Shown in pieces: positions 1-64,000 of a DNA stretch of 64,000 nt. The stretch is from Cystobasidiopsis lactophilus (taxonomy: Eukaryota; Basidiomycota; Agaricostilbomycetes; Agaricostilbales; Chionosphaeraceae). The position numbers and the translations under genes were made by a program. The stretch spans positions 471,434-535,433 of the forward strand of contig BCIO01000004.1 in NCBI GenBank assembly GCA_001599975.1, given 5' to 3'. Under the pieces are notes generated by a model. The model was not told the origin of the DNA. It saw nothing but the letters and a program-made list of their open reading frames with translations, and searched no databases. Position 1 is the first letter of the stretch. Each line of letters begins with the position of its first letter.

Positions 1-2974
1 GGGCGGAATGGTGAGCGTGGCGCGCTCCCCCTTTAGACTGTTCAGGCTGACGGTCTTCTGTACGACGTCATCACACAGCTACCGCCCCAAGGCTTTCTGT
101 TAAGACCCAATCTCTTGCTGGGGGCCTGGTGCGACTATGTGGCAAAGCTACCAGTTACAAATTTGCCACTGAAGAGCGACGGGTCACCAATGCCGGTGTG
201 TGCCCTCTTCCTACCCAGCCCTAGAACTGTGGCTTGAGGATTTTGAGGAATACCACAGCGCGCCTCAGGGGGGAGCCTGCAAAGGGCGACTGATCGTGCA
301 AAATCGTTTTTAACGAAGGCAACAAGTGCGGTGCGTTTCTTGTTCCCTTCCTTATAGACCTGTTCTCGGAAGATCTGAAATTGACAGACATAAATGCACA
401 GACTGGGAGGAGTTCAGCTGCCTCAAAACCGCTCTGGTGAGTTCGCGGGAGCACCACCTGAGATCTGCGCTGGGCAAGGTCTTAGTTCGCCTGTCGAGCT
501 CACAGTTGCCACCGAGGCCGATGGTCGCGGCCAGGAAACAGCCTTTTGTGTGCTTTGAGGCGAGAGGTGGCGGGGCGTGGTGAGGTGAGTTTGGAGCTCT
601 TCACTTTAGATCAACTAGAACGAATGTGTCTAACGAGTGAAGTTCCATTTCACAGATTTTGGGACTGGTCTTTCGGATTTGTGCGCCTAATATGAGGTTT
701 CTTTTTGCTGCTGTGGCATAACGAAAGCACTGGGCAGAGGTGGTGAGCGTGGCGAGCTCCCCTTTCAGACTTGTTCTGGGCTGACGGTCTCCTGATTACG
801 ACGCCCTCACAGCTACCGCTCAAAGTCTTCCTGTTAAAACCCAATCTCACGCTGGGGTCTGGTGCGATTATGGCAAAAAACTACCAGTTACAAGTTTGCC
901 ACTGAAGAGCGACGGGTCACCAATGCCGGTTGCGTCCACCCCTTCCTATCTTAGCCCCAGGACTATGGCTAACGAGATTGAGGTGCTGCCACAGTTTACC
1001 TAGAGGAAAGCCGACCAAAGGAGACTTTTCGTGAAAGGTCCTGTTTGAACATCGGTACAAGTGCTGTGCGTTCCGTGTCCCCTTCCTCATTGACCTTTTC
1101 CGAGAGATCTCACTTCAGCGGTTGCGAATACACAGATGTCGACCAAGTTCAGCTGCCTCGAACCCGCTTTAGTGAGTTCGCGGGAGCACCACTAGACGAT
1201 CTTGCTTGCCCGAGTTCTCAGATGGAAGCGGCGCTCACAGTTGCCACCGAGGCCGATGTCGGGGGAACAACTAGCCTTTCTCAAGTGCTTCAAAGAGAGG
1301 TGTGGTGTGGTTTGGTGAGCTCGGAGCTCTTCACTTTAGATCAACTAGAACGAATGTGTCTGATGGTCTGAAGTTCTACTCACAGATTTTGGGACTGGTC
1401 TTCGGATTCGTGTGCCTGATATGAGGTTTTTTGCTGCTGTGGCATAACGAAGCACTGGGCAAGAGGTGGTGAGCGTGGCGCGCTCCCCTTTCCGACATGC
1501 TCATGCTGACGGTCTCCTTCATGCGACGCTATNTCACAGCTACCGCTCAAGGCTTCCTGTTAAAACCCAATTTGACGCTGGGGCCTGGTGCGATTATGGC
1601 AAACCTACCAGTTACAAATTTGCCACTAAGTTGCGATGGGTCCCAATGCCGGTTGCGTCCCCCTCCACTCTGAGCTCCTGAGCTGTAGCTCAATCTTGTT
1701 CGGCCGCAACAGGTCGCCTAAGGTTGAACTACGATGGTGAAGTTACACGCAAGGTCGTCTTCAGCATCGGGAGACAAAGTGCGGTGCGTTCCATGTCCCC
1801 TTCTGCATTGACCTTTCCTGGAAGATCTGACAAAGGATATACTGTGCACAGACAGAAAGAGTCTATGCTGCTTGAAGCCGCTCTGGTGAGTTCGCGGGAG
1901 CACCACTAGACGATCTTGCTTGCCCGAGCTCTCAGATGGAAGCGGCGCTCACAGTTGCCACCGAGGCCGATGTCGGGGGAACAACTAGCCTTTCTCAAGT
2001 GCTTCAAAGAGAGGTGTGGTGAGGTGTGGCGTGGTGAGTTCGGAGCTCTTCACTTTAGATCAATTAGAAGGAATGGTCTCACGTTGTCGGAACCAACTCA
2101 CAGATTTCGGGACTGGTCTTCGGACTCATATGCCTGAGATGAGGTCTTTTGCTTGCAGTGGCATAACGAAAGCACTAGGCAGAGGTGGTGAGCGTGGCGC
2201 GCTCCCCTTTTAGACTTGTTCGGGCTGACGGTCTTCTTTGTCTTGCGACGTCCTCTCACAGCTACCGCCCAAAGGCTTCCTGTTAAAACCCAATCTCACG
2301 CTGGGGCCTGGTGCGACTATGGCAAAACTACAAGCTGCAAATTGCCACTGAGGTACGATGGGTCTCAATGCCGGTTGCGTGTCCTCTTGCCTTTAGTTCC
2401 GGAAACGTAACTTGACGAAGTTCAGGCATGCCACAGAGCGCCTAAGAGAGAGCCCATCAAGGAAGAGTTTACGTGAGAGGTCCTGTTTTAACATCGGAAG
2501 ACAAGTGCGGGTGCGTTTCTTGTCCCCTTCCTCATTGGCCTTTTCCGGAATGCCTGAAAGGCTTCGATATGAGCGCACAGATGGCGACCAAGTTCAGCTG
2601 CTTGAAACCGCTCTGGTGAGTCCGGGAGCACCGCCTGAGATCTTGCTGGGAAAGTTCTCAATGGGCGCTGGCTTCGCAGTTGCAACCAACGTCGATGATC
2701 GCGGCAAGATACACAGCCTTTGTGTGTTTTGAGGGGAGAGGTGGTGTGGTGTGGTGAGTTTGGAGCTCCTACCCTAGATCATCTTGAGCAAATGGTCTGA
2801 GCTTGGTGGCTCCGCTCACAGATTCGACTGGTCCTCGGGGCGGAAGAATAATGTGATGGTTTTGGAGCTGTTGTAGAACGGAAGTGTCGGGCAGAGGTGG
2901 TGAGTGTCGCGGAGCCTCTCTCAGACATGGTCATGCTGACTTGTTTGGCTCTTTTGTTGCCGTGCTTCTCACAG
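1..2974 (+). repeat. Higher-order tandem array of intron-like modules (left array)
   Basis: About 21 modules of 61-75 nt start with GT(G) and end with CACAG or similar. Five types recur in fixed order. Donor-acceptor pairs: type A 11-78, 743-812, 1469-1539, 2188-2261, 2900-2974; type B 196-258, 929-994, 1652-1712, 2374-2436; type C 331-401, 1066-1135, 1784-1851, 2511-2580; type D 437-505, 1173-1240, 1886-1954, 2616-2679; type E 585-655, 1315-1385, 2034-2103, 2754-2821. A-to-A spacing is 732, 726, 719 and 712 bp, so this is a five-module higher-order repeat in about four copies, cut by the left window edge. Types A, D and E have GTGAG donors and type C has GTGCGT. Type B has mostly lost its donor (GTTGCG in three copies). 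Most modules carry a CTRAY-like branch-point candidate and complementary arms such as AGAC/GTCT. Spacers vary in length without keeping frame (A-to-B spacer 117, 116, 112, 112 nt), so I do not call it coding. A transcribed multi-intron non-coding RNA or an intron-derived satellite both fit. Confidence -1.
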
Positions 2975-3290
2975 TTGTCATCCTAGGCTTCCTGGCGGCA
3001 TACCATGGTCTTCTACGTGCTCTTGCATGCGGTGTCGCCGCTCTCAACGTCTCAAGGGATCGCGAACGGTGGCGTCCAGGTCACTCGCATCGGTCTTCCC
3101 TTCGGTCCACTGCCTGCGCTCTGTCTGCGCTTCCTAGCATTGTACACTACTCCTACTGTCCAATCATCTGTAATCAACCGCTCCGGATGCATCTCAAATC
3201 CCACGATTTGCCACCCCTAGCTCATTTTGTCGTCACCCCTCCCAAAAATTTCTTTGTCCTCCCCTCCCTCTTGATCCAAAGGCGACAACG

Positions 3291-4418
3291 ATGTTCAAAG
3301 CGACTACCCGCCTGCCTCTGCGCACTCTACGACCAGCTTCAATCAGACCAGCGTCGACCCAAGCCGGCAAGGGACGAAGCGGGTTAGTCAGTGCTGCTGC
3401 CCTCGGCGTCGCTGTCCTCGGCGGGACTGTGTTGGTGTCGAGGTGGACGGGTCAACCTGAGAAGCGTCGATTAGCTCTAGAGAGTGCGTCTTGTCCCTTG
3501 ATTACTTAGGGTTGAGTATTGAATGCCGAGCAGAACTGGATACTTCCCGCGCATCTCGCCTGACACCTACGCCAGTCACTCAAGCCGCAGAAGAAGCAAG
3601 CGAAGAAGATCAATCAGCAGCCTACGACCCGGTGACAGGCGAGATCAACTGGGACTGCCCCTGCTTAGGAGGGATGGCCAATGGTCCATGCGGCGAAGAG
3701 TTCAAACAGGCGTTCGCGTGCTTTGTGCATTCCACCGAAGACCCAAAAGGCATGGATTGTGTGGACAAGTTTAAGGGCATGCAGGAGTGCTTTAGAAGGC
3801 GTATGTCCCCGTCACTTTTTGAAGGGGATGAGGGCTGAGAGAAGGAGTAAAGATCCGGATGTTTATGCCAAAGGTTCGTCGATCTCCCTTACAAAGACAG
3901 ACTTTCAAGCTTGTCTAATGAGAAACGACTCGAGAACAGAAATAGCGGACGACGACGACGACCTCGAGCTCGATTCGGACCCCGACACCCCTCCACCCTC
4001 TTCGACCTCTTCCGAAAGTTCCTACGTCGACCTAGCTTCTTCAACAGCTTCCGAAGCAGCTTCAAAAGTAGTCGAAGTAGCTTCCAAAGCTAAAGACTCG
4101 GCAACTTCCCTCCTCTCCCCCGGCGAGTCCGAAGCAGAGCACAAAATTGTCAATGCGGGCGAGACGCAGAGAGCGTACGCCGAGCACGGTACTACTGTTC
4201 GTTCCCCTTCCCTCCTCCACACATCTTCCAGTGTATGAAAAGTTGAAGGGGGCAAACAGAAACATGTAGCGGGCGGTTCGACGCCCGAACATTCCAATGC
4301 GACGGGAGGGAAGAGAGAATTAGCGGGTAGGAACTCGGCGAAAGGGGAGAAACCGAGTGGCAAAGGGGAGGAAGCGCAGAGGAAGCATAAGGAGGCGGTG
4401 GAGAAGACTAGATCTTAA
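3291..4418 (+). CDS. MIA40: Mia40/Tim40, mitochondrial intermembrane-space import oxidoreductase
   Basis: Mia40 is the disulfide-relay receptor that oxidises and traps small Cys-rich proteins entering the mitochondrial intermembrane space. The N-terminus is basic and Arg/Ser-rich (a presequence), followed by a hydrophobic stretch ([16 protein letters not shown]) that would anchor it in the inner membrane. The core shows the redox motif DCPC and two Cx9C segments ([11 protein letters not shown] and [11 protein letters not shown]), then FRRHPDVYAK. Exons: one ends near 3483, the next runs to the GTATGT donor near 3801 and resumes near 3853. A later intron (donor near 4191) leads into a Lys/Glu-rich tail ending TRS and a TAA at 4416-4418. 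A 27-nt in-frame stretch at 3874-3900 has GT...AG ends; it could be a nine-residue insertion or an ultra-short intron. The acidic D/S/T-rich and Lys-rich tail is long for the family. The gene lies between two intron-like arrays. The identification is secure; the exact 3' splicing is less so. Confidence -1.
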
Positions 4419-4562
4419 GGGGTGGGTTTTCTTTGCACGACTTTAGAATTTTCATAAGGATGGAATTCTGAGTTTGGCGAGGAGTATCACAGATATGTTG
4501 TGGGTCGGGAATGAAGAATGGTGTAGAGGAGGGAGAAGGAAGGGGAGGGAGAGGGAGAGAAG

Positions 4563-7500
4563 GTGAGGTGGTGCTCCCTGTAGATCTCCGCTCTGGCTGA
4601 TCTACAATGATGGCATCTTGATTCCTCACAGATGTCTGAAACCTCCAGCATCTTTAGCCTGGCGATGACCGAAGGAAGGGGGAGGGAGAGGTGAAAGATG
4701 GAGAGATGGAGAAATGGTGAGTAGGTGGTGGCTTCCCTGTAGATCTCCGCTCTGGCTGATCTCGAGGAGTTCCACCTCTCACAGATGTCTCAATTCCAGC
4801 ATCTACGGCCTGGCATAACCGGAGGAAGGGGGAGCGAGAGAGAAGGAGGTGAGACAAGGTGAGAGATGGTGGCTTACCTGTAGATCTCCGCTCTGGCTGA
4901 TCTAGAATGCCATTTTCATTTGCTCACAGATGTCTAAAAGCCCCAGCATCTATGGCTTGGCGATGACGGAAGGAAGGGGGGAGGGAGAGGTGGAAGAGGG
5001 AGAGATGGTGAGTAGATGGTGGCTTACCTGTAGATCTCCGCTCTGGCTGATCTTAGATGGCACCATGTTTGCTCACAGATGCCTTAAAGTTTCAGCATCT
5101 CTGACCTGGCATTGACGGACGGAAAGGGGAGGGAAATGAGGAGGTGGAGGTGAGAAGCGCGCACCCCCACTCCTCAGATCTGCTTGCCGATCTCAGCTTT
5201 GCCGTTGTCTTCACAGACATCCAAGCTCTACGAGCGCATCGGTATCGGGCAAGATCGAGAGGGTGGAGAGGGCGAAGGTGAGAGAGAGCCGCCCTACTCC
5301 AGATCTTCGTTGCTGATCTGCCTCTTGGCTGTGTTTCACAGAGATCTCAGCTTCAGCATCTAGTATCTGGCACGGAAGGCAGAAAGGGGGAGGAACGAAA
5401 AGGGAAGAAGGTGAGAGCCGCGCAATCACCTTTAGATCTCCCCATTCTGATCTAATAGAGCTGGCTCCGTTCACAGCGGTCTCAATTTCACGAAGAGAGC
5501 ATTTATGGCCCTAACAGGCGAAAGGCGGAAAGCGTGGAATGGAGATTGAGGAAGGGCCTTGAAGGTGAGAGAAGTCGGTTTACCTTTAGATCTTGCCCTG
5601 CTGCGGCTTGCTGATCTGCTGTTGCCGGTACATTCTCTCACAGACATTGCAGCTCCAGCATCTATGGCCTGGCACCGACGGAAGAATGACGGGGGGATGA
5701 GGCAAGGTGCTAAGGTGAGAAGAGCTGGCTACTTTAAAGATCTCCCTCTTAGCTTTACCATACTTGTCGCCCTCTCACAGAGCTCTATGCTCTTTGAACG
5801 TATTTGGCATCGGGCAAGATCGAGAGGAAGGCAGGAGAGGACTAAGGTGAGAGCGCGCTGGCTTACCTTAGATCTTACCCTGCTGCGGCTTGCTGATATA
5901 ATTTCGCCGTCCTCCCGCTCTCACAGAGATTGCAGCTCCATCATCTATTGATCTGACTGAGGAGCGGAACGCAGCTGAAGAAGGGCAAAGAGGCAAAGGT
6001 GGGAAGCGCGGACTTAAACCTCTAGATCTTCTTGCTGATCTTGTTCTTTTCGGAGCCGTCTCACAGAAGGCAATTGCAAATGAGCCAACCATGAACGTCG
6101 GAGGACAAAACGGCTGAAGGTGGAGGGGAATGAGAGAGGGGCTAAGGTGAGAGAACGCTGGCCTACCTGCAGATCTTACCTTGCTGATCTGCGATTGCGG
6201 TGTTCATTGCACAGAGGTCTCAGCTCCAGCTTCTATTGCCTGGTCAAGACGAAAGGACGGGCAGGCAATGAGGAAAGGTGCTAAGGTGAGTAGACGCCGC
6301 CCACACCTCAGATCTCTTCTCTGATCTGCGAATTTCTGGCACTTGTTCACAGAGACCCAAGCTCTACGCACGCATTTGGTTTTAGGCAAGACCGAGAGGA
6401 TGGGGAGGGCTAAGGTGAGAGAAGCTGCTCTACTTTAGATCTCTGTTGCTGATCTACACTCGCCATTTGCTCTCTCACAGATGTCTCGTTTCCAAAAGGA
6501 CCACCTGCGACCTCCCATGACCAGCGGAAGGCGAGGGGAAGAAGGCGAGGAGATGAGGGTGAGAGGAGCTGCCCTACTTTAGATCTTCCTTGCTGATCTG
6601 AGTTTGGTCGTCTTTTTGTTCTCACAGATATACTACTGTTGAAACGCGCTCACATTCCTGTCCGGCAAGATGAAAGGGAGACAAGGGAGGTGTGAAGGTG
6701 AGAGACCGCCGCCCATTTCGACTAGATCGTTTCTGATCTCGTTCCAATCTGCGCCTGCTTACAGCCGTCTCCCTTTCAAACCGATCTGCTATGGTATCTA
6801 TGTCTCCGATCATCCATTTCCTCGAAGGAAAAGAAGAGAACGGTGGGTGACTTTCGTTGCACTAGATCCTTACTCCGGTTCTAATCTATCGAGGTAAACC
6901 ACAGGTTTCCAGGCCTCGGTGTGAGAGTGCAACGCAGGTGAGCCAGTGTGACCACCTTAGATCCTTTGACGGTTCTTAGTAGCAGTCGAGTGTTCACAGA
7001 ATTCCAGGCTTTCTTGGTGGTGGCAATCTGAAGTGAGTCTCGCGTTTTACTTTAGATCCTCTTGGTAGAGTTCTCATGTATTGCGCAACTTCACAGTCAG
7101 CTATCGCTTGAAAGTGCCTAGCGAGAGGCGAAGGGACGCTCCAGGTGAGGCAGGCGGCATTACCTTCGATCTCCTTGGATCTAACGTCATTTGCGAAACC
7201 CACAGAGATTCACACTTACTGTCTCAATCATACTTCTATGGCGCGCCAATCGGAGAAGGAGGTGGGCTAGTTGTAGCTTTAGATCCTTTCCTTCGGCTCT
7301 CAAAGCTTTTTTGCGCTCTGCCCACAGATCGTTCTTCATTCGACACCGAGCATAGAAAAGTGCAGAAAGGTGAGCGACTGCCCATATATGAGATCCTCGG
7401 CTGGTTCTAAAAGAGTCGTTATGCTCACAGCGCTTTCAGCCTACACCTTTTGCCCTCTTGCCCCTCTTCCAGTGCCTCAGAACTTGCACTTCACCTCCAT

Positions 7501-7860
7501 TTCCTGTGAGTAGCTGTTCGAAATTTGAGGTCTTTCACGAGGTCTCATCGTGGAAGTCACCTTGCTCACAGACTCCCCACCTTCTCGCCTTTCCTCTTTG
7601 ACTTGTCGCCCCCTGGGCCCGAATCCATCGGATGAACCTCTAACACAGCTGATGTGGGTCTGTTCTCGCACTTTAGATCTTCCATTGGTTCTAAATGCAA
7701 AAAATGCGCCACAGGCAGTTCGCATTTCGACCTTTCTCTTCGCCCCCAGGCCCTTGTCCAGCCTCTCCTATTCTTGGATACGTTCACCTCGGATTATCGT
7801 GAGCACTGGCCCATCCTTAAGATCTTTTTTCTGGTCTAACGCAGCAGTTGCGGTCCACAG
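4563..7860 (+). repeat. Tandem array of intron-like modules (right array)
   Basis: About 25 modules of 58-80 nt lie in one direction. Donor-acceptor pairs: 4563-4631, 4717-4784, 4859-4929, 5008-5078, 5150-5216, 5278-5341, 5411-5476, 5565-5643, 5715-5780, 5847-5926, 5999-6066, 6147-6214, 6286-6352, 6415-6480, 6559-6627, 6698-6764, 6847-6904, 6938-6999, 7033-7096, 7145-7205, 7262-7327, 7370-7430, 7506-7571, 7654-7714, 7799-7860. Donors are mostly GTGAG and almost every acceptor is CACAG. Internally they share TTTAGATC, then CTGATCT about 12 nt later in the first 16, or GGTTCTAA in the later ones. AGATC and GATCT are complementary, so a hairpin surrounds the CTGAT or CTAAT branch-point candidate. 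Spacers are 33-88 nt. Up to about 6700 they resemble each other in alternating subtypes; beyond 6840 they are unrelated while the module signals persist. Spacer lengths do not keep frame. I read this as a real intron-rich transcript, probably non-coding, or an array derived from one. Confidence -1.
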
Positions 7861-8100
7861 ATTGCCGCTTCTCTCTCAATGCCCTTATTCCCTTATCCAT
7901 CACCACAAAGCCATGTCTATCAAGCATGTAACTCTCTCCAGAACGCTCTCCTCCTTGCATTATACAACCCCAAACCCCACTCTCACTTAAAGCTGAAGCT
8001 GCTGCTGATGTCCATTATAAGAAGGCATTTCGAATGAGCCTCCCATTGTCCGTGGCCATGCTCTTAAATGCGTCTAGGTTTATAAAGAAAGTCCAGGATT

Positions 8101-9433
8101 CTACCATTCTAAGATGCCCTGAGGTTTTCCGTTGATGCCGATCCCGCCTCTGAGGAGATCCGAGAGGACCTTGCCTTGCAGGATCGTCAATTTGACCTGC
8201 GAGCGGGTCTTGACTGAGCCCATCTTACGACTGGCTAAGGTAGAAGGCCCACTCACGATGCTCTCAACCTCCCGCGGCGTCACCCGGCCATACCACACGC
8301 TCGCCCCGGATGGGAAGCAGATGATGACGTTGCCAGCGTACCGGTGCCCGCCAATGTGGGAGCACTTGAAGATGCCGACGACCTCGCTCTTGGCCGACGC
8401 CCTTAAGGTAGCCTCGAAGCGCTCTTGCTTCTCTTCCGGCGTGCCCTCCCAGGATTCGATCGGCGCCTCGTCCTCCGCATCCCCGTGCTCGTCGTACCCT
8501 AACCCTTCGTCTTCTAGTGCTCGCTTGAACTCTGTAGCCAGGAGAGGAGCCGCAATGTGACACTTCTTGTCCCGGGTCTTGTGGGAGCCTGTGAAGTTGC
8601 TTCAAGGATGAAATCCGACAATGGATGCGCAAGGGAGCAACTCACAAAGAAGAACAGTGGCTCTGTATGGCAAGACGTGCGACCGGGCAGAGGTGGACGG
8701 TAGCGGCAGGCAACGTTGGAAGTCGGGCAACAGGCCAGACGCCAGCGCGGCTTTTGACTCTTCGCTCTTAATGCCATGTACGACCTGTGCAACGCACTTC
8801 TGAGCCAAGTTCGAGAAAGAGCAAGGGGACAGAGCTGGCCTTGTAGTCCGGAAAGACAAAGGCCGAGTTGGAGTCGGCGCTGGCCGACCAATTGCTCCCG
8901 TTCAAGATGGTCAACGAGCTCCCCTTCGCAGCAGCGTCCCCATTCTCCAACACCGAACAAGGATAGACACCGGGCGCCAAGGCTTCCGGAGCAGAAGAAG
9001 AGGAGGAGATCTTGTTGCGCAAGTTTTGCAGTTTGTTCAGCAGCCTGGAGCTCGAGCCGCCTACTAGTGCAGTGGTCGCTTCTTGGATGTCTTTCGCCAA
9101 GCCGGGAACTTCGGTGACAGCTCTTGGCCAGTCCTCTTTAGCGGTGCCTATTTCGACAAACCCAGGCGACTTTCAGCTTCGGCCAATTAGCGCAGAGAGG
9201 GCAGGGGACGGACTGCAGACTATCATGCGCATGTAGTGTTTTAAAGATCCTTGCATCTCGCTGTCCATGTCCACGTCAAAGCCGCGAGGGTAAGTCGGGC
9301 ATGGCTCGTCGCAGCCTCGACATGGGTCCGGCAGCGCCAGAGCTGGCACGCCCTGGTCCAGCAGCCCTTGGAGCGCTTTCGGGTCGTGGATTAGGTCTTT
9401 CCGAGGAGGACATGCAAGGTCTGAGTGGCTCAT
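8101..9433 (-). CDS. Apd1-like sucrase/ferredoxin-like protein
   Basis: This belongs to the fungal/plant sucrase/ferredoxin-like family (Apd1, Aim32), thioredoxin-fold proteins that bind a [2Fe-2S] cluster through two Cys and two His. The N-terminal part has DPCRGCDEPCPTYPRGF. The C-terminal part has CSHKTRDKKC (Cx8C), then CSHIGGHRYAGN with the Hx3H pair, then WYGRVTP, all diagnostic. The start ATG is at 9433. I place introns after KHYMRMI (near 9221), after FPDYK (near 8850), and inside the CSHK codon near 8657 (donor GTGAGTTG); each junction restores frame and family consensus. An acidic insertion (near 8490) lies between the Cys and His motifs. The stop follows GILEW. SCC3 lies 148 bp upstream on the same strand with no sign of co-regulation. 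In yeast Apd1 is linked to redox and metal tolerance; the role here is inferred. Confidence -1.
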
Positions 9434-9581
9434 CGTTGAACGAAGCCAACAGAGGATGCCGCAATTGCGACAGAGCTGCGCCGCCAAAAAGTCTCCGCGA
9501 TGCCGACGCAGCAGTGGTTGGGTGGCAAAAGGTCTTCTCGATTTGAAGGTCATCATACAGTAGTACAATACAGTTGTAGAA

Positions 9582-12500
9582 TCAAAGGCGCATCCTTTTG
9601 CGCCTGAAAGCAGAAAGCGAGGCTTGCGACGCCATCGAGCCCGTTTCGACGGCCGCCATGTCTTGGTCCTCATCCTCCGGCGCCTCCTCGTCGTCATCGT
9701 GATCCTCGGCAGGGAGGCCATTGGCGCCAGCGGACATTTCGGGAGCTGCTTCATCATCTTCGGTCGCTGACCCGTCCACCTCTTCGACAGGCCGTTTCCG
9801 TGGCGAGACTTTGACCGGCCTTCGGGCTGGCTGGTCGTCTTCCTCTTCTGGTTCTTCCTCTTCGTCGTCGCCGTCAACGTATGTCTTGGTCACAGCGCTC
9901 CGACGGGGCTGGACGCGCTCGCCTTGCCGGGGCGGAGGAGGAGACGCCTTCTTCTTGCCGCCCTTCTTCGATTTCTTCGGTTTGGAGGTCGCCCCGTCGT
10001 CGTCGTCGTCTTGACCCTCCCCTTCGCTTGCCGGCGAGGACTGGCGGACACGCTTGGCAGCACGGGCAATCGCCCCGTCCTTGGCCATCACATTCGTGAG
10101 CTTCTTCATGTAGGCACGGCAGGCGTCGAAATGCTTGTCGGCGCCTAGTCGCATGTCGTGCTTATCGAACGCGCTGTCGAGATGAGATTGGATCTTGAGA
10201 GCTTCGGTGCCTTCGATGGTGAGCAAGAGCTGGCTGAGGCCCTTGAAGCACGCGAGGATGGCCGACTTCCGAGACGACTTGGCGGCCACTGCCAGCTTGT
10301 CAAAGATGGCGTCGATGGCTAGCTCGTGGACCTTGAGGAGCTGGTCGCTCGGAAGTTTCTTGAGGATGGTAAGGTGAGGCCCGCGCAGGATGATGCTGGT
10401 GGACAGGGCTTTGCAGAGGTCGTGGAAGTAGTTGGCCGGTAGAGCGTGGTCGTCAGCGATCAAAGTGATACCCTGTATGGTTTCGAGGTGAGGAAGGCTT
10501 GAAGGAAAGCGGAAATTCGTCTGACCTCGACCAAGGAGTCCGAGATGACGGTGATCACCCGGTCGACATTGCCATTGTAGATTCCGTCGCCCCGCAGAGC
10601 TTCCACCAAGAACTTGATGCACTCATCGATCAACTCGCTGAACCGGCCGTTCTGGGGAATGATACTCGACGAGTGCTGGATGTTGAGGCCACCCATGACG
10701 ATGGCGCGGACGAAGGACGACGTCAGCTCGGTGAAAGCATGCTGGGCTTCCAGCGCGTCACTGGTCTTGAGCTTGGGTGTTCGCTTGGGCTTGTCGGTCG
10801 TCTTCTTCCCATTGCTTCTGCCATTCGCTGCGCCTTCTTCGCCAGAGTCCTCGTTGTCCTCCAGCTCGGTGGCGCTCGAGGCATCGTCCGGTCCTTCGTC
10901 GCCCTCGTCCAGCGTTTCCTGGGCAAAACGCTCGATTTCCGCTTGGATGAAGCCTGCACAGCGGAACTGCAGCTCGTCTGGGCATTCTAGCCGAAGGGTC
11001 GCGAGGTGCTCGGTGTCGGACATGCCGGTGCCCATGCCAGCCAGTAAGGTCAAGAGCTGCATGAGCTTGATGAAGGCCTGTGAAAGCGGGAGCCAAGAAT
11101 GAGAGATGACTATCCAGTTGAGAGCACCACTTACAGACCGCCGAACATGCTCTGTTGCAGACGACGCGTTGCCGACCGCAAGCTCGCTGAGCCGGTCAAA
11201 AAGGTTGTCGCGGATCTCAACCAGGATTGTCAGCTGATTGGGTGGCGGATCTTGGGCCAGCAACTTGCTAGCGGACCACGCAAAGTAGAGGAAGTAGGTG
11301 TCCAGTGCATGAAGGGTCAGCTGGGACGCCAGATTTGAGAACAAATTCGAATGGAATGAGGGAGTGGGAGACCCACCAGCTCCTCTTCGAGGGAGCCCAG
11401 CATAGCTCGCTCGACCAGGACGTCGATCATGGAAAAGATGCTGGCATACTGCAAGCCTCCAGTGTCTTCAATGTCGGAGGTGATGTCCATATGTGTCGAG
11501 AAGGCACTCAGACGAGCCACCCAGCCGGTCAAAGCCGCTACCTCGTCAGGCTCCAAGCTCGCAGTGGCCAACTCTTTGGCTTCGGCGGCTGCGCGGACAT
11601 GCGACATCGTGTCATTAAGCAATTCGTCCAGCTTGGCCGTGTTGGTTTCACTCAGTGCTTTGAAAGATTGGAGGCGCTTGGCGACAGCGATGACTTGCTT
11701 CAAGATCTGAGCTGAGCTTTGCTGGAGGAAGATTTTGGCCAGCAGGTCCCAAAGGTGCTCGTAGTCCTGTGCGACCAAGACAAGCAAGATAAACTTGAGC
11801 GTCGGATTTGATTAGGGAGAATTCGCGCACCGTGATCATGCGCATTTCGAGGAAGACCTCCATGTTCAAGACCAAGGGCAGCTCCAACACAGGCGCGATC
11901 CGCTGCACCTCGTTTTGATACTTGGTCAAGCAGCGGGGCAGTAAAGGCACCATAGCCCGGCTGATTTGGTTCACTTGCTCATCATCGTTGTTCTGGCAGA
12001 GGAGGTCAACACCAATCCGAATCAAGTTTGAACCCAACCAACCTTTTTGTCTGCCGCCGCCGCATCCACAACGGCATGCTTCACAGCCTGGCAGAACACC
12101 TCAACGAGCACCGTCTCTTCTGACTCGACGAGCTTCAAAGCGTCGTCCAAATCGGTGGCTGAGCCGTCCATCGACGTGTTCGCCCCGGAGCCCGAATGGT
12201 CCAGCAGCAAATAGTCCGCCATGCCTTCCCACTTGCGCAACACGCTCGATTCCTTCCACAAGGCATCGACAGCCAGGCCAATGCGCGATTGGGCGGCGGT
12301 GCGCTGCTCGGACAAAGGCACAAACGACGATTGGGCCTCTTCGCCTGGCTGCACTTCCTCGTCTTCGTCGGCGACGCAAAGCTGGGCGTGGGAGTCGAGA
12401 AGCTTCGCAGCCGACTTGAACCAGATTCGGTCTTTGAGAGTGGTGGTCTCCTCGTCTTCGTCCACGTCGTCCGCCTGCGCTGGTGGTGGATTCGAAAGGA

Positions 12501-14063
12501 CACCTTCGCTGATCAAATCGTCGACCTCTTCCTGAACGAGCGAGAGGTAGAAAGGGGCAACGGCGCGCCGCACCTTGTCATCGACGTGGAAGATGAGCTT
12601 GGCAAGGGAGGCGCGCTGCTCCTCTTCGAGCATGCCGTGGGTGTTGATGAACTGCAGGACGGCCAAAGCGAGTTTGCGGACAGCCAGGTCGGGTTCTGCG
12701 CACGCCATCTCGACGAGGCGGGCCTTGAAGCGCTCGGTGAAGTGCTGCAAAGAGCCGAGCTGCTCCGGCTTGGAGTAGAGTCGCTCAAGCGCCCTCAGCG
12801 CTTCCAGGCGGGCGTCTTTGCTCTGTGGGATGTGCAACACCGTCAGACATGGTTTTTGAAGGCCAACAGGGCGCGGAGAACCCACGAGATCGGTCAAGTT
12901 CCACCCGAGGTAGCGCAGATGGTCGCCGTCGACATAGTGCTCCGGGTAGTGCTCCATCCAGTCGCCGAGCGCCCGTACACACTCGCAGCGGATGGCGGGC
13001 TCGGCGTCCCTGTAGCGGTGGACAAACACGCCGTCGAAGAGCTCCTTGAGGTACTCTTGGAGGCGGAGCTTGCGCGAGTGCAGCACCTGCACATTCTCCT
13101 TGAGCGACTTCAGCCTAGCCTTGTCGGCCCTGGCCTTTTTGGACTCGGCCTCTTGCTGCCTCGATGCGCTGGCGAACTCGGCAGACACCTCGTTGGCCAC
13201 TTTGCAGACGGCGGTGATGAAGTCGAGCACGATGACGGTCGAGGTGTGCCGGAAGGAGCGCAGGCGGGACGAGGTGGCGGCGACAAGCCAAGTTTGGAAC
13301 GTTTCGCAGAAGATGTCGTCGTAAAGGATGTCGGCCGAGTGGGTGTTGGCGGTGAGCCGATTCAAGAACTCGGCGAGCGAGGTGCGAAAGCGGGCCAGGT
13401 TCTTGGCTGCTGCGCCTGTCACAGAAGGCAAGAGGGGGTAGGCCCGCTGGGCAGCTTTTTGGAAGGACTCTTGGATGGAGTCGAGGTGATCAGGTGCGGC
13501 GTCGAGGTCGAGCACTTGATATTGGTCGATGGACTCATCGCAGCCGCAGCACTGCTTGCCCTGATGCTTAATACCTGCACATGAGTAGAAAATAGAACAG
13601 GAACGCACTCGAATGACAAAGTTGACGAGCTCTGACAGCGGTTCGCCTTTGTCTTCGGAGGCCAAATAAGACTGCACCCATTCGTCGCTGGTGAGGCCCA
13701 AGGCTGATCCGGCGTGCCTGACGGCCTCGAACAGGCTGTTGTCCGTGGCGATGGCAAACTTGAGGGCGGGCTGGGCCTTGGCAGGCCTCTTGCGAGCTGC
13801 CGCCTTCTTCTTGGGCCGCTCGTCCTCATCCTCCGAATCGTCCGGCTCGTCCTCCTCCTGCGACTCGAGCTCGTCCACATCCTGGTCGTCTTGCTGCTGC
13901 TGTTGTTTGCGCCGCTTCTTGCTGGGCCCCTCGTAGTCTTGCTCTGCTCGGAAGCGCATGAATTTCCCGGTGTTTTGGTGCTGCTGTCAAAGCGCTCCCG
14001 CTCACCCTGGAACTTGACCACGCTCTTGCGCGGCCGGCTGCTCCGTCGCGGCTCTTCTGCCAT
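9582..14063 (-). CDS. SCC3: Cohesin subunit Scc3/STAG
   Basis: This is the HEAT-repeat subunit of cohesin (Scc3/Psc3/STAG), which binds the Scc1 kleisin and DNA to hold sister chromatids together. The start at 14063 gives a basic N-terminus (MAEEPRRSSRPRKSVVKF). A phase-1 intron near 13938-14006 joins it to EQDYEGPSKKRRK and an acidic Asp/Glu region. The STAG-type core follows: LFEAVRHAGSALGLTSDEW, then the segment with GDWMEHYPEHYVDGDHLRYL and LDLDAAPDHLD. More helical repeat sequence follows across several short introns (near 13570-13610, 11790-12040, 11340-11390, 11090-11135, 10480-10525). The C-terminus is low-complexity, with acidic blocks and basic stretches such as KPKKSKKGGKKK, ending KRMRL. 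Total length is about 1,350 residues, normal for the family. Identification is strong; some internal splice sites are approximate. Confidence -1.
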
Positions 14064-14287
14064 TCTAGAGCACACACGGACAGAGGCACCGGGGTATAAA
14101 GGGGGCAAGATGATTGGAGCGGGTCCAAAGTTAGCGGGCGTGGTGTCGCGCGGTCGCCAGTGGCAAATTTGGGAGGTCTTGGCTATGAGATTGCAAGAAT
14201 TACAAACTACTGCCAATCTGGAACAGATATCACGTCCAGATAAGGGACCCATCGAACAAGCGACATTGTCGAGGCGCAGACGTATGG

Positions 14288-15228
14288 TCATTGGTGGCGG
14301 GACATCAGGATCTCAGCCCAGCAACTAACTTCAGCCAAATCGCGTCTGAGCTTGACAAGCTGCATGAATTCAGGCTTATGACGATCGGCCCACAGCACAT
14401 GGGCACCGGCGGTCGCAGTATGCATTTTGTAAGCCTGTTTGTGAAGGTTGTAAGTATGCATTTGTCTTATTTGACATAGTGTGAAGAACGTACAGTGTCG
14501 TATATGGCCTCAGCGCGGCCAAAGTAGATGCCTGGTTTGCCTCTTGGGTCGAAGGCAGCCCCACGACCGATGGTGAAAGTGGCGTCCAACAGCTGCGGTC
14601 TGGCGTCTTCTATGACGGCTTGATACAGGGTGCGAAGTGAAGACTGGACCCTATTAGTGAGTTTGGAAGAACTGAAGCGGTTCGCGTGCTCACGAAGAGT
14701 GGTCGAAGCTCCCTGCCAATGGTGTTGCTATTGAGGATCATCTCGTCGACTTGGATCCTGGATTTGAGAAGGGCCTGAAGACTAGCGCTTCCAAATAGTT
14801 CATTCGCTTCTAGGACTTTCTCCATCGAAAAGGCGAGGGCGCCCCAACCAAAACGATCTTTTTCAGCGCCCTCCACGTCGTGGCCCTTGGCCATGAACTG
14901 AAACAAGGCATTTTATAGGTATTTGCCGCATCTTCAACCAAAGGCTCACAGCTAAAATTCCGTCTTTCGCCCTGTCGACGTGGCACATGAAATTGAAAAG
15001 GTGCGAGAGCGCATTGGTGAGGACGAAGGGGCCGACGACCCATTTGACCGCATTGGACGTCCAGTGCACGCGCAAAATCAATGGTTTGAGAACGTATTCG
15101 TATGCTGAAGCCTCCATTGCAGAGTGGTGGATAAAATCAAGGGTCGCCACCGCGCCTTTATAGTCTAGGGAGACAGAAGCATCACGCGGCTACGAAAGTA
15201 ATACGGTACGAGCAGAAGCATCAGTCAT
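14288..15228 (-). CDS. Hypothetical protein (about 250 residues)
   Basis: I do not recognise this family. A multi-exon reading on the minus strand starts at 15228 (MTDASA), continues after a short intron as YKGAVATLDFIHHSAMEAS, and runs through ALKPLIL-like helical sequence, GHDVEGAEKDRFGWGALAF, LLKSRIQVDEMILNSN and ATFTIGRGAAFDPRGKPG. It ends in an exon reading AYKMHTATAGAHVLWADR with TGA at 14288. Introns were placed at GTACCG near 15208, near 14900-14945, near 14650-14695 and at GTACGT near 14435-14493; each gives an open join. It looks mostly helical and soluble. It lies between SCC3 and an F-box-like gene, both also minus. Confidence is moderate that the gene is real, low on function. 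Confidence -1.
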
Positions 15229-15637
15229 GTCCTTGGTCTGGTGGCAAGACGAGGAGAAGCAGTTTCAAGACCGTTTCAGGACAAGGAGGACAGAAGTCAG
15301 CGAGGCGGTGCTCCGTTCCAGTCTGGCCTTCCTACGACCAGGGACTTGCAGAGAGGCAGGAAGTAAGTAGGTGACAGCATGTATCGGCAACATGGCGGAG
15401 CCTGATGGAAGAGAAGAAAGCTGCCGAGAGCCGGCTGCATTACAAGCCCAGACGCGGCGCCTCCCAAGGGCCAGAAGCGGCGCGGACTTGCCCCATTTTG
15501 AAAGCCGCGACGGACGCATGTCCACCAACCCGACCAGAGAAGCGAACGAAACGTCGTAAGATTCACAAATCTGAATATCAGTCAGCCTCAAGGACAGGCC
15601 CAAAAGCCGGTGGGAAACCTTACTTCTTCGGGCCCTC
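15229..15637. other. Intergenic stretch, no gene seen
   Basis: About 400 bp between two minus-strand genes. Short open frames occur on both strands but none has convincing splice structure or a recognisable domain. It probably holds the promoter of the hypothetical gene at 14288-15228 and the 3' region of the F-box-like gene. Confidence -1.
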
Positions 15638-16879
15638 TCAAAAGCAATTCTGGATCCTTCGAAACAAGGGCGTCTTCCAGTATTCTTTCAGCGGGACGGT
15701 GCACCGCAAACCAATTGTCACTCGAGAAGCATCATTTTCGGTAACGGCCATGGGAGGGTGAAGTTGGAGCCCTGCGTCTTCGTCAATGATCACCACGTTC
15801 TCCCAGTCCGATGAATTCTCCGAAGGACAAGATCGGAGTTTGGCGAGGAAGCGACTGGACAAGGGTGAGGAGTAGCCGAAAAGTACGGATCGCAGGGATG
15901 GCGGACGGCGGCTGACAAAGGATCCTGAACCGAGCAACACTTCTTCCAGCCCCGCTTCAGCTAGGTTAAACATCTCGAGGCTTTTCAAGCGCAACCGGTG
16001 AAGAATTGACCAGTCGATTGAGCCCTCTGGGGGGTCGTCGGCGTTGAACGATATGGACAAAAGGCTGACGGACGCTGGCAAGTGCGCAAGGAGGTCGAAA
16101 TTGAGCAGGCGAGCGATTCGGCACTCCCTTAAGCTCGTCATGGCGGCGACGAAAGGACCAAGCCAAGAGCCTTGCTCGATATAAAGGACTTCGACGGTTT
16201 CCAAGTGCTTGCTTTGGTGATCTCCTGAGCCAGTAGAGACGTGTATGTTCAGCGACGTAGTAGGTCTGGAAGCGGAGCGGAGCAGCGCATTCAAATTGAG
16301 TTGCGTGCGCCAATCGATCCCAATGTCCCCTTCTGAGTCCCAAATCGTGAGCTCTGTGAGGCGAAGAGTACGAAGTTGGTGCGGCCAGTACCCTTGCTGA
16401 CCAAAAAGGTATCTTGGTGTGCAAACGATGAGGTGGATGTTCCGAAAAACCGAAGGGTTGAGGACGGTCCATGCTTCGTGCGTATCGGCCCAATCGAACG
16501 AATAGAAGAGTTCCAGAGTGTGGATGAGGGTTTGGTGCAAAGCGATATAGCGAAGAAAGGCGAGATGGGCACGTAACTCCTCGTGATCCAGAATCGCCTT
16601 GCCGTCACGAAAGGCCCTGTTCTTGGCCAAACACACAACCACCCTCTTCAGCCCCTTCTGCAGCACGATCGGGCGCAGAGCAGAGCACAAGATCGACATC
16701 CGGGCGACATAGGCGACGTGATTCTGGCCAGCATAGCGCTCGGCGCCGCCGTAGTCACGGCCACCGAACAAAGGCTCGCCGGTGCCCGCAACCGTGCACA
16801 AGCTCCCTTGTTTGTCGCTGAACACTTCCTCCCAGATTTTGAGGAGCAGCTCGGTTGGTAGAAACTGGAAACGGGACAT
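15638..16879 (-). CDS. F-box-like protein, single exon
   Basis: The N-terminus MSRFQFLPTELLLKIWEEVF fits the start of a fungal F-box motif (LPxELLxxIxxxV), which recruits substrates to SCF ubiquitin ligases through Skp1. The rest is a long, Leu-rich, repeat-like body (LRTLRLTELTIWD, LKSLEMFNLAEAGLEEVLL, LRSVLFGYSSPL) as in the large divergent families of fungal F-box proteins with degenerate LRRs. The ATG at 16879 was preferred to upstream non-ATG extensions because it starts just before the motif. The frame is open for about 413 residues without introns and stops after RRIQNCF. A second protein of this architecture lies at 32253-33568 on the other strand; both start with (R)FQ(F/D)LPTE(L/T)LLxIW. 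Substrate unknown. Confidence -1.
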   Translation of the reverse strand: MSRFQFLPTELLLKIWEEVFSDKQGSLCTVAGTGEPLFGGRDYGGAERYAGQNHVAYVARMSILCSALRPIVLQKGLKRVVVCLAKNRAFRDGKAILDHEELRAHLAFLRYIALHQTLIHTLELFYSFDWADTHEAWTVLNPSVFRNIHLIVCTPRYLFGQQGYWPHQLRTLRLTELTIWDSEGDIGIDWRTQLNLNALLRSASRPTTSLNIHVSTGSGDHQSKHLETVEVLYIEQGSWLGPFVAAMTSLRECRIARLLNFDLLAHLPASVSLLSISFNADDPPEGSIDWSILHRLRLKSLEMFNLAEAGLEEVLLGSGSFVSRRPPSLRSVLFGYSSPLSSRFLAKLRSCPSENSSDWENVVIIDEDAGLQLHPPMAVTENDASRVTIGLRCTVPLKEYWKTPLFRRIQNCF

Positions 16880-17251
16880 GGCAGCCTGCGCAATTCGCGT
16901 CAATGCGATTCGGGACCAAAAGAAGGCAAAGGGGCAAGCACCAGCGATGGCGAGCTTCTGCAGGCCTGAATGGGCATCAGCTCCATGCCCACAGTGCTAG
17001 AGCAACAGAACGCACCGTCTGGGACGATTTTATCAGGCCAAAGGTGCTGCGCAGGTCAAGGAGTTCAGCGCATCCCCAACCATCGCTCAAAGCTCAAGTC
17101 GAGAGTGGCGGTGGCACCACCCGAGGCCAACAAGGTATTTGACAAGGTCGTTGGCATGCTGCAAGAATTGCTAGTAGTGTACAAGGGTATGGACACGGTT
17201 GGTCTCCTAAAGCAATCATTAGGTTTCTAAGGGTGGTTGGAGAGAGGTCTT
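16880..17251. other. Intergenic stretch
   Basis: About 370 bp between the start of the F-box-like gene and the stop of the GT23-like gene, both on the minus strand. I see no open reading frame with recognisable content. It should hold the F-box gene promoter and the 3' UTR of the glycosyltransferase. Confidence -1.
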
Positions 17252-18820
17252 CTAGGAGTCGCTGTCGCTGTCGTCCTCGGCTACGCCCATCGTAACGTTG
17301 ACCCAATAGCCAACTTGTCTAGTGGTCGGGTCGACTGCAAGGTGGTGAGTTCAGTTGCCACGGCAAAAGTAGGGTGGCAAAAACCACTCACACCGCCGGT
17401 CGATGGACCTCACGAGCCTTGACGGGCCGCCTAACATTATGCTGATGCGGCCAACGTTCTGCACATATGACGATAATGTGAGCCAAGTGCCACTGGGCTG
17501 AGAGCGAGAGATGGACGCACAGATGATCCCGTCACAATAAATGCATCTGTTCGTTTTCGAAGCTGTCAGCACGGAGTGTGCCAAAGGAGAGGACGAAGAC
17601 GAACCGCTGTGCAATGCCAGAACGGAGACGTCGCGGATCATGGTCCGGGTGTTGTCGACCCGCTCGTTGATATCCCAGTTGATGAAGTCGGCCGCCTGGT
17701 GGCCCTTGAGGCCGTCGGCTGGCGGCGGCAAAAGTCGAAGGTTGAAGTGTTTTGATAGGGGATTTTGGGAGAAGAGCTTGAGCGCGTCCGGCTCGACGGT
17801 CATCAAGGCCAAAGTGGGTTTGGAGCAGAGCCAGCACTGGCGCTCGGGCGTGTGCTGGAGCGCTTGCAAGGCGGCTTCGAGGTAGAGCGTCGTGTTGCCG
17901 CAGTTTTCAGTGACTGGGCACTCCTTTTGGAGCTTGTCGCCGCCGCGGTAGTGGAGGCCAATGACCGGCGCGCGGTCGGCCGGGTTTTGGTCGAGCCCCC
18001 AGTCCTTGGCCAGCTTGGTGATCATCTCTTGGACCTCTGCGCGCGGCGTCCACAGCCTCAAAAACTCCTTGTGCAGCTCTTCGAAGATGGCCTGGATCGG
18101 CGCCGGCGCGGTTTGGTCCCAAGCCAGCGGCGAGTTTGAATCGAGCGGTGGGAGCTGCGAGTAGGCCTCGATGTCGATGTACTTCTCGACGAGCCACTCG
18201 TCGATGTGTGGGTGCATGCCGCGGATCATGTAGAGGTGGTCCGCGGTCTGCCAGCCCGGGGTGCCCACCCGCTTCCGCCCCCACTGCTTGTACGCCGTGC
18301 GCGCGGGCTGGCACGTCAACGCTGGCATGTCGAAGTAGTCCTCGTATTTGCCATAGGCCCAGTCGTCATTCGCCATGACCAGCACGGCGTCTGTTGAAAC
18401 GCGCGGAACAATTTGAGCACGCAAACAGAGATGGAGGGATCCCAACGCACAATCATGCTCCCTCGCCCACAGTGCTGCCCTGACGAAGATGCCAAAGGAC
18501 GAGCCAAAGCCAACAGACCGACCTGTGGAACAAACGCGAATTGGAAATTGCCTCGGGCCCCCCAAATTTAGGTGCATAGAAGGTGGAAAGGGCGACGCAC
18601 TGAACGCATATAAGAATGTCTTTTTGCAGGCCGGCAGCTGCTGCGGCGCGACGGCGGGGACAGCTAACGGCACCTGTGAGTCGGCAGCAGGCACATAAGA
18701 GCGGTGGAAGAAGGCCCCTGGGCGATCCGGGTGCAATCTGTAGGCGACTAGGAAGAAGCCCGCGACGAGGGAGAGCAGGACGAGCGAGAAGAAGGAGCGT
18801 GTTGAGGCATACTGCAGCAT
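17252..18820 (-). CDS. GT23-like (alpha-1,6-fucosyltransferase-fold) type II membrane glycosyltransferase
   Basis: The protein begins MLQYASTRSFFSLVLLSLV, a short cytoplasmic tail plus a signal anchor, as in Golgi type II glycosyltransferases. The lumenal part has VIGLHYRGGDKLQKECP, matching the nucleotide-sugar-binding H-R-G/R region of the GT23/O-fucosyltransferase superfamily. Near the end, splicing gives LALHSDAFIVTGSSNVGR and GGPSRLVRSIDRR, a typical Rossmann-fold C-terminal block. Introns that restore this consensus: near 18520-18580, 18391-18450 (joins EHD to YAVLVMANDDWAYGKY), about 17560-17616, about 17460-17523, and a last one near 17345-17408 leading to VGYWVNVTMGV and an acidic DDSDSDS end with stop at 17252. 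A single-frame reading to 17351 misses these joins. The donor is probably GDP-sugar, but the specific sugar is inference. Confidence -1.
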
Positions 18821-18864
18821 GGCCCTCGTTGGAGTTGTCGTGGAGCGTCTATAATATAAGAGTC
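18821..18864. promoter_or_regulatory. 44-bp divergent promoter with TATA-like element
   Basis: Only 44 bp separate the start codon of the minus-strand glycosyltransferase (18820) from the first ATG of the plus-strand hypothetical gene (18865). The gap contains the A/T-rich run TATAATATAAG (about 18850-18860). Either the two share a core promoter or one 5' UTR starts inside the other gene. Confidence -1.
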
Positions 18865-20157
18865 ATGAGCGGTGAGCAGGTGGACGAAGCGGGCCAAAGG
18901 AAGGAGAACGGAGGCGGCTTGCCAAGCCTAAATTTCCTGCACGCGACTGGACCCAGGCCTGACGTTTCATCCGGCTTGGAGTTGCTCCAACAACTTGAGG
19001 CACTTGTTTCGAGGGTGCGCACACATGGACATCGACCAGCCAGCGCCACCAGGGCGAGCTGAGCTGGTCCAGCAAGCGCTCCAATTCCTGATCAAGTCGA
19101 GCCGCACGCTGCAGCCCGTTGGCTTCCCTGTTGCTCGTCGGTGTCTGCACTCTTGCACGGGCTAGAGTCCCGTCAGCTAACACTGGGACGCAGCGGTCAC
19201 CAAGAAGAGGCCCATCAAGCCGTTCAAAGAAGCCTCCAAATTCAAAGACCTCAACCCGCCCGCTGTCCAGGCATGGCTGCACGCCAACCCTGGGGCCAAG
19301 CGCTCAAGGGAAGCCTGCGAGGAGCCTTTCCCGCTGACCGCATTGGGCAAGAGGCGCGCCCAGAGCGCTTCCCTTCCTCCGCTGCCTTCATCGTCGGCTG
19401 TTGTTTTGGGCGCCAGCGAAAGCAGCTTACAGCGTCTGCCAGCCTCCTCCAACCCGGCCATAGGCTTCTCCTCCCAGCTGCAAGACAACATAGCGACCCA
19501 ATCCAGTGTGCCAGCGCCCGAGAGACGAACAACAGAGCAGCCGGACCCGCTCGATGTTCTCGGCCATGAGATGCTCGAACACCGGATTCAAAAGGCAAGG
19601 GCTCCTCTCCCATTTCATCATGCATGTGTCGCTGAACAGGAGCTTCGTTGCAGCCGCACCGTATTAGCTCAAAGAAGCCGTTCACTGGCCTGCCCGAGCA
19701 CTTGCCGGCCAAATGGAAGCCGGCCAAGATCCGCCACTCTGCTGTGGCCAACGCGAAGGAGCTCATGCAAGGAGAAGGCAACGGCTTCTGGGTCGTGCCC
19801 GTCACTTTCGGGCTCACGTCCGACTCCACCTTGGTCTCGCGCCCAACTTGGAACCCTGCCCCAGCTCCCAATCCCGACCGGCCGGCTCCCATCGTTTGGA
19901 CTTTCCGAAAGTTGGAGATATTTTGGAAGGTCTTGGAGCAGTGGGCGGCGCAGACGGGCGGGTTGGAGGTCCAGTGCTACTTTGACGCCGACTCGCCGGG
20001 CTTGGGCGACCACATCCGCCTCCACTGCGAGAACGACAGCGCGCTGTACTTGCGCCGCGTCATCACCGGTGCTTTTGTCACGAAGGACAGCTCTTGGCTT
20101 GACGGCGTGGCTTTTGGGTGGTACCGGGCTGATGGCTCCCTGCTCCTCACCGCTTAA
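18865..20157 (+). CDS. Hypothetical protein with conserved-looking C-terminal domain; contains a probable GC-AG intron
   Basis: Family not recognised. It starts MSGEQVDEAGQRKENGGG, with a short helical segment (GLELLQQLEALVSR) and then QALQFLIKSSRTL. A middle exon reads KKRPIKPFKEASKFKDLNPP and WLHANPGAKR, followed by a Ser/Pro-rich linker. The last exon reads SSKKPFTGLPEHLPAKWKPA, GNGFWVVPVTFGL and LEVQCYFDADSPGLGDHIRL, ending SLLLTA at 20157. Frame is kept across 19595-19653 only if that 59-nt segment is removed; it begins GCAAGG and ends TTGCAG, with GCTGAAC as a branch-point candidate, so a GC-AG intron is likely. Exact junctions near 19019-19195 are not resolved. The KKRP basic cluster could be a nuclear signal; function unknown. 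Confidence -1.
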
Positions 20158-20432
20158 CTCGCCCGCCCAGCCTGCCGTTCCCACCTCCGACCAAGACCTG
20201 GTGTCCGTATACAACGAGTAGGACATGACTGCGAGGCAGTTGCCGCGGAGAGGCTCTGGCCTAGGCCAGCTTTTCCCCTTTGTTGCTGGGCGACAACTCG
20301 GAAGCCTTCTTGAACGCCCTGTCCACCTCTCTCGCCCGGTTGCGTTCGTTTCGAAGTCCCCTGAACGCCCATTTCGACTTTCTGCGACCATCTCTGGCCA
20401 ACTGAACACGCCATGCCCACCGCGCTCGGGCC

Positions 20433-22156
20433 ATGCTCCACTCGATAGGCTCCGTTTCGAGCTGGGTCGCCCTTTCGGCCCTCGTCTCTGTCGCCTTCTC
20501 AGCGACCTGTGCACCCAATACTAAGCCCTACTACCTTCAAGAGACCTTTGCGGGAGGCAAATGGGACCAGAACTGGGATAAACTAGCAGGCGATGACCGC
20601 TGGGCTCCGCTGGCTGCAGGCGGCGACGGTGAGACCCATGTTACCTGGGTACGACGGCCGAAGAATCTAACTCCAGCGCTCTCACCAGGCCTGGCTTTGT
20701 ATATTCGCGATAACGTGGCGCAGGCTACCCGATTTAGGAGCAAGGTCAAGTTAGTACGTTGCGTCCTGCTTTGCCTCAGGGACTGCGGCCTCCCGCAGAC
20801 CTGTTGTCCTTGTTCCCGCAACTGAATTTTGATTGCAGGACTGGGGCAGTCAGGTCTCAATCCAAATGTCTGCTGCAGCTGTTTCAGGCGTGATGTGAGC
20901 TAGCCGAACGCCTGCGCTCGGAACGCATCTTGATTTTTCGTCCCCTAAGGTCGGACATGACGATATGGACCGAGCAAGGGGAGGGCTTTGGAGAGATGGA
21001 TCTCGAGTTCCTAGGAAGTGCTGCGTCAGTTCAATTCGAGCATGGCTAGACCACTCGTTTGCTGACGTCTCATTCTTGTGACAGAGTTTCGGAGATATCG
21101 CCTCCGATTTGGCCCACCGGCACGGACACAGATACTCTGCCCTTCTCCAACCCCAAGCTCCAAAACTTGGGGAACTGGAAATTCGACGCCGCTGGTCCAG
21201 GCATCGATTTCGGCATCAGCAACCCGACTCCTACCTCAAACTATCTCGACATCCCAGGATTTGACAACTCCAAACCTAACAAGTACGAAGCCCCTTCTGA
21301 AACCAAGCGTACATTTCTTGATGGCGTCCCTAGCTATTCCGTCAAGTTCGAGACGGACAAGATATCATGGACAGTCAACGACAAGCCTTTTGTCACCTAC
21401 ACACGAGGGACCAATAAGAACCTGTGGCCGCCCGTGGGCCCGTGGATGGTCAACTTTGCGTAGGTCGATCCTCACGTTTTCAAGTTGCGCTCAAATGACT
21501 CCCAGAGTGTGGCTGACGCCGTCAAAAACATGGATGGGCCCTTACCCGGGAGGCCAGGCACAGTGAGGGCGCCGGATTTGTTTGACACTTTCGGCTTCGC
21601 TGAATTGGGAGCCAGAATGAGCGTCCAAGGCATATGGATCGATGGTTGCGCCACGAATCTAGACCAAATCTCCGCTACCAGCGTTGAGACGGCCGTGGGC
21701 ACAGGATCTGGGTTGACCGGAGGTCCGACTGGCGCAACGGGCAGTGGCAGCCTCTCTGACAGCGGGACAGCCTCAGTCACAGCCAGCAACACCACAGTTC
21801 CGAAACCCAGTTACCCTTACACCACCACCTGGGCAGATGGCGAAACAGCTGTGTACTTCAATAGCACTGCGTGGTCCGTTTTGGGCGCCTCGACGGCGAG
21901 CCAAACGACCACCGCCACAAACACTACCGCAGCCGCACCCCCGGTCGTGACTTCAACCATACATCTACCGGCTTCAGATAATACCGACACTGGTGGTGCT
22001 GCCATACAAACCGACACTTCAGGACACGGCGGCCACACTTCGGCCACCAAGTCTTCGCCGCCACCTTCTTCTCCAACAGATGCCGGTTTTGGCTATCCTC
22101 CTGCTGCAGCTCTCACTTCCATCTTAATTATTCTCCTACTGGCCCTGTTGTACTGA
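20433..22156 (+). CDS. GH16-like secreted, GPI-type glycosidase/transglycosidase (copy 1 of 3)
   Basis: The signal peptide is MLHSIGSVSSWVALSALVSV. The body reads PYYLQETFAGGKWDQNWDKL, then SDMTIWTEQGEGFGEMDLEF: the E-M-D-L-E matches the ExDxE catalytic motif of GH16 (concanavalin A-like fold; beta-glucanases and Crh-type cross-linking enzymes). Later SVKFETDKISWTVNDKPFVT and NFAVWLTPSKTWMGPYPGG match the distal strands of the same fold. Then come IWIDGCATNL, a long Ser/Thr-rich region, and a hydrophobic end (TSILIILLLALLY) typical of GPI anchoring. Introns: near 20630-20688, 20755-20838, 20895-20949, 21030-21082, 21461-21513 (restores NFAVW) and 21561-21616. Two paralogues follow head-to-tail. 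The likely job is beta-glucan or chitin-glucan remodelling at the wall; the subfamily is uncertain. Confidence -1.
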
Positions 22157-22496
22157 TGATCCCTTATTCGTTCCCCACCAAAATGGGCCACGCTAGAGCC
22201 GGCCTCCAGGGAATTCATCTCTGCGTCAGCTCAGTCCTGTTAACTTTGCACGCCACTCGACGAGTAATGCCTTTTGGACTGCTGCGACCCTCGATGAGAC
22301 AACTGCCGACCACTTGGAAATGTCACCCTTTGTTCTTGGTTGCACTTTCTGACCGACTCCGCTCTGACCAGTTTCATCTTGCTGTGGCTTCTTGACCTCG
22401 GCCATCGTCTCAGCACACGCTCTGTGTGATTCTGTACTGCCTGTCCTGGGCCCCGTTTGCACAGTGACATGTCAACGTCCACGTCGAGTTCGCACC
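22157..22496. other. Intergenic stretch
   Basis: About 340 bp between GH16-like copies 1 and 2. No supported gene; presumably the terminator of copy 1 and the promoter of copy 2. Confidence -1.
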
Positions 22497-24307
22497 ATGG
22501 CTCGGCTGTCAATTTGGGCGGGCTGCTCACTGTTCATAGGCCTTGTAGCGAGCAGCACCTGTCAGAATTACTATCAGTATGATGACTTCTCGAATGGGTT
22601 CGCTGCCAATTGGGATCAGATGGCCGGAAACGATAACTTTGCCCCATTGGCGGACGGCTCGGGTCAGTGCCGAGCCCTGCCGCAGGACATCGCTGACTCT
22701 TGATCAAGGTATGGAAATGTTTCTTGCTGGGCCGGACGGACAGGCAGTCCAGTTTCGGAGCAAAGTGAAGCTGGTGTGTCTCGTCGCATTCTGTTCGGAC
22801 CCAGACTTACGAAATCTGGCTCTGCTCAGTTTTACCCCTTCAAGGTTACTATCGTCATGGTAGGTCATGGCGTACTCGTTTCGTGTCGGCCCTTATCCTC
22901 GGATTCCCCAAGGCGGCATCAACCTCGTCTGCCGTGATGAGCGACATGACCGTGTGGCCGGAAGAGGCACAGCCAGGCTACGGCGAAATCGATTTGGAGG
23001 TAAGGTTGTTCTACTTTACGATCTGGTCCGCCTGACCTCTGTTGCGCCAGATTCTTGGAGGGCGCCCGTACGCCTGATCTCGTTATTTTGTGCTGCGCGG
23101 CTGACAATTCACCTCAGCTTGAACCAATTGGAATGTCCAATTTGGCAACCAGGACTGGGTCTGCCTGCTTTATCGTTAGTCCACGATGGCAACGTCCCGT
23201 CCACCTGGCCGTCCGACCCACAGGGTCCCACCGCCAATTTCGGTGAAGCGATGTGCGTCTTCCAAGCCCAAACCTCATGCGCGTTGACTTACCGAGAGGC
23301 CCAGACCAAACGTCGACCACGTGTACTATGTGGACATGAAGAACACAAGCTTTTCAAATGCCGACTTCCACACATACGTCCTGGATGTCAAATACAATCG
23401 CATTGCTTGGACGGTTGACGACGTCCCGTTCGCCACATACTCTATAGGTGCAGATAGCAGTAAATGGACAGGTGTGAGTACTACCGTCTGCTGCGCTGTT
23501 TGCCGGGCTGACCCATACGACAGCTTGGAGTGAGTGCCCTGCTTCTCGTCGCGTCCCACGTCTTTAATGATCTGCGCAGCCCTTCCTGGTCAATTTTGCG
23601 TGAGTCTCGATAAGACTCTTCAATGCTTTCGTAGGCTTGTAGAGGTCTCAAGTGTGTGGGTTGACCCAACGCGGACGTGGATGGGCAACTGGGACGGCAA
23701 GAAGACGAGGTAGGACATTTACCTTTGTTGGTCCTTGCTGGTGCACTGACTCACTGCAAAATCATGAAGCACATCGGTGAAATTGGTGATCATCGATGGG
23801 TGCGCTACAAATCTTGCCGACTTGACCGGCCTCGCCAATTCCACGGAGTCCGCCACCAAGTCTTCCGCCCATTCGACCAGCGTGTCGTCAACTGGGTCTT
23901 CTACTAACGACTCCAGTGCACCTATCAGCAGCGCTTCTTCTACTACTTCCAGCAAACCTGCCGTTTCTTCGTCCGGCAGCCTCAGCACTTCCGTCCCTAT
24001 CGGTTCGCTTCCACAGTCAAACAGCGACACTGACCTGCCACCTACAACCATCACCAGCACCACTCACGTCGCACAGACTTCTCCGACCTTGACAGACACC
24101 GGAGCAGGCTCAACAGGGACTGGTGGCAACGAGCCTCCTGACCACCCCGACCAGCCAAACTCAGCTTTCCGGGCGACCGGCGGTGTCGCTATTTTCGTTC
24201 TTCCTTCTTTAGTTCTGGCGTTCATCCTTGCACATTGGCTGGTGGAGATGGACGCTTGGAGCGTGCTTGACCGTGTTGAAACGGATCACTCTTGGGGTCG
24301 AGAGTGA
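22497..24307 (+). CDS. GH16-like secreted, GPI-type glycosidase/transglycosidase (copy 2 of 3)
   Basis: The start at 22497 gives the signal peptide MARLSIWAGCSLFIGLVASS, then YYQYDDFSNGFAANWDQMAG, clearly homologous to copies 1 and 3. A short exon near 22929-23000 reads VMSDMTVWPEEAQPGYGEID, the catalytic E-I-D-L-E region, followed by a join to ILGGRP. Then VDMKNTSFSNADFHTYVLDV, RIAWTVDDVPFATYSIG and VWVDPTRTWMGNWDGKK lead to VIIDGCATNLADLTG. A long Ser/Thr-rich tail follows. The gene is cut into many small exons, more than copy 1. A hydrophobic stretch (VAIFVLPSLVLAFILAHWL) is followed by about 20 polar residues if the frame runs to 24307, which is unusual for a GPI signal. A last intron or an earlier stop is possible, so the 3' end is uncertain. 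Confidence -1.
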
Positions 24308-24889
24308 AGGCAACCCGGCTACGAACAAGGACATTGCCACCATAAGAGTTTTCTATGTATTCGACTTACATATAATAGTGCACATGCTGGAACCACGCTT
24401 CTACGACAGACCAAGTGCGCCCGATTTCCCCGATCTTGCCTTCGCTCTACCGTTCAAAAAACTTCAAAACGCACCGCTTGGCTTCACGGCGGCGTGTTGT
24501 TATCCAAATGGAAGCACTAGCGGCTCTTGCCCAGGCTCCAGTGCCCCTTCTGGATGTGGCGAAGTCAATGCCCCTTCGAATCTCGACTCGCCCGTTTTTC
24601 CATAATTGAGTTGGGGTCAACCAACACTACCAAACCCTGCTCTCTGTGCATGATTTGCGCTTCTTGCGCAGTCTGTTATTTCGCGATGCCCGTCTTGAAA
24701 GTGCTTTGAAGGAAGCGCGGTTCGTTGAAGTCTGTCAGTTTCAAGCCCACTGGCCAAACGGCTTCTTAGCACACTGATACCTTCTTGTTCTCCTTGGCGT
24801 TTGAAGTATTGATTACATGCTCTGTGTTGTTCGGCTTCCTCTTCGACAGAGCCCACGGTCAAGCGTCCGCGTCGACGTGCTTAATGCCA
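24308..24889. other. Intergenic stretch
   Basis: About 580 bp between GH16-like copies 2 and 3. Short open frames only; I see no coherent gene. It likely holds the promoter of copy 3. An in-frame upstream ATG at 24884 lies two codons before the chosen start. Confidence -1.
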
Positions 24890-26632
24890 ATGTCTACGGT
24901 GTTGTTATCGATTTGGGCAGCCTGCTCTCTGTTTAATACTGTCATCTCTGCCACCGACTGCCAGCTTTATTATCAACACGACGAATTCCTAAATGGGTCG
25001 TTTGCTCAAAACTGGGACCAGCTTGCGGGCAACGACGACCATGGACCTCTCGAAAATGGTCGTGGTGGGCCTCTTGCTTCATTGGTCCGACATCAGCTGA
25101 GCCGCAGCAGGTCTGGCAATGTACCTCAGTGGCGAGGGAGGAGCTGTCCAATTCCGAAGCAAAGTGAAGCTTGTCTGTCGTCGCTTCGGCTTAAGCTTCG
25201 TCGGGGCTGTCTGTTGACTTGATGTTGCCTCATCAAGGCGTACGGAAGTACCGTTTCCATTGTCATGGTACGTGGTACTATCTCCCGAAGAGCCCTTAGC
25301 TCATCTTTTGTGCGAAGGCTGCCTCAGCTTCCACTGGTGTTATGAGTGACATGACAAGTGGGTGCTGGCCAATGTGGCGTCTGTGTCATGGTGACACTTG
25401 ATGCAGTATGGCCTGAGGAAGGTTTTGGCTATGGTGAAATAGATTTGGAGGTCAGTTCATCCACCTTCTTGCTGGTGCCTACTCAAGAAATGAATGGCAG
25501 ATTCTGGGAGGCCGCCCGTGAATCTGCCTTTTAAAACTCGTTTGACTCTCAACTGACATAGCATTGCAGACTAAATCAGATCGAGTGCCCGATCTGGGCA
25601 GAAGGCTTGAAAACCTCAATCCCACTCAAGTTCGGCCGCTTACTAGCACTTCGACGCCTACGCTAACGATTACAGCAGAAACAGCCCACACGGATGGACA
25701 GCAAGCAACTCATCAGGCCCGACGATAGGCTTTGGGCAAGCAACGTGCGTATTGAGGTGGCTCATCAGCCAATGGCTAATCTTGCTCGAAGGCCGAACGT
25801 CACCCATGCATTCCACGGTCAGTTCGAAATCGCGGAGACCCTAAATAAGCCGCTCCTTACCGAGTGTGCCCAGTCGATATGAAGAACACCAGTTTTCGGA
25901 ACACGGACTTCCATAACTATACAGTGTCATTCGCGCAAGACAAGATCGTATGGCTAGCGGATCACGTACCTTATGTCACGTATACAATTGGCTCCAATCC
26001 AAAACTCTGGGTGGGACAGAGAGTGAGCTCCTTTGATGCTCAGTGGCAATTCTTTGGCTTACAGCACCGCAGCCCTTTCAAGTCAATTTTGCGTGAGTAA
26101 AAGCGGCCTTGAGGTTCGTCTTACCTGCGTACTCATCGACGACAATAGCGTATGGGCACACCCGAACTCGACGTGGATGGGTCTCTGGGATGGCAAGCTC
26201 ACCCAGTGCGTGCTTTCTCTCAACCTTCAGCCTCATCGGATGGTCACTGACATGCACTGAAGTATGTCGGTCAAGTCAGTGACCATCAGGGGATGCGCAA
26301 CCAACTTTGACGAGCTCACCGGCTCGTCGACGACTTCAACGGCGAGGGCAACCGCAACGACGGCCACTTCATCGGAGTCACCCAGCTCAGCAGCCACTCT
26401 GAGTATCTTCGATCCGACTGTTTCAGTATCAGGAGGCGACTCTGCGGCGACAACATCAAATCAAGATCCCATCTCCCCTCCCTCAGTCTCGGACAGCGCT
26501 GGGGATAGCACCTCAACAGATGGAAGCGAGCTTCCTGATCATCCAGAAGACCCAACCTCGGCCGCTTTTCTGCCGACTCGGCCATGCGCCAGCTTCGCTC
26601 TATTGTCGATGATCTCTCTCATGTTACTGTAG
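24890..26632 (+). CDS. GH16-like secreted, GPI-type glycosidase/transglycosidase (copy 3 of 3)
   Basis: Signal peptide MSTVLLSIWAACSLFNTVIS, then LYYQHDEFLNGSFAQNWDQL. Splicing of several tiny exons (near 25121-25170, 25240-25268, 25320-25358, 25407-25450) gives VMSDMT, WPEEGFGYGEIDLE and ILGGRP, retaining the GH16 ExDxE motif. Later DMKNTSFRNTDFHNYTVSFA, IVWLADHVPYVTYTIGSN, WMGLWDGK and SVTIRGCATNFDELTG align with copies 1 and 2. A Ser/Thr/Pro-rich stalk and hydrophobic end (CASFALLSMISLMLL) suggest a GPI anchor. The three-copy tandem arrangement in one orientation points to local duplication followed by considerable divergence. Splice sites in the middle are approximate. Confidence -1.
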
Positions 26633-26767
26633 GAAAAAGTCCAAGAGACAGTGCGGATCTTAGAGACCTCTATTCAAGAATATATTTGCAAAAGACCCTG
26701 CTTAGTTTTTTGTACACCTCGTGCGGTGGTGGGGGTGTTGACTCTAGGTGGAAGCAAAGCGGCTCTC

Positions 26768-30147
<3,380 letters not shown>

Positions 30148-30812
30148 GATTTGTGAGAGGAGCTCGGCGGCGCAGAGGCAAGCTGCACCTTGAGCGCCCT
30201 TTGGCTGACAGAGGCTCAATAACCTTCTGCGCTGGATGCATGAAGCAGCCCTTGCTCTGGTTCGCTTGTGTCTTGGGGTTTAGACCCTAATGAACAAGTA
30301 CAAAATGAAGGCCTGGAGGGCGCAAGTCCGAAACAGGGCTGGCGGCCGCCCCAATTGCTCTGGCTGCCCTCCAAGTCCGCATGATTGTCTGCAGCAGTGG
30401 CGAAGACTCTGCCCGTGTCTTCTTGCCTGCCTCTCTAGACTAGACTGATCAGAGTGCTCCGAGGAAGCTTGAAGCACAGCCTCGGCCTGCCCGATTGCTC
30501 TCTTGCCCTTGCTACTGTATCTCCTTGCTTCAGGCTGGCCTTTCGCCACGCTGTCGGCCCATCGACATGCTGCAATGTACCTCTGTTCAGCGTCATCTTT
30601 CTCCAATCTAATTCTAGGAATGTTACGGCTTCCGAGGAGAGAATCGTGGCGCGGCACTTGGCAGACTCGACCGCCTGCCTTTATGCCCTCCTTTTGTCCT
30701 CATTTCGATGGTCGAGCCGAGAGACTTCTTACACTCTATCGAGGCATGTACTTGCACTGCCTCCTTTAGAAGTACTTAAAGGCCTTTCGCCTTCTTCAAG
30801 GCCAACCACCAG
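30148..30812. other. Divergent intergenic region
   Basis: About 665 bp between the starts of the V-ATPase subunit gene (minus) and a hypothetical gene (plus). No recognisable coding sequence; probably two promoters and 5' UTRs. Confidence -1.
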
Positions 30813-31959
30813 ATGAGCTCTCAAGGAACGGTCTATTACTACCAGGCAAGCAGGCCCTTGATCATGTCCTCGATAGCCGTCTGATTTGCGCGCTCTGTCT
30901 CTCAGAATCTGCCCACGGCTCGAGAAGGATCCCTTGTGGAGCAATTCTTCCGGGAGCTCTTAGTGCTGGTGGGAGAAAGGGCCACAAGTGCAGTCCTTGC
31001 GGTATGTTTATCCCTCGCCGGTGCCCTTCGTCTGGGTACTGTTGTCAAAATTTGTTAAGAACCCTACTGCTGCGGCCACGATCTCAAACCGACGTCTGAA
31101 AGTGTTAAATAAGTTCGGGCCTGCCGTGGAATCGGATCTTGAGGGCGATTTGGACCAGGTAAGAAGGGGCCTCATAATCAGGCGTTACTCATGCTCTTTT
31201 CTAGGTCGACCAGCACTGTGGCGCTAACGAAGAGCCCGCCGAGCACCCAGGGTACTGCTTGGAGCTGGCCCTTTGGGAGTACACGCCATCCAATTCCACA
31301 GAGGGTGTCGTTGACATCAATCTCGAATGGAATGTGAAAAAGGTATGCAGAGGTGGCCTTGCTCCATTTGTGCTGTTGACCCCCATTTCTTGAAGGCTTC
31401 CACAACCAAAACATTTGCCCGCGTCAGAGGCCAGGCTGATAATGTCGACCGCTCAAGGAAGCTCCAGAGTGGCTACTACGTCCTCCACCATCGTTTCCAT
31501 GGCTTGTCGGCCCCACGCGAGCCAAACTTGGGGACATCGTCCCAATTCGCAGCGCGCGGCCACCCTTACGTTCAAGTGGCGTGTCCTGCATCCGTGGCTG
31601 GAAGCTTTATTATGTTCCCAGCTCCGGAATTGAGCCCCCAAGAGCAAGCACGTGCGGCTGCATACGCCAAATTCAAGAGCATCCCTAGGATAATTGGCAA
31701 GACGAAGTTTCTTGACTGTCTCAATGACGCGGCGAAAGCGTATGGGGCCGCATACAGGGACAACTTGCCAAGGTACACTGTCGCTCAATCAATGCTTTTC
31801 GGTTCCGCTAATCTTCCACATGGTCGGCGCCTCTTGGAGTTGTCGGCCTTACCGTTGGCCCAGCTGGGCGCACACAACGCAGCGCTCCAAGTTCTTGAAC
31901 AACGCCACCCGGAAGTGTACCCTCACTACTATCAACCTAAAGAAATCGGGGAACCTTAG
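30813..31959 (+). CDS. Hypothetical protein with a probable GC-AG first intron
   Basis: Family unknown. Phase-0 splicing gives one continuous protein: MSSQGTVYYYQ, then NLPTAREGSLVEQFFRELLV, then ISNRRLKVLNKFGPAVESDL, then VDQHCGANEEPAEHPGYCLE, then ASTTKTFARVRGQADNVDRS and so on to YQPKEIGEP. The first intron, 30846-30905, starts GCAAGC and ends CTCAG with CTGAT inside, so it is a GC-AG intron. The others have GTATGT, GTAAGA and GTATGC donors, two of them with AAG acceptors. The C-terminal half (IPRIIGKTKFLDCLNDAAKA, RRLLELSALPLAQLGAHNAA) looks helical. No signal peptide. Five agreeing joins make the gene credible; no function is assigned. Confidence -1.
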
Positions 31960-32252
31960 AAGGCGAGCACCGTGTTGCCGCTCACGGTGGCAAAACTCGC
32001 CAGTGGGTCTTGGCCTGTCCCTATGGAAGCATGATAGCGCATGATCGCATGATTCTTTGATTGTGAAATCCTAATGTGAAACAACATAACAAAGTCTCAC
32101 GCACACTCATCATGCACGCCCTTCGAAATATGGATCTGTATCTTCTCTGACTCGCAGGACCATCTGTTCGCCTTGAAGACCTTGGGGTGCCCTTGCCCAT
32201 CCCTGGTGTTTCGCGATCTCTGAACGCTTTACCCCATCTCTAGGCTATAACA

Positions 32253-33568
32253 ATGACAGAAGGGCTGCCGCTGGACTTGACGGACTTCTGCCGCTTCCAG
32301 GACCTGCCTACGGAAACGCTGCTGCAAATATGGGCAGAGTATTTCGAAGACCTCGACGCGCCCATGGCCAGTGTCGGCATCACAGAGCAGTTGCAGCTGG
32401 GAGAAGAGCCAGGCCGCAGGCACCTCGCCTTGGTGGCCCGTCTGGCGGCGCTTTCAGGTTCGCTGCGGCCTGCCGTTCTGGCTGCGGGATTGCGGCGGGT
32501 GACTCTATGGACGGGCCGCATCCAAGAAGGTGGATTAGAGAGGCTGCGAGACGAAGAGCTTGCCCCGATCTTGGACTTCGTGCAAAGCAAAGCGGGGTTC
32601 ATTGGGACGCTCGACCTGCTCTGGCAGCTCGCTTCGGACCCAACGCCCGATGTCTTGGCCGCGTTCGACTTCACCATCTTCCATTCGATCCACCTTGTAG
32701 TGGCCTTTTCCGGAAATGACAACCCACAGAAGACAAAACTGCCTCCCAAATTGGCTGCCGCTCGGATCCACGGCCTCACTATGTGCGACGCAGCCGAAGA
32801 TCAATCGCGGTTGCTAGAGCTTTTGCTTCGTCGCGATGAACCAGACGATCCCAACAAGATTCGGCTCGAGCACCTGCGGCGGTTGGACCTCTTTAACTGG
32901 TACCACACTTTTACGGCGGCCTTTGACGCCCATATCATCCCTCCACCCATCACACCTCTTGATCCAACCCTTCGATTCAACTCACTACAATTCTGTCGCA
33001 TCGACTTGCTCCAAAATGCGCACTACCTTTCCATGCTTCCTGCCACTATCTGCCGCCTTGTGCTCAAATACCCTTCCTTGCACGAACCGAGCCTAAACAC
33101 GGCGCAAATTCTGCAGATCATCAGCCAGACGAAGCTCGTGGAGCTTGTTCTTGCCAACGTGGGCTCGGATCTTTCCATCTCGTCGCTGTTTGCCGCCATC
33201 CCATCGTCCCTTCGCTCTCTCCATCTTCAAGCACATCGCTTTGAAGAGTACGACTTCGCAGAGATGTCCGAGTGCTTCAAAGTCTTACACTCCCCCACAT
33301 CTCTCCAAGAGGTGCGCTGGTCGGAGGAATGGGGGTGCGATGGGGCCCGGACCCGCGCTGAGAAGATGTTAGCCGAGCTAGCCAGCTCGAAAGGCGTCGA
33401 CTTCCAATGGTTCCATGACTCACGTCCTTTTGAAGCCGGTCCGGCTGCCCACCCCAACGATCTGCGGCAGCGCTTTCGACAGATCTTCCATTTCTCGAAC
33501 GACGTAGGCTCTTGTTCTTGCTCCCCTTTCAAGTCATGTTGCACACGACTCAGTCCGTATCTCAATGA
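32253..33568 (+). CDS. F-box-like protein
   Basis: The N-terminus MTEGLPLDLTDFCRFQDLPT continues ETLLQIWAEYF, an F-box-like helix set, followed by a long Leu-rich, LRR-like body (LEHLRRLDLFNWYHTF, TKLVELVLANVGSDLSI, SSLRSLHLQAHRFEEYDF). The continuous frame runs on to 33740, but that would fuse it to the signal peptide of the next gene. A GTAGGC donor at about 33504 and CTCAG acceptor at 33552 give a short last exon ending SVSQ with TGA at 33566-33568. Same architecture as the minus-strand protein at 15638-16879, suggesting a dispersed F-box family. Substrate unknown. Confidence -1.
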
Positions 33569-33659
33569 AGCCATCCGCGATCTTAGCGGAATTCATTGTT
33601 GGTGGATACTAAAGTCCGCAGTCCCTCGTCGGGGCTTTCAGCTTCTTTGTCCTACGGCC

Positions 33660-34925
33660 ATGTTTCGCTCATCCTTTGCCCTTTTCTTCGCGTCCGGAAT
33701 CTCAGTAACATCAGGCCATCTTGCAATGTGGCACGAGTAAGAGCTTTGGCTTCCCGAGCGCACCTCAGTGAGCTGAAGTGACCATCAGGTCTATGTACAA
33801 TTTTGACCCGGACGACGGCTACGCTCCTGTGGCTCCGTTATCTGGTCTGCCCTTTACTCAATGGTGGTGGCATGGCTACCAAGATCTACCGCCCAAGGGG
33901 AATGCCACGATGAAGCTACCAGCTGGTCAAACGATTCAAGTGGAGATAGCCTGCGAGAAGGAATTCACAAGCTATGGTGACAATACGTCGGATGATTCAG
34001 AATTCTCGTCCTGCCCCGAGGAGTGAGCTGCATATCTAGTTCCGCGTCGCTTCGGCCTTAAGACCTTCCATCAGTCAAGGTTCTTTGCATCGTGGGCCCT
34101 CTATCATACTCATTGATCTTCAGCTTCTGAATCTCCAAGCGAAGTGAAACTGGACGACAACGGCAACTTGGACAAGAGCACCATGACGGGGTGCGCGCTC
34201 AGCTTTGCCGATTCGAACGACGTGCACGCTGCCATGCCTGAAGACTTCATTGTCTTCTCTGTTAGTACCATTCAACAAAGACACGCCTTCAAAGCTAATA
34301 GGATCGCACGCAGATCAACCAAACATGCCCTGGCCCCCGAGTCGCCCATTTCGATGTGCCAGCGTCGATGCCAGCTTGCTCTCACTCCGACTATTGTCTC
34401 TGCCTGTGGACGTGGCAAGGGATGGACTCCTTCAACGAAATGTACTTGGTTGGCTTCCGTTGCATGCCGACCGGTGTTGCAGAAGGCGTCAAAGTCCTAG
34501 CAGAGGGGCAGGGCAATGCCAAAAACCCTTGGTTCTGGGCCAACAACGGCCACCAGAACATACAGTTTTCCGGAGAGGAAGAGCAAAAGCCTTCTTATCT
34601 CGCTCGTTCCAACTGGACCCAAGATGGCGCCCAGGAAGGGATCTCGACCTCGAACGCCACCGCGCCCTTGAAACATTCAGCGGGAGTCTCGCTCTCCCTT
34701 GCGCTCTCCTCGGGGCTGCAGTCCCCTCCTGTTCTTTCGACTGCAACCTCACTGGGACCCATCGATACCCCTTTAATTACTGTTCAGAATTTGTCCCATT
34801 CGTCCGCCACGTCAGAATCGTCGCAAAAGTACGACCTTCTCGCCTCAAAATCATCGGCGATGCGCTCGTTCGGCGAATTGCCTTTCTTGTATCTAGTTAT
34901 CTGTTTACTTCTTGTGCACTGCTAG
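33660..34925 (+). CDS. AA14-like lytic polysaccharide monooxygenase candidate, GPI-type (copy 1)
   Basis: The signal peptide MFRSSFALFFASGISVTSG is followed by HLAMWHESMYNF after a phase-1 intron (GTAAGAG, about 33738-33789). Cleavage after Gly would expose an N-terminal His, the first ligand of an LPMO copper histidine brace. The body has PFTQWWWHGYQDLPPKGN with a second candidate ligand His, VEIACEKEFTSYGDNTSDDS, TGCALSFADSNDVHAAMPED, VPASMPACSHSDYCLCLWTW and YLVGFRCMP. This pattern matches basidiomycete secreted proteins that I recall as AA14-type LPMOs (reported on xylan), though I cannot confirm the family without a search. A Ser/Thr-rich linker and hydrophobic end (LPFLYLVICLLLVHC) suggest a GPI anchor. 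A paralogue lies at 36859-38218. Confidence -1.
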
Positions 34926-35137
34926 TTTGACGGTCGCCGCGAAAGGTCCCAGAAGTTGACTCGCTCGGCAATTCATCGCAGGGGAAGCGCGAATTTCAAC
35001 CCTGCTCCCCAACATCAGCTCAGCGTCGTGCCATGCGAGGACCTTAAGAGGTTGATCGTTACGCACTGTGGCCTTCCCGGCCGTCGATTGCCACCTTTGC
35101 TCGCCTGCCGCCAAGTTTTCCCAAAGCGAACAATAAA

Positions 35138-36489
35138 ATGAATCCCTTTCCAAATGCTGCCCCTTCGCCCTGGGCGTACACGGAACTGCCAGTCAGAAGT
35201 TCTGTATGCCTTCACGCACGCCAAGTCCGCGCAACGTTAACGAGAGACTTAGCAGGATTTGCTCAATAGTGGTGCGACTTCAAACCCAGCCCTTCCTGCC
35301 GCAGGTCAACACCATGGGTCTACATCCGCCCATCCTGCCGCTCGTCTTGACTTCTCCAACTGCCCCTACCCTTCGCAGTATCCTGGAGCCATCCCATTGC
35401 TCGATGGGCGCAACCTCGGCTATCAACCATCACCCAGCTTCGCCGCCGTCTCTCTGTTCTTGGACCACATGGCTGCCATCTCGTTTTCGGTGCAAGACCC
35501 TGCAAACGCGAGCAAAAGGCGAAAGGTGGACGACCACAGGCTGTACTGCTGTGAAACGCACGTCAGTGTGCACGCCGAAGAGGGCGAAGACCATGCTTGG
35601 ATCCTTCCTTGGGTGGCGACCCGGTCTGCCTTCAAAGACTTGAGCAGCAACGGTCTCATGAACCACACCGTTTCTGTGCAGCAGGTGTCTGAAGACGTCA
35701 TCACGTCGTCGCCGCGTCCGGCCAGCCTCACGGTAGTGGGCTACAGAGTGACAGCCGCCCCTGCCAAGTGGAACTTCACTTATGCCAACGGCACCAGCGT
35801 GGACATAACCGGCTCAATGCACGCCTACCTTGTGCCAGTACCGACGTGGTCGCCAGAAAGCGGCGCTGTCTCGACGTCCCTCAAAATAGTCCGCATCAAC
35901 GCTCGGTGGGATAGCTTCAGTCACGGGATCTGCCGCCAAGCTTTGCAAAGCAGCCAGTCGAATACCTCTGCTGCAGGCCAATGCAGCCCCTCCTCCCTGT
36001 GTGGACCGCTCCGATTGCCACCTATCATTGCCCGGCTTGGTTACGCCGATGCCTCCATCCCTGGACTCACAGTGGGTTGTTTGGTCGCATTCCAGACTGT
36101 CTGAGATCTAATAAAACCGTCTTTTCGTGCTCGAAGGCATGCACAAATGTAGCGCCACTTCTGGATCTGATGATGATGACTGACTTCAACGAAGATCCCA
36201 GAGGTATGCTGCCTTTTCTCGTTCAGAGTATACAATACTGACCGCACAAACAGAGACTCTTCAAATCTTCTCTCGCAAAGACCCCGACTCGATGGTTGAG
36301 GTGGCGCCCTCAGCTAGTGCTCAACCTTCGCAACCGACTCTCCCCACGATAGTGCCCGCCAGGCGGAAACCTGCGCCACCTGACGTGATTACCTCCCCCA
36401 AGAAGTCAGAAGCGTCGTCTGCACCGTCACCGATCAAGATTAGCCCAAGGGCTGAACGGGCGAAACGGAGGCAGAGTGGCGTGGCCTGA
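35138..36489 (+). CDS. Hypothetical protein between the two AA14-like genes
   Basis: Family not recognised. The start at 35138 gives MNPFPNAAPSPWAYTELP. An intron (GTCAGA ... ACTTAG, about 35192-35252) joins QDLLNSGATSNPALPAAGQH. The long exon contains DFSNCPYPSQYPGAIPLLDG, a basic KRRKVDD cluster, RLYCCETHVSVHAEEGEDHA and VTAAPAKWNFTYANGTSVDI. The middle junctions near 35890-36150 are unresolved. A later exon reads LDLMMMTDFNEDPR and splices (GTATGC ... AAACAG) to ETLQIFSRKDPDSMVEV. The end is Pro/Ser/Lys-rich (SPIKISPRAERAKRRQSGVA). KRRKV and AKRRQ look like nuclear signals, so this may be a regulator lying between two secreted enzymes; that is a guess. Confidence -1.
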
Positions 36490-36858
36490 GCTTTGGCAAC
36501 AATCTTGTAACATGATCGGCCCGAATGGGGCCGCTCGCTTGCATCGTACTCTCTACCAATTGCAAAAGACTGCCCTCAACAGAAAGGTTGTTCTACATTT
36601 TTCGCTGAGTCCTCCGGGTCGACGAGTCGCTCCCGTTTGGCCCCACTTGCATGCTTTGAACTTTCTACTGCCAAAGCTTTGCGTGTGCCCTTAAGATGAT
36701 GCCGAGACCTTACCCACGCCACGTAAGGACAAGGAAGCCAGCAGTCAGTGTGCTCAGAGCGAGTCCCTTTGTTCGGCGCCCTGTTAGATCCGTGTCCTTC
36801 TCGTCTGCACGCCTGGTTCCCATTGCAAGCTCTCTGTCTCGGTTACCACTATCTTGAT
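36490..36858. other. Intergenic stretch
   Basis: About 370 bp upstream of the second AA14-like gene. No supported gene. Confidence -1.
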
Positions 36859-38218
36859 ATGATGGGCACCTTGCGCTGGCGCTGGTTTGCTCTGGGGTTG
36901 TTCTTCCGTGGACGGAAAGTCGCTGGGCACCAAGCGCTGTGGCACCCGTGAGTCGAAGTCGTCGGAGACGCATTCTTGTCCTGCATGCCCACTCTATGCG
37001 CACAGATCAATGTATGGCTTCAAAGCCGGGGATGGCTACGAGCCCGTCGTCAGTTCATCTGGTGTTCCCTTCTCCCGCCATTCCTCGAACTCATTGAAAG
37101 GGGCGCCCAGACCCCTTTGCAAGGCCAGCCATTCGACAAGTGGTGGTTTCATGGCTACGCCTCGGATACTTATGCTCCTGCAGAGGGCGAAGTGATGGAG
37201 GTTCCGGCCGGCGCGACGCTCACAGTTGAAATCGCCTGCAACAAAGAGTTCACCACGTGGGGCGATAAGACGAGTGATAACTCGTCTTCTTCATCCTGTC
37301 CAGCTGAGTAAGCTCATGTCAGCGTGCGGCCTGTCCCGAGGCTGACCAAACCCGTCCGCTTAGCATTGGCTCGTTGCACTGTGAGCTCCCTCCAATGCAA
37401 CTTGGTCTCAAGACTTACGATCCTTTCTGGAGCGAAGTGGTCTTGGACGATAATGGAGAGCCGGATTTCAGCACTCAATTGGGTAAGCCTTGCACCTGGT
37501 ACGGTTTGCAGGAAGTCTGACAACATTGGCAGGATGCGCGTTGGCATTTGCGGACTCGAACGACATTACGACTGTCATGCCTGAAGACTTTGTAGTGTTT
37601 TCGGTGATTTTATCTCGCCATCCGACCTATGCACACCGGAATTAACCCCTCAAGCCAAAACAGGTTCAGCAAAGATGCGTTGGTCCGCGTCTGACGCAAT
37701 TTGAAGTGCCTGCCAGCATGCCATCTTGTTCCCACTCTGACTACTGCCTGTGTACGTGGAATTGGTCTGGACAAGATTCCAACGACGAGTCGTACAATAT
37801 CGGCTTTCGGTGCAAGCCCTCCAACGCCGATCCCTCAGCAAAGCTTCTGCCCGCTGGGTCTGGAGCTTCCAGGAACCCATGGTATTGGGCAAATCAAGGG
37901 CATCAGAACATCGACTTTTCAGGCGACGATGACGAAAAGCCTTCCTATTTGAAACGCAGTGGATGGACCGATGGGGCCCAAGAAGGAATCTCCTCCGGCG
38001 CTGGAGTTGCCAATAATGGTTCTCGCTCTTCTTTACTTGATTCTAGCACTCGAACTATGCGGCCCGGATCGTCCACGCAAACAGCGGCTTCCTCTTCCGC
38101 CCTGGTTACGGCTTCTCACACCTCGCCACTGCCAATCCTTCACATTGATTCGTCTGCCAGCACTATCCATCTGGGAACAGGTGTTCTTCTTGTCATCATC
38201 GTTGCCCTCGCAATTTGA
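36859..38218 (+). CDS. AA14-like lytic polysaccharide monooxygenase candidate, GPI-type (copy 2)
   Basis: The start MMGTLRWRWFALGLFFRGRK is followed by VAG and then HQALWHP. A GTGAGT intron (about 36949-37006) joins SMYGFKAGDGYEP, so the mature protein would start with His as in copy 1. The body repeats the pattern: PFDKWWFHGYASDTYAP, VEIACNKEFTTWGDKTSDNS, GCALAFADSNDITTVMPEDF, VPASMPSCSHSDYCLCTWNW and YNIGFRCKPSN, then PWYWANQGHQNIDFSGDDDE. A Ser/Thr-rich stalk and a hydrophobic C-terminus (GTGVLLVIIVALAI) indicate a GPI anchor. The signal sequence is rather basic (RGRK) near its end, which is unusual. The intron near 37064-37110 has a weak donor. Likely a copper oxidase acting on wall or host polysaccharide; family assignment from memory of consensus only. 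Confidence -1.
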
Positions 38219-38458
38219 TCGTCGGTTCCGTCATCCTCGTCGCCACCCAATTTTATCGCCGCCGACAAAGTCTCCAAGACCCACCCGGCTTTGCTTTGGC
38301 GGCGCAGCGATGTTTCGTTATTATACTATCTCTCAGATCCCCGGAAACGAAGCCTGCTGCAAGCAAGGGAGGAATGACACATGGGCTTGGCATAAATTCG
38401 TCGGGCCACTTAAATTTGCTTCTTGGAGTGCATTCGCCACCCGTCGGAGAGGCGCTTG

Positions 38459-40060
38459 ATGCGCTTTCTCTTTTTTGTGTTGTATAATATCATCGGTGTT
38501 ATTTTAGCCGCCCCTTCGTCCACTTCGTCAGCAGCCCCGGCCGCATCGTCTCAGCCCCGGCCACTTGGAACCCGCGCAGTTTTCGGCCTTCCTCAAGATG
38601 GCATGCAAATCAACAGCATTTACTTTGGAGTTCTCCCCGATTGGAGCAAGGAGAGCCCCATCGACATCAATCGAGCTTTAGGGAAGGCCATAGCCTTGAT
38701 CGGGGAGTGAGTGATTTTGTTAGGCGCAACACAAGCCCACGTCCCTCTGACGAGGCAAATCCCCTCAAAGACCTTCGGCGTGGGCTTGTGTTTAGCCCAA
38801 GTCGTCGTCGAGATTGAACGGCAAGCCTAATGCCGTCGTGCAGCTACATCTATGTGACCGCCGGAGCCAGCAACCCGTTTTCGCAAATGGCATACCACTC
38901 CTCTCCCGTGGTCCGTCTAAAGGAAAGCAGTGTCTACGTTCCCGCCATCCTGCCAGCGTTTGCTCTTTCGCAATGGACGCAGAGCCTCTCAACCCAACTT
39001 GCCACCGAAGCGGCTGCGTACAATAAGCAAGGAGTTTCGGTCTGGCTCCGCTTTGCCTACGAACAAAATGGCTTCTGGATGCCCTATGGACTTCAGCCGA
39101 ACGATGTGAGATTGCTCTGTGGCTTAATTTGCCTCAAAGGCTCAAGGGGAGACATCTTGCGCTCTTTGGATTTCACAGTACATCACTGCGTTTCGAAGTG
39201 TAGCAGACGCGGTGAAAGCCAACCCCGCCTGCAACGCTACCTATATGCTTTGGTGAGACATTGTCTTCCTGAGGGCGTTGGCTGGTGATGCTGATTTTGA
39301 CAACACAAGGTCTCCCAACATCGCCGGCGGAGACGCAGATTCTTTGCAAGGCTACACACAGTACTACCCTGGAGAAGACTACGTGGACATTGCTGGGCTC
39401 TCGTATGTCCGCCCTCGCACCTTTCACAGCCACCGCTAAGATGATGTTGGCGGGTAGATTTTACTACGCCGGCGAAGGCAAGACACAAAATACTTTGCCT
39501 GGCACCACCGAGTTCTCCGGTGGCTTTCGCTCCTTCTACTCCCTTTACGGACACCAGCACCCGGTCGTCATCTCTGAGACCTCGGCACCCTTTCATTATG
39601 AAATCCCGGCCAGCTTTCCTGCCCAAGAGCGGGACACCGAAGTCTACAACATACCCGACTTGTCGACGCTGACCCCGATTCCAGCGAGCGGCTCTGCCTC
39701 AGAGCTCACAATGAAGAGCAACTGGCTGGAGCAAATGACGGGCGAGTCGGCGGCCGGCCGATTCCCGAATCTGACTGCAGTGTCTTGGTTCAAGTGAGTG
39801 TTTTCTCATGTTGCACCAATGTTGACTCTGGAACTAAACACGGACGCCCCAGCTACTTCAAAGTCGCCAATAACTCGCAGTTCGAAGACTACCGGTGCAT
39901 TAACGGCGTGGACTCGGTCGAATCTTGGTTTCGAGGCTACGTTGGAAATGTCACTGCATATCAGGGAGGGTTCACGGGCGCGGGCTCGCGGACTGCTGTG
40001 ACATCGTGGTCACTTTGGACACTGCTCTTGGCGTCCCTCGTTGGTTTTCTCGTACTTTGA
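38459..40060 (+). CDS. GH26-like secreted glycoside hydrolase, GPI-type
   Basis: Signal peptide MRFLFFVLYNIIGVILA, then a Ser/Ala/Pro linker. The catalytic domain shows WLRFAYEQNGFWMPYG, matching the acid/base region of GH26 (R-x-x-x-E-x-N-x-x-W-x-P); YMLWSPN; and HPVVISETSAPFHYE, matching the nucleophile region. GH26 enzymes are mostly endo-mannanases, with some beta-glucanases. Introns: an unusual 137-nt one at 38707-38843 (donor inside the GAC codon, joining IGDYIYVTAGASN), then about 39105-39175, about 39255-39309, about 39401-39458 and 39796-39851 (joins SWFNYFKVANN). The C-terminus is hydrophobic (LWTLLLASLVGFLVL), consistent with a GPI anchor. It lies among other secreted carbohydrate-active genes. 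Substrate unproven. Confidence -1.
38728..38792 (+). repeat. 14-bp perfect inverted repeat inside the first intron of the GH26-like gene
   Basis: Arms AACACAAGCCCACG (38728-38741) and CGTGGGCTTGTGTT (38779-38792) are exact reverse complements separated by 37 nt. The stem lies within the long intron 38707-38843. Folding would loop out 65 nt and bring the 137-nt intron to an effective length of about 72 nt, close to the other introns in this window. Confidence -1.
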
Positions 40061-40190
40061 TAATTGTACTTTATGGACACTCTTAGATTATATCTTGCAC
40101 GTAGATATTGCATCCACTGTGATCACACCTGTCCTCACGGCGCAAAGGAGGAGTTTCGCTTCTTGCCACCCGGCGACCGCGCAAATTGCC

Positions 40191-41737
40191 ATGCTCCATC
40201 GCTGGCGCCACCTGGTTTGGGCCGGCCTGCTACTGAGCGTTTGCCTGGTCTACTACAGTAAGCGCACACCACCCTCAGCAAGGCCCGCCAGCTCTGTCCA
40301 ACAGAACTTGGTGCATGGCTCGCCCCTCGAATTTTGCGTGTCGCCGGCGCGAAGTGACATCTCCAATTGGCGTATCGACCAAGTCGACTCGCGTCGTTTT
40401 CACCTTTTGCCCACGCTGAAAACGGACGTCACTTGCCACACCATCTTTTCGGCTCGGGTTGTATCTGAGGACGAATCGGTGCAGGCCCTCCTCTCGCCTC
40501 CTTTGCTTGTCAAAGGCTCCGAGTACCAGTTGGACATCCCTTGGTCGTTGGCGCTACCGGAAGCAAAGTACAGGCTTCAGGTGACGTTGGAGTTTGGGCA
40601 CTTGCACGGAGGGAGAGCGGGAATGGTGTGCCCAGGAGGGCCGAACGAGGAGGCGTGTGACCCCAGCGACGTGGCCTTGGTGTCTTCGCCCTCCTACTCC
40701 GGCCAAACCACTTCTGTGCCACTCGAACTCGGCACTCTGGAGCTCTTCAACGCCCCGTCCACTTACTGCAAGACTTTCCAGCCTTTGAACGGCTTTTGGG
40801 CAGGCTCGACGTTCCAACCCTACTCATGCAACCTGTTCTCGCCTACCTCTTTCCTTGCATTCAGTGGGAATCAAAGGCGGAAGACGAGGTGGATCCACAT
40901 CATTGGCGATTCCAACGCGCGCAATATCTACCTGGCCATCTCCAAGCTGTTGCCTCAATTCAACAAGTACGGCATCGTGGACGAAGCGTCAGGTCATCCG
41001 GTGTCCGCTGTGACTTTCTTGTCCACTTCGACTACAGCAAAGAAGGCTCGAATCGAGGACATCGATCTCATTGTGTAGGTGTCGAGCTCGTGCTATAGCA
41101 CTTCCTTTTAGAGGCTTAAGGGCAATACAACACCTACAGTACCTTTGGCTGGTGGTTTCCAGTGGACAATCAGAAGGCTTGGCCCCGCCAGTCGCTCGAG
41201 CTGGCTTCTCTCGTTGCCGTCAACCTGGCTTCCTTCCCAGAACGCTCCGCCATCGACTTTCCTCCCGAGCTCACATCTCACCTAGCCACTCTCTCCTTGG
41301 ACTCAATCAAAGCCGAGCGGATTTACGTCTCCCTAGGCTCCCACACTGCCTCTCTGACGACGCTTGGCGCGGTCAAGCTGCAAGCTCAACTTCTGTCCGC
41401 CCTACCTTCCCCCTTGCCCTCTCAACTCCGCTGGCTCACCACCACCGCTGTTCAACCTTCCAACGTGCCTCAAGACAAATTCCCACAGCAGGACCTGCAG
41501 CGCAACAACGTGGTGATCTCAGCCCGGAATGCGCTCCTGACCAAGGACGACAGGCTAGAAGTGATCGAACTGACGACCATGACGGAGATCGTGATCTCGA
41601 CTAAGATCAAGAGCCCGAGGGACGCGGTTCATTACAACGCGGACGTCTACGAGGCTATGGTCGGCGTGCTTCTGACCGAAGCCTTTGCGCATTCGCCCAC
41701 CGGGTGGAAAGTGGCTGCCGCTGCGAAGGCGAACTAG
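40191..41737 (+). CDS. PC-esterase-like (SGNH/GDSL fold) type II membrane protein
   Basis: MLHRWRHLVWAGLLLSVCLV gives a single N-terminal membrane anchor with a lumenal/extracellular body. The middle has IIGDSNARNIYLAISKL, the GDS block of SGNH hydrolases in the PC-esterase/Cas1p/PMR5-like group. Near the end SPRDAVHYNADVYEAMV supplies the DxxH catalytic block. Members add or remove O-acetyl groups on sugars. One intron: GTAGGTG at about 41076 to CTACAG at about 41140, joining IDLIV to TFGWWFPVDNQKAW. The TAG stop at 41735-41737 overlaps the stop of the opposing OsmC-like gene. Placement next to GH26-, AA14- and GH16-like genes suggests wall polysaccharide decoration, which is inference. Confidence -1.
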
Positions 41738-42500
41738 GAAGGTGGAGATGCTGGGGTGTAATGCAAGGTGGCAGTGACGGGAGAAGGGTTGGTGAAAGTC
41801 AGCAGGATCGGGCAGACTTTCTCGACCTGTTGCCATGTGAGTTCTGCTCAAAAAAGTTTAGAGAAACGCCGCTGACGTGCTCGTGCAGCTTGTGGACATC
41901 GGCTTCGGAAGCGGTCGAGCTGACATGCACATCATACTTGATGTTGGTCAGGCCGGAAGGCTTGATGTCGGATCCTGTTCCCCTTGTCAGTGCTTCCGTT
42001 CAACATCATCACACACCAGAAGTTACAACGCACCTGGTTGTAGCCCTCGGGTGTCCACCTCTGCGCTGGCCTCGACCTCCAAGCTCTCCAGCGGCACCTC
42101 CATCACCGCGGCCGTGATCAAGTAAACATGCGAGATGCAAGAGCTCAGCCCGGCCAACATGATCTCCTGCGCCCCCGGGCCCAATGTGTAGCCAGCCATG
42201 TCCGGCCCGCTGTCCGAGATGATGCGGTATTGATCGCGGATGATAGTCTCTCGAATGCCGGAGCGACCGCGGACAAAGGTCCTGACGGTCAGCGTCTTGG
42301 GTGGGTCATGTTGGCCCTTCTCTAACCACAGAGTCTGATCCGTCGCTTCAGGTCGGAGGACAAGCTAAAGGGAGGGCAAGCGCGCGCACCTTCTTTTGGG
42401 CGAGGTAGCCGTTCAAGTCGGATTGAGACCTGTAACAGCGGGATGTGCTCAGGCTTCTTCTGGCGCTCAGCGCGTGGCTCTTGATGAACCGAGCTGACAT
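41734..42500 (-). CDS. OsmC/Ohr-like protein with probable mitochondrial presequence
   Basis: OsmC/Ohr proteins are thiol peroxidases that reduce organic hydroperoxides using two Cys. The protein starts MSARFIKSHALSARRSLSTS, a typical basic amphipathic mitochondrial presequence. After a GTGCGC intron (about 42335-42390) comes TLWLEKGQHDPPKTLTVRTF. The core shows LGPGAQEIMLAGLSSCISHV with the first redox Cys, and VEKVCPILLTFTNPSPV with the second. Introns near 41980-42030 and a 50-nt one near 41827-41886 restore the frame. The protein ends SPPS with TAG whose complement is 41734-41736, overlapping the PC-esterase stop tail-to-tail. It shares a 125-bp divergent promoter with EMC1. Confidence -1.
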
Positions 42501-42625
42501 TATGTATACACCCTGGCGAGACACGATGATGGCTGAGCGGGAAAGACGAAAGGCAATGCGCATTTTGGATTTCACCACCCGACGTCCAATCCGCCCGGTC
42601 CCCGTCCCTCCCAGCCTGGCCGACA
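42501..42625. promoter_or_regulatory. 125-bp divergent promoter between OsmC-like gene and EMC1
   Basis: Start codons lie at 42500 (minus) and 42626 (plus). The gap has no recognisable ORF of its own and must carry both 5' UTRs and core promoters. No specific factor site recognised. Confidence -1.
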
Positions 42626-45600
42626 ATGAGGGTGCTTCTAGTAGCAGCAGCCCTGGCGGCAGCAACAGCGAGGGCGGCAGTGCACGAAGCGCTGGTCGGC
42701 GTGCCGCACACCGTCTCGTTCGAGTTCTTGTCGCCGAATGCGCCGGCGTGCATCCTGGCAGCGACCGAGTCGGACGTGCTGGCTGCGTTGGACGCGAACA
42801 CGGGCAGCGTCAAGTGGCGCCACTCGCTGCCCGGTCTGCGCTCGTACGCTTCGAAAGCGGGCAAGGTTGTCGCCTGGACGAGCAACTCAATTGAGGCCAT
42901 CGATGGAATGACGGGCTTCTCCCTCTTCTCTGCCGCTGTCAATGCCGGCGACATTTCACATGCCACGATAGATCAGTCTGTCATCACCGTCTACTCCTCC
43001 TCGGCCGTGCTCACTTTGGACTCCTCCACCGGCGCCGTCCTCGCCACCTTGCCCTCCTCCACTCCCTTGTTGCTCTTCCCCGGCTCTGAAACAATAGCCA
43101 ACGTCCAAGACTCCACGCTGCACATCGGCAGCCACGCCAAAGTGGCCAAGCCAGCGGCCATCATCGCTTTCCCGGCCGCTCTGGTCCTCCTCACCTCGTC
43201 CAACGTGCTCCAGTTCACCTGCTCCGGCGAGTCGCTGTCGACTTTCAAAGTGGCGCAAGGGGAACAGTACGGAAGGCTCCACGGTTTGCCCAAGCTGGTC
43301 GACCACGGCTACTTTGTCGCCCAAAAGACGAACCACAAAGCCACGCTGTTCAAGCTGGTCCAAGACGGGTGCAGATTGGAGGTCGCTTGGGAGTTCAACG
43401 AGCCGGTTCGTTTTTCGTCCTCTATCCACTTCATTAGGGATGTTGACCGCCAGTTGGATGAACAGAACCCAAGTGGCATCTACCTCGGCTCTTTGGACCG
43501 CAACTCTGAAGCGCACGTCGCCCGCTACCACTACTCCACAGTGATGGGCGGTATGCTGAGCATCTGGTCCTCCAACCTCAACCGGGTCTCGGGCTCCTCC
43601 TTCCCCTTCAACCCCACCCTCTACGGCCCTGTGCTCACCGGCGCCACCGAAGTGGCCATGTCCACCAACAACATGGGCCAGCCCGCCATCATCTCCCGCT
43701 CCGTCTTCGTCACCTCCCAAGGCTCCCTCCAGTGCTGGTTCGGCGGGGGCCAAAAGGAGTGGAATTGGAAGCGAGAGGAGGGCCTGGCCGAGGTGGAGGC
43801 CTTGGCGTGGGTGGACGACTCGCTCTCCCGCTCTTCCTCCACCTCTGCGCAAGAGGTCCTCAAAGGGGAATGGGCTTGGGGTCGGCTTTCGAGGCACTCG
43901 ACGAGCTTGACCTCCTACCTCTCCTCCATGCTCTCCTCCACCTCCACCCCTAGCAGCGACGGAAAGAGCGGGGACGGCGAAGACTGGCTCACTTCTGCCT
44001 TTGGCTTTCACAAGTTTGCCGTGCTGGCCTCGCCCCGGGGGAGCGTGTACGCGTGGGACGTGCTCGGTGGCAAAAAGGTCATCTGGCAAGCCCGCCCGTT
44101 CGAATTCGGCTGGGGCGGGAGAGTGCAGTGGAAGCGGCTGCTCACCGTTGGGCAAGAGGTCGTAGGAGTGGCTGTGGTTGAAGAGGTGCGTTCTGGCTCT
44201 TTTACCTCAGACATCTGTCCGGAGAAGTTTCACGATTCTTGTCTTCGCACAGGCTGGGAAGGCCCAAACGATCTTGATCCGCCTACAAGCTGCGACTGGC
44301 AAGCTGGAGGAGAAGAAGGTGCTCTTCGCAGGCCGGCCGAGCTTGGTCTTCCCGCTGCCCTCCTCATCCGGCGAAGTGGCCGGCGTGGGCATCATTGAAG
44401 ATGGCTCGCACAAGGTCCGTGCTTGTCTCTACTCTATCTGTTTCTAAATAACTGATTTGCATGTGTCGAAACGGACAGTCCCACTTGATCTCCCTCTCCG
44501 CCACTGAAGAAGTGGCCAAGTTGCCCTTTTACTACCCCGCCTTGGACTCGCCCAAGACTCTTTCCATCTACAAAGCATCATGGAATCAGGTGCGCTTGCT
44601 TCCCTGCCGCAGACGGGTCTTGGTCTGATGGCTTCTCCATCGTGCGCACAGGCTTCCACCCAGCTCTGGACCTCTTCGCTCGCTCCCAGCTCCGTCGAAA
44701 GCTACACCCGCCTGGTCCCACTAACACAAGGTCCCATTGCATCGCAAGGCAAGGTCTTGGCCGACCGATCGACCATGTACAAATACCTCAACCCGCACCT
44801 CTCCGCTGTCCTGGCTACCTCGCCCACCTCGTTCACCCTGACCGTGCTAGACGTCGTCTCTGGCTTGATTGTTTTCAAGGCCTCTCATTCTGGCCAAGAG
44901 GTGCAGGTGGTCCTGGCTGAGAACTTTTTGGTGTACGCGTTCGAGGAGAAGGCCGAGATTGGAGTCGTCAATAGGGTCGTCAGCGTCGAGCTGTACGAGC
45001 AAGTCAGGCCCAAGAAGGGCTTCACTGCACCCAGGTTCGTTCAAGCCCTTCGTGATCTCACCGGTTCTGGGTCCTTGGGCTGATGCTTTTCGCCCAACAG
45101 TGCCAATTTCTCCTCGTTCGACAAAGCTCCCGAACGCCGGACCTTCACCCGGTCCTTTGTCGCCCCCTTCTCCATCAAGGCTCTCGCCGTCACCCAAACC
45201 CGGCTCGGCGTCTCCTCAAAAGCCATCATCGCCACCACCAACCTCGACTCCATCATCTCCATTCCTCGCCGGCTCTTGGATCCGCGCCGCCCTTACACCG
45301 CCAAACCTTCCAAAAACGACGTGGAAGAATGGCTCCTACCTTACGAGCCCGTGCTGCCCTTGGACCCCAAGCTCACCCTATCCGAATCCAGCCGAATCCT
45401 CGCCGGCGGCCATCCTCACCTGGCAGCAACGTCTACTTTGCTCGAGTCGACGTCCTTGATCCTCGCCTTTGGAGGAGGAGGAGACCTCTTCTCGGCTCGG
45501 GTAGCGCCTAGCAAAACGTTCGACGTCCTCAGCCCAGAATTCAACAAGCCTCAGTTACTGGCAACCATCGCTGGCTTGACTTTGGCTTGCTTGATCCTCC

Positions 45601-45653
45601 GGCCGATTGCTCAAAGTAGGAAGCTAAGGGCAAAATGGTACGAGGGGCAATGA
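42626..45653 (+). CDS. EMC1: ER membrane protein complex subunit 1
   Basis: EMC1 is the largest subunit of the ER membrane complex, an insertase for tail-anchored and multi-pass proteins. The signal peptide is MRVLLVAAALAAATARA. The lumenal PQQ/beta-propeller-like part has LAALDANTGSVKWRHSLPGL and SNSIEAIDGMTGFSLFSAAV. The conserved C-terminal domain (formerly DUF1620) has FYYPALDSPKTLSIYKASW, the region ending EQVRPKKGFTAP, and KALAVTQTRLGVSSKAIIAT, IPRRLLDPRRPY and EEWLLPYEPVLP. A single C-terminal membrane helix (LLATIAGLTLACLILRP) ends at KWYEGQ. The large first exon runs to about 44186; introns lie near 44187-44253, 44415-44478, 44588-44652 and 45034-45100. Full length, about 930 residues. 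Identification strong. Confidence -1.
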
Positions 45654-45732
45654 AATGAAATTTGAATGATTGCAAGAAAGAAAATGCGCAGAGGCGGCAA
45701 ATGCATGTCATATGCTTTGTGCCGACCATTTA

Positions 45733-46459
45733 TCAAAGTCCTGCGTACGGAGCCGACAGAGGGTCTCCACCATGCATTGTGTGCAATCGATTTGCAAAGC
45801 GTTTGTAGTCGGTGTGCGTGGCGCCAAGCTCGCTCTCATGATCCTTGATCCAGTCTTGGATGTGTGTATGCGTTAATTCCGTCATTTCAGGGCGCCTTCG
45901 GGTTCTGCGTCGACTACCCCGCCCGCCACCTCCGCCTCCGCCGTCGTCAGAGCTGGAGTCGAGCGATGCGTAGCCATCTCGCCGTCGGCGGCGACTGCGG
46001 CTGGAATACCGTGGCCGGGCAACATAGTCGAGCACGTTGTCGCATTCCATGCCGAAATGAGCCATACCCGCTTGGCGTTGCTTGTGGCAAGCTGTTGCGT
46101 TCCTCGGAAAAGTCAGACACAATGAACCGAAGCTGTCCCTCCGTCAATCCCCAAGGACTTACCGTGGCAACCGCCGTCCTTTCGGCTCATATACCGCTCA
46201 TTGGAGAGCTTTTCTTCCCAGGACTTGGGCTAAGGAAGGGCAGGAGAAGGGAGAGGTTGTCAGACCAGTTTGAGAATCTCAAGGCGGGAAGCTCACCTTG
46301 AAATGGATGCAGCTGAAGATCAAGACGGTCAAGGGGAAGAAAGGCGGAATGCCAAAGCAAAGCGTATACTAATACGAGCGAAATGAGAGTGAGAACGAAC
46401 GGGGCCATAACAAACTTTCGTACCTCCCAGGCGTGGGTGTTGGAGAAGTCTTGGCCCAT
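45733..46459 (-). CDS. Tandem membrane-associated Cys-motif family, member 1
   Basis: Unrecognised family, present three times in a row. Spliced: MGQDFSNTHAWE, then YTLCFGIPPFFPLTVLIFSC followed by IHFK (hydrophobic), then PKSWEEKLSNERYMSRKDGG followed by CHACHKQRQAG and FGMECDNVLDYV. The tail is Arg/Ser/Asp/Gly-rich (RSRRRRRDGYASLDSSSDD). Introns: GTACGA ... ATTAG near 46372-46424, GTGAGC ... TTAG near 46233-46299, and GTAAGT ... AACAG inside the CHAC codon near 46093-46162. The block PKSWEEKL(A/S)NERYMSRKDGG is nearly identical in all three copies and the pattern CxxC ... C ... DYV is shared, while the C-terminal tails differ. Probably a small membrane-associated adaptor with a variable cytosolic tail; function unknown. 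Confidence -1.
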
Positions 46460-46890
46460 TATGAACGTTAGACCTCTCTACGGGATATGTCAGCGATTCA
46501 GATGAGAGTCAAGGTCGGTCCAGAGATGGCCGAATTTGAAGAAGGTCGTACTGAGCACAGGGCAAGCCCGGACTCGAGGCGGTGCATCTTTCTCGAGGGA
46601 CAGACAGTAGCCGAACTGCGATGGTCTTCTCGGTGACGGTTCCGCTAGTTTCTCTCGGTTCGTGGGCATTACGCAGCCGGTAGATACAGGGAGGAGTGAT
46701 TGTGGTGGAGAGGAGAACGAGAACGTAACCGCCCGTTCTACGACTAACCCCTTGGTGGAGTAGCATGTGCAGAGAATACAAAAGTACATGAGAACGGAGG
46801 CAACGAATCTTGTCAAGGGAAATTTCGTTTGATAGAGGCATGTATTGGCCATCGGAGATGGACCAGGCAGCGTGCAAGTACGAAACGCAA
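46460..46890. other. Intergenic stretch with a possible relic first exon
   Basis: About 430 bp between family members 1 and 2. On the minus strand a frame from 46904 reads MCTDDCVSYLHAAWS, reminiscent of the first exon of members 2 and 3 (MC ... CFDxMPRFWQ). It may be an alternative first exon of member 1 or a relic of another copy. Otherwise nothing seen. Confidence -1.
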
Positions 46891-47770
46891 TCATCCGTAC
46901 ACATGCTTGCCGCCAGGTTCACTTTCAGATCCAAAAACGGTCATGGAGTCAGTGGAATCGGAACGGCGGCGAGTGCGAGTGAGATTGCTGTGCGAACGAG
47001 TATGCGACGGGCGCGAAGATGATATGTGACTGTTCTGATGACGGCTTGTACATTTTTGCTGGCAATGAGGGCAGTATGGGTAACTCGGAGGAAGAGAAGG
47101 TGATGGTGGCGGCGGTGGTCCTCCTGCCGGTGGCGGTGGTGGTGGTGGTGGTGGTGGTCCTGGAGGATTGGCGGGCCCGTGATGGTGAGTTCCTCCACCC
47201 ATGGCAACATGGTCAAGAACCCTCTGGCAGTCGGCACCGAAAAGGCCATAGTTCTGTTGCAATCTCGTCTTGAGATGTTCGGTAATCTGTCATTGGACTC
47301 ACCACACGGCGCTGCGCAGTGCAGGCTTATGAGACCAACAAGAAAAATAAGAAACCAGCAAATGGCCAAGCGCTGAGAAGCACCTACCTAGGCATCCGCC
47401 GTCCTTGCGGCTCATGTACCGCTCGTTCGCCAGCTTCTCCTCCCAGGATTTAGGCTGCAGGCGCCCTGGTCAATCGGACTCGGATTACGAGCGAAGAAAG
47501 TTGCTGAACCTACCTTATACTTGATGCAACTCATGATAAGCACGAATAGAGGGACTGGATCAAGTGCTAAGTTAGATTCAGCCGAGCTGGAGCGGGCCGA
47601 CTTGGAGTAAGCCTCAACAAGCTCACATAATGGCGGAATGATAAACAGTATGAAATACTAGAAAGGAAGAGGATTGAGGCACTCCTTCTTTTCCGTGCTG
47701 GGTGGCAAGTCGGGCTCACCTGCCAAAACCGTGGCATCTTGTCGAAGCATTCGCAGACGCGACCGCACAT
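46891..47770 (-). CDS. Tandem membrane-associated Cys-motif family, member 2
   Basis: First exon MCGRVCECFDKMPRFWQ (start 47770). After a GTGAGC intron come YFILFIIPPLCELVEAYSKS and VPLFVLIMSCIKYK, and after a GTAGGT intron PKSWEEKLANERYMSRKDGG. These match member 3 closely. The next junction (about 47290-47395) is not clear. Downstream an open frame reads KTRLQQNYGLFGADCQRVLD, clearly the family Cys block, but no standard donor/acceptor pair joins it in frame. Either the splice is unusual or the copy is damaged there. The tail has a long poly-Pro run encoded by a CCACC repeat (about 47105-47165), then CPHCQQKC and an Arg/Ser-rich end finishing GKHVYG. Confidence -1.
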
Positions 47771-48145
47771 TGTGAGTGAATGATTGAAAGCTCTGAGTCC
47801 TTTCGAGGTACCGGAAAAGGGCGTCGTGGTAGAGAGCAAGGAGGGTATGAAACGACCAGCCGGCCGAGGCCGAGGCCGTCCATGGACAGGAGAGGCAGTG
47901 CTTCCTCTGGCGCTCTGCTCCTTCCCGGGCAATAGGTCAGGATGTAAACGAGTGTCTCAGAGACGTCGTTTCAGACAGGGTAGCAAGCAAGGCATGGCTT
48001 CGGGCAAAACGAGACGCTCGCGAGAAGAGCCGGAAAAACACAAGCAAATTCCAGTTCCGGCGCAAGGGCAATGTTTTCGAGTGTGAAGGCAAGACTCCCG
48101 ATCAAAATGAAGGTCCTGGCTCTTTGACAGCAAAGCTCTTGGCTC
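47771..48145. other. Intergenic stretch
   Basis: About 375 bp between family members 2 and 3, likely the promoter of member 2. No supported gene. Confidence -1.
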
Positions 48146-49075
48146 TTAATGATACGGCTCTCCGGGACGCCTGAAAGCCGAGGGCGGGATGGGTCTAGGA
48201 GTATAGATTGGTAACGTAGAAGAGCAATATCTTGGAGGCGGAGAAGAAGTCCTGCTAGGTGGGAGATTGATCTCGTCCGGGGTAGACCCGGCTCTATTGA
48301 GAGGGGGCGGAGGCGAAGGACGAGGCCTTCGACGAGATGGTGGAGGAGGGGGCGCACGCTGGCCATTAGAGTTGTAGAGCCGCGGGTACCCATTTCCGTT
48401 CGCGGGAGGAGCAGACCGGTTCTCGGTGGCAGGACCCTGGCTATGGGTGTGATCAGACGGAACAGGCCGACGTCGGCCTCCCGAACCATTTTCGTTTCCT
48501 TCGTTGCTGTTAGAGCCGCCTCGTGACGGCTGGCCGGTAGGGATGTGAGGTGGTAGATGCGGGCCAGCCCCTGGAGGTGGAGGAGGCGGTGGAGGCGGGA
48601 AATGGGTGCGGCCGCCAGCAGCAACGTAGTCCAGGATCTCGTGGCAGTCGGCTCCGTGCAGAGCATAATTGGCGTGCCGTTGGGTCTTGCAAGCGAGGCA
48701 GCCTTCATCCTTGCGGCTCATGTAGCGTTCGTTGGCGAGCTTTTCCTCCCAGGACTTGGGCTGCGAGCACCCTCCTCAGTATGGTTGCGTAACACGAGAG
48801 GGGAAAAAACGGCTAACCCACCTTGTACTTGATGCAGCTCATGATAAGCACGAAGAGAGGGACTTGGATCGAGGGATCGACTTCAGCCAGGTGGTGCACT
48901 TTCAAGGGGGCATCAACGAGCTCACATAGTGGTGGAATGGCAAATAGGATGAAGACCTGAAGAGGGGAAGCGGGTTGAGGGGCTTCTTCTTTCTGCCTCA
49001 GCTCGCGTGGCAAGGCTGGCTCACCTGCCAAAATCTGGGCATGCTGTCAAAGCAGTCGCCGGCGCCGTCGCACAT
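48146..49075 (-). CDS. Tandem membrane-associated Cys-motif family, member 3
   Basis: The clearest copy. Exon 1 is MCDGAGDCFDSMPRFWQ (start 49075). After GTGAGC ... TTCAG, exon 2 reads VFILFAIPPLCELVDAPLKV and VPLFVLIMSCIKYK with two hydrophobic segments. After GTGGGT ... CGCAG, exon 3 reads PKSWEEKLANERYMSRKDEG, then CLACKTQRHANYALHGADCH and EILDYVAAGGRTH without the extra intron of members 1 and 2. A Pro/Ser/Gly-rich tail with several poly-Pro runs follows, ending FRRPGEPYH. The poly-Pro tail could bind SH3 or WW domains. The CxxC with following His/Cys could bind metal or be lipidated. Function unknown. Confidence -1.
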
Positions 49076-49561
49076 TGTGAGAGCCAAGAGAGCTTTAGAC
49101 TTGAGAGCGAATGGGGAAATCCAAGAGCAAGGGGAAAGGATTCGTGGTTGAGAGGGAAGCGAGGAGAGGGCCAGGCGGCAGACGAACGCTGAACGGGAGA
49201 GGCTGTGCCTTGGAACTGCCGTCCCTGCTACACCTGGTGGCAATAGGACCAGAGCATTCAAAACGTAGGAGACGCAGGTTCAGAAGCTACAAGGGAGCAG
49301 AGCATCGTCTCCAGACTGAGGAGTCTCGGAGATCTCGAGGTGAAGGCAAATTCAGAGGCAACAGCGCGTTTCTAGCGCATTCCTTGCGCCAGCGAGATCA
49401 ATCAGATAAGAGCCCGCCTTGTGAGATTGTAAATCGCGTCTGAAAGTAGCATCATCATGGCCGTCCAGGACAGGCCCAATCAGTGAGAGCGAGTCGCCTC
49501 TTCCGCCAAGTCGGCCAACCTCGCGGCTGATGGTTCCTTAAAACAGGCGCATTTGAAGATC
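49076..49561. other. Divergent intergenic region
   Basis: About 485 bp between the start of family member 3 (minus) and CHL1 (plus). Short frames on both strands, no supported gene. Confidence -1.
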
Positions 49562-52500
49562 ATGGCTCAGCAGTCGGCCAAAGATGGAGTCGCTCTCGAG
49601 ACTCCCACCGACTTTGGCTTTCCCTATGCACCTTGTGAGCGCGACACTTCGACCTCTCTGAAGCCTCGCTCAATTTGGCGCGTTGGACCAGACGAGATTC
49701 AACTCCAGCTCATGCAGCATGTGTTCTCGGCCGTCGAAGCTAGGAACATCGCCATGTAAGCGCCCGCTTCAGCCTTTAATTGACCTCCCGCCCATGCCTT
49801 GCCTTTCTGTCAAGTGTCGAATCTCCAACCGGCACTGTGAGCTGTCTCCATCGTCTCTACTTCTGCTTCTAACACCATGGCCAACAGGGTAAATCGCTTA
49901 GCCTCATCTGCTCGACGCTGGCTTGGATTCGAGCGGATGCGGAGCGAGTTCGGACGGCCCAGCTGGCTCACCTCTACGACAGAGTGAAAGTTGAAATGCC
50001 GGATGGTGCGTAGTAGCTCCAGTGACTTCGCCCCAGAGGAAGCTCAAGTATCAGGGCAGAACCGGATTGGGTCATTCGAGCAGAGATGAAGCGTGAGCCC
50101 TTGCCCTCTCCTCCTCAAAGACACAGCCTAACACCAGCACACGCGTCCAAAAGGCAAGCAAGTCGAGTTGTTGCAGCACGAGCAAGACCTGGAGGCTAGG
50201 CTAGCTACCATCCGGGCCAAGGAAGCTGCTGCCACCGGAGCTCGGCAGGCCAAGCGGAGGGTGCGCCTTTTGCTCAAACCTCGTTTTCACGGCTCATTTA
50301 AAGTCAAGAAACTGACACACCCGAGCGGCCATCAACCGAGGGCAGGGGATGACGACGAGGAATTCGCGCCGGATGAAGCTTCACCATCGGACGATGAAGA
50401 CGACGACGGCCTCAGCATGCAAGTCAAGAACCTGGTCAAGAAGTACTTTTTTTTCACTTCCTGACGCTGGGCCAACTGAACGTAATGCAGATTTCGACAT
50501 GGCGCGGAGGATGAGCAGTCCGAAGAGCCGATAGCCACCAAAGTCATCTTCACATCTCGCACTCATTCGTGGGTCAACTCTTTCTCTTCGTCACTCTTTT
50601 GTGGGGGTTCTCAAATAGGATGCACGGCAGGCAACTTTCCCAGTTTGTGACCGAGCTCCGCAAGACCGACTATAAGAGCGTCCGCAGCATCGCCCTCAGC
50701 GGCCGCTCTCACCTGTGCATCAACGAAGAGATCAAGGACGCTTCGACTTCGAATGACGACCTGAACGAAAGGTGCTTGAACGCTCAGAAGAAGGGTGAGC
50801 TTTTCCTGCCTACTTTCACACCAACCAACACGCTTACCGCCACTCTGCAGGCCAAAAGCGATGCCAGTATCTTCCATCAGACGACAATGCGGCCAGCTTG
50901 GAGACCTTTCGAGACCACGCCTATGCCAGCCCGCGCACCATTGAAGAGCTCGAGGACCTCGGTCGGCAGTCTCACACGTACGCGCAAACACCTTGACTTC
51001 AGATGACGCTGACCGCCGATTTCAATACAGTTGCCCGTACTATGGAGGTCGTCGAGCTATCCGCCAAGCCCAAGTGCGCCTTCCTCGCTGCTCGCTACAA
51101 TCCATTATTGACAGGTCCGCCAGTTGGTCGTCTTGCCTTATCAGCTCTTGCTCCAGAAGGAGTCTCGAGACGCTTTGGATCTAGACACCACCGACCAAGT
51201 CATCGTCATCGACGAAGCTCACGCCTTGATCGACACGATCCTGGGCGCCCGCGCGGTGTCGGTCAATTCGCGCGCCTTGGCAGCTCTGGTGGACGCTCTC
51301 GCCGCTTACAAGCAACGCTTCAAGAAGAAGCTGACCGGTCGCAACTTGGTCTTCGTCAGCCAAACTTTGGCCGTCCTCCAGCGCCTGCAGAAGTTCTGCG
51401 CATCCCACCAGGACACCAAGGCCCAGCTCTTGACCACCAGCGAGCTGTCCGCCGTACTTGGTCTCGATCAATTACCGGTCCGCCGGATCTCCGATTGGTT
51501 TCGAGAGGCTCGAATGGCGCAAAAGATTGCCGGCTTTTCCGAGTCGCTTGCCAGGAGGGCGAAAGACCCCAGCTCAGCTTCGGCCATTGTTACCACCTCG
51601 TCCATCTATCGCATCCAGTCCTTTCTCCTCGCCCTCGCCGAACCGGACACCGATGGGCGTGTGCTCCTCCAGCCCGAGACCAACAAAAGCCTCTCGCTCA
51701 AGTACTTGCTCTTGAATCCGGAAGACTTCTTCCATGATCTCGTCACTTCAGCTCGATCCATCGTCTTGGCTGGTGGCACCATGGCGCCCATGTCGGACTT
51801 TGCTCTCCAGCTCTTCTCAATGGCGAAGGATCGGCTGTCGCTTCTCAGCTGCGGCCACGTTGTTCCAGCTTCTCACCTCCTCGTCCGCAGTGTGAGTTGC
51901 CTTGCGCTTATCGTCACTTTTCGACTCACCTGAAGCGTGGCTGCAGCTGAGCTTCGGACCAGCAAAGAAGAGACTGGAGTTCACGTATGAAGTTCGCAAC
52001 AATGTCGACCTGGTGAGCGCTCAAGCGCGGTGCCTGTAATTATATCTGATGCCCTAGGTGAAAGCTGGACGACTTGGGCAAGACCTTGCTCAACATGTCC
52101 GCGGTCATCAAGGGCGGCTTCGTCGTCTTTGTGCCTTCCTACCAGTTCTTGGAGACCGTGACGACAAGGTGGAAGAGCAACGGGCTTTGGGATCGGCTGT
52201 CCGCCAAGCGACAGGTCTTCACTGAACCCAAGAGCAGCTCGGAGACCGACGGCGTTCTCAAAGGCTTCGCTGAAGCAGTGCGAGTGCGTCCTGCCCATCG
52301 CAGCATTGCCCTCGCAAGCTAAAATTTTGGCAGACTGCATCTGGAATGATGTTGGCGGTGATCGGAGCGAAGCTCAGTGAAGGCATCAACTTTTCAGACG
52401 TGAGCCTTCGACTTTCCCTGGGGCTGGACCGACAAGCTGACTTCAAATAGGAATTGTGCCGCTGTGTTGCTGTGGTCTCGATACCCTATCCTTCGACTCA

Positions 52501-52964
52501 GTCCGTGGAGCTGAAAGAGCGCATGGCCTACTTGACCCAGCTCTCGAGCGCAGCGGGCAGCAAGACGGACGCTGGGAAGGCTCTGTGTGAGCTACTGATT
52601 GCTTGTTGTCCGACCTGATGCTAATACGCACTTTCAGACTCTACATTGGCATTGTGAGGTTGTTCGTCTAGCATGTAGGACTGGCTTGACAATCAGCGCA
52701 GCCGAGCCGTTAACCAAGCCATCGGTGCGCACTGTCCTACCTTCTCCCCTGCTCGAGCTCACCGATGACACAGGTCGGGCCATTCGTCACCAAAATGACT
52801 GGTCCGCGATAGTCCTGCTCGACGCCCGCTATGAGCGGCCCTCGTCCATCGCCCTTTTGCCTAAGTGGATCTCCAAGAACATCAAGCAGGCCGACAACAT
52901 GGGCACGCTGCTCCGCGATTTGGCTGGCTTTAACAAGGAGAGAAGAGCTGCTGCATTAAACTGA
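49562..52964 (+). CDS. CHL1: Chl1/DDX11-type Fe-S DNA helicase
   Basis: Chl1/DDX11 is an XPD-like superfamily 2 DNA helicase needed for sister-chromatid cohesion and replication-fork stability. The first ATG at 49562 gives MAQQSAKDGVALETPTDFGF. Splicing joins PYEIQLQLMQHVFSAVEARN to IVESPTGTGKSLSLICSTLA (Walker A: GTGKS). An acidic insertion with DDDEEFAPDEASPSDDEDDD follows, then CPYYGGRRAIRQAQ near the Fe-S region and VIVIDEAHALID (DEAH box). Later motifs: FVPSYQFLETV, AKLSEGINFSDELCRCVAVV, and RAVNQAIGRAIRHQNDWSAI (motif VI), ending ERRAAALN. More than ten short introns, several with AAG acceptors. The same window carries the cohesin subunit SCC3. The CDS end overlaps the opposing HD-domain gene by 9 bp. 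Confidence -1.
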
Positions 52965-53804
52965 AGGGGCCTGCCCACTTTCTAGCTTTTCAATTTCGTC
53001 CTGCAAGTTGGCCCTTGCCACCCTCTCGTCCTCTTCTCGCCCAGCCCCCAAGAAGAGCCGATCCCGCTCCAGAAAGGACCTCAGCACCTTGCTCCTTCCT
53101 TTGGCATACGCCTCTTTTGAGTAATGTTGGTATTCGAAGCGGATTTGAGAGGCGTAGGTTGCATATTCAGCTGGTGGCGAAGCAAGTATAGCCAGGTCCA
53201 GGTCCAAGAAGAGCTTCGTGAGCTCCTGGTGTTCGTCTTTTGATAAGAGTTGGTGCCGGATAGTGGACTCGATCATGGTCGAAACCGGCTCGCGGAGGGC
53301 AGTCTGGGCGCGCGAGTCAGCCTCGAAGGTCCTGTTGGAGAGCGTGGGCCTCACGAGTAGCTCAGAGCCACCTTGTGAAACGAAATCCTCCCAGACGATG
53401 ATAGACTTGAGCTCGTTGTCGGGCACCTTGCCCGAGTAGATGCAGTCGTGGAAGACGATGGCCAGCGCCACCATTCGCCTGTTCTGGGCTTCCAGATCAC
53501 CATGCTGGTCTTGTAGCCCTTGAAGCATTGTTTCAATGTGCGTCAAAGTGTGATAGGCGCGATGTGATTCAGAGTACAGGAGGCTGAGGCGATCCATCCA
53601 TCGCTGCACTAGCGGCTGGTCTGGGATGAATTCGCTGAAGAGAGAGGCGATGTGGCTTGATATATCGTGCATATTACGGTGCATATACTGGATAGAAGTC
53701 ATCAAGAGACGTGGATCGTCGTCTGGGTCAAAGTTGAACATGTCCATGCAGATCCAGGCCTGTTCAAGCAACTTGTAGGACATCCGAACGTTACGAATTG
53801 GCAT
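52956..53804 (-). CDS. HD-domain predicted metal-dependent phosphohydrolase
   Basis: Single-exon protein of about 283 residues. HD-type motifs: SHRAYHTLTHIETML, then VALAIVFHDCIYSGKVPDNE (the H-D pair) and LDLDLAILASPPAEYATYAS (the distal Asp). This is the conserved family of predicted metal-dependent HD phosphohydrolases in fungi and bacteria; the substrate is not known for this group. I chose ATG 53804 (MPIRNVRMSYKLLEQAWICM); the frame is open further upstream without an ATG, and the internal Met at MDMFNFDPDDDP is an alternative. The C-terminus ends LESGQAPSV with TAA complementing 52956-52958, inside the last codons of CHL1. Confidence -1.
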   Translation of the reverse strand: MPIRNVRMSYKLLEQAWICMDMFNFDPDDDPRLLMTSIQYMHRNMHDISSHIASLFSEFIPDQPLVQRWMDRLSLLYSESHRAYHTLTHIETMLQGLQDQHGDLEAQNRRMVALAIVFHDCIYSGKVPDNELKSIIVWEDFVSQGGSELLVRPTLSNRTFEADSRAQTALREPVSTMIESTIRHQLLSKDEHQELTKLFLDLDLAILASPPAEYATYASQIRFEYQHYSKEAYAKGRSKVLRSFLERDRLFLGAGREEDERVARANLQDEIEKLESGQAPSV

Positions 53805-53947
53805 GCTTCCATTGTGCAGGTAAAAGTTAATATACAATTTAGGTTGGGCAACATGAAAAATGCGAGTCAAGGGAAGCAAATGCTCCGAAGTTCAAGTTAT
53901 ATCAACTGTTGAATCGATGCAAGGCGCCGCTTTGTATATGCGGATAT

Positions 53948-54386
53948 TCAGCGGCGTTCAACGAGAGGTGGAGCAGCGACTTCGTCCTCGCGTCGATGGT
54001 GGCCAAGAACTCCAACATAATCTTTTCGCTTGAGGTCCTGATAAACGGCGGTGGCGTGGGCATCAATAGCGGCGATAAACTGTTGCCAAACTGTGGAGGC
54101 CACGAGCGTTCTGTTCTGAGTGGCTGTTTCTGTAAAGACTTCGGCGAGGACCTATATTGAATGCACTCAGCGGGAACGACAGGAAGTAGCAATGTCTTAC
54201 TTGGCCATCGCCCACATCCTGGCGCTTTACTTTGTGAAATGGGGCTCTCAGCAGCTCCGCAAATGCCGACAGTGTAATCGGTGCTTCAGGGAGGCTGAGG
54301 GTTGCCGAGTGAGAAGGATTGCCCAGGTCAGCGCGACGAGGAAGATCGCCGAGGATTGCCGCTAATGACATGGCGCCCGAGTGCAT
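53948..54386 (-). CDS. Small hypothetical protein, two exons
   Basis: MHSGAMSLAAILGDLPRRAD (start 54386) continues through SLPEAPITLSAFAELL to KVKRQDVGDGQ. A GTAAGA ... ATATAG intron (about 54154-54201) joins VLAEVFTETATQNRTLVAST, IAAIDAHATAVYQDLKRKDY and ends APPLVERR. About 130 residues, mostly helical, no membrane segment. The single intron has good signals and keeps frame, which supports a real gene; no family recognised. The neighbouring minus-strand hypothetical at 54606 could be functionally linked but shares no obvious similarity. Confidence -1.
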
Positions 54387-54605
54387 GGCCGATAACTTGG
54401 TAGACACATGGATACGAAAGTGCAAGAGGAAGAGGACGTGAAGTAACGCGGCCAAAGTCGACAGTTTTGTCGTGCAATGGTGCGAAGGTGCCGAAAGAAC
54501 AACCACTTTGCGATCTTCGTGGAGAAGAGCATTAATACATTCGGAGAACGTTATGCTTAAAAAACTACCGGATCAGTACTATCACCATCTTCGGCCGAGA
54601 GAACC

Positions 54606-55166
54606 TTACAGACTCGCGTTTGTCCGATCTTGGTTCACCTTAGTCTCGCGCAAAGCCCAAGAATTAGCGTGAATCATCGCAATTCTCTTCCGCAAATCCA
54701 CATTTGATCCAGGCCACAGCTCGACCAGAAAGCAGTGAAGATCGGTAATGACGGTAGGGAAGGGGCGCGAAGTATCCAACCACCAAGTGGCGCGCTCGTA
54801 GTAAAACTTGCAAGCCTCTTGCTGATGATCCCACATTCCAGGTCCATGGATCAACGCTTGGATTATATAGTGGAGAACCAGATGGCCCAGAAATCCGCCG
54901 GAGTGGCATGAAACGCTGTGGTGAATGTTGTTGACATCACCCAGCACCTTTTGACCGTCTTCGGGGTGGCAATGGACTTCGATGAAGCGCGCAAAGTTAT
55001 GTGAGGTATGCGAGGCCTCGAATTGCTGGGCAAACGCCAGGGCAAATTGATGTAGGGTACCATGAAGGCCTATCGGAAGATCGTCCTCGGCCGCCAAAAG
55101 ACATGCCTCCGACGTCCAAAGATCTGACAGCATCCGTGCCTGCAATACCGGCGTAGGTGAGCTCAT
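54606..55166 (-). CDS. Hypothetical protein, single exon
   Basis: MSSPTPVLQARMLSDLWTSE (ATG at 55166) gives about 186 residues: DLPIGLHGTLHQFALAFAQQ, ARFIEVHCHPEDGQKVLGDV, GGFLGHLVLHYIIQALIHGP, TVITDLHCFLVELWPGSNVD, ending NQDRTNASL. His-rich and helical, without a signal peptide. The frame is open upstream to 55598, but that extension is Cys/Arg-rich and looks non-coding. No family recognised; moderately supported as a gene by composition only. Confidence -1.
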   Translation of the reverse strand: MSSPTPVLQARMLSDLWTSEACLLAAEDDLPIGLHGTLHQFALAFAQQFEASHTSHNFARFIEVHCHPEDGQKVLGDVNNIHHSVSCHSGGFLGHLVLHYIIQALIHGPGMWDHQQEACKFYYERATWWLDTSRPFPTVITDLHCFLVELWPGSNVDLRKRIAMIHANSWALRETKVNQDRTNASL

Positions 55167-55198
55167 GTTGTGATCACGTCTGTAGATCTGTAGAAGAG

Positions 55199-55705
55199 AT
55201 GGCCTCGAAGAAGGATGGCGGTTTCGGACAAGGTGGCAAGCAGGGGCCCAGACGTGGTAGTTCTGAAGCAGTACATTCCCCAACGGTCTCGTACAACAAC
55301 AGCGAGCAGGAAACAAAGGGGGTTGGTTCAGCGTATTGGGACAGTAAGACCGTCGAACGCCCAAACAGGCAACGTCTTCGCCCCATTGACGACGACCTGT
55401 TGGCGAACAGCAGCCAATACAGATGCAGACAACAGCGAGGAACTGAGGGTCCAGCACGAGGGCGCCTGGCGATCGGAGGGTACAGTGGGCCTCGACCCGC
55501 TGTCGGTCCCGAACAACCGCCATGCTTCCATCTACCGCATCCCACAGGAGCGCGTGTTGGCACTTCGAGCATGTAGATTCATCCCACAAAAGTGGCAATC
55601 AAGAAGGCCTGGCTAGTTGGCGAGCAGAATTGGGGGTTGAAGCTGAACAATGACGAGAAATTGACGTTCAGCACCATGGACTGGCTGATACCTCTGTATC
55701 CTTGA
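55199..55705 (+). CDS. Possible small hypothetical gene (weak)
   Basis: A start MASKKDGGFGQG is followed by two competing open frames. One contains LRVQHEGAWRSEGTVGLDPL and RIPQERVLALRACRFIPQK. A last exon may read VAIKKAWLVGEQNWGLKLNN and end MDWLIPLYP with TGA at 55703. I could not choose a splice pattern that joins these with confidence. The first ATG lies 32 bp from the start of the divergent gene on the other strand, so one of the two starts may be wrong. Confidence -1.
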
Positions 55706-56151
55706 TAAAGTACTCTTTGCCCGCCTCAACTGACAACAAAAAGCCTAAGAAGCACTGAAAATGAGTTCCGCCACCGCCACTGCCATCGGAAAGGAAGGAC
55801 GAACTTCAGCTCGCCGCGCAGGGTTTTGCTCCCTTCTTTCAATCAGTTGCTTTGAAGCCAGTAAGCGGGGCCGAGATCGGTTGAACGGATCAAAGACAAG
55901 AAAAACTCTTGAAGGAGAGGGGGCCACTGCCGAGTGCGCCTCTCTCAGTTGTCTCTGGTTTATCCATGTAAGACAAGGATATCAAAGGACAAGGATATCA
56001 AAGCAAAGATGTTCAACGAACCGAAACTTTAAGCAGGCTTGAGTCGATGGACGCAATGGTAGGACCGCCTTGCCCGAGCATCTAGTAGCCCGGCGCGAAC
56101 GCATGTTCCATGCAGGAAGCGTCCACGTCAGATTTTGGTGGTGGTGATGAA
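55706..56151. other. Intergenic stretch
   Basis: About 450 bp. One plus-strand open frame (from about 55761, Ala/Thr-rich start) shows no domain. A direct repeat of the word AAGGATATCAAAG occurs at about 55975-56001. Otherwise nothing seen. Confidence -1.
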
Positions 56152-56345
56152 CGCATTATCGCCATCGAGACGCTCTCAGCCAAGCCAGAGCGCCGCCGCC
56201 GCCACCAAGACCGACGGCGCAGGTCTTGTCAGCCTGACCGCCGAGCTCGGATTCCTCACATCCAGCAGCACGTCCGTTTCCACGGCGTTGCAGAACGTGT
56301 GTCCAAACCGGTCCCCGCTGCGGCCGTGCTGGGTGACGCCAATGG
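56152..56345 (-). pseudogene. Duplicated fragment of the MID1 3' end
   Basis: About 190 bp is highly similar (by eye near 85-90 percent) to 57045-57235, the 3' coding end of MID1. On the minus strand it still reads GVTQHGRSGDRFGHTFCNAV and LLDVRNPSSAVRLTRPAPSV and then LVAAAALWLG with the same stop position, against AVTQHGRSGDRFGNMFCNAM in MID1. Nothing resembling the rest of MID1 lies upstream, so it is a partial tandem duplication about 0.9 kb downstream of the parent. The frame and hydrophobic tail are intact, so an alternative or exon-like use cannot be excluded. Confidence -1.
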
Positions 56346-56578
56346 GAAGATGTTGGGCCATTTCTAGCTGGACGAGGCAGACGGCTGGAGTAGGGCGTGA
56401 TGGAGGCGGGCACAGGCGCGGGAGGGGAAGAGGTAGGCGCAGGCGCAGGCGTCGGTGAAGGGCGATGTAGGCCACCACCGGGCCTTGCTACCGAATCAGA
56501 ACACCGTAGCCTCCTTCAACCTCTCTCTCTCTCTCACTTGATCCGCAGATGCCAGACCCTCCACCGAGTCCAATCTCG

Positions 56579-56901
56579 TCACTGTAAAAGGACCGCCAAG
56601 ATTGAGGGTTGGCGAGGCCGAGAAGATGCTAGTGCTGCCTTCAATCGCCTGCGGACGTCCTCTTGCACTATTTTACTGGCCAGCTGCAGCGGGGGCAAGT
56701 TGTCATTCGCGCCGTTCCATTCGGGCCTGGCACGCATAGCTCTGAACAGCTCCAGCCCCTCTTGCCGTGGAATTTCGCTGACAACAACTTGTCAACGTTA
56801 AAGAACCAGCCTGCGAGGAAGCACCGAGCTCACGGGGAGATCAAAGCCAGTGCAATCAGCACATCTTTCTCCAGCCCTGTCTCTCGCTCAGAGTTGGCCA
56901 T
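56579..56901 (-). CDS. Small hypothetical protein (weak)
   Basis: MANSERETGLEKDVLIALAL (ATG at 56901) ends its exon ISP. A 56-nt intron (GTGAGC ... TTGTCAG, 56778-56833) joins EIPRQEGLELFRAMRARPEW, then NDNLPPLQLASKIVQEDVRR and stops after VLLQ at 56579. About 88 residues, helical. One well-formed intron supports it. A second intron leading to another open frame toward 56490 is possible. It lies between MID1 and the duplicated MID1 fragment. A (CT)n run follows at about 56521-56536. Confidence -1.
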
Positions 56902-57063
56902 TGCGGTTCGAGGGACGCAGAGCGAAGTCAAGCAGTTTCTGGCCGGCCTTTTCAGAGGGTGTCGAAATCCCGCTGCTGGTACAAGTAATTCATTCAAATT
57001 TACATCGCCTTGGTGGTCATGAGCTGCACAGAATTGCCGCGCATCATCACCACCGAAGCTCTC

Positions 57064-58840
57064 TCAGCCAAGCCAGAGCGCCACCGTCGCCACCACGACC
57101 GCCAGCGCAGGTCTTGTCAGCCTGACCGCCGAGCTCGGATTCCTCACATCCAGCAACACGTCCGTTTGCATGGCGTTGCAGAACATGTTGCCAAATCGGT
57201 CCCCGCTCCGGCCGTGTTGGGTAACGGCGCCCTGGTTGCCGCCCTGGAGCTGCTCCGACTTCAGGTGCTGCAGTTGGCCATAGCTCGCTGCCATGGTTTG
57301 GCTCTTCAACGGGCAAGTCCAGGACATCATCGAAGGGCAAGACGCGGCGACCAAGTTGCACAACGCCGAGCATGGCGGGACTTCGGCGTAAGGGAAGGGC
57401 GGGCTCGGGTTGAAAGCGGCCAAAGTGGTGAGGTTGGCCAAGCCAGAAGCGGAAAACTGGGGCGTTCGAGACGTAGCGGGGTCGGTCCGGATGAGCAGGG
57501 TCTCGACCGAGTTGGGGATGGGCTGGTTGGAGAAGACGACCTGCGAGTCCTGGTTGCGCGAGTAGTTGCGGTTGGCAGTCTGCACTTCGTCATCGGGGAT
57601 GTCGGTGCAGCGGGGTAAGAGGACGGAGCAGAGCCAAGAGGTGTAGGCCGCCAGGCAATCGGTGCAGGTGCGGACCGATGAGAACTTGTTCTGCGAGGGC
57701 ACGTCGCACGGGAAGGTGCGCAGTGTGGTGTTGAAGTTCTGAATGTGAGGAGCGAGGATGGAGTCGTAGGCTTGGTACAGATCGGCGGTCGGCACCTCCG
57801 GTGGTGAGGGCACTGCATAAGCCAATTGAGGGCATGTCGGGTAGGCGAACAGCAGGCGGCAATTTGGAGCTGTGAGTAGACACCAAATTTTGCAATAAGC
57901 ATGTTGTCAAAGAGGAATGAGCGGCCGAAAGAAACGCACTGGTCTTAGTCTGCAGGTACTGCGCTTGATACAGCCTCATGCCCGTGGCCACGACCGGGTT
58001 GGAAATAGTCTCCCTTGACGCCGCCTCTTGGCCGGTCATTTCCAGCCCCCACACCGTGTAGTTCGCCCCAACGTCCAAGCCCTCGACAAACCACTGCGTT
58101 CTCAGCCCGCCGTCCAAGTGCTTTTGCAGGTCCAAGCCCGTCGCGCCCTCTTGCGCCGAGATAGTGAAGACGCCACGGGTGGTGTTGGTGATCTGTATCG
58201 AGGACTGAGGGACGACGGTGGCCACCGTGCGAAGGTAGCAGGCCGAGTGCTTGAGCGCGTTGGACACCCGGTCCGTCTCGACCACGACCAGCGTGGAGTC
58301 CGGGGCTGCACCGAGCGAAGGGAAGAACGTAGGCCCCGATAGCAGGGCGGACGAGTTGCCAGAGTCCTCGAGCTGGAAGCGGGGGAAGCGGTCGAGCAGG
58401 TGCATGGGCTCCGTGTTGGAGACGCCGAGCTGAAACGCCCACTGGCCGGTGGCATTGGCGGACGCTGGCGCTTGCACAGTGATGAAGACGCCGTCTGTAA
58501 AGGCCGTAGACCGGCTCAAGGTCAGGTTGGCAAAGCCAAAGGCGGAAGCGGCCGAGAGCAGCGCATTCGCTACGTTGGCCGAAGCGTCGCTCGAGTTGAA
58601 CGCAAACAGCACGTCGCTTGTACTCAAATCGTTCAAATCAGCTTGGGACGGGCCAGAGCAGATGTTGAGCGTCACAAAGGTCGACTTGAAAGTTGTTTGC
58701 GCTGGGAACAGGAAGGTCGCCGCCGCCGCTTGATCCAGCGTGAACGAGACGAGCGCCGGGCTCAGCAGGTTATTCGTTTGCCCGCTGACTGTGATTGTAC
58801 TGGCTGCCAGCGCCAGCAGAACCAGGCGTCGGGCCGTCAT
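57064..58840 (-). CDS. MID1: Mid1, stretch-activated calcium channel subunit
   Basis: Mid1 is the extracellular/ER-anchored regulatory partner of the Cch1 calcium channel, needed for Ca2+ influx under wall stress or mating. The signal peptide MTARRLVLLALAASTITVSG begins at 58840. The large first exon has many N-glycosylation sites (NSSD, NLTL, NATG, NTTR). An intron (GTGCGTTT ... CTCACAG, about 57872-57938) joins in phase 1 to NCRLLFAYPTCPQLAYAVPS, the family hallmark. The Cys-rich domain follows: VRTCTDCLAAYTSWLCSVLL, PRCTDIPDDE and PPCSALCNLVAASCPSMMSW. The end is hydrophobic (LAVVVATVALWLG), a possible anchor signal. About 570 residues, normal for the family. Its 3' end is duplicated downstream. 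Confidence -1.
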
Positions 58841-59472
58841 GATTCGTTCATTTGTTCAACGCGCAGCCAGGTCGTCGTTTCTCGTCAACCGAGACTCGCC
58901 TTCTTGCGTCGGCCATGCCAGCCATGTCTCATTTTAGTCGCTTATTGGTTCTGTACTCAATGGGGCGCCTATGCTCAGAACCAGCCGTGGAGACGTTTGG
59001 GGCCCTCGTTATCCTGGGCGCTTCGAAATTTGAGGTTTGGGCCTGACGCTTCCCAGCGATTCGGACTGGCTCTATTCAAAGTTGGAGCTGTGCGGCACTA
59101 GTGCAGATGCTACACGAGTTGCGCTCTGTCGATAGACGCTGCGGTCACGTACGATGATGCCAAAACCGTGCGCCTCGGACGAGCCCAGAGCCGCCCCCAG
59201 AGCGGTGCCAACAGAGTTGCGCCTTTCCAGCCCTCCGACCCTAGAAAATCGCCGTAATGAACTGCACTGGTGACTCAGGCAGTCCGGAGCGGCTCTAATT
59301 TTAACAGGTCTCGGTTTTGCAGGGTTTCATCAGGCCTGCTCCCGGACCAAGCTCTTTTCAGACGGCTCGGACGCGTTGAGGCAAGGAGAATGCTCTTCAA
59401 GGACTGGATTCAGTGAGTTGCTGCAGAGCCGAGCGCGATCAAGGTACCTTGCTCACACCGACGAGCGACAGC
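58841..59472. other. Divergent intergenic region
   Basis: About 630 bp between the starts of MID1 (minus) and the sterol-desaturase-family gene (plus). Short frames only; it should contain both promoters. Confidence -1.
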
Positions 59473-60495
59473 ATGTCTCTCGTCCTCTGGACCCACATTC
59501 TCCTTGTGCCAATCCTGCAATCCCTCCTTCATCTCCAATCTGTCTACTTTATCTTTGCGCTGCATTGGGTTGCCCATGTCGTCTTCCACCAAAACCTAAA
59601 GAAAGTGAGTCCTGGTGCCCTTCTCAGTTTTGACGGACCCGCGCTGACACGAACGGCCTAAAGTTCCTAATCCGCCCTCTAATCATGAAACATGGCCTCC
59701 TAGCAGGCGATAAACCGCGATCGAGGGTGTCGGAAGAAGCCAGATCTAAAAGCGTTTTGGGTGGCGTGCTGGGCGCGGGTCTCCGGGTGGCCTCCCTGTT
59801 TCTGTCTGCCTACGACGGCCCGCGGACCGCGTTTTGCCTGCGAGCGGACTGGTATCCGAAGATGGTGGTCTACGTGGTCCTGCTCGATCTCGTCTTCTAC
59901 GTTGCCCACCGGTCCCAGCATCGGTCCAAGTTCTTGTTCAAGCACATCCACGGGCAGCATCACAGCATGCTCTTGCCAAATGTTTTCTCGACTACCTACG
60001 ACTCGGCTGGCGAAAAGTGTGAGTCGTGTTTTCTGCCTTTGAAGGTGCCGAAGTCGTGCCCCCTTACCGACATTTTTTTCCGATCAAGTCTTCAATACAT
60101 TCTGCCAGTTCCAGATCGTCAATTGTGTCGTGCCGTTTACGTTCTGGGAGTTGCATACTGTTTATTGCGCCATTCATCTGGTCGTGAGTAACTGCATGAT
60201 TTCCTCTGGCACGGGCAGTCCTGATTCTCTACCTGACGTTCAGGAGTGTCTTGGGCATTCTGGCGTCAAAGCTCATCTAACAAATCCGTTCTTGCCTTGG
60301 TTCACCTGGCTGGGCATCGAGCTCACCGTCGAGGATCACGACCTTCACCACCGCCGGATGCTCGGCAACTATTCGAAGCAATCCCGACTTTGGGATATCC
60401 TTTTTGGCACCGTAAGTTCATGTTTGTCATTTTTGTGGGGCCCATGCTCACCCTAAAACGAGCAATCGCAGGCCCTGCCGCGGCTCGAAACTTGA
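59473..60495 (+). CDS. Fatty acid hydroxylase/sterol desaturase superfamily membrane protein
   Basis: Members use a di-iron centre held by His boxes to hydroxylate or desaturate lipids in the ER membrane. The start MSLVLWTHILLVPILQSLLH gives a hydrophobic N-terminus. The His boxes are visible: AHRSQHRSKFLFKHIHGQHH (HxxxH and HxxHH) and ELTVEDHDLHHRRMLGNYSK (HDLHH). A FWELHTVYCAIHLVV helix supplies the middle box. The protein ends SRLWDILFGT joined by a GTAAGT ... CGCAG intron to ALPRLET, a typical family end, stopping at 60495. Introns: 59604-59662 with an AAG acceptor, about 60019-60089 with an AAG acceptor, about 60184-60220, and about 60412-60471. Substrate (sterol, sphingolipid or other) not deducible. 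Confidence -1.
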
Positions 60496-60954
60496 GTTTG
60501 CCACCGACATTTCGCAAGTTTCATGGCTGGGTACAGCACGCTTCTGATGCCCGCAAACTAGAATCTAGATATGTTCACCTGGTGTGTTAGGTGTATGGCA
60601 GCCTTTGGGGTGTGATCAGGCTCGACCTCTCCCGCAATAGATGACATCCCGGGGTGGCAAAAACGAGCTCGTTGTAGTACGCCTATGTGTTGTGCTAGCA
60701 GCAGCATCATCCATCTAGTGTAATTAGCATTAAACTGGCATCTTGCGAGGACCAGTAGTCTTCTGCTCTTTCGACAGCGAGACCGACGAACAGCCCGAAC
60801 TTCAGCTTTGCTCTCGCTCGACCAGCTGGCTCTGAGAAAGTAAAGCCCCTGCGCATTGACTTCTGGACAGTGCCAGTCATATACAAGCACCTCCCAGCCA
60901 GCTCGCACCGTTGCCTTTGTGACCTGACGGCCGCCTCCGAGTCCAAAGAATATC
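60496..60954. other. Intergenic stretch
   Basis: About 460 bp between the sterol-desaturase-family gene and the aldo-keto reductase gene, both on the plus strand. No supported gene. Confidence -1.
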
Positions 60955-62042
60955 ATGGCTGCTTGGCCTCCTCTCAAAATGCGCTCTGGAGCAGAGATTC
61001 CGTCGCTGGCTTTTGGCACTGGTCGATTTCGCACGATACCCAACCCTCCGGATGCAACGCAGTTCGTGGCAAAGGCCTTGGAATTGGGTTACCACCACAT
61101 CGGTAAGTTTCTTTTGCCACATTGCTGTTCCGCGGCACCGCCCACATTCCTTTACTTCTTCCAGATACTGCCCAACACTATGAGACTGAGCCCTATGTTG
61201 GTCAGGCGCTGGCATCTGCCTCGACGAAGCCTTTCGTAACGACGAAATGGGGCTACGGCAACAAGGAGTGCCTGTCTGTCCCTGAGTCAATCGATAACAG
61301 CATCAAAGCTGTGAGCTTGCCTTTCAAATGCTCCTCTCAAAATAGCAGATCTGATTTGGGGTGCTTGAAGCTCGGGATTTCAGCTCCTGACTTGTATCTA
61401 ATTCATGTGCGTTCAGCTACGTTATCAGAATCTCTCACTTACAGCATGCAGTAGTCACCCCGCATGTGCGGCTCAGACGTACTCCCGACCTGGAAAGAGT
61501 TTCTGGAAGTCAAAGCCCAGGGGAAGGCCAAGCACTGTGGCGTCTCCAACTTCACAGTCGACCACCTCAAGTACATTCTAGACTCTGGAGTAGAGCTGCC
61601 AGAAGTCAATCAGGTTCGATTTTGTCTCTTTGATGCCTTCCTACACGGTCGTTATATTGCCCCCTCCTTAGATCGAATTCCACCCCGCGATTTACAAGAG
61701 CTTGGGGCCTCTCTTGGACTTTCATCAGCAGCACGGCATCTTAACAGAAGGTTACTCGCCTCTTCACTCTATCAGGACTGGCGAAGCCGTGCCACCTTCC
61801 TTCGAAGCTGTCTGCAAACGGGTTGGCGCCGACGCCAGCTCCGTCTTGTTGGCTTGGGCGAAGAGCAAAGGAGTTGTAGTCATAACGTGAGCTTCAGAGC
61901 ATCCCTCGCCTCCTCTGGGTAATCGTGCTGACGAACACTCCGCAGGTCAAGCAGCAACCCCGAGCGAACCAAACAAGCCTTGGACGCTGGCCACCTCAAG
62001 CTTTCGGGGGAGGACATTGCCAGCATTGACAAATGGGTGTAA
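60955..62042 (+). CDS. Aldo-keto reductase
   Basis: AKRs reduce aldehydes/ketones with NADPH on a TIM barrel. The start MAAWPPLKMRSGAEIPSLAF continues FGTGRFRTIP. Splicing (GTAAGT ... TTCCAG) joins YHHI to DTAQHYETEPYVGQAL, supplying catalytic Asp and Tyr. FVTTKWGYGNK supplies the Lys and APDLYLIH joined to SPRM supplies the His, so the tetrad is complete. KHCGVSNFTVDHLKYIL, EFHPAIYKSLGPLLDFHQQH and VLLAWAKSKGVVVITSSSNP follow, ending SIDKWV at 62042. Seven short introns or so. Length is normal (about 280 residues). Substrate unknown; convergent with the MFS transporter 139 bp away. Confidence -1.
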
Positions 62043-62181
62043 TTCAAGCAAGCTGCTCGACGTATTGTCCTCGCACAAGTAGAGTACAATTCTTGAAATA
62101 CGATCTTGAAGCCCATTACCAGCCATAATCTTGACTAACAACCAGTTGTACGACGCCTTCCATCTTGAACTGAGCGAGGTC

Positions 62182-64000
62182 TTAGACCTTTGCTCGCTCT
62201 CGAGCAAGGTCTCGGATGATATCGTCTTGCCTGATGGCCACCTCTTTCTCGTCTCCGAACAGGGCAGCACTTTGATGATATCGTCTCAAGCTCGGTTCAA
62301 TCACAAATTGAGCTGGACTTACATCTCTTCCAAGGGGACCATTCGTGTCTGTGCAAAATTTAATGGAGAGTTTCGATTGGGTGCGCTCTCCTTACCTCGA
62401 TAATGAAGAAGTAGCACAAAACTGCTCCTATGGCGCAGAGGAAGATGAAGATAAGGTAAAACTTCCATCCAAGATTGGCTATTCCGTATGGAGCAGCATA
62501 GGTGATCCACGTGTCTTGCAGAGTGAAGGCGGAAATGGCAAAGCAGATTCCCTGCATCATGGGTTCAGCTGCAATCACCACGAGAAGACTGACATGACCA
62601 CCTTGACTCTTAGGTGCGTAGGCATGATTTCGGCTGGCAGGAAAGGTTCAGTTACGACCGTTGTTTATTTCGCCTCTGGCACGAACCGACGACGACAAAT
62701 TGAGTCGCTTCTGAGAACATGTACTGCAGAGTGACGTCAGCGCTCGTCAGCCGTGCATATTCGGTAAGCGAAGAAGACCTACGCAAGTATAGAAAATGAA
62801 GAACCAAGCCACGATGGCCGCTTTACCTGCCTTGTTGTCGGAATCGCTGTATTGGGCCGTGAGGGCGGTAATGATGATCAAGTTGATCACCGATGCACTA
62901 TTTTATCTGTCACAAATTGCAGAAGCAATTGTCAGTGGTGACTCACAACATGGCGAACAGCACCAGCGGACGTCTTCCAATCCGATCGAGTAAGAACATT
63001 TGGGTGATACCGAAGATCCTACAGCCTAAACTCAGCATAATTAAGGAAGGGCATTGTCCCACACACGGAGCCAAAGACGTGTATCCGGCAGCAATGAGCA
63101 AAGACTGCTTGGCGGAGTAACCCAACCTGTGCGCCTGATCAGCGACGTTAGCTATGGCAAGGTGGAAGCGCACGCAGAGTACAAGATTGGTCCATAGATC
63201 GTGATGATCCCTAAGGCGAAAATGAGTGAGTCGCGCATCGCAAAAGGCCATCGGCAAAGAGAGAAATCTGGCAAACAGCCACGTACCAACGCCTTGCCAC
63301 TGTACGACTGTCTGCAGGAGGTACGACACAAGAGCTCGTCGACGATTGGCCGGCGTTTTGAGCATGCCAGTCCAGGATGAGTCCAAAGAGTTGTCCAGCG
63401 CGCACTGGGCGACCAATTGCTTGTACTCGATTAAAGCGTAAAGATCTTCCGGGTCGTCAGGTGAGTGATGCATCTTCTTGAGGACTTCGAGTGCCTTTTG
63501 GTCGTAGCCGTTCATGCACAGCCAGCGTGGGGATTCCGGCACCTGAAATCAGCTCCCCATCAACTCTCGCTCGGGCCACCATCAAATATAGCTGCGCATC
63601 AGCTCGCGCTTTGCTCACTCACAAAGGGGAGGAACGCCATGTGCGTCAAAGGGAAGATCAAGCCGATCAAAACCACAACGCGCCAAGCTGCGGGTCCGTC
63701 CCAGAAAGAAAAGCCATAGCCCGACCAACCGGCCAAGCCGAATGCAAAGGCAAAAGAGCCCCCGACGGCTCCAGAGACTGGCAATGGTATGTCAGATTTA
63801 AGTTAATCAACAGGTTGGGCTCTGCATTGCCGATTCAGGCCACTTACGGAAGCCGCGAGATTCACTGACGGCCATCTCAGAATTGAACGCCGAATTCGAT
63901 ATGATGTAGGCCCATGAGCCATAACCGCTGACAAGTCTGGCGATGATCAGCATTGCCCAACTGTTCGTGCAGCCGCCGGTCAAAGCTGTGATCAACTCTC
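62182..64000 (-). CDS. MFS sugar transporter, 5' end outside window
   Basis: Member of the major facilitator sugar transporter family; the N-terminal part lies beyond 64000. Visible: MLIIARLVSGYGSWAYIISN with SEMAVSESRG (the R-G-x-G and E-x-x-x-x-x-R-G type motifs), GFSFWDGPAAWRVVVLIGLI, VPESPRWLCMNGYDQKALEV (PESPRWL signature), a central loop, FLLDRIGRRPLVLFAM (D-x-x-GRR), and late helices such as KFYLIFIFLCAIGAVLCYFF. The end splices ETRMVPLEE to IAALFGDEKEVAIRQDD and DLARERAKV, with a GTAAGTCC donor and AAAG acceptor near 62256-62310, giving stop TAA complementing 62182-62184. Frequent introns. The substrate is probably a hexose or disaccharide, by family only. Confidence -1.

Follow-up and report, generated by a model that had tools for sequence, protein, structure and literature searches.

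Tandem arrays of intron-like modules beside genes of Cystobasidiopsis lactophilus as candidate exon–intron cassettes of spliced non-coding RNA

Layout of the arrays

The window, by which we mean the whole stretch of 64,000 nt analysed here (Cystobasidiopsis lactophilus contig BCIO01000004.1, positions 471,434 to 535,433 of the forward strand), opens with an array of intron-like modules, followed by a gene for a CHCH-domain protein, which we take to be MIA40-like, and by a second array that an earlier sequence-only reading of this DNA had not noticed. The start of the CHCH-domain gene was read by eye; its stop codon ends at 4418, leaving a gap of 3 nt before the first module of array 2. Arrays 1 and 2 each start at the 3′ edge of a gene on the same strand.

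1..2994 (+) array 1, in-window part, units A-B-C-D-E of 712-732 bp
3291..4418 (+) CHCH-domain gene between arrays 1 and 2 (CHCH PF06747, E=4e-8)
4422..7860 (+) array 2, made up of 26 modules spaced 135 nt on average, with exons of 33-88 nt

Positions 1-2974 hold 21 intron-like modules of 61-75 nt (five of type A and four each of types B, C, D and E) in constant order. The type A modules start at 11, 743, 1469, 2188 and 2900, giving spacings of 732, 726, 719 and 712 bp, so that the higher-order repeat of the sequence-only reading, with types A-E in fixed order every 712-732 bp, is real.

11..78 (+) module A, intron-like
196..258 (+) module B, donor GTGTG
331..401 (+) module C, donor GTGCG
437..505 (+) module D, with the most negative folding energy among the modules (-32.8 kcal/mol)
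585..655 (+) module E
743..812 (+) module A
929..994 (+) module B, donor GTTGC
1066..1135 (+) module C
1172..1240 (+) module D
1315..1385 (+) module E
1469..1539 (+) module A, contains one N
1652..1712 (+) module B, donor GTTGC, terminus AACAG
1784..1851 (+) module C
1886..1954 (+) module D, almost the same sequence as 1172-1240
2034..2103 (+) module E
2188..2261 (+) module A
2374..2436 (+) module B, donor GTTGC
2511..2580 (+) module C
2616..2679 (+) module D, terminus CGCAG
2754..2821 (+) module E
2900..2974 (+) module A, final one of array 1

The array had also been said to run off the left edge, and indeed it extends about 2.4 kb further left, across an N gap, to about C4:468,994 (position 7561 of L007). 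The run of N occupies L007 8471-10000 and stops at the window start; since the E modules flanking it start 2231 bp apart, about two units should be hidden inside the gap. On the right, profile homology sets the limit at about window position 2994 (E=0.037 for the final piece). Exon lengths are steady for each type (AB 112-117, BC 71-74, CD 34-36, DE 74-85 and EA 77-87 nt), and the segments of the array are 57-83% alike.

The 26 modules of array 2 follow one another at start-to-start distances of 95-154 nt throughout, so that no module appears to have been skipped.

4422..4492 (+) array 2 module 0
4563..4631 (+) array 2 module 1
4717..4784 (+) array 2 module 2
4859..4929 (+) array 2 module 3
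5008..5078 (+) array 2 module 4
5150..5216 (+) array 2 module 5
5278..5341 (+) array 2 module 6
5411..5476 (+) array 2 module 7
5565..5643 (+) array 2 module 8
5715..5780 (+) array 2 module 9
5847..5926 (+) array 2 module 10
5999..6066 (+) array 2 module 11
6147..6214 (+) array 2 module 12
6286..6352 (+) array 2 module 13
6415..6480 (+) array 2 module 14
6559..6627 (+) array 2 module 15
6698..6764 (+) array 2 module 16
6843..6904 (+) array 2 module 17
6938..6999 (+) array 2 module 18
7033..7096 (+) array 2 module 19
7145..7205 (+) array 2 module 20
7262..7327 (+) array 2 module 21
7370..7430 (+) array 2 module 22
7506..7571 (+) array 2 module 23
7654..7714 (+) array 2 module 24
7799..7860 (+) array 2 module 25

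Across modules 1-16 of the 26, identity was 0.58 in exons (0.49 when shuffled), 0.55 in the 5′ arms and 0.48, which is chance level, in the 3′ arms (shuffled 0.46). A four-module rhythm suspected by eye proved faint in the exons of the same modules (lag 4 0.624 versus 0.56-0.60 elsewhere) and is not present in their introns, where every other lag scores above lag 4 (0.635).

Splice signals and coding sense

In both arrays the modules were located through their intron-like ends. GTGRG and ACAG each occur in 26/26 modules of array 2 and CACAG in 25/26, while the donors of array 1 are GTGAG (13), GTGCG (4), GTTGC (3) and GTGTG (1), and its last five bases are CACAG in 19/21. The earlier view that every monomer resembles an intron is borne out by types A, C, D and E, and to a lesser degree by type B, whose donors are weak in all four window copies (GTTGC three times, GTGTG once; the L007 copy has GTGCG). 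Likewise, the claimed CACAG ends and donors (GTGAG or GTGCG in 17/21) stand, and the claimed branch point is weaker, strict CTRAY being found at the expected place in 9/21 modules of array 1 (CTNAY in 13/21), 17/26 of array 2 and 32/45 control introns, the latter partly chosen by CTRAY. Before the donor, the exons of array 2 end in AG in 17/26 cases; those of array 1 do so in only 1/21, with G in 19/21.

The control introns (94 in all, 89 distinct, after candidates scoring <7 were dropped) were picked in part by likeness to GTGAGT, CAG and CTRAY; among the 45 from the same 94 kb, GTGAG (13) and GTGCG (11) are found as donors and CACAG is the commonest end (10). The arrays thus carry motifs common among these controls, which counts in favour of real spliceosomal introns; with GT..AG ends that follow the genome's consensus at both splice sites, they look like introns of the U2 type. 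Spans of the form GTG[ACG]G...CACAG number 16 on the + strand of array 1 and 0 on the - strand (mean 0.5 and maximum 3 in 200 dinucleotide shuffles), and 25 on the + strand of array 2 (0.3 when shuffled) against 1 on the - strand. Moreover, among the 27 modules of array 1, L007 copies included, 49/60 splice-site columns are invariant, compared with 109/261 in the intron interior (Fisher 2e-8) and 185/357 in exons (1e-5). The sequence-only reading had named, as one part of what would refute it, GT...AG ends no better conserved than the rest of the unit, and on this point it survives.

Neither array 1 nor array 2 makes convincing coding sense. The six unspliced frames of both contain no ORF beyond the shuffled expectation, lengths lying at the shuffled medians. 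After splicing, the longest ORF of array 1 has 134 codons (shuffled 95% point 151); its exon lengths shift the frame between copies, with unit sums (382, 390, 380, 380 and 373) that are not constant modulo 3. In spliced array 2 a single ORF reaches 163 codons and so exceeds the shuffled 95% point (145); by arithmetic it falls at the right end of the array, at about 7,120-7,990. Rfam gave no match in the window at gathering score and none up to E=5 in positions 1-8000. A reading as H/ACA or C/D snoRNAs was dropped, there being no Rfam match and, by eye, a variable distance from inner stem to ACA.

Folding of the modules

In the layout common to the modules, donor and acceptor are paired so that a 2-nt AG overhang remains; many modules have an inner stem-loop as well. 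Terminal runs of at least five pairs (G-U allowed) were found in 16/21 modules of array 1, 20/26 of array 2 and 9/45 ordinary introns (array 2 versus controls, Fisher 3.6e-6). Ordinary introns show end pairing more weakly: the 45 introns of the 94 kb gave 2.73 versus 2.18 (0/5000) and 44 introns from pattern-fetched loci 2.20 versus 2.03 (426/5000), so that the effect is absent from some samples. In scans for terminal stems, with overlapping loci left unmerged, loose criteria produced no excess (153 versus 152-156 for shifted registers), whereas strict Watson-Crick pairing with an AG-end control did. Comparison of own with swapped ends was significant with the terminal bases included; for the arms of array 1, swapped within type, P was 155/5000 with the ends and 1154/5000 without them. 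Beyond the ends, arm pairing in array 2 gave P=184/5000 for all 26 modules and 791/5000 for modules 1-16. Relative to dinucleotide shuffles, and with the modules alone folded, the mean z was -2.2 for array 2, with type means of -0.8 to -2.1 for array 1.

The two arms are not equally conserved in array 1, identity being 0.76-0.84 in the 5′ arm versus 0.46-0.65 in the 3′ arm for types A, C, D and E, and 0.56 versus 0.47 for type B. In array 2 the best conserved interior part is the inner stem rather than an arm. When only array 2 was used to build a covariance model, it ranked ten array 1 modules above everything else in the 94 kb; it missed 11/27. Signs of compensatory change along the stem were weak: in the A1 alignment of the 26 array 2 modules, standard pairs made up 92.9% of cells versus 91.9 in shuffles (18/500), double changes were confined to 1 pair and 3 cells, and the covariation score was reached by 46/500 shuffles; RNAalifold found only 4 inner-stem pairs.

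The inner stem across the branch site is significant in array 2 (0/400; 18/26 used). It is not so in array 1 (271/400; 17/27 used), in the 94-kb controls (P=103/400; 35/45, 10 without a usable branch motif being dropped) or in all controls (32/400; 70/89, part of them fetched via the inner-stem pattern), and as a general rule for introns it was rejected. Genome-wide, the combinations TTAGCC/GGCTRAY, TTAGCC/GCCTRAY, TTAGGC/GCCTRAY and TTAGGC/GGCTRAY occur 61, 8, 9 and 20 times (Fisher P=0.037), with backward controls of 21, 24, 9 and 19. This is only suggestive, since TTAGCC/GGCTRAY is the one combination well above its control, the compensated TTAGGC/GCCTRAY being no commoner than its own.

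A third array and a MatE-like gene

About 337 kb away lies a third array, whose units are partly homologous to the adjoining MatE-like gene. Pieces of both units scored 88 and 98 against this gene, with shuffled maxima of 47 and 54 (0/1000 each), and are homologous to exons as well as introns of it; array 3 exons alone scored 29 versus a shuffled mean of 17.2 (7/1000). A correspondence by eye of E-A-B-C-D in array 1 with modules m1-m5 of array 3 was not supported, the in-order mapping ranking 53/120. As a side observation, arrays 1 and 3 both have five modules in about 730 bp.

Discussion

Arrays 1 and 2 are probably tandemly amplified cassettes of a spliced non-coding RNA, each comprising an exon (33-117 nt) and a short spliceosomal intron (61-80 nt) that the major spliceosome would excise singly. 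This interpretation builds on the observed repeat anatomy, end conservation, terminal pairing and array 3 homology, and on arrays 1 and 2 making no convincing coding sense; transcription, splicing, the choice of promoter, selection as the reason for the conserved ends, and any benefit are inferences. Because both arrays begin where a gene on their strand ends, their RNA may be that gene's spliced trailer or a product of read-through from it, or else a separate long non-coding RNA that starts there. The introns would belong to a structured type of this genome, with donor-acceptor pairing, an AG overhang and, in many, a second stem-loop inside, close to the branch site. Growth of the arrays may have come about by unequal exchange or by partial duplication of gene segments bearing introns, array 3 still being homologous to a piece of its neighbour, and selection would have held the splice signals while much else drifted. 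Against this interpretation stand the poor type B donors (4/4), the modest frequency of strict CTRAY, the weak arm pairing of array 1 and the 163-codon ORF of array 2. In addition, pairing of an intron's own donor with its acceptor could hinder splicing instead of helping it, and the likeness of some ends could be due to gene conversion or to recent duplication in the absence of selection.

Alternatively, the arrays may be decaying tandem duplicates of gene parts, now functionless, with introns as remnants. The homology of array 3 to exons and introns of the MatE-like gene would agree with this, as would the position of the arrays next to genes, the failure of arrays 1 and 2 to make convincing coding sense and the 57-83% likeness of array 1 segments. 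Yet neutral decay leaves unexplained why splice-site columns of array 1 outlasted interior and exons, and why GT..ACAG ends are intact in all 26 array 2 modules despite exons near shuffled identity, and we regard it as unlikely. A burst of introner-like elements inserting repeatedly into one locus is very unlikely: exons repeat alongside the introns, a pattern plain in array 1 and fainter in arrays 2 and 3, which favours segment duplication over insertions. Lone intron-like sequences that share the two-stem layout do exist at other loci, and two of them (L016 1480 and L008 903) belong to the set flanked by open coding frames, but as far as seen they are alike in layout, not in sequence; a 701-base piece of array 2, used to search the whole genome, matched only itself, though it was insensitive, having missed the remaining array 2 modules too. 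That inverted repeats or stable folds characterize fungal introner-like elements, according to the part of the literature consulted (PMC8469720), fits such a burst. As for a coding gene with internal repeats, each bearing introns, the steady exon lengths of array 1 and the spliced ORF of array 2 are what it has in its favour; the shorter spliced ORF of array 1, the unspliced ORFs at shuffled medians and the inconstant unit sums make it hardly credible.

Two further proposals concern the excised introns. Short introns of this genome may be built as two-stem RNAs (a donor-acceptor clamp and a branch-site hairpin) and may have been amplified by the dozen behind genes because, once excised, they are the product; in this rather improbable scheme of 'tandem intron factories' they would feed Dicer and Argonaute or serve as spliceosome sinks. 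More specifically, it is possible, if distinctly improbable, that the arrays are mirtron-like poly-hairpin small-RNA loci, in which debranched introns would form hairpins with a 2-nt AG overhang that pass through Dicer to Argonaute. Most modules do fold end to end with this overhang (mean z -2.2 in array 2), 5′ arms are conserved above 3′ arms in arrays 1 and 2, as expected of a guide strand, and the genome has a gene for a Dicer-like protein (Dicer_dimer PF03368, E=1.8e-18) as well as four places that encode Piwi domains. On the other hand, the stems are short and interrupted, the arms pair weakly past the ends, the best conserved interior of array 2 is the inner stem, and the two 5′ arms tested (types A and D, ≤3 mismatches) have no match elsewhere in the genome save one for A, for which the control pattern likewise has one.

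Known mirtrons are short introns with donor paired to acceptor and an AG overhang. The arrays share these paired ends and the 2-nt overhang, but their stems are shorter. In a fungal survey, as far as its available text goes, wholly intronic mi/milRNAs are very rare, Cryptococcus neoformans excepted, and splicing-based processing is unconfirmed (PMC9757828). Fungal introner-like elements are described, in the portions seen of two reports, as near-identical introns in many copies at unrelated gene positions (PMC9860276, PMC4457414). The modules resemble them as short spliceosomal introns in many copies, and their short terminal inverted repeats recall the inverted-repeat ends of a good part of introner families; they differ in forming tandem exon–intron units outside recognizable coding sequence, dispersed introns sharing only the layout, and near-identical copies at unrelated positions were not found for types A and D. 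Work on fungal introner-like elements was reportedly also done by van der Burgt in 2012. The symmetrical (stw)introns of Hypoxylaceae likewise have terminal inverted repeats capable of forming hairpins, but these are long (45-55 nt) and lie at novel positions within genes, and the available part of that account does not mention exon–intron arrays (PMC8469720).

Higher-order satellite DNA has several monomer types per unit in fixed order, and so do the units of array 1. The arrays differ in that each is one short locus next to a gene, shares the strand of the gene that precedes it, and has conserved splice signals. A genome-wide DNA search with one unit as query found at least six places, all within array 1, rather than long arrays or many loci. 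Given this single locus, the steady-length exon–intron units and the partial homology of array 3 to a coding gene, the earlier label of satellite is a poor fit, and array 1 has more the look of gene parts that were amplified than of a free satellite.

Most studies of intron multiplication deal with coding genes, in which the reason for splice-site retention is masked by the protein. Tens of diverged, apparently non-coding copies that retain splice signals make it possible to ask directly what splicing is for without a protein, candidate answers being RNA export, decay of read-through RNA and a use for the intron once excised. In addition, the arrays offer dozens of natural variants for learning whether donor-acceptor pairing helps, blocks or is indifferent in very short introns. 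Intron gain through tandem genomic duplication has been described, in the portion of the source seen, within one coding gene (PMC4974935); there, too, duplication in tandem alters intron number, whereas the present arrays comprise tens of diverged copies without recognizable coding sense. Array 3 suggests a path that leads from gene duplicate to intron array.

Results

The window occupies C4:471434–535433; gene content and short introns suggest a fungus, perhaps a basidiomycete. The array of intron-like modules, types A–E in fixed order, that the sequence-only reading had described (array 1) is real and was well described: the window holds 21 modules of 61–75 nt, with units spaced at 732, 726, 719 and 712 bp. 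As had also been proposed, it extends past the left window edge, by about 2.4 kb and six further modules in the adjoining stretch L007. With one unit (five modules plus the exons between them) as DNA query, the repeat was found at no fewer than six places in the genome (22.1 Mb, 8 contigs), all of those found being within array 1.

Features of array 1
L007 8471–10000: run of N, 1,530 nt, within array 1 and ending exactly at the window start
Window 79–195, 813–928, 1540–1651 and 2262–2373: copies of exon AB, between modules A and B

The splice ends, which had contributed to the intron-like appearance, are indeed better conserved than the rest of the unit: over 27 modules, counting those of L007, the sequence is invariant at 49 of 60 terminal columns, as compared with 109 of 261 interior columns (ungapped columns only) and 185 of 357 exon columns. 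The modules were located by end-like patterns; since all five types are present in every unit, no module was lost for want of such ends. In all five types, copies resemble one another more closely in the first half of the interior than in the second (identities 0.80/0.65 for A, 0.56/0.47 for B, 0.83/0.48 for C, 0.84/0.46 for D and 0.76/0.57 for E). Exon AB, which gave no Rfam match, is the best conserved exon (0.83; the others 0.64–0.65). Module D (window 1172–1240 and 1886–1954) and the following exon are near-identical in two neighbouring units that differ elsewhere, a likeness probably due to gene conversion.

A second array (array 2, window 4422–7860), absent from the earlier reading, comprises 26 modules of 61–80 nt, spaced 135 nt apart on average and separated by exons of 33–88 nt. 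In its modules 1–16, identity is 0.91 at the donor, 0.96 at the acceptor, 0.67 in the inner part and 0.55 in the 5′ arm, and is at chance in the 3′ arm (0.48 versus 0.46). A covariance model trained on array 2 only and run over 94 kb (window and stretches L007–L009) gave 23 additional matches, of which 16 were array 1 modules (16/27) and seven lay elsewhere. The top ten were all in array 1 (28.5–18.9 bits), the best non-array match scoring 18.7 bits; no type B module was recovered in the 94 kb.

A third array lies about 337 kb away on the same contig.

Array 3
C4:134,065–135,364 (approximate; L064 326–1625, also within L070): two five-module units, spacing 729–746 bp

It is flanked by a − strand gene, judged by eye to be PEX14-like, and by a MatE-like gene with seven relatives, PF01554 being recorded for two of them (P0003 matches MatE, E = 6.6e-7). 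In each unit the end part, made up of an exon, an intron, a 29-nt exon and a further intron, can be aligned to a similar piece within the MatE-like gene. The scores are 88 and 98, against a mean of 25 in both cases for shuffled sequences, whose maxima are 47 and 54 (0/1000 each); the exons alone score 29 versus 17.2 when shuffled (7/1000). The alignment thus points to a partial gene duplication, which may have run in either direction. No source gene of arrays 1 and 2 was found in the window and fetched loci.

Array 1 begins within the final codons of a 331-codon open frame ending at L007 7602, which matches no Pfam family over cut-off and has a UBA domain (E = 1.1e-9) immediately upstream. The first module of array 2 lies 3 nt past the stop codon of a CHCH-domain gene. 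Both arrays are on the strand of the preceding gene; array 3 has no same-strand gene in front. Such starts at the 3′ edge of a same-strand gene suggest that arrays 1 and 2 belong to spliced RNA, either a 3′ trailer of that gene or a product of read-through; a separate transcription start is equally possible. Their longest ORFs in six frames are 129 codons (array 1; shuffled median 134) and 133 codons (array 2; 132). After splicing of the + strand, array 1 gives 134 codons (shuffled 95% point 151) and array 2 gives 163 (145), above chance by this measure and situated over the right end of the array. Exon lengths vary from copy to copy by frame-shifting amounts.

In most modules of arrays 1 and 2 the minimum-energy fold joins the two ends of the module and leaves an AG overhang. 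Terminal runs of at least five pairs occur in 16/21 modules of array 1, 20/26 of array 2 and 9/45 control introns, which come from the 94 kb named above and lie between open coding frames. By duplex energy, the two ends of one module pair more strongly than ends exchanged among modules in array 2 (P = 17/5000) and in array 1 (0/5000, a figure that mirrors the five founder types; within type, 155/5000); without the terminal bases, pairing of the arms is weak or not significant. The 45 control introns have a mean terminal run of 2.73 with own and 2.18 with swapped ends (0/5000), and at least five pairs in 20% versus 6%. A second sample, 44 introns from pattern-fetched loci, fell short of significance for terminal run (426/5000), and the duplex energy of all 89 revealed no own-end advantage (1471/5000).

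Roughly 250 kb of sequence beyond arrays 1 and 2 (array 3 counted, overlapping loci unmerged) was scanned for GT...ACxx spans with at least six Watson–Crick terminal pairs. They number 22.7 per 1000 (43/1895) for AG and 10.2 per 1000 (249/24356) for the fifteen remaining dinucleotides; part of this sequence had been fetched by inner-stem pattern, so that the rate is biased as a genome-wide figure. Matched but differing ends occur among them (GTACGTT..AACGTAC, GTTCGT..ACGAAC, GTAGGT..ACCTAC). Many end-paired spans, in a listing selected for the inner stem, carry that stem too; it is not established as a general rule of introns. One intron-like element (L063 340–403) has a terminal stem of 11 pairs and an inner stem of 8 Watson–Crick pairs.

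Discussion

Most likely, the arrays would represent amplified exon–intron units that are transcribed within non-coding RNA and then spliced, with selection presumably acting on the splice signals. In introns as short as these, end pairing may help the two splice sites to meet; alternatively, it may be a remnant of terminal inverted repeats. Introns bearing such repeats have been described (PMC8469720). Among the open-licence titles and abstract openings listed, in lists of capped length, there is no description of comparable intron–exon unit arrays. Pezizomycotina is the fungal introner group given in PMC9860276, and introner-like elements are described from Dothideomycetes (PMC4457414).

As an alternative, the excised array introns may, as hairpins, feed Dicer. 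A stretch of the genome (L047) encodes Dicer_dimer and RNase III domains, and Piwi domains are found at four places.

Piwi-domain loci
C4:543248–543964: Argonaute (Piwi domain), some 8 kb beyond the right window edge
C4:140.6–141.5 kb: Piwi domain
C2:622.7–623.7 kb: Piwi domain
C2:716.1–717.1 kb: Piwi domain

According to PMC9757828, fungi other than Cryptococcus neoformans very rarely have mi/milRNAs within introns, and further evidence is needed for their processing by splicing.

Array 3 and the Piwi locus at C4:140.6 kb are separated by about 5 kb. Distinct from the Dicer-like gene are two stretches with an RNase III domain, one slightly below the family cut-off, at a distance of about 1 kb from each other (C1:765163–766314).
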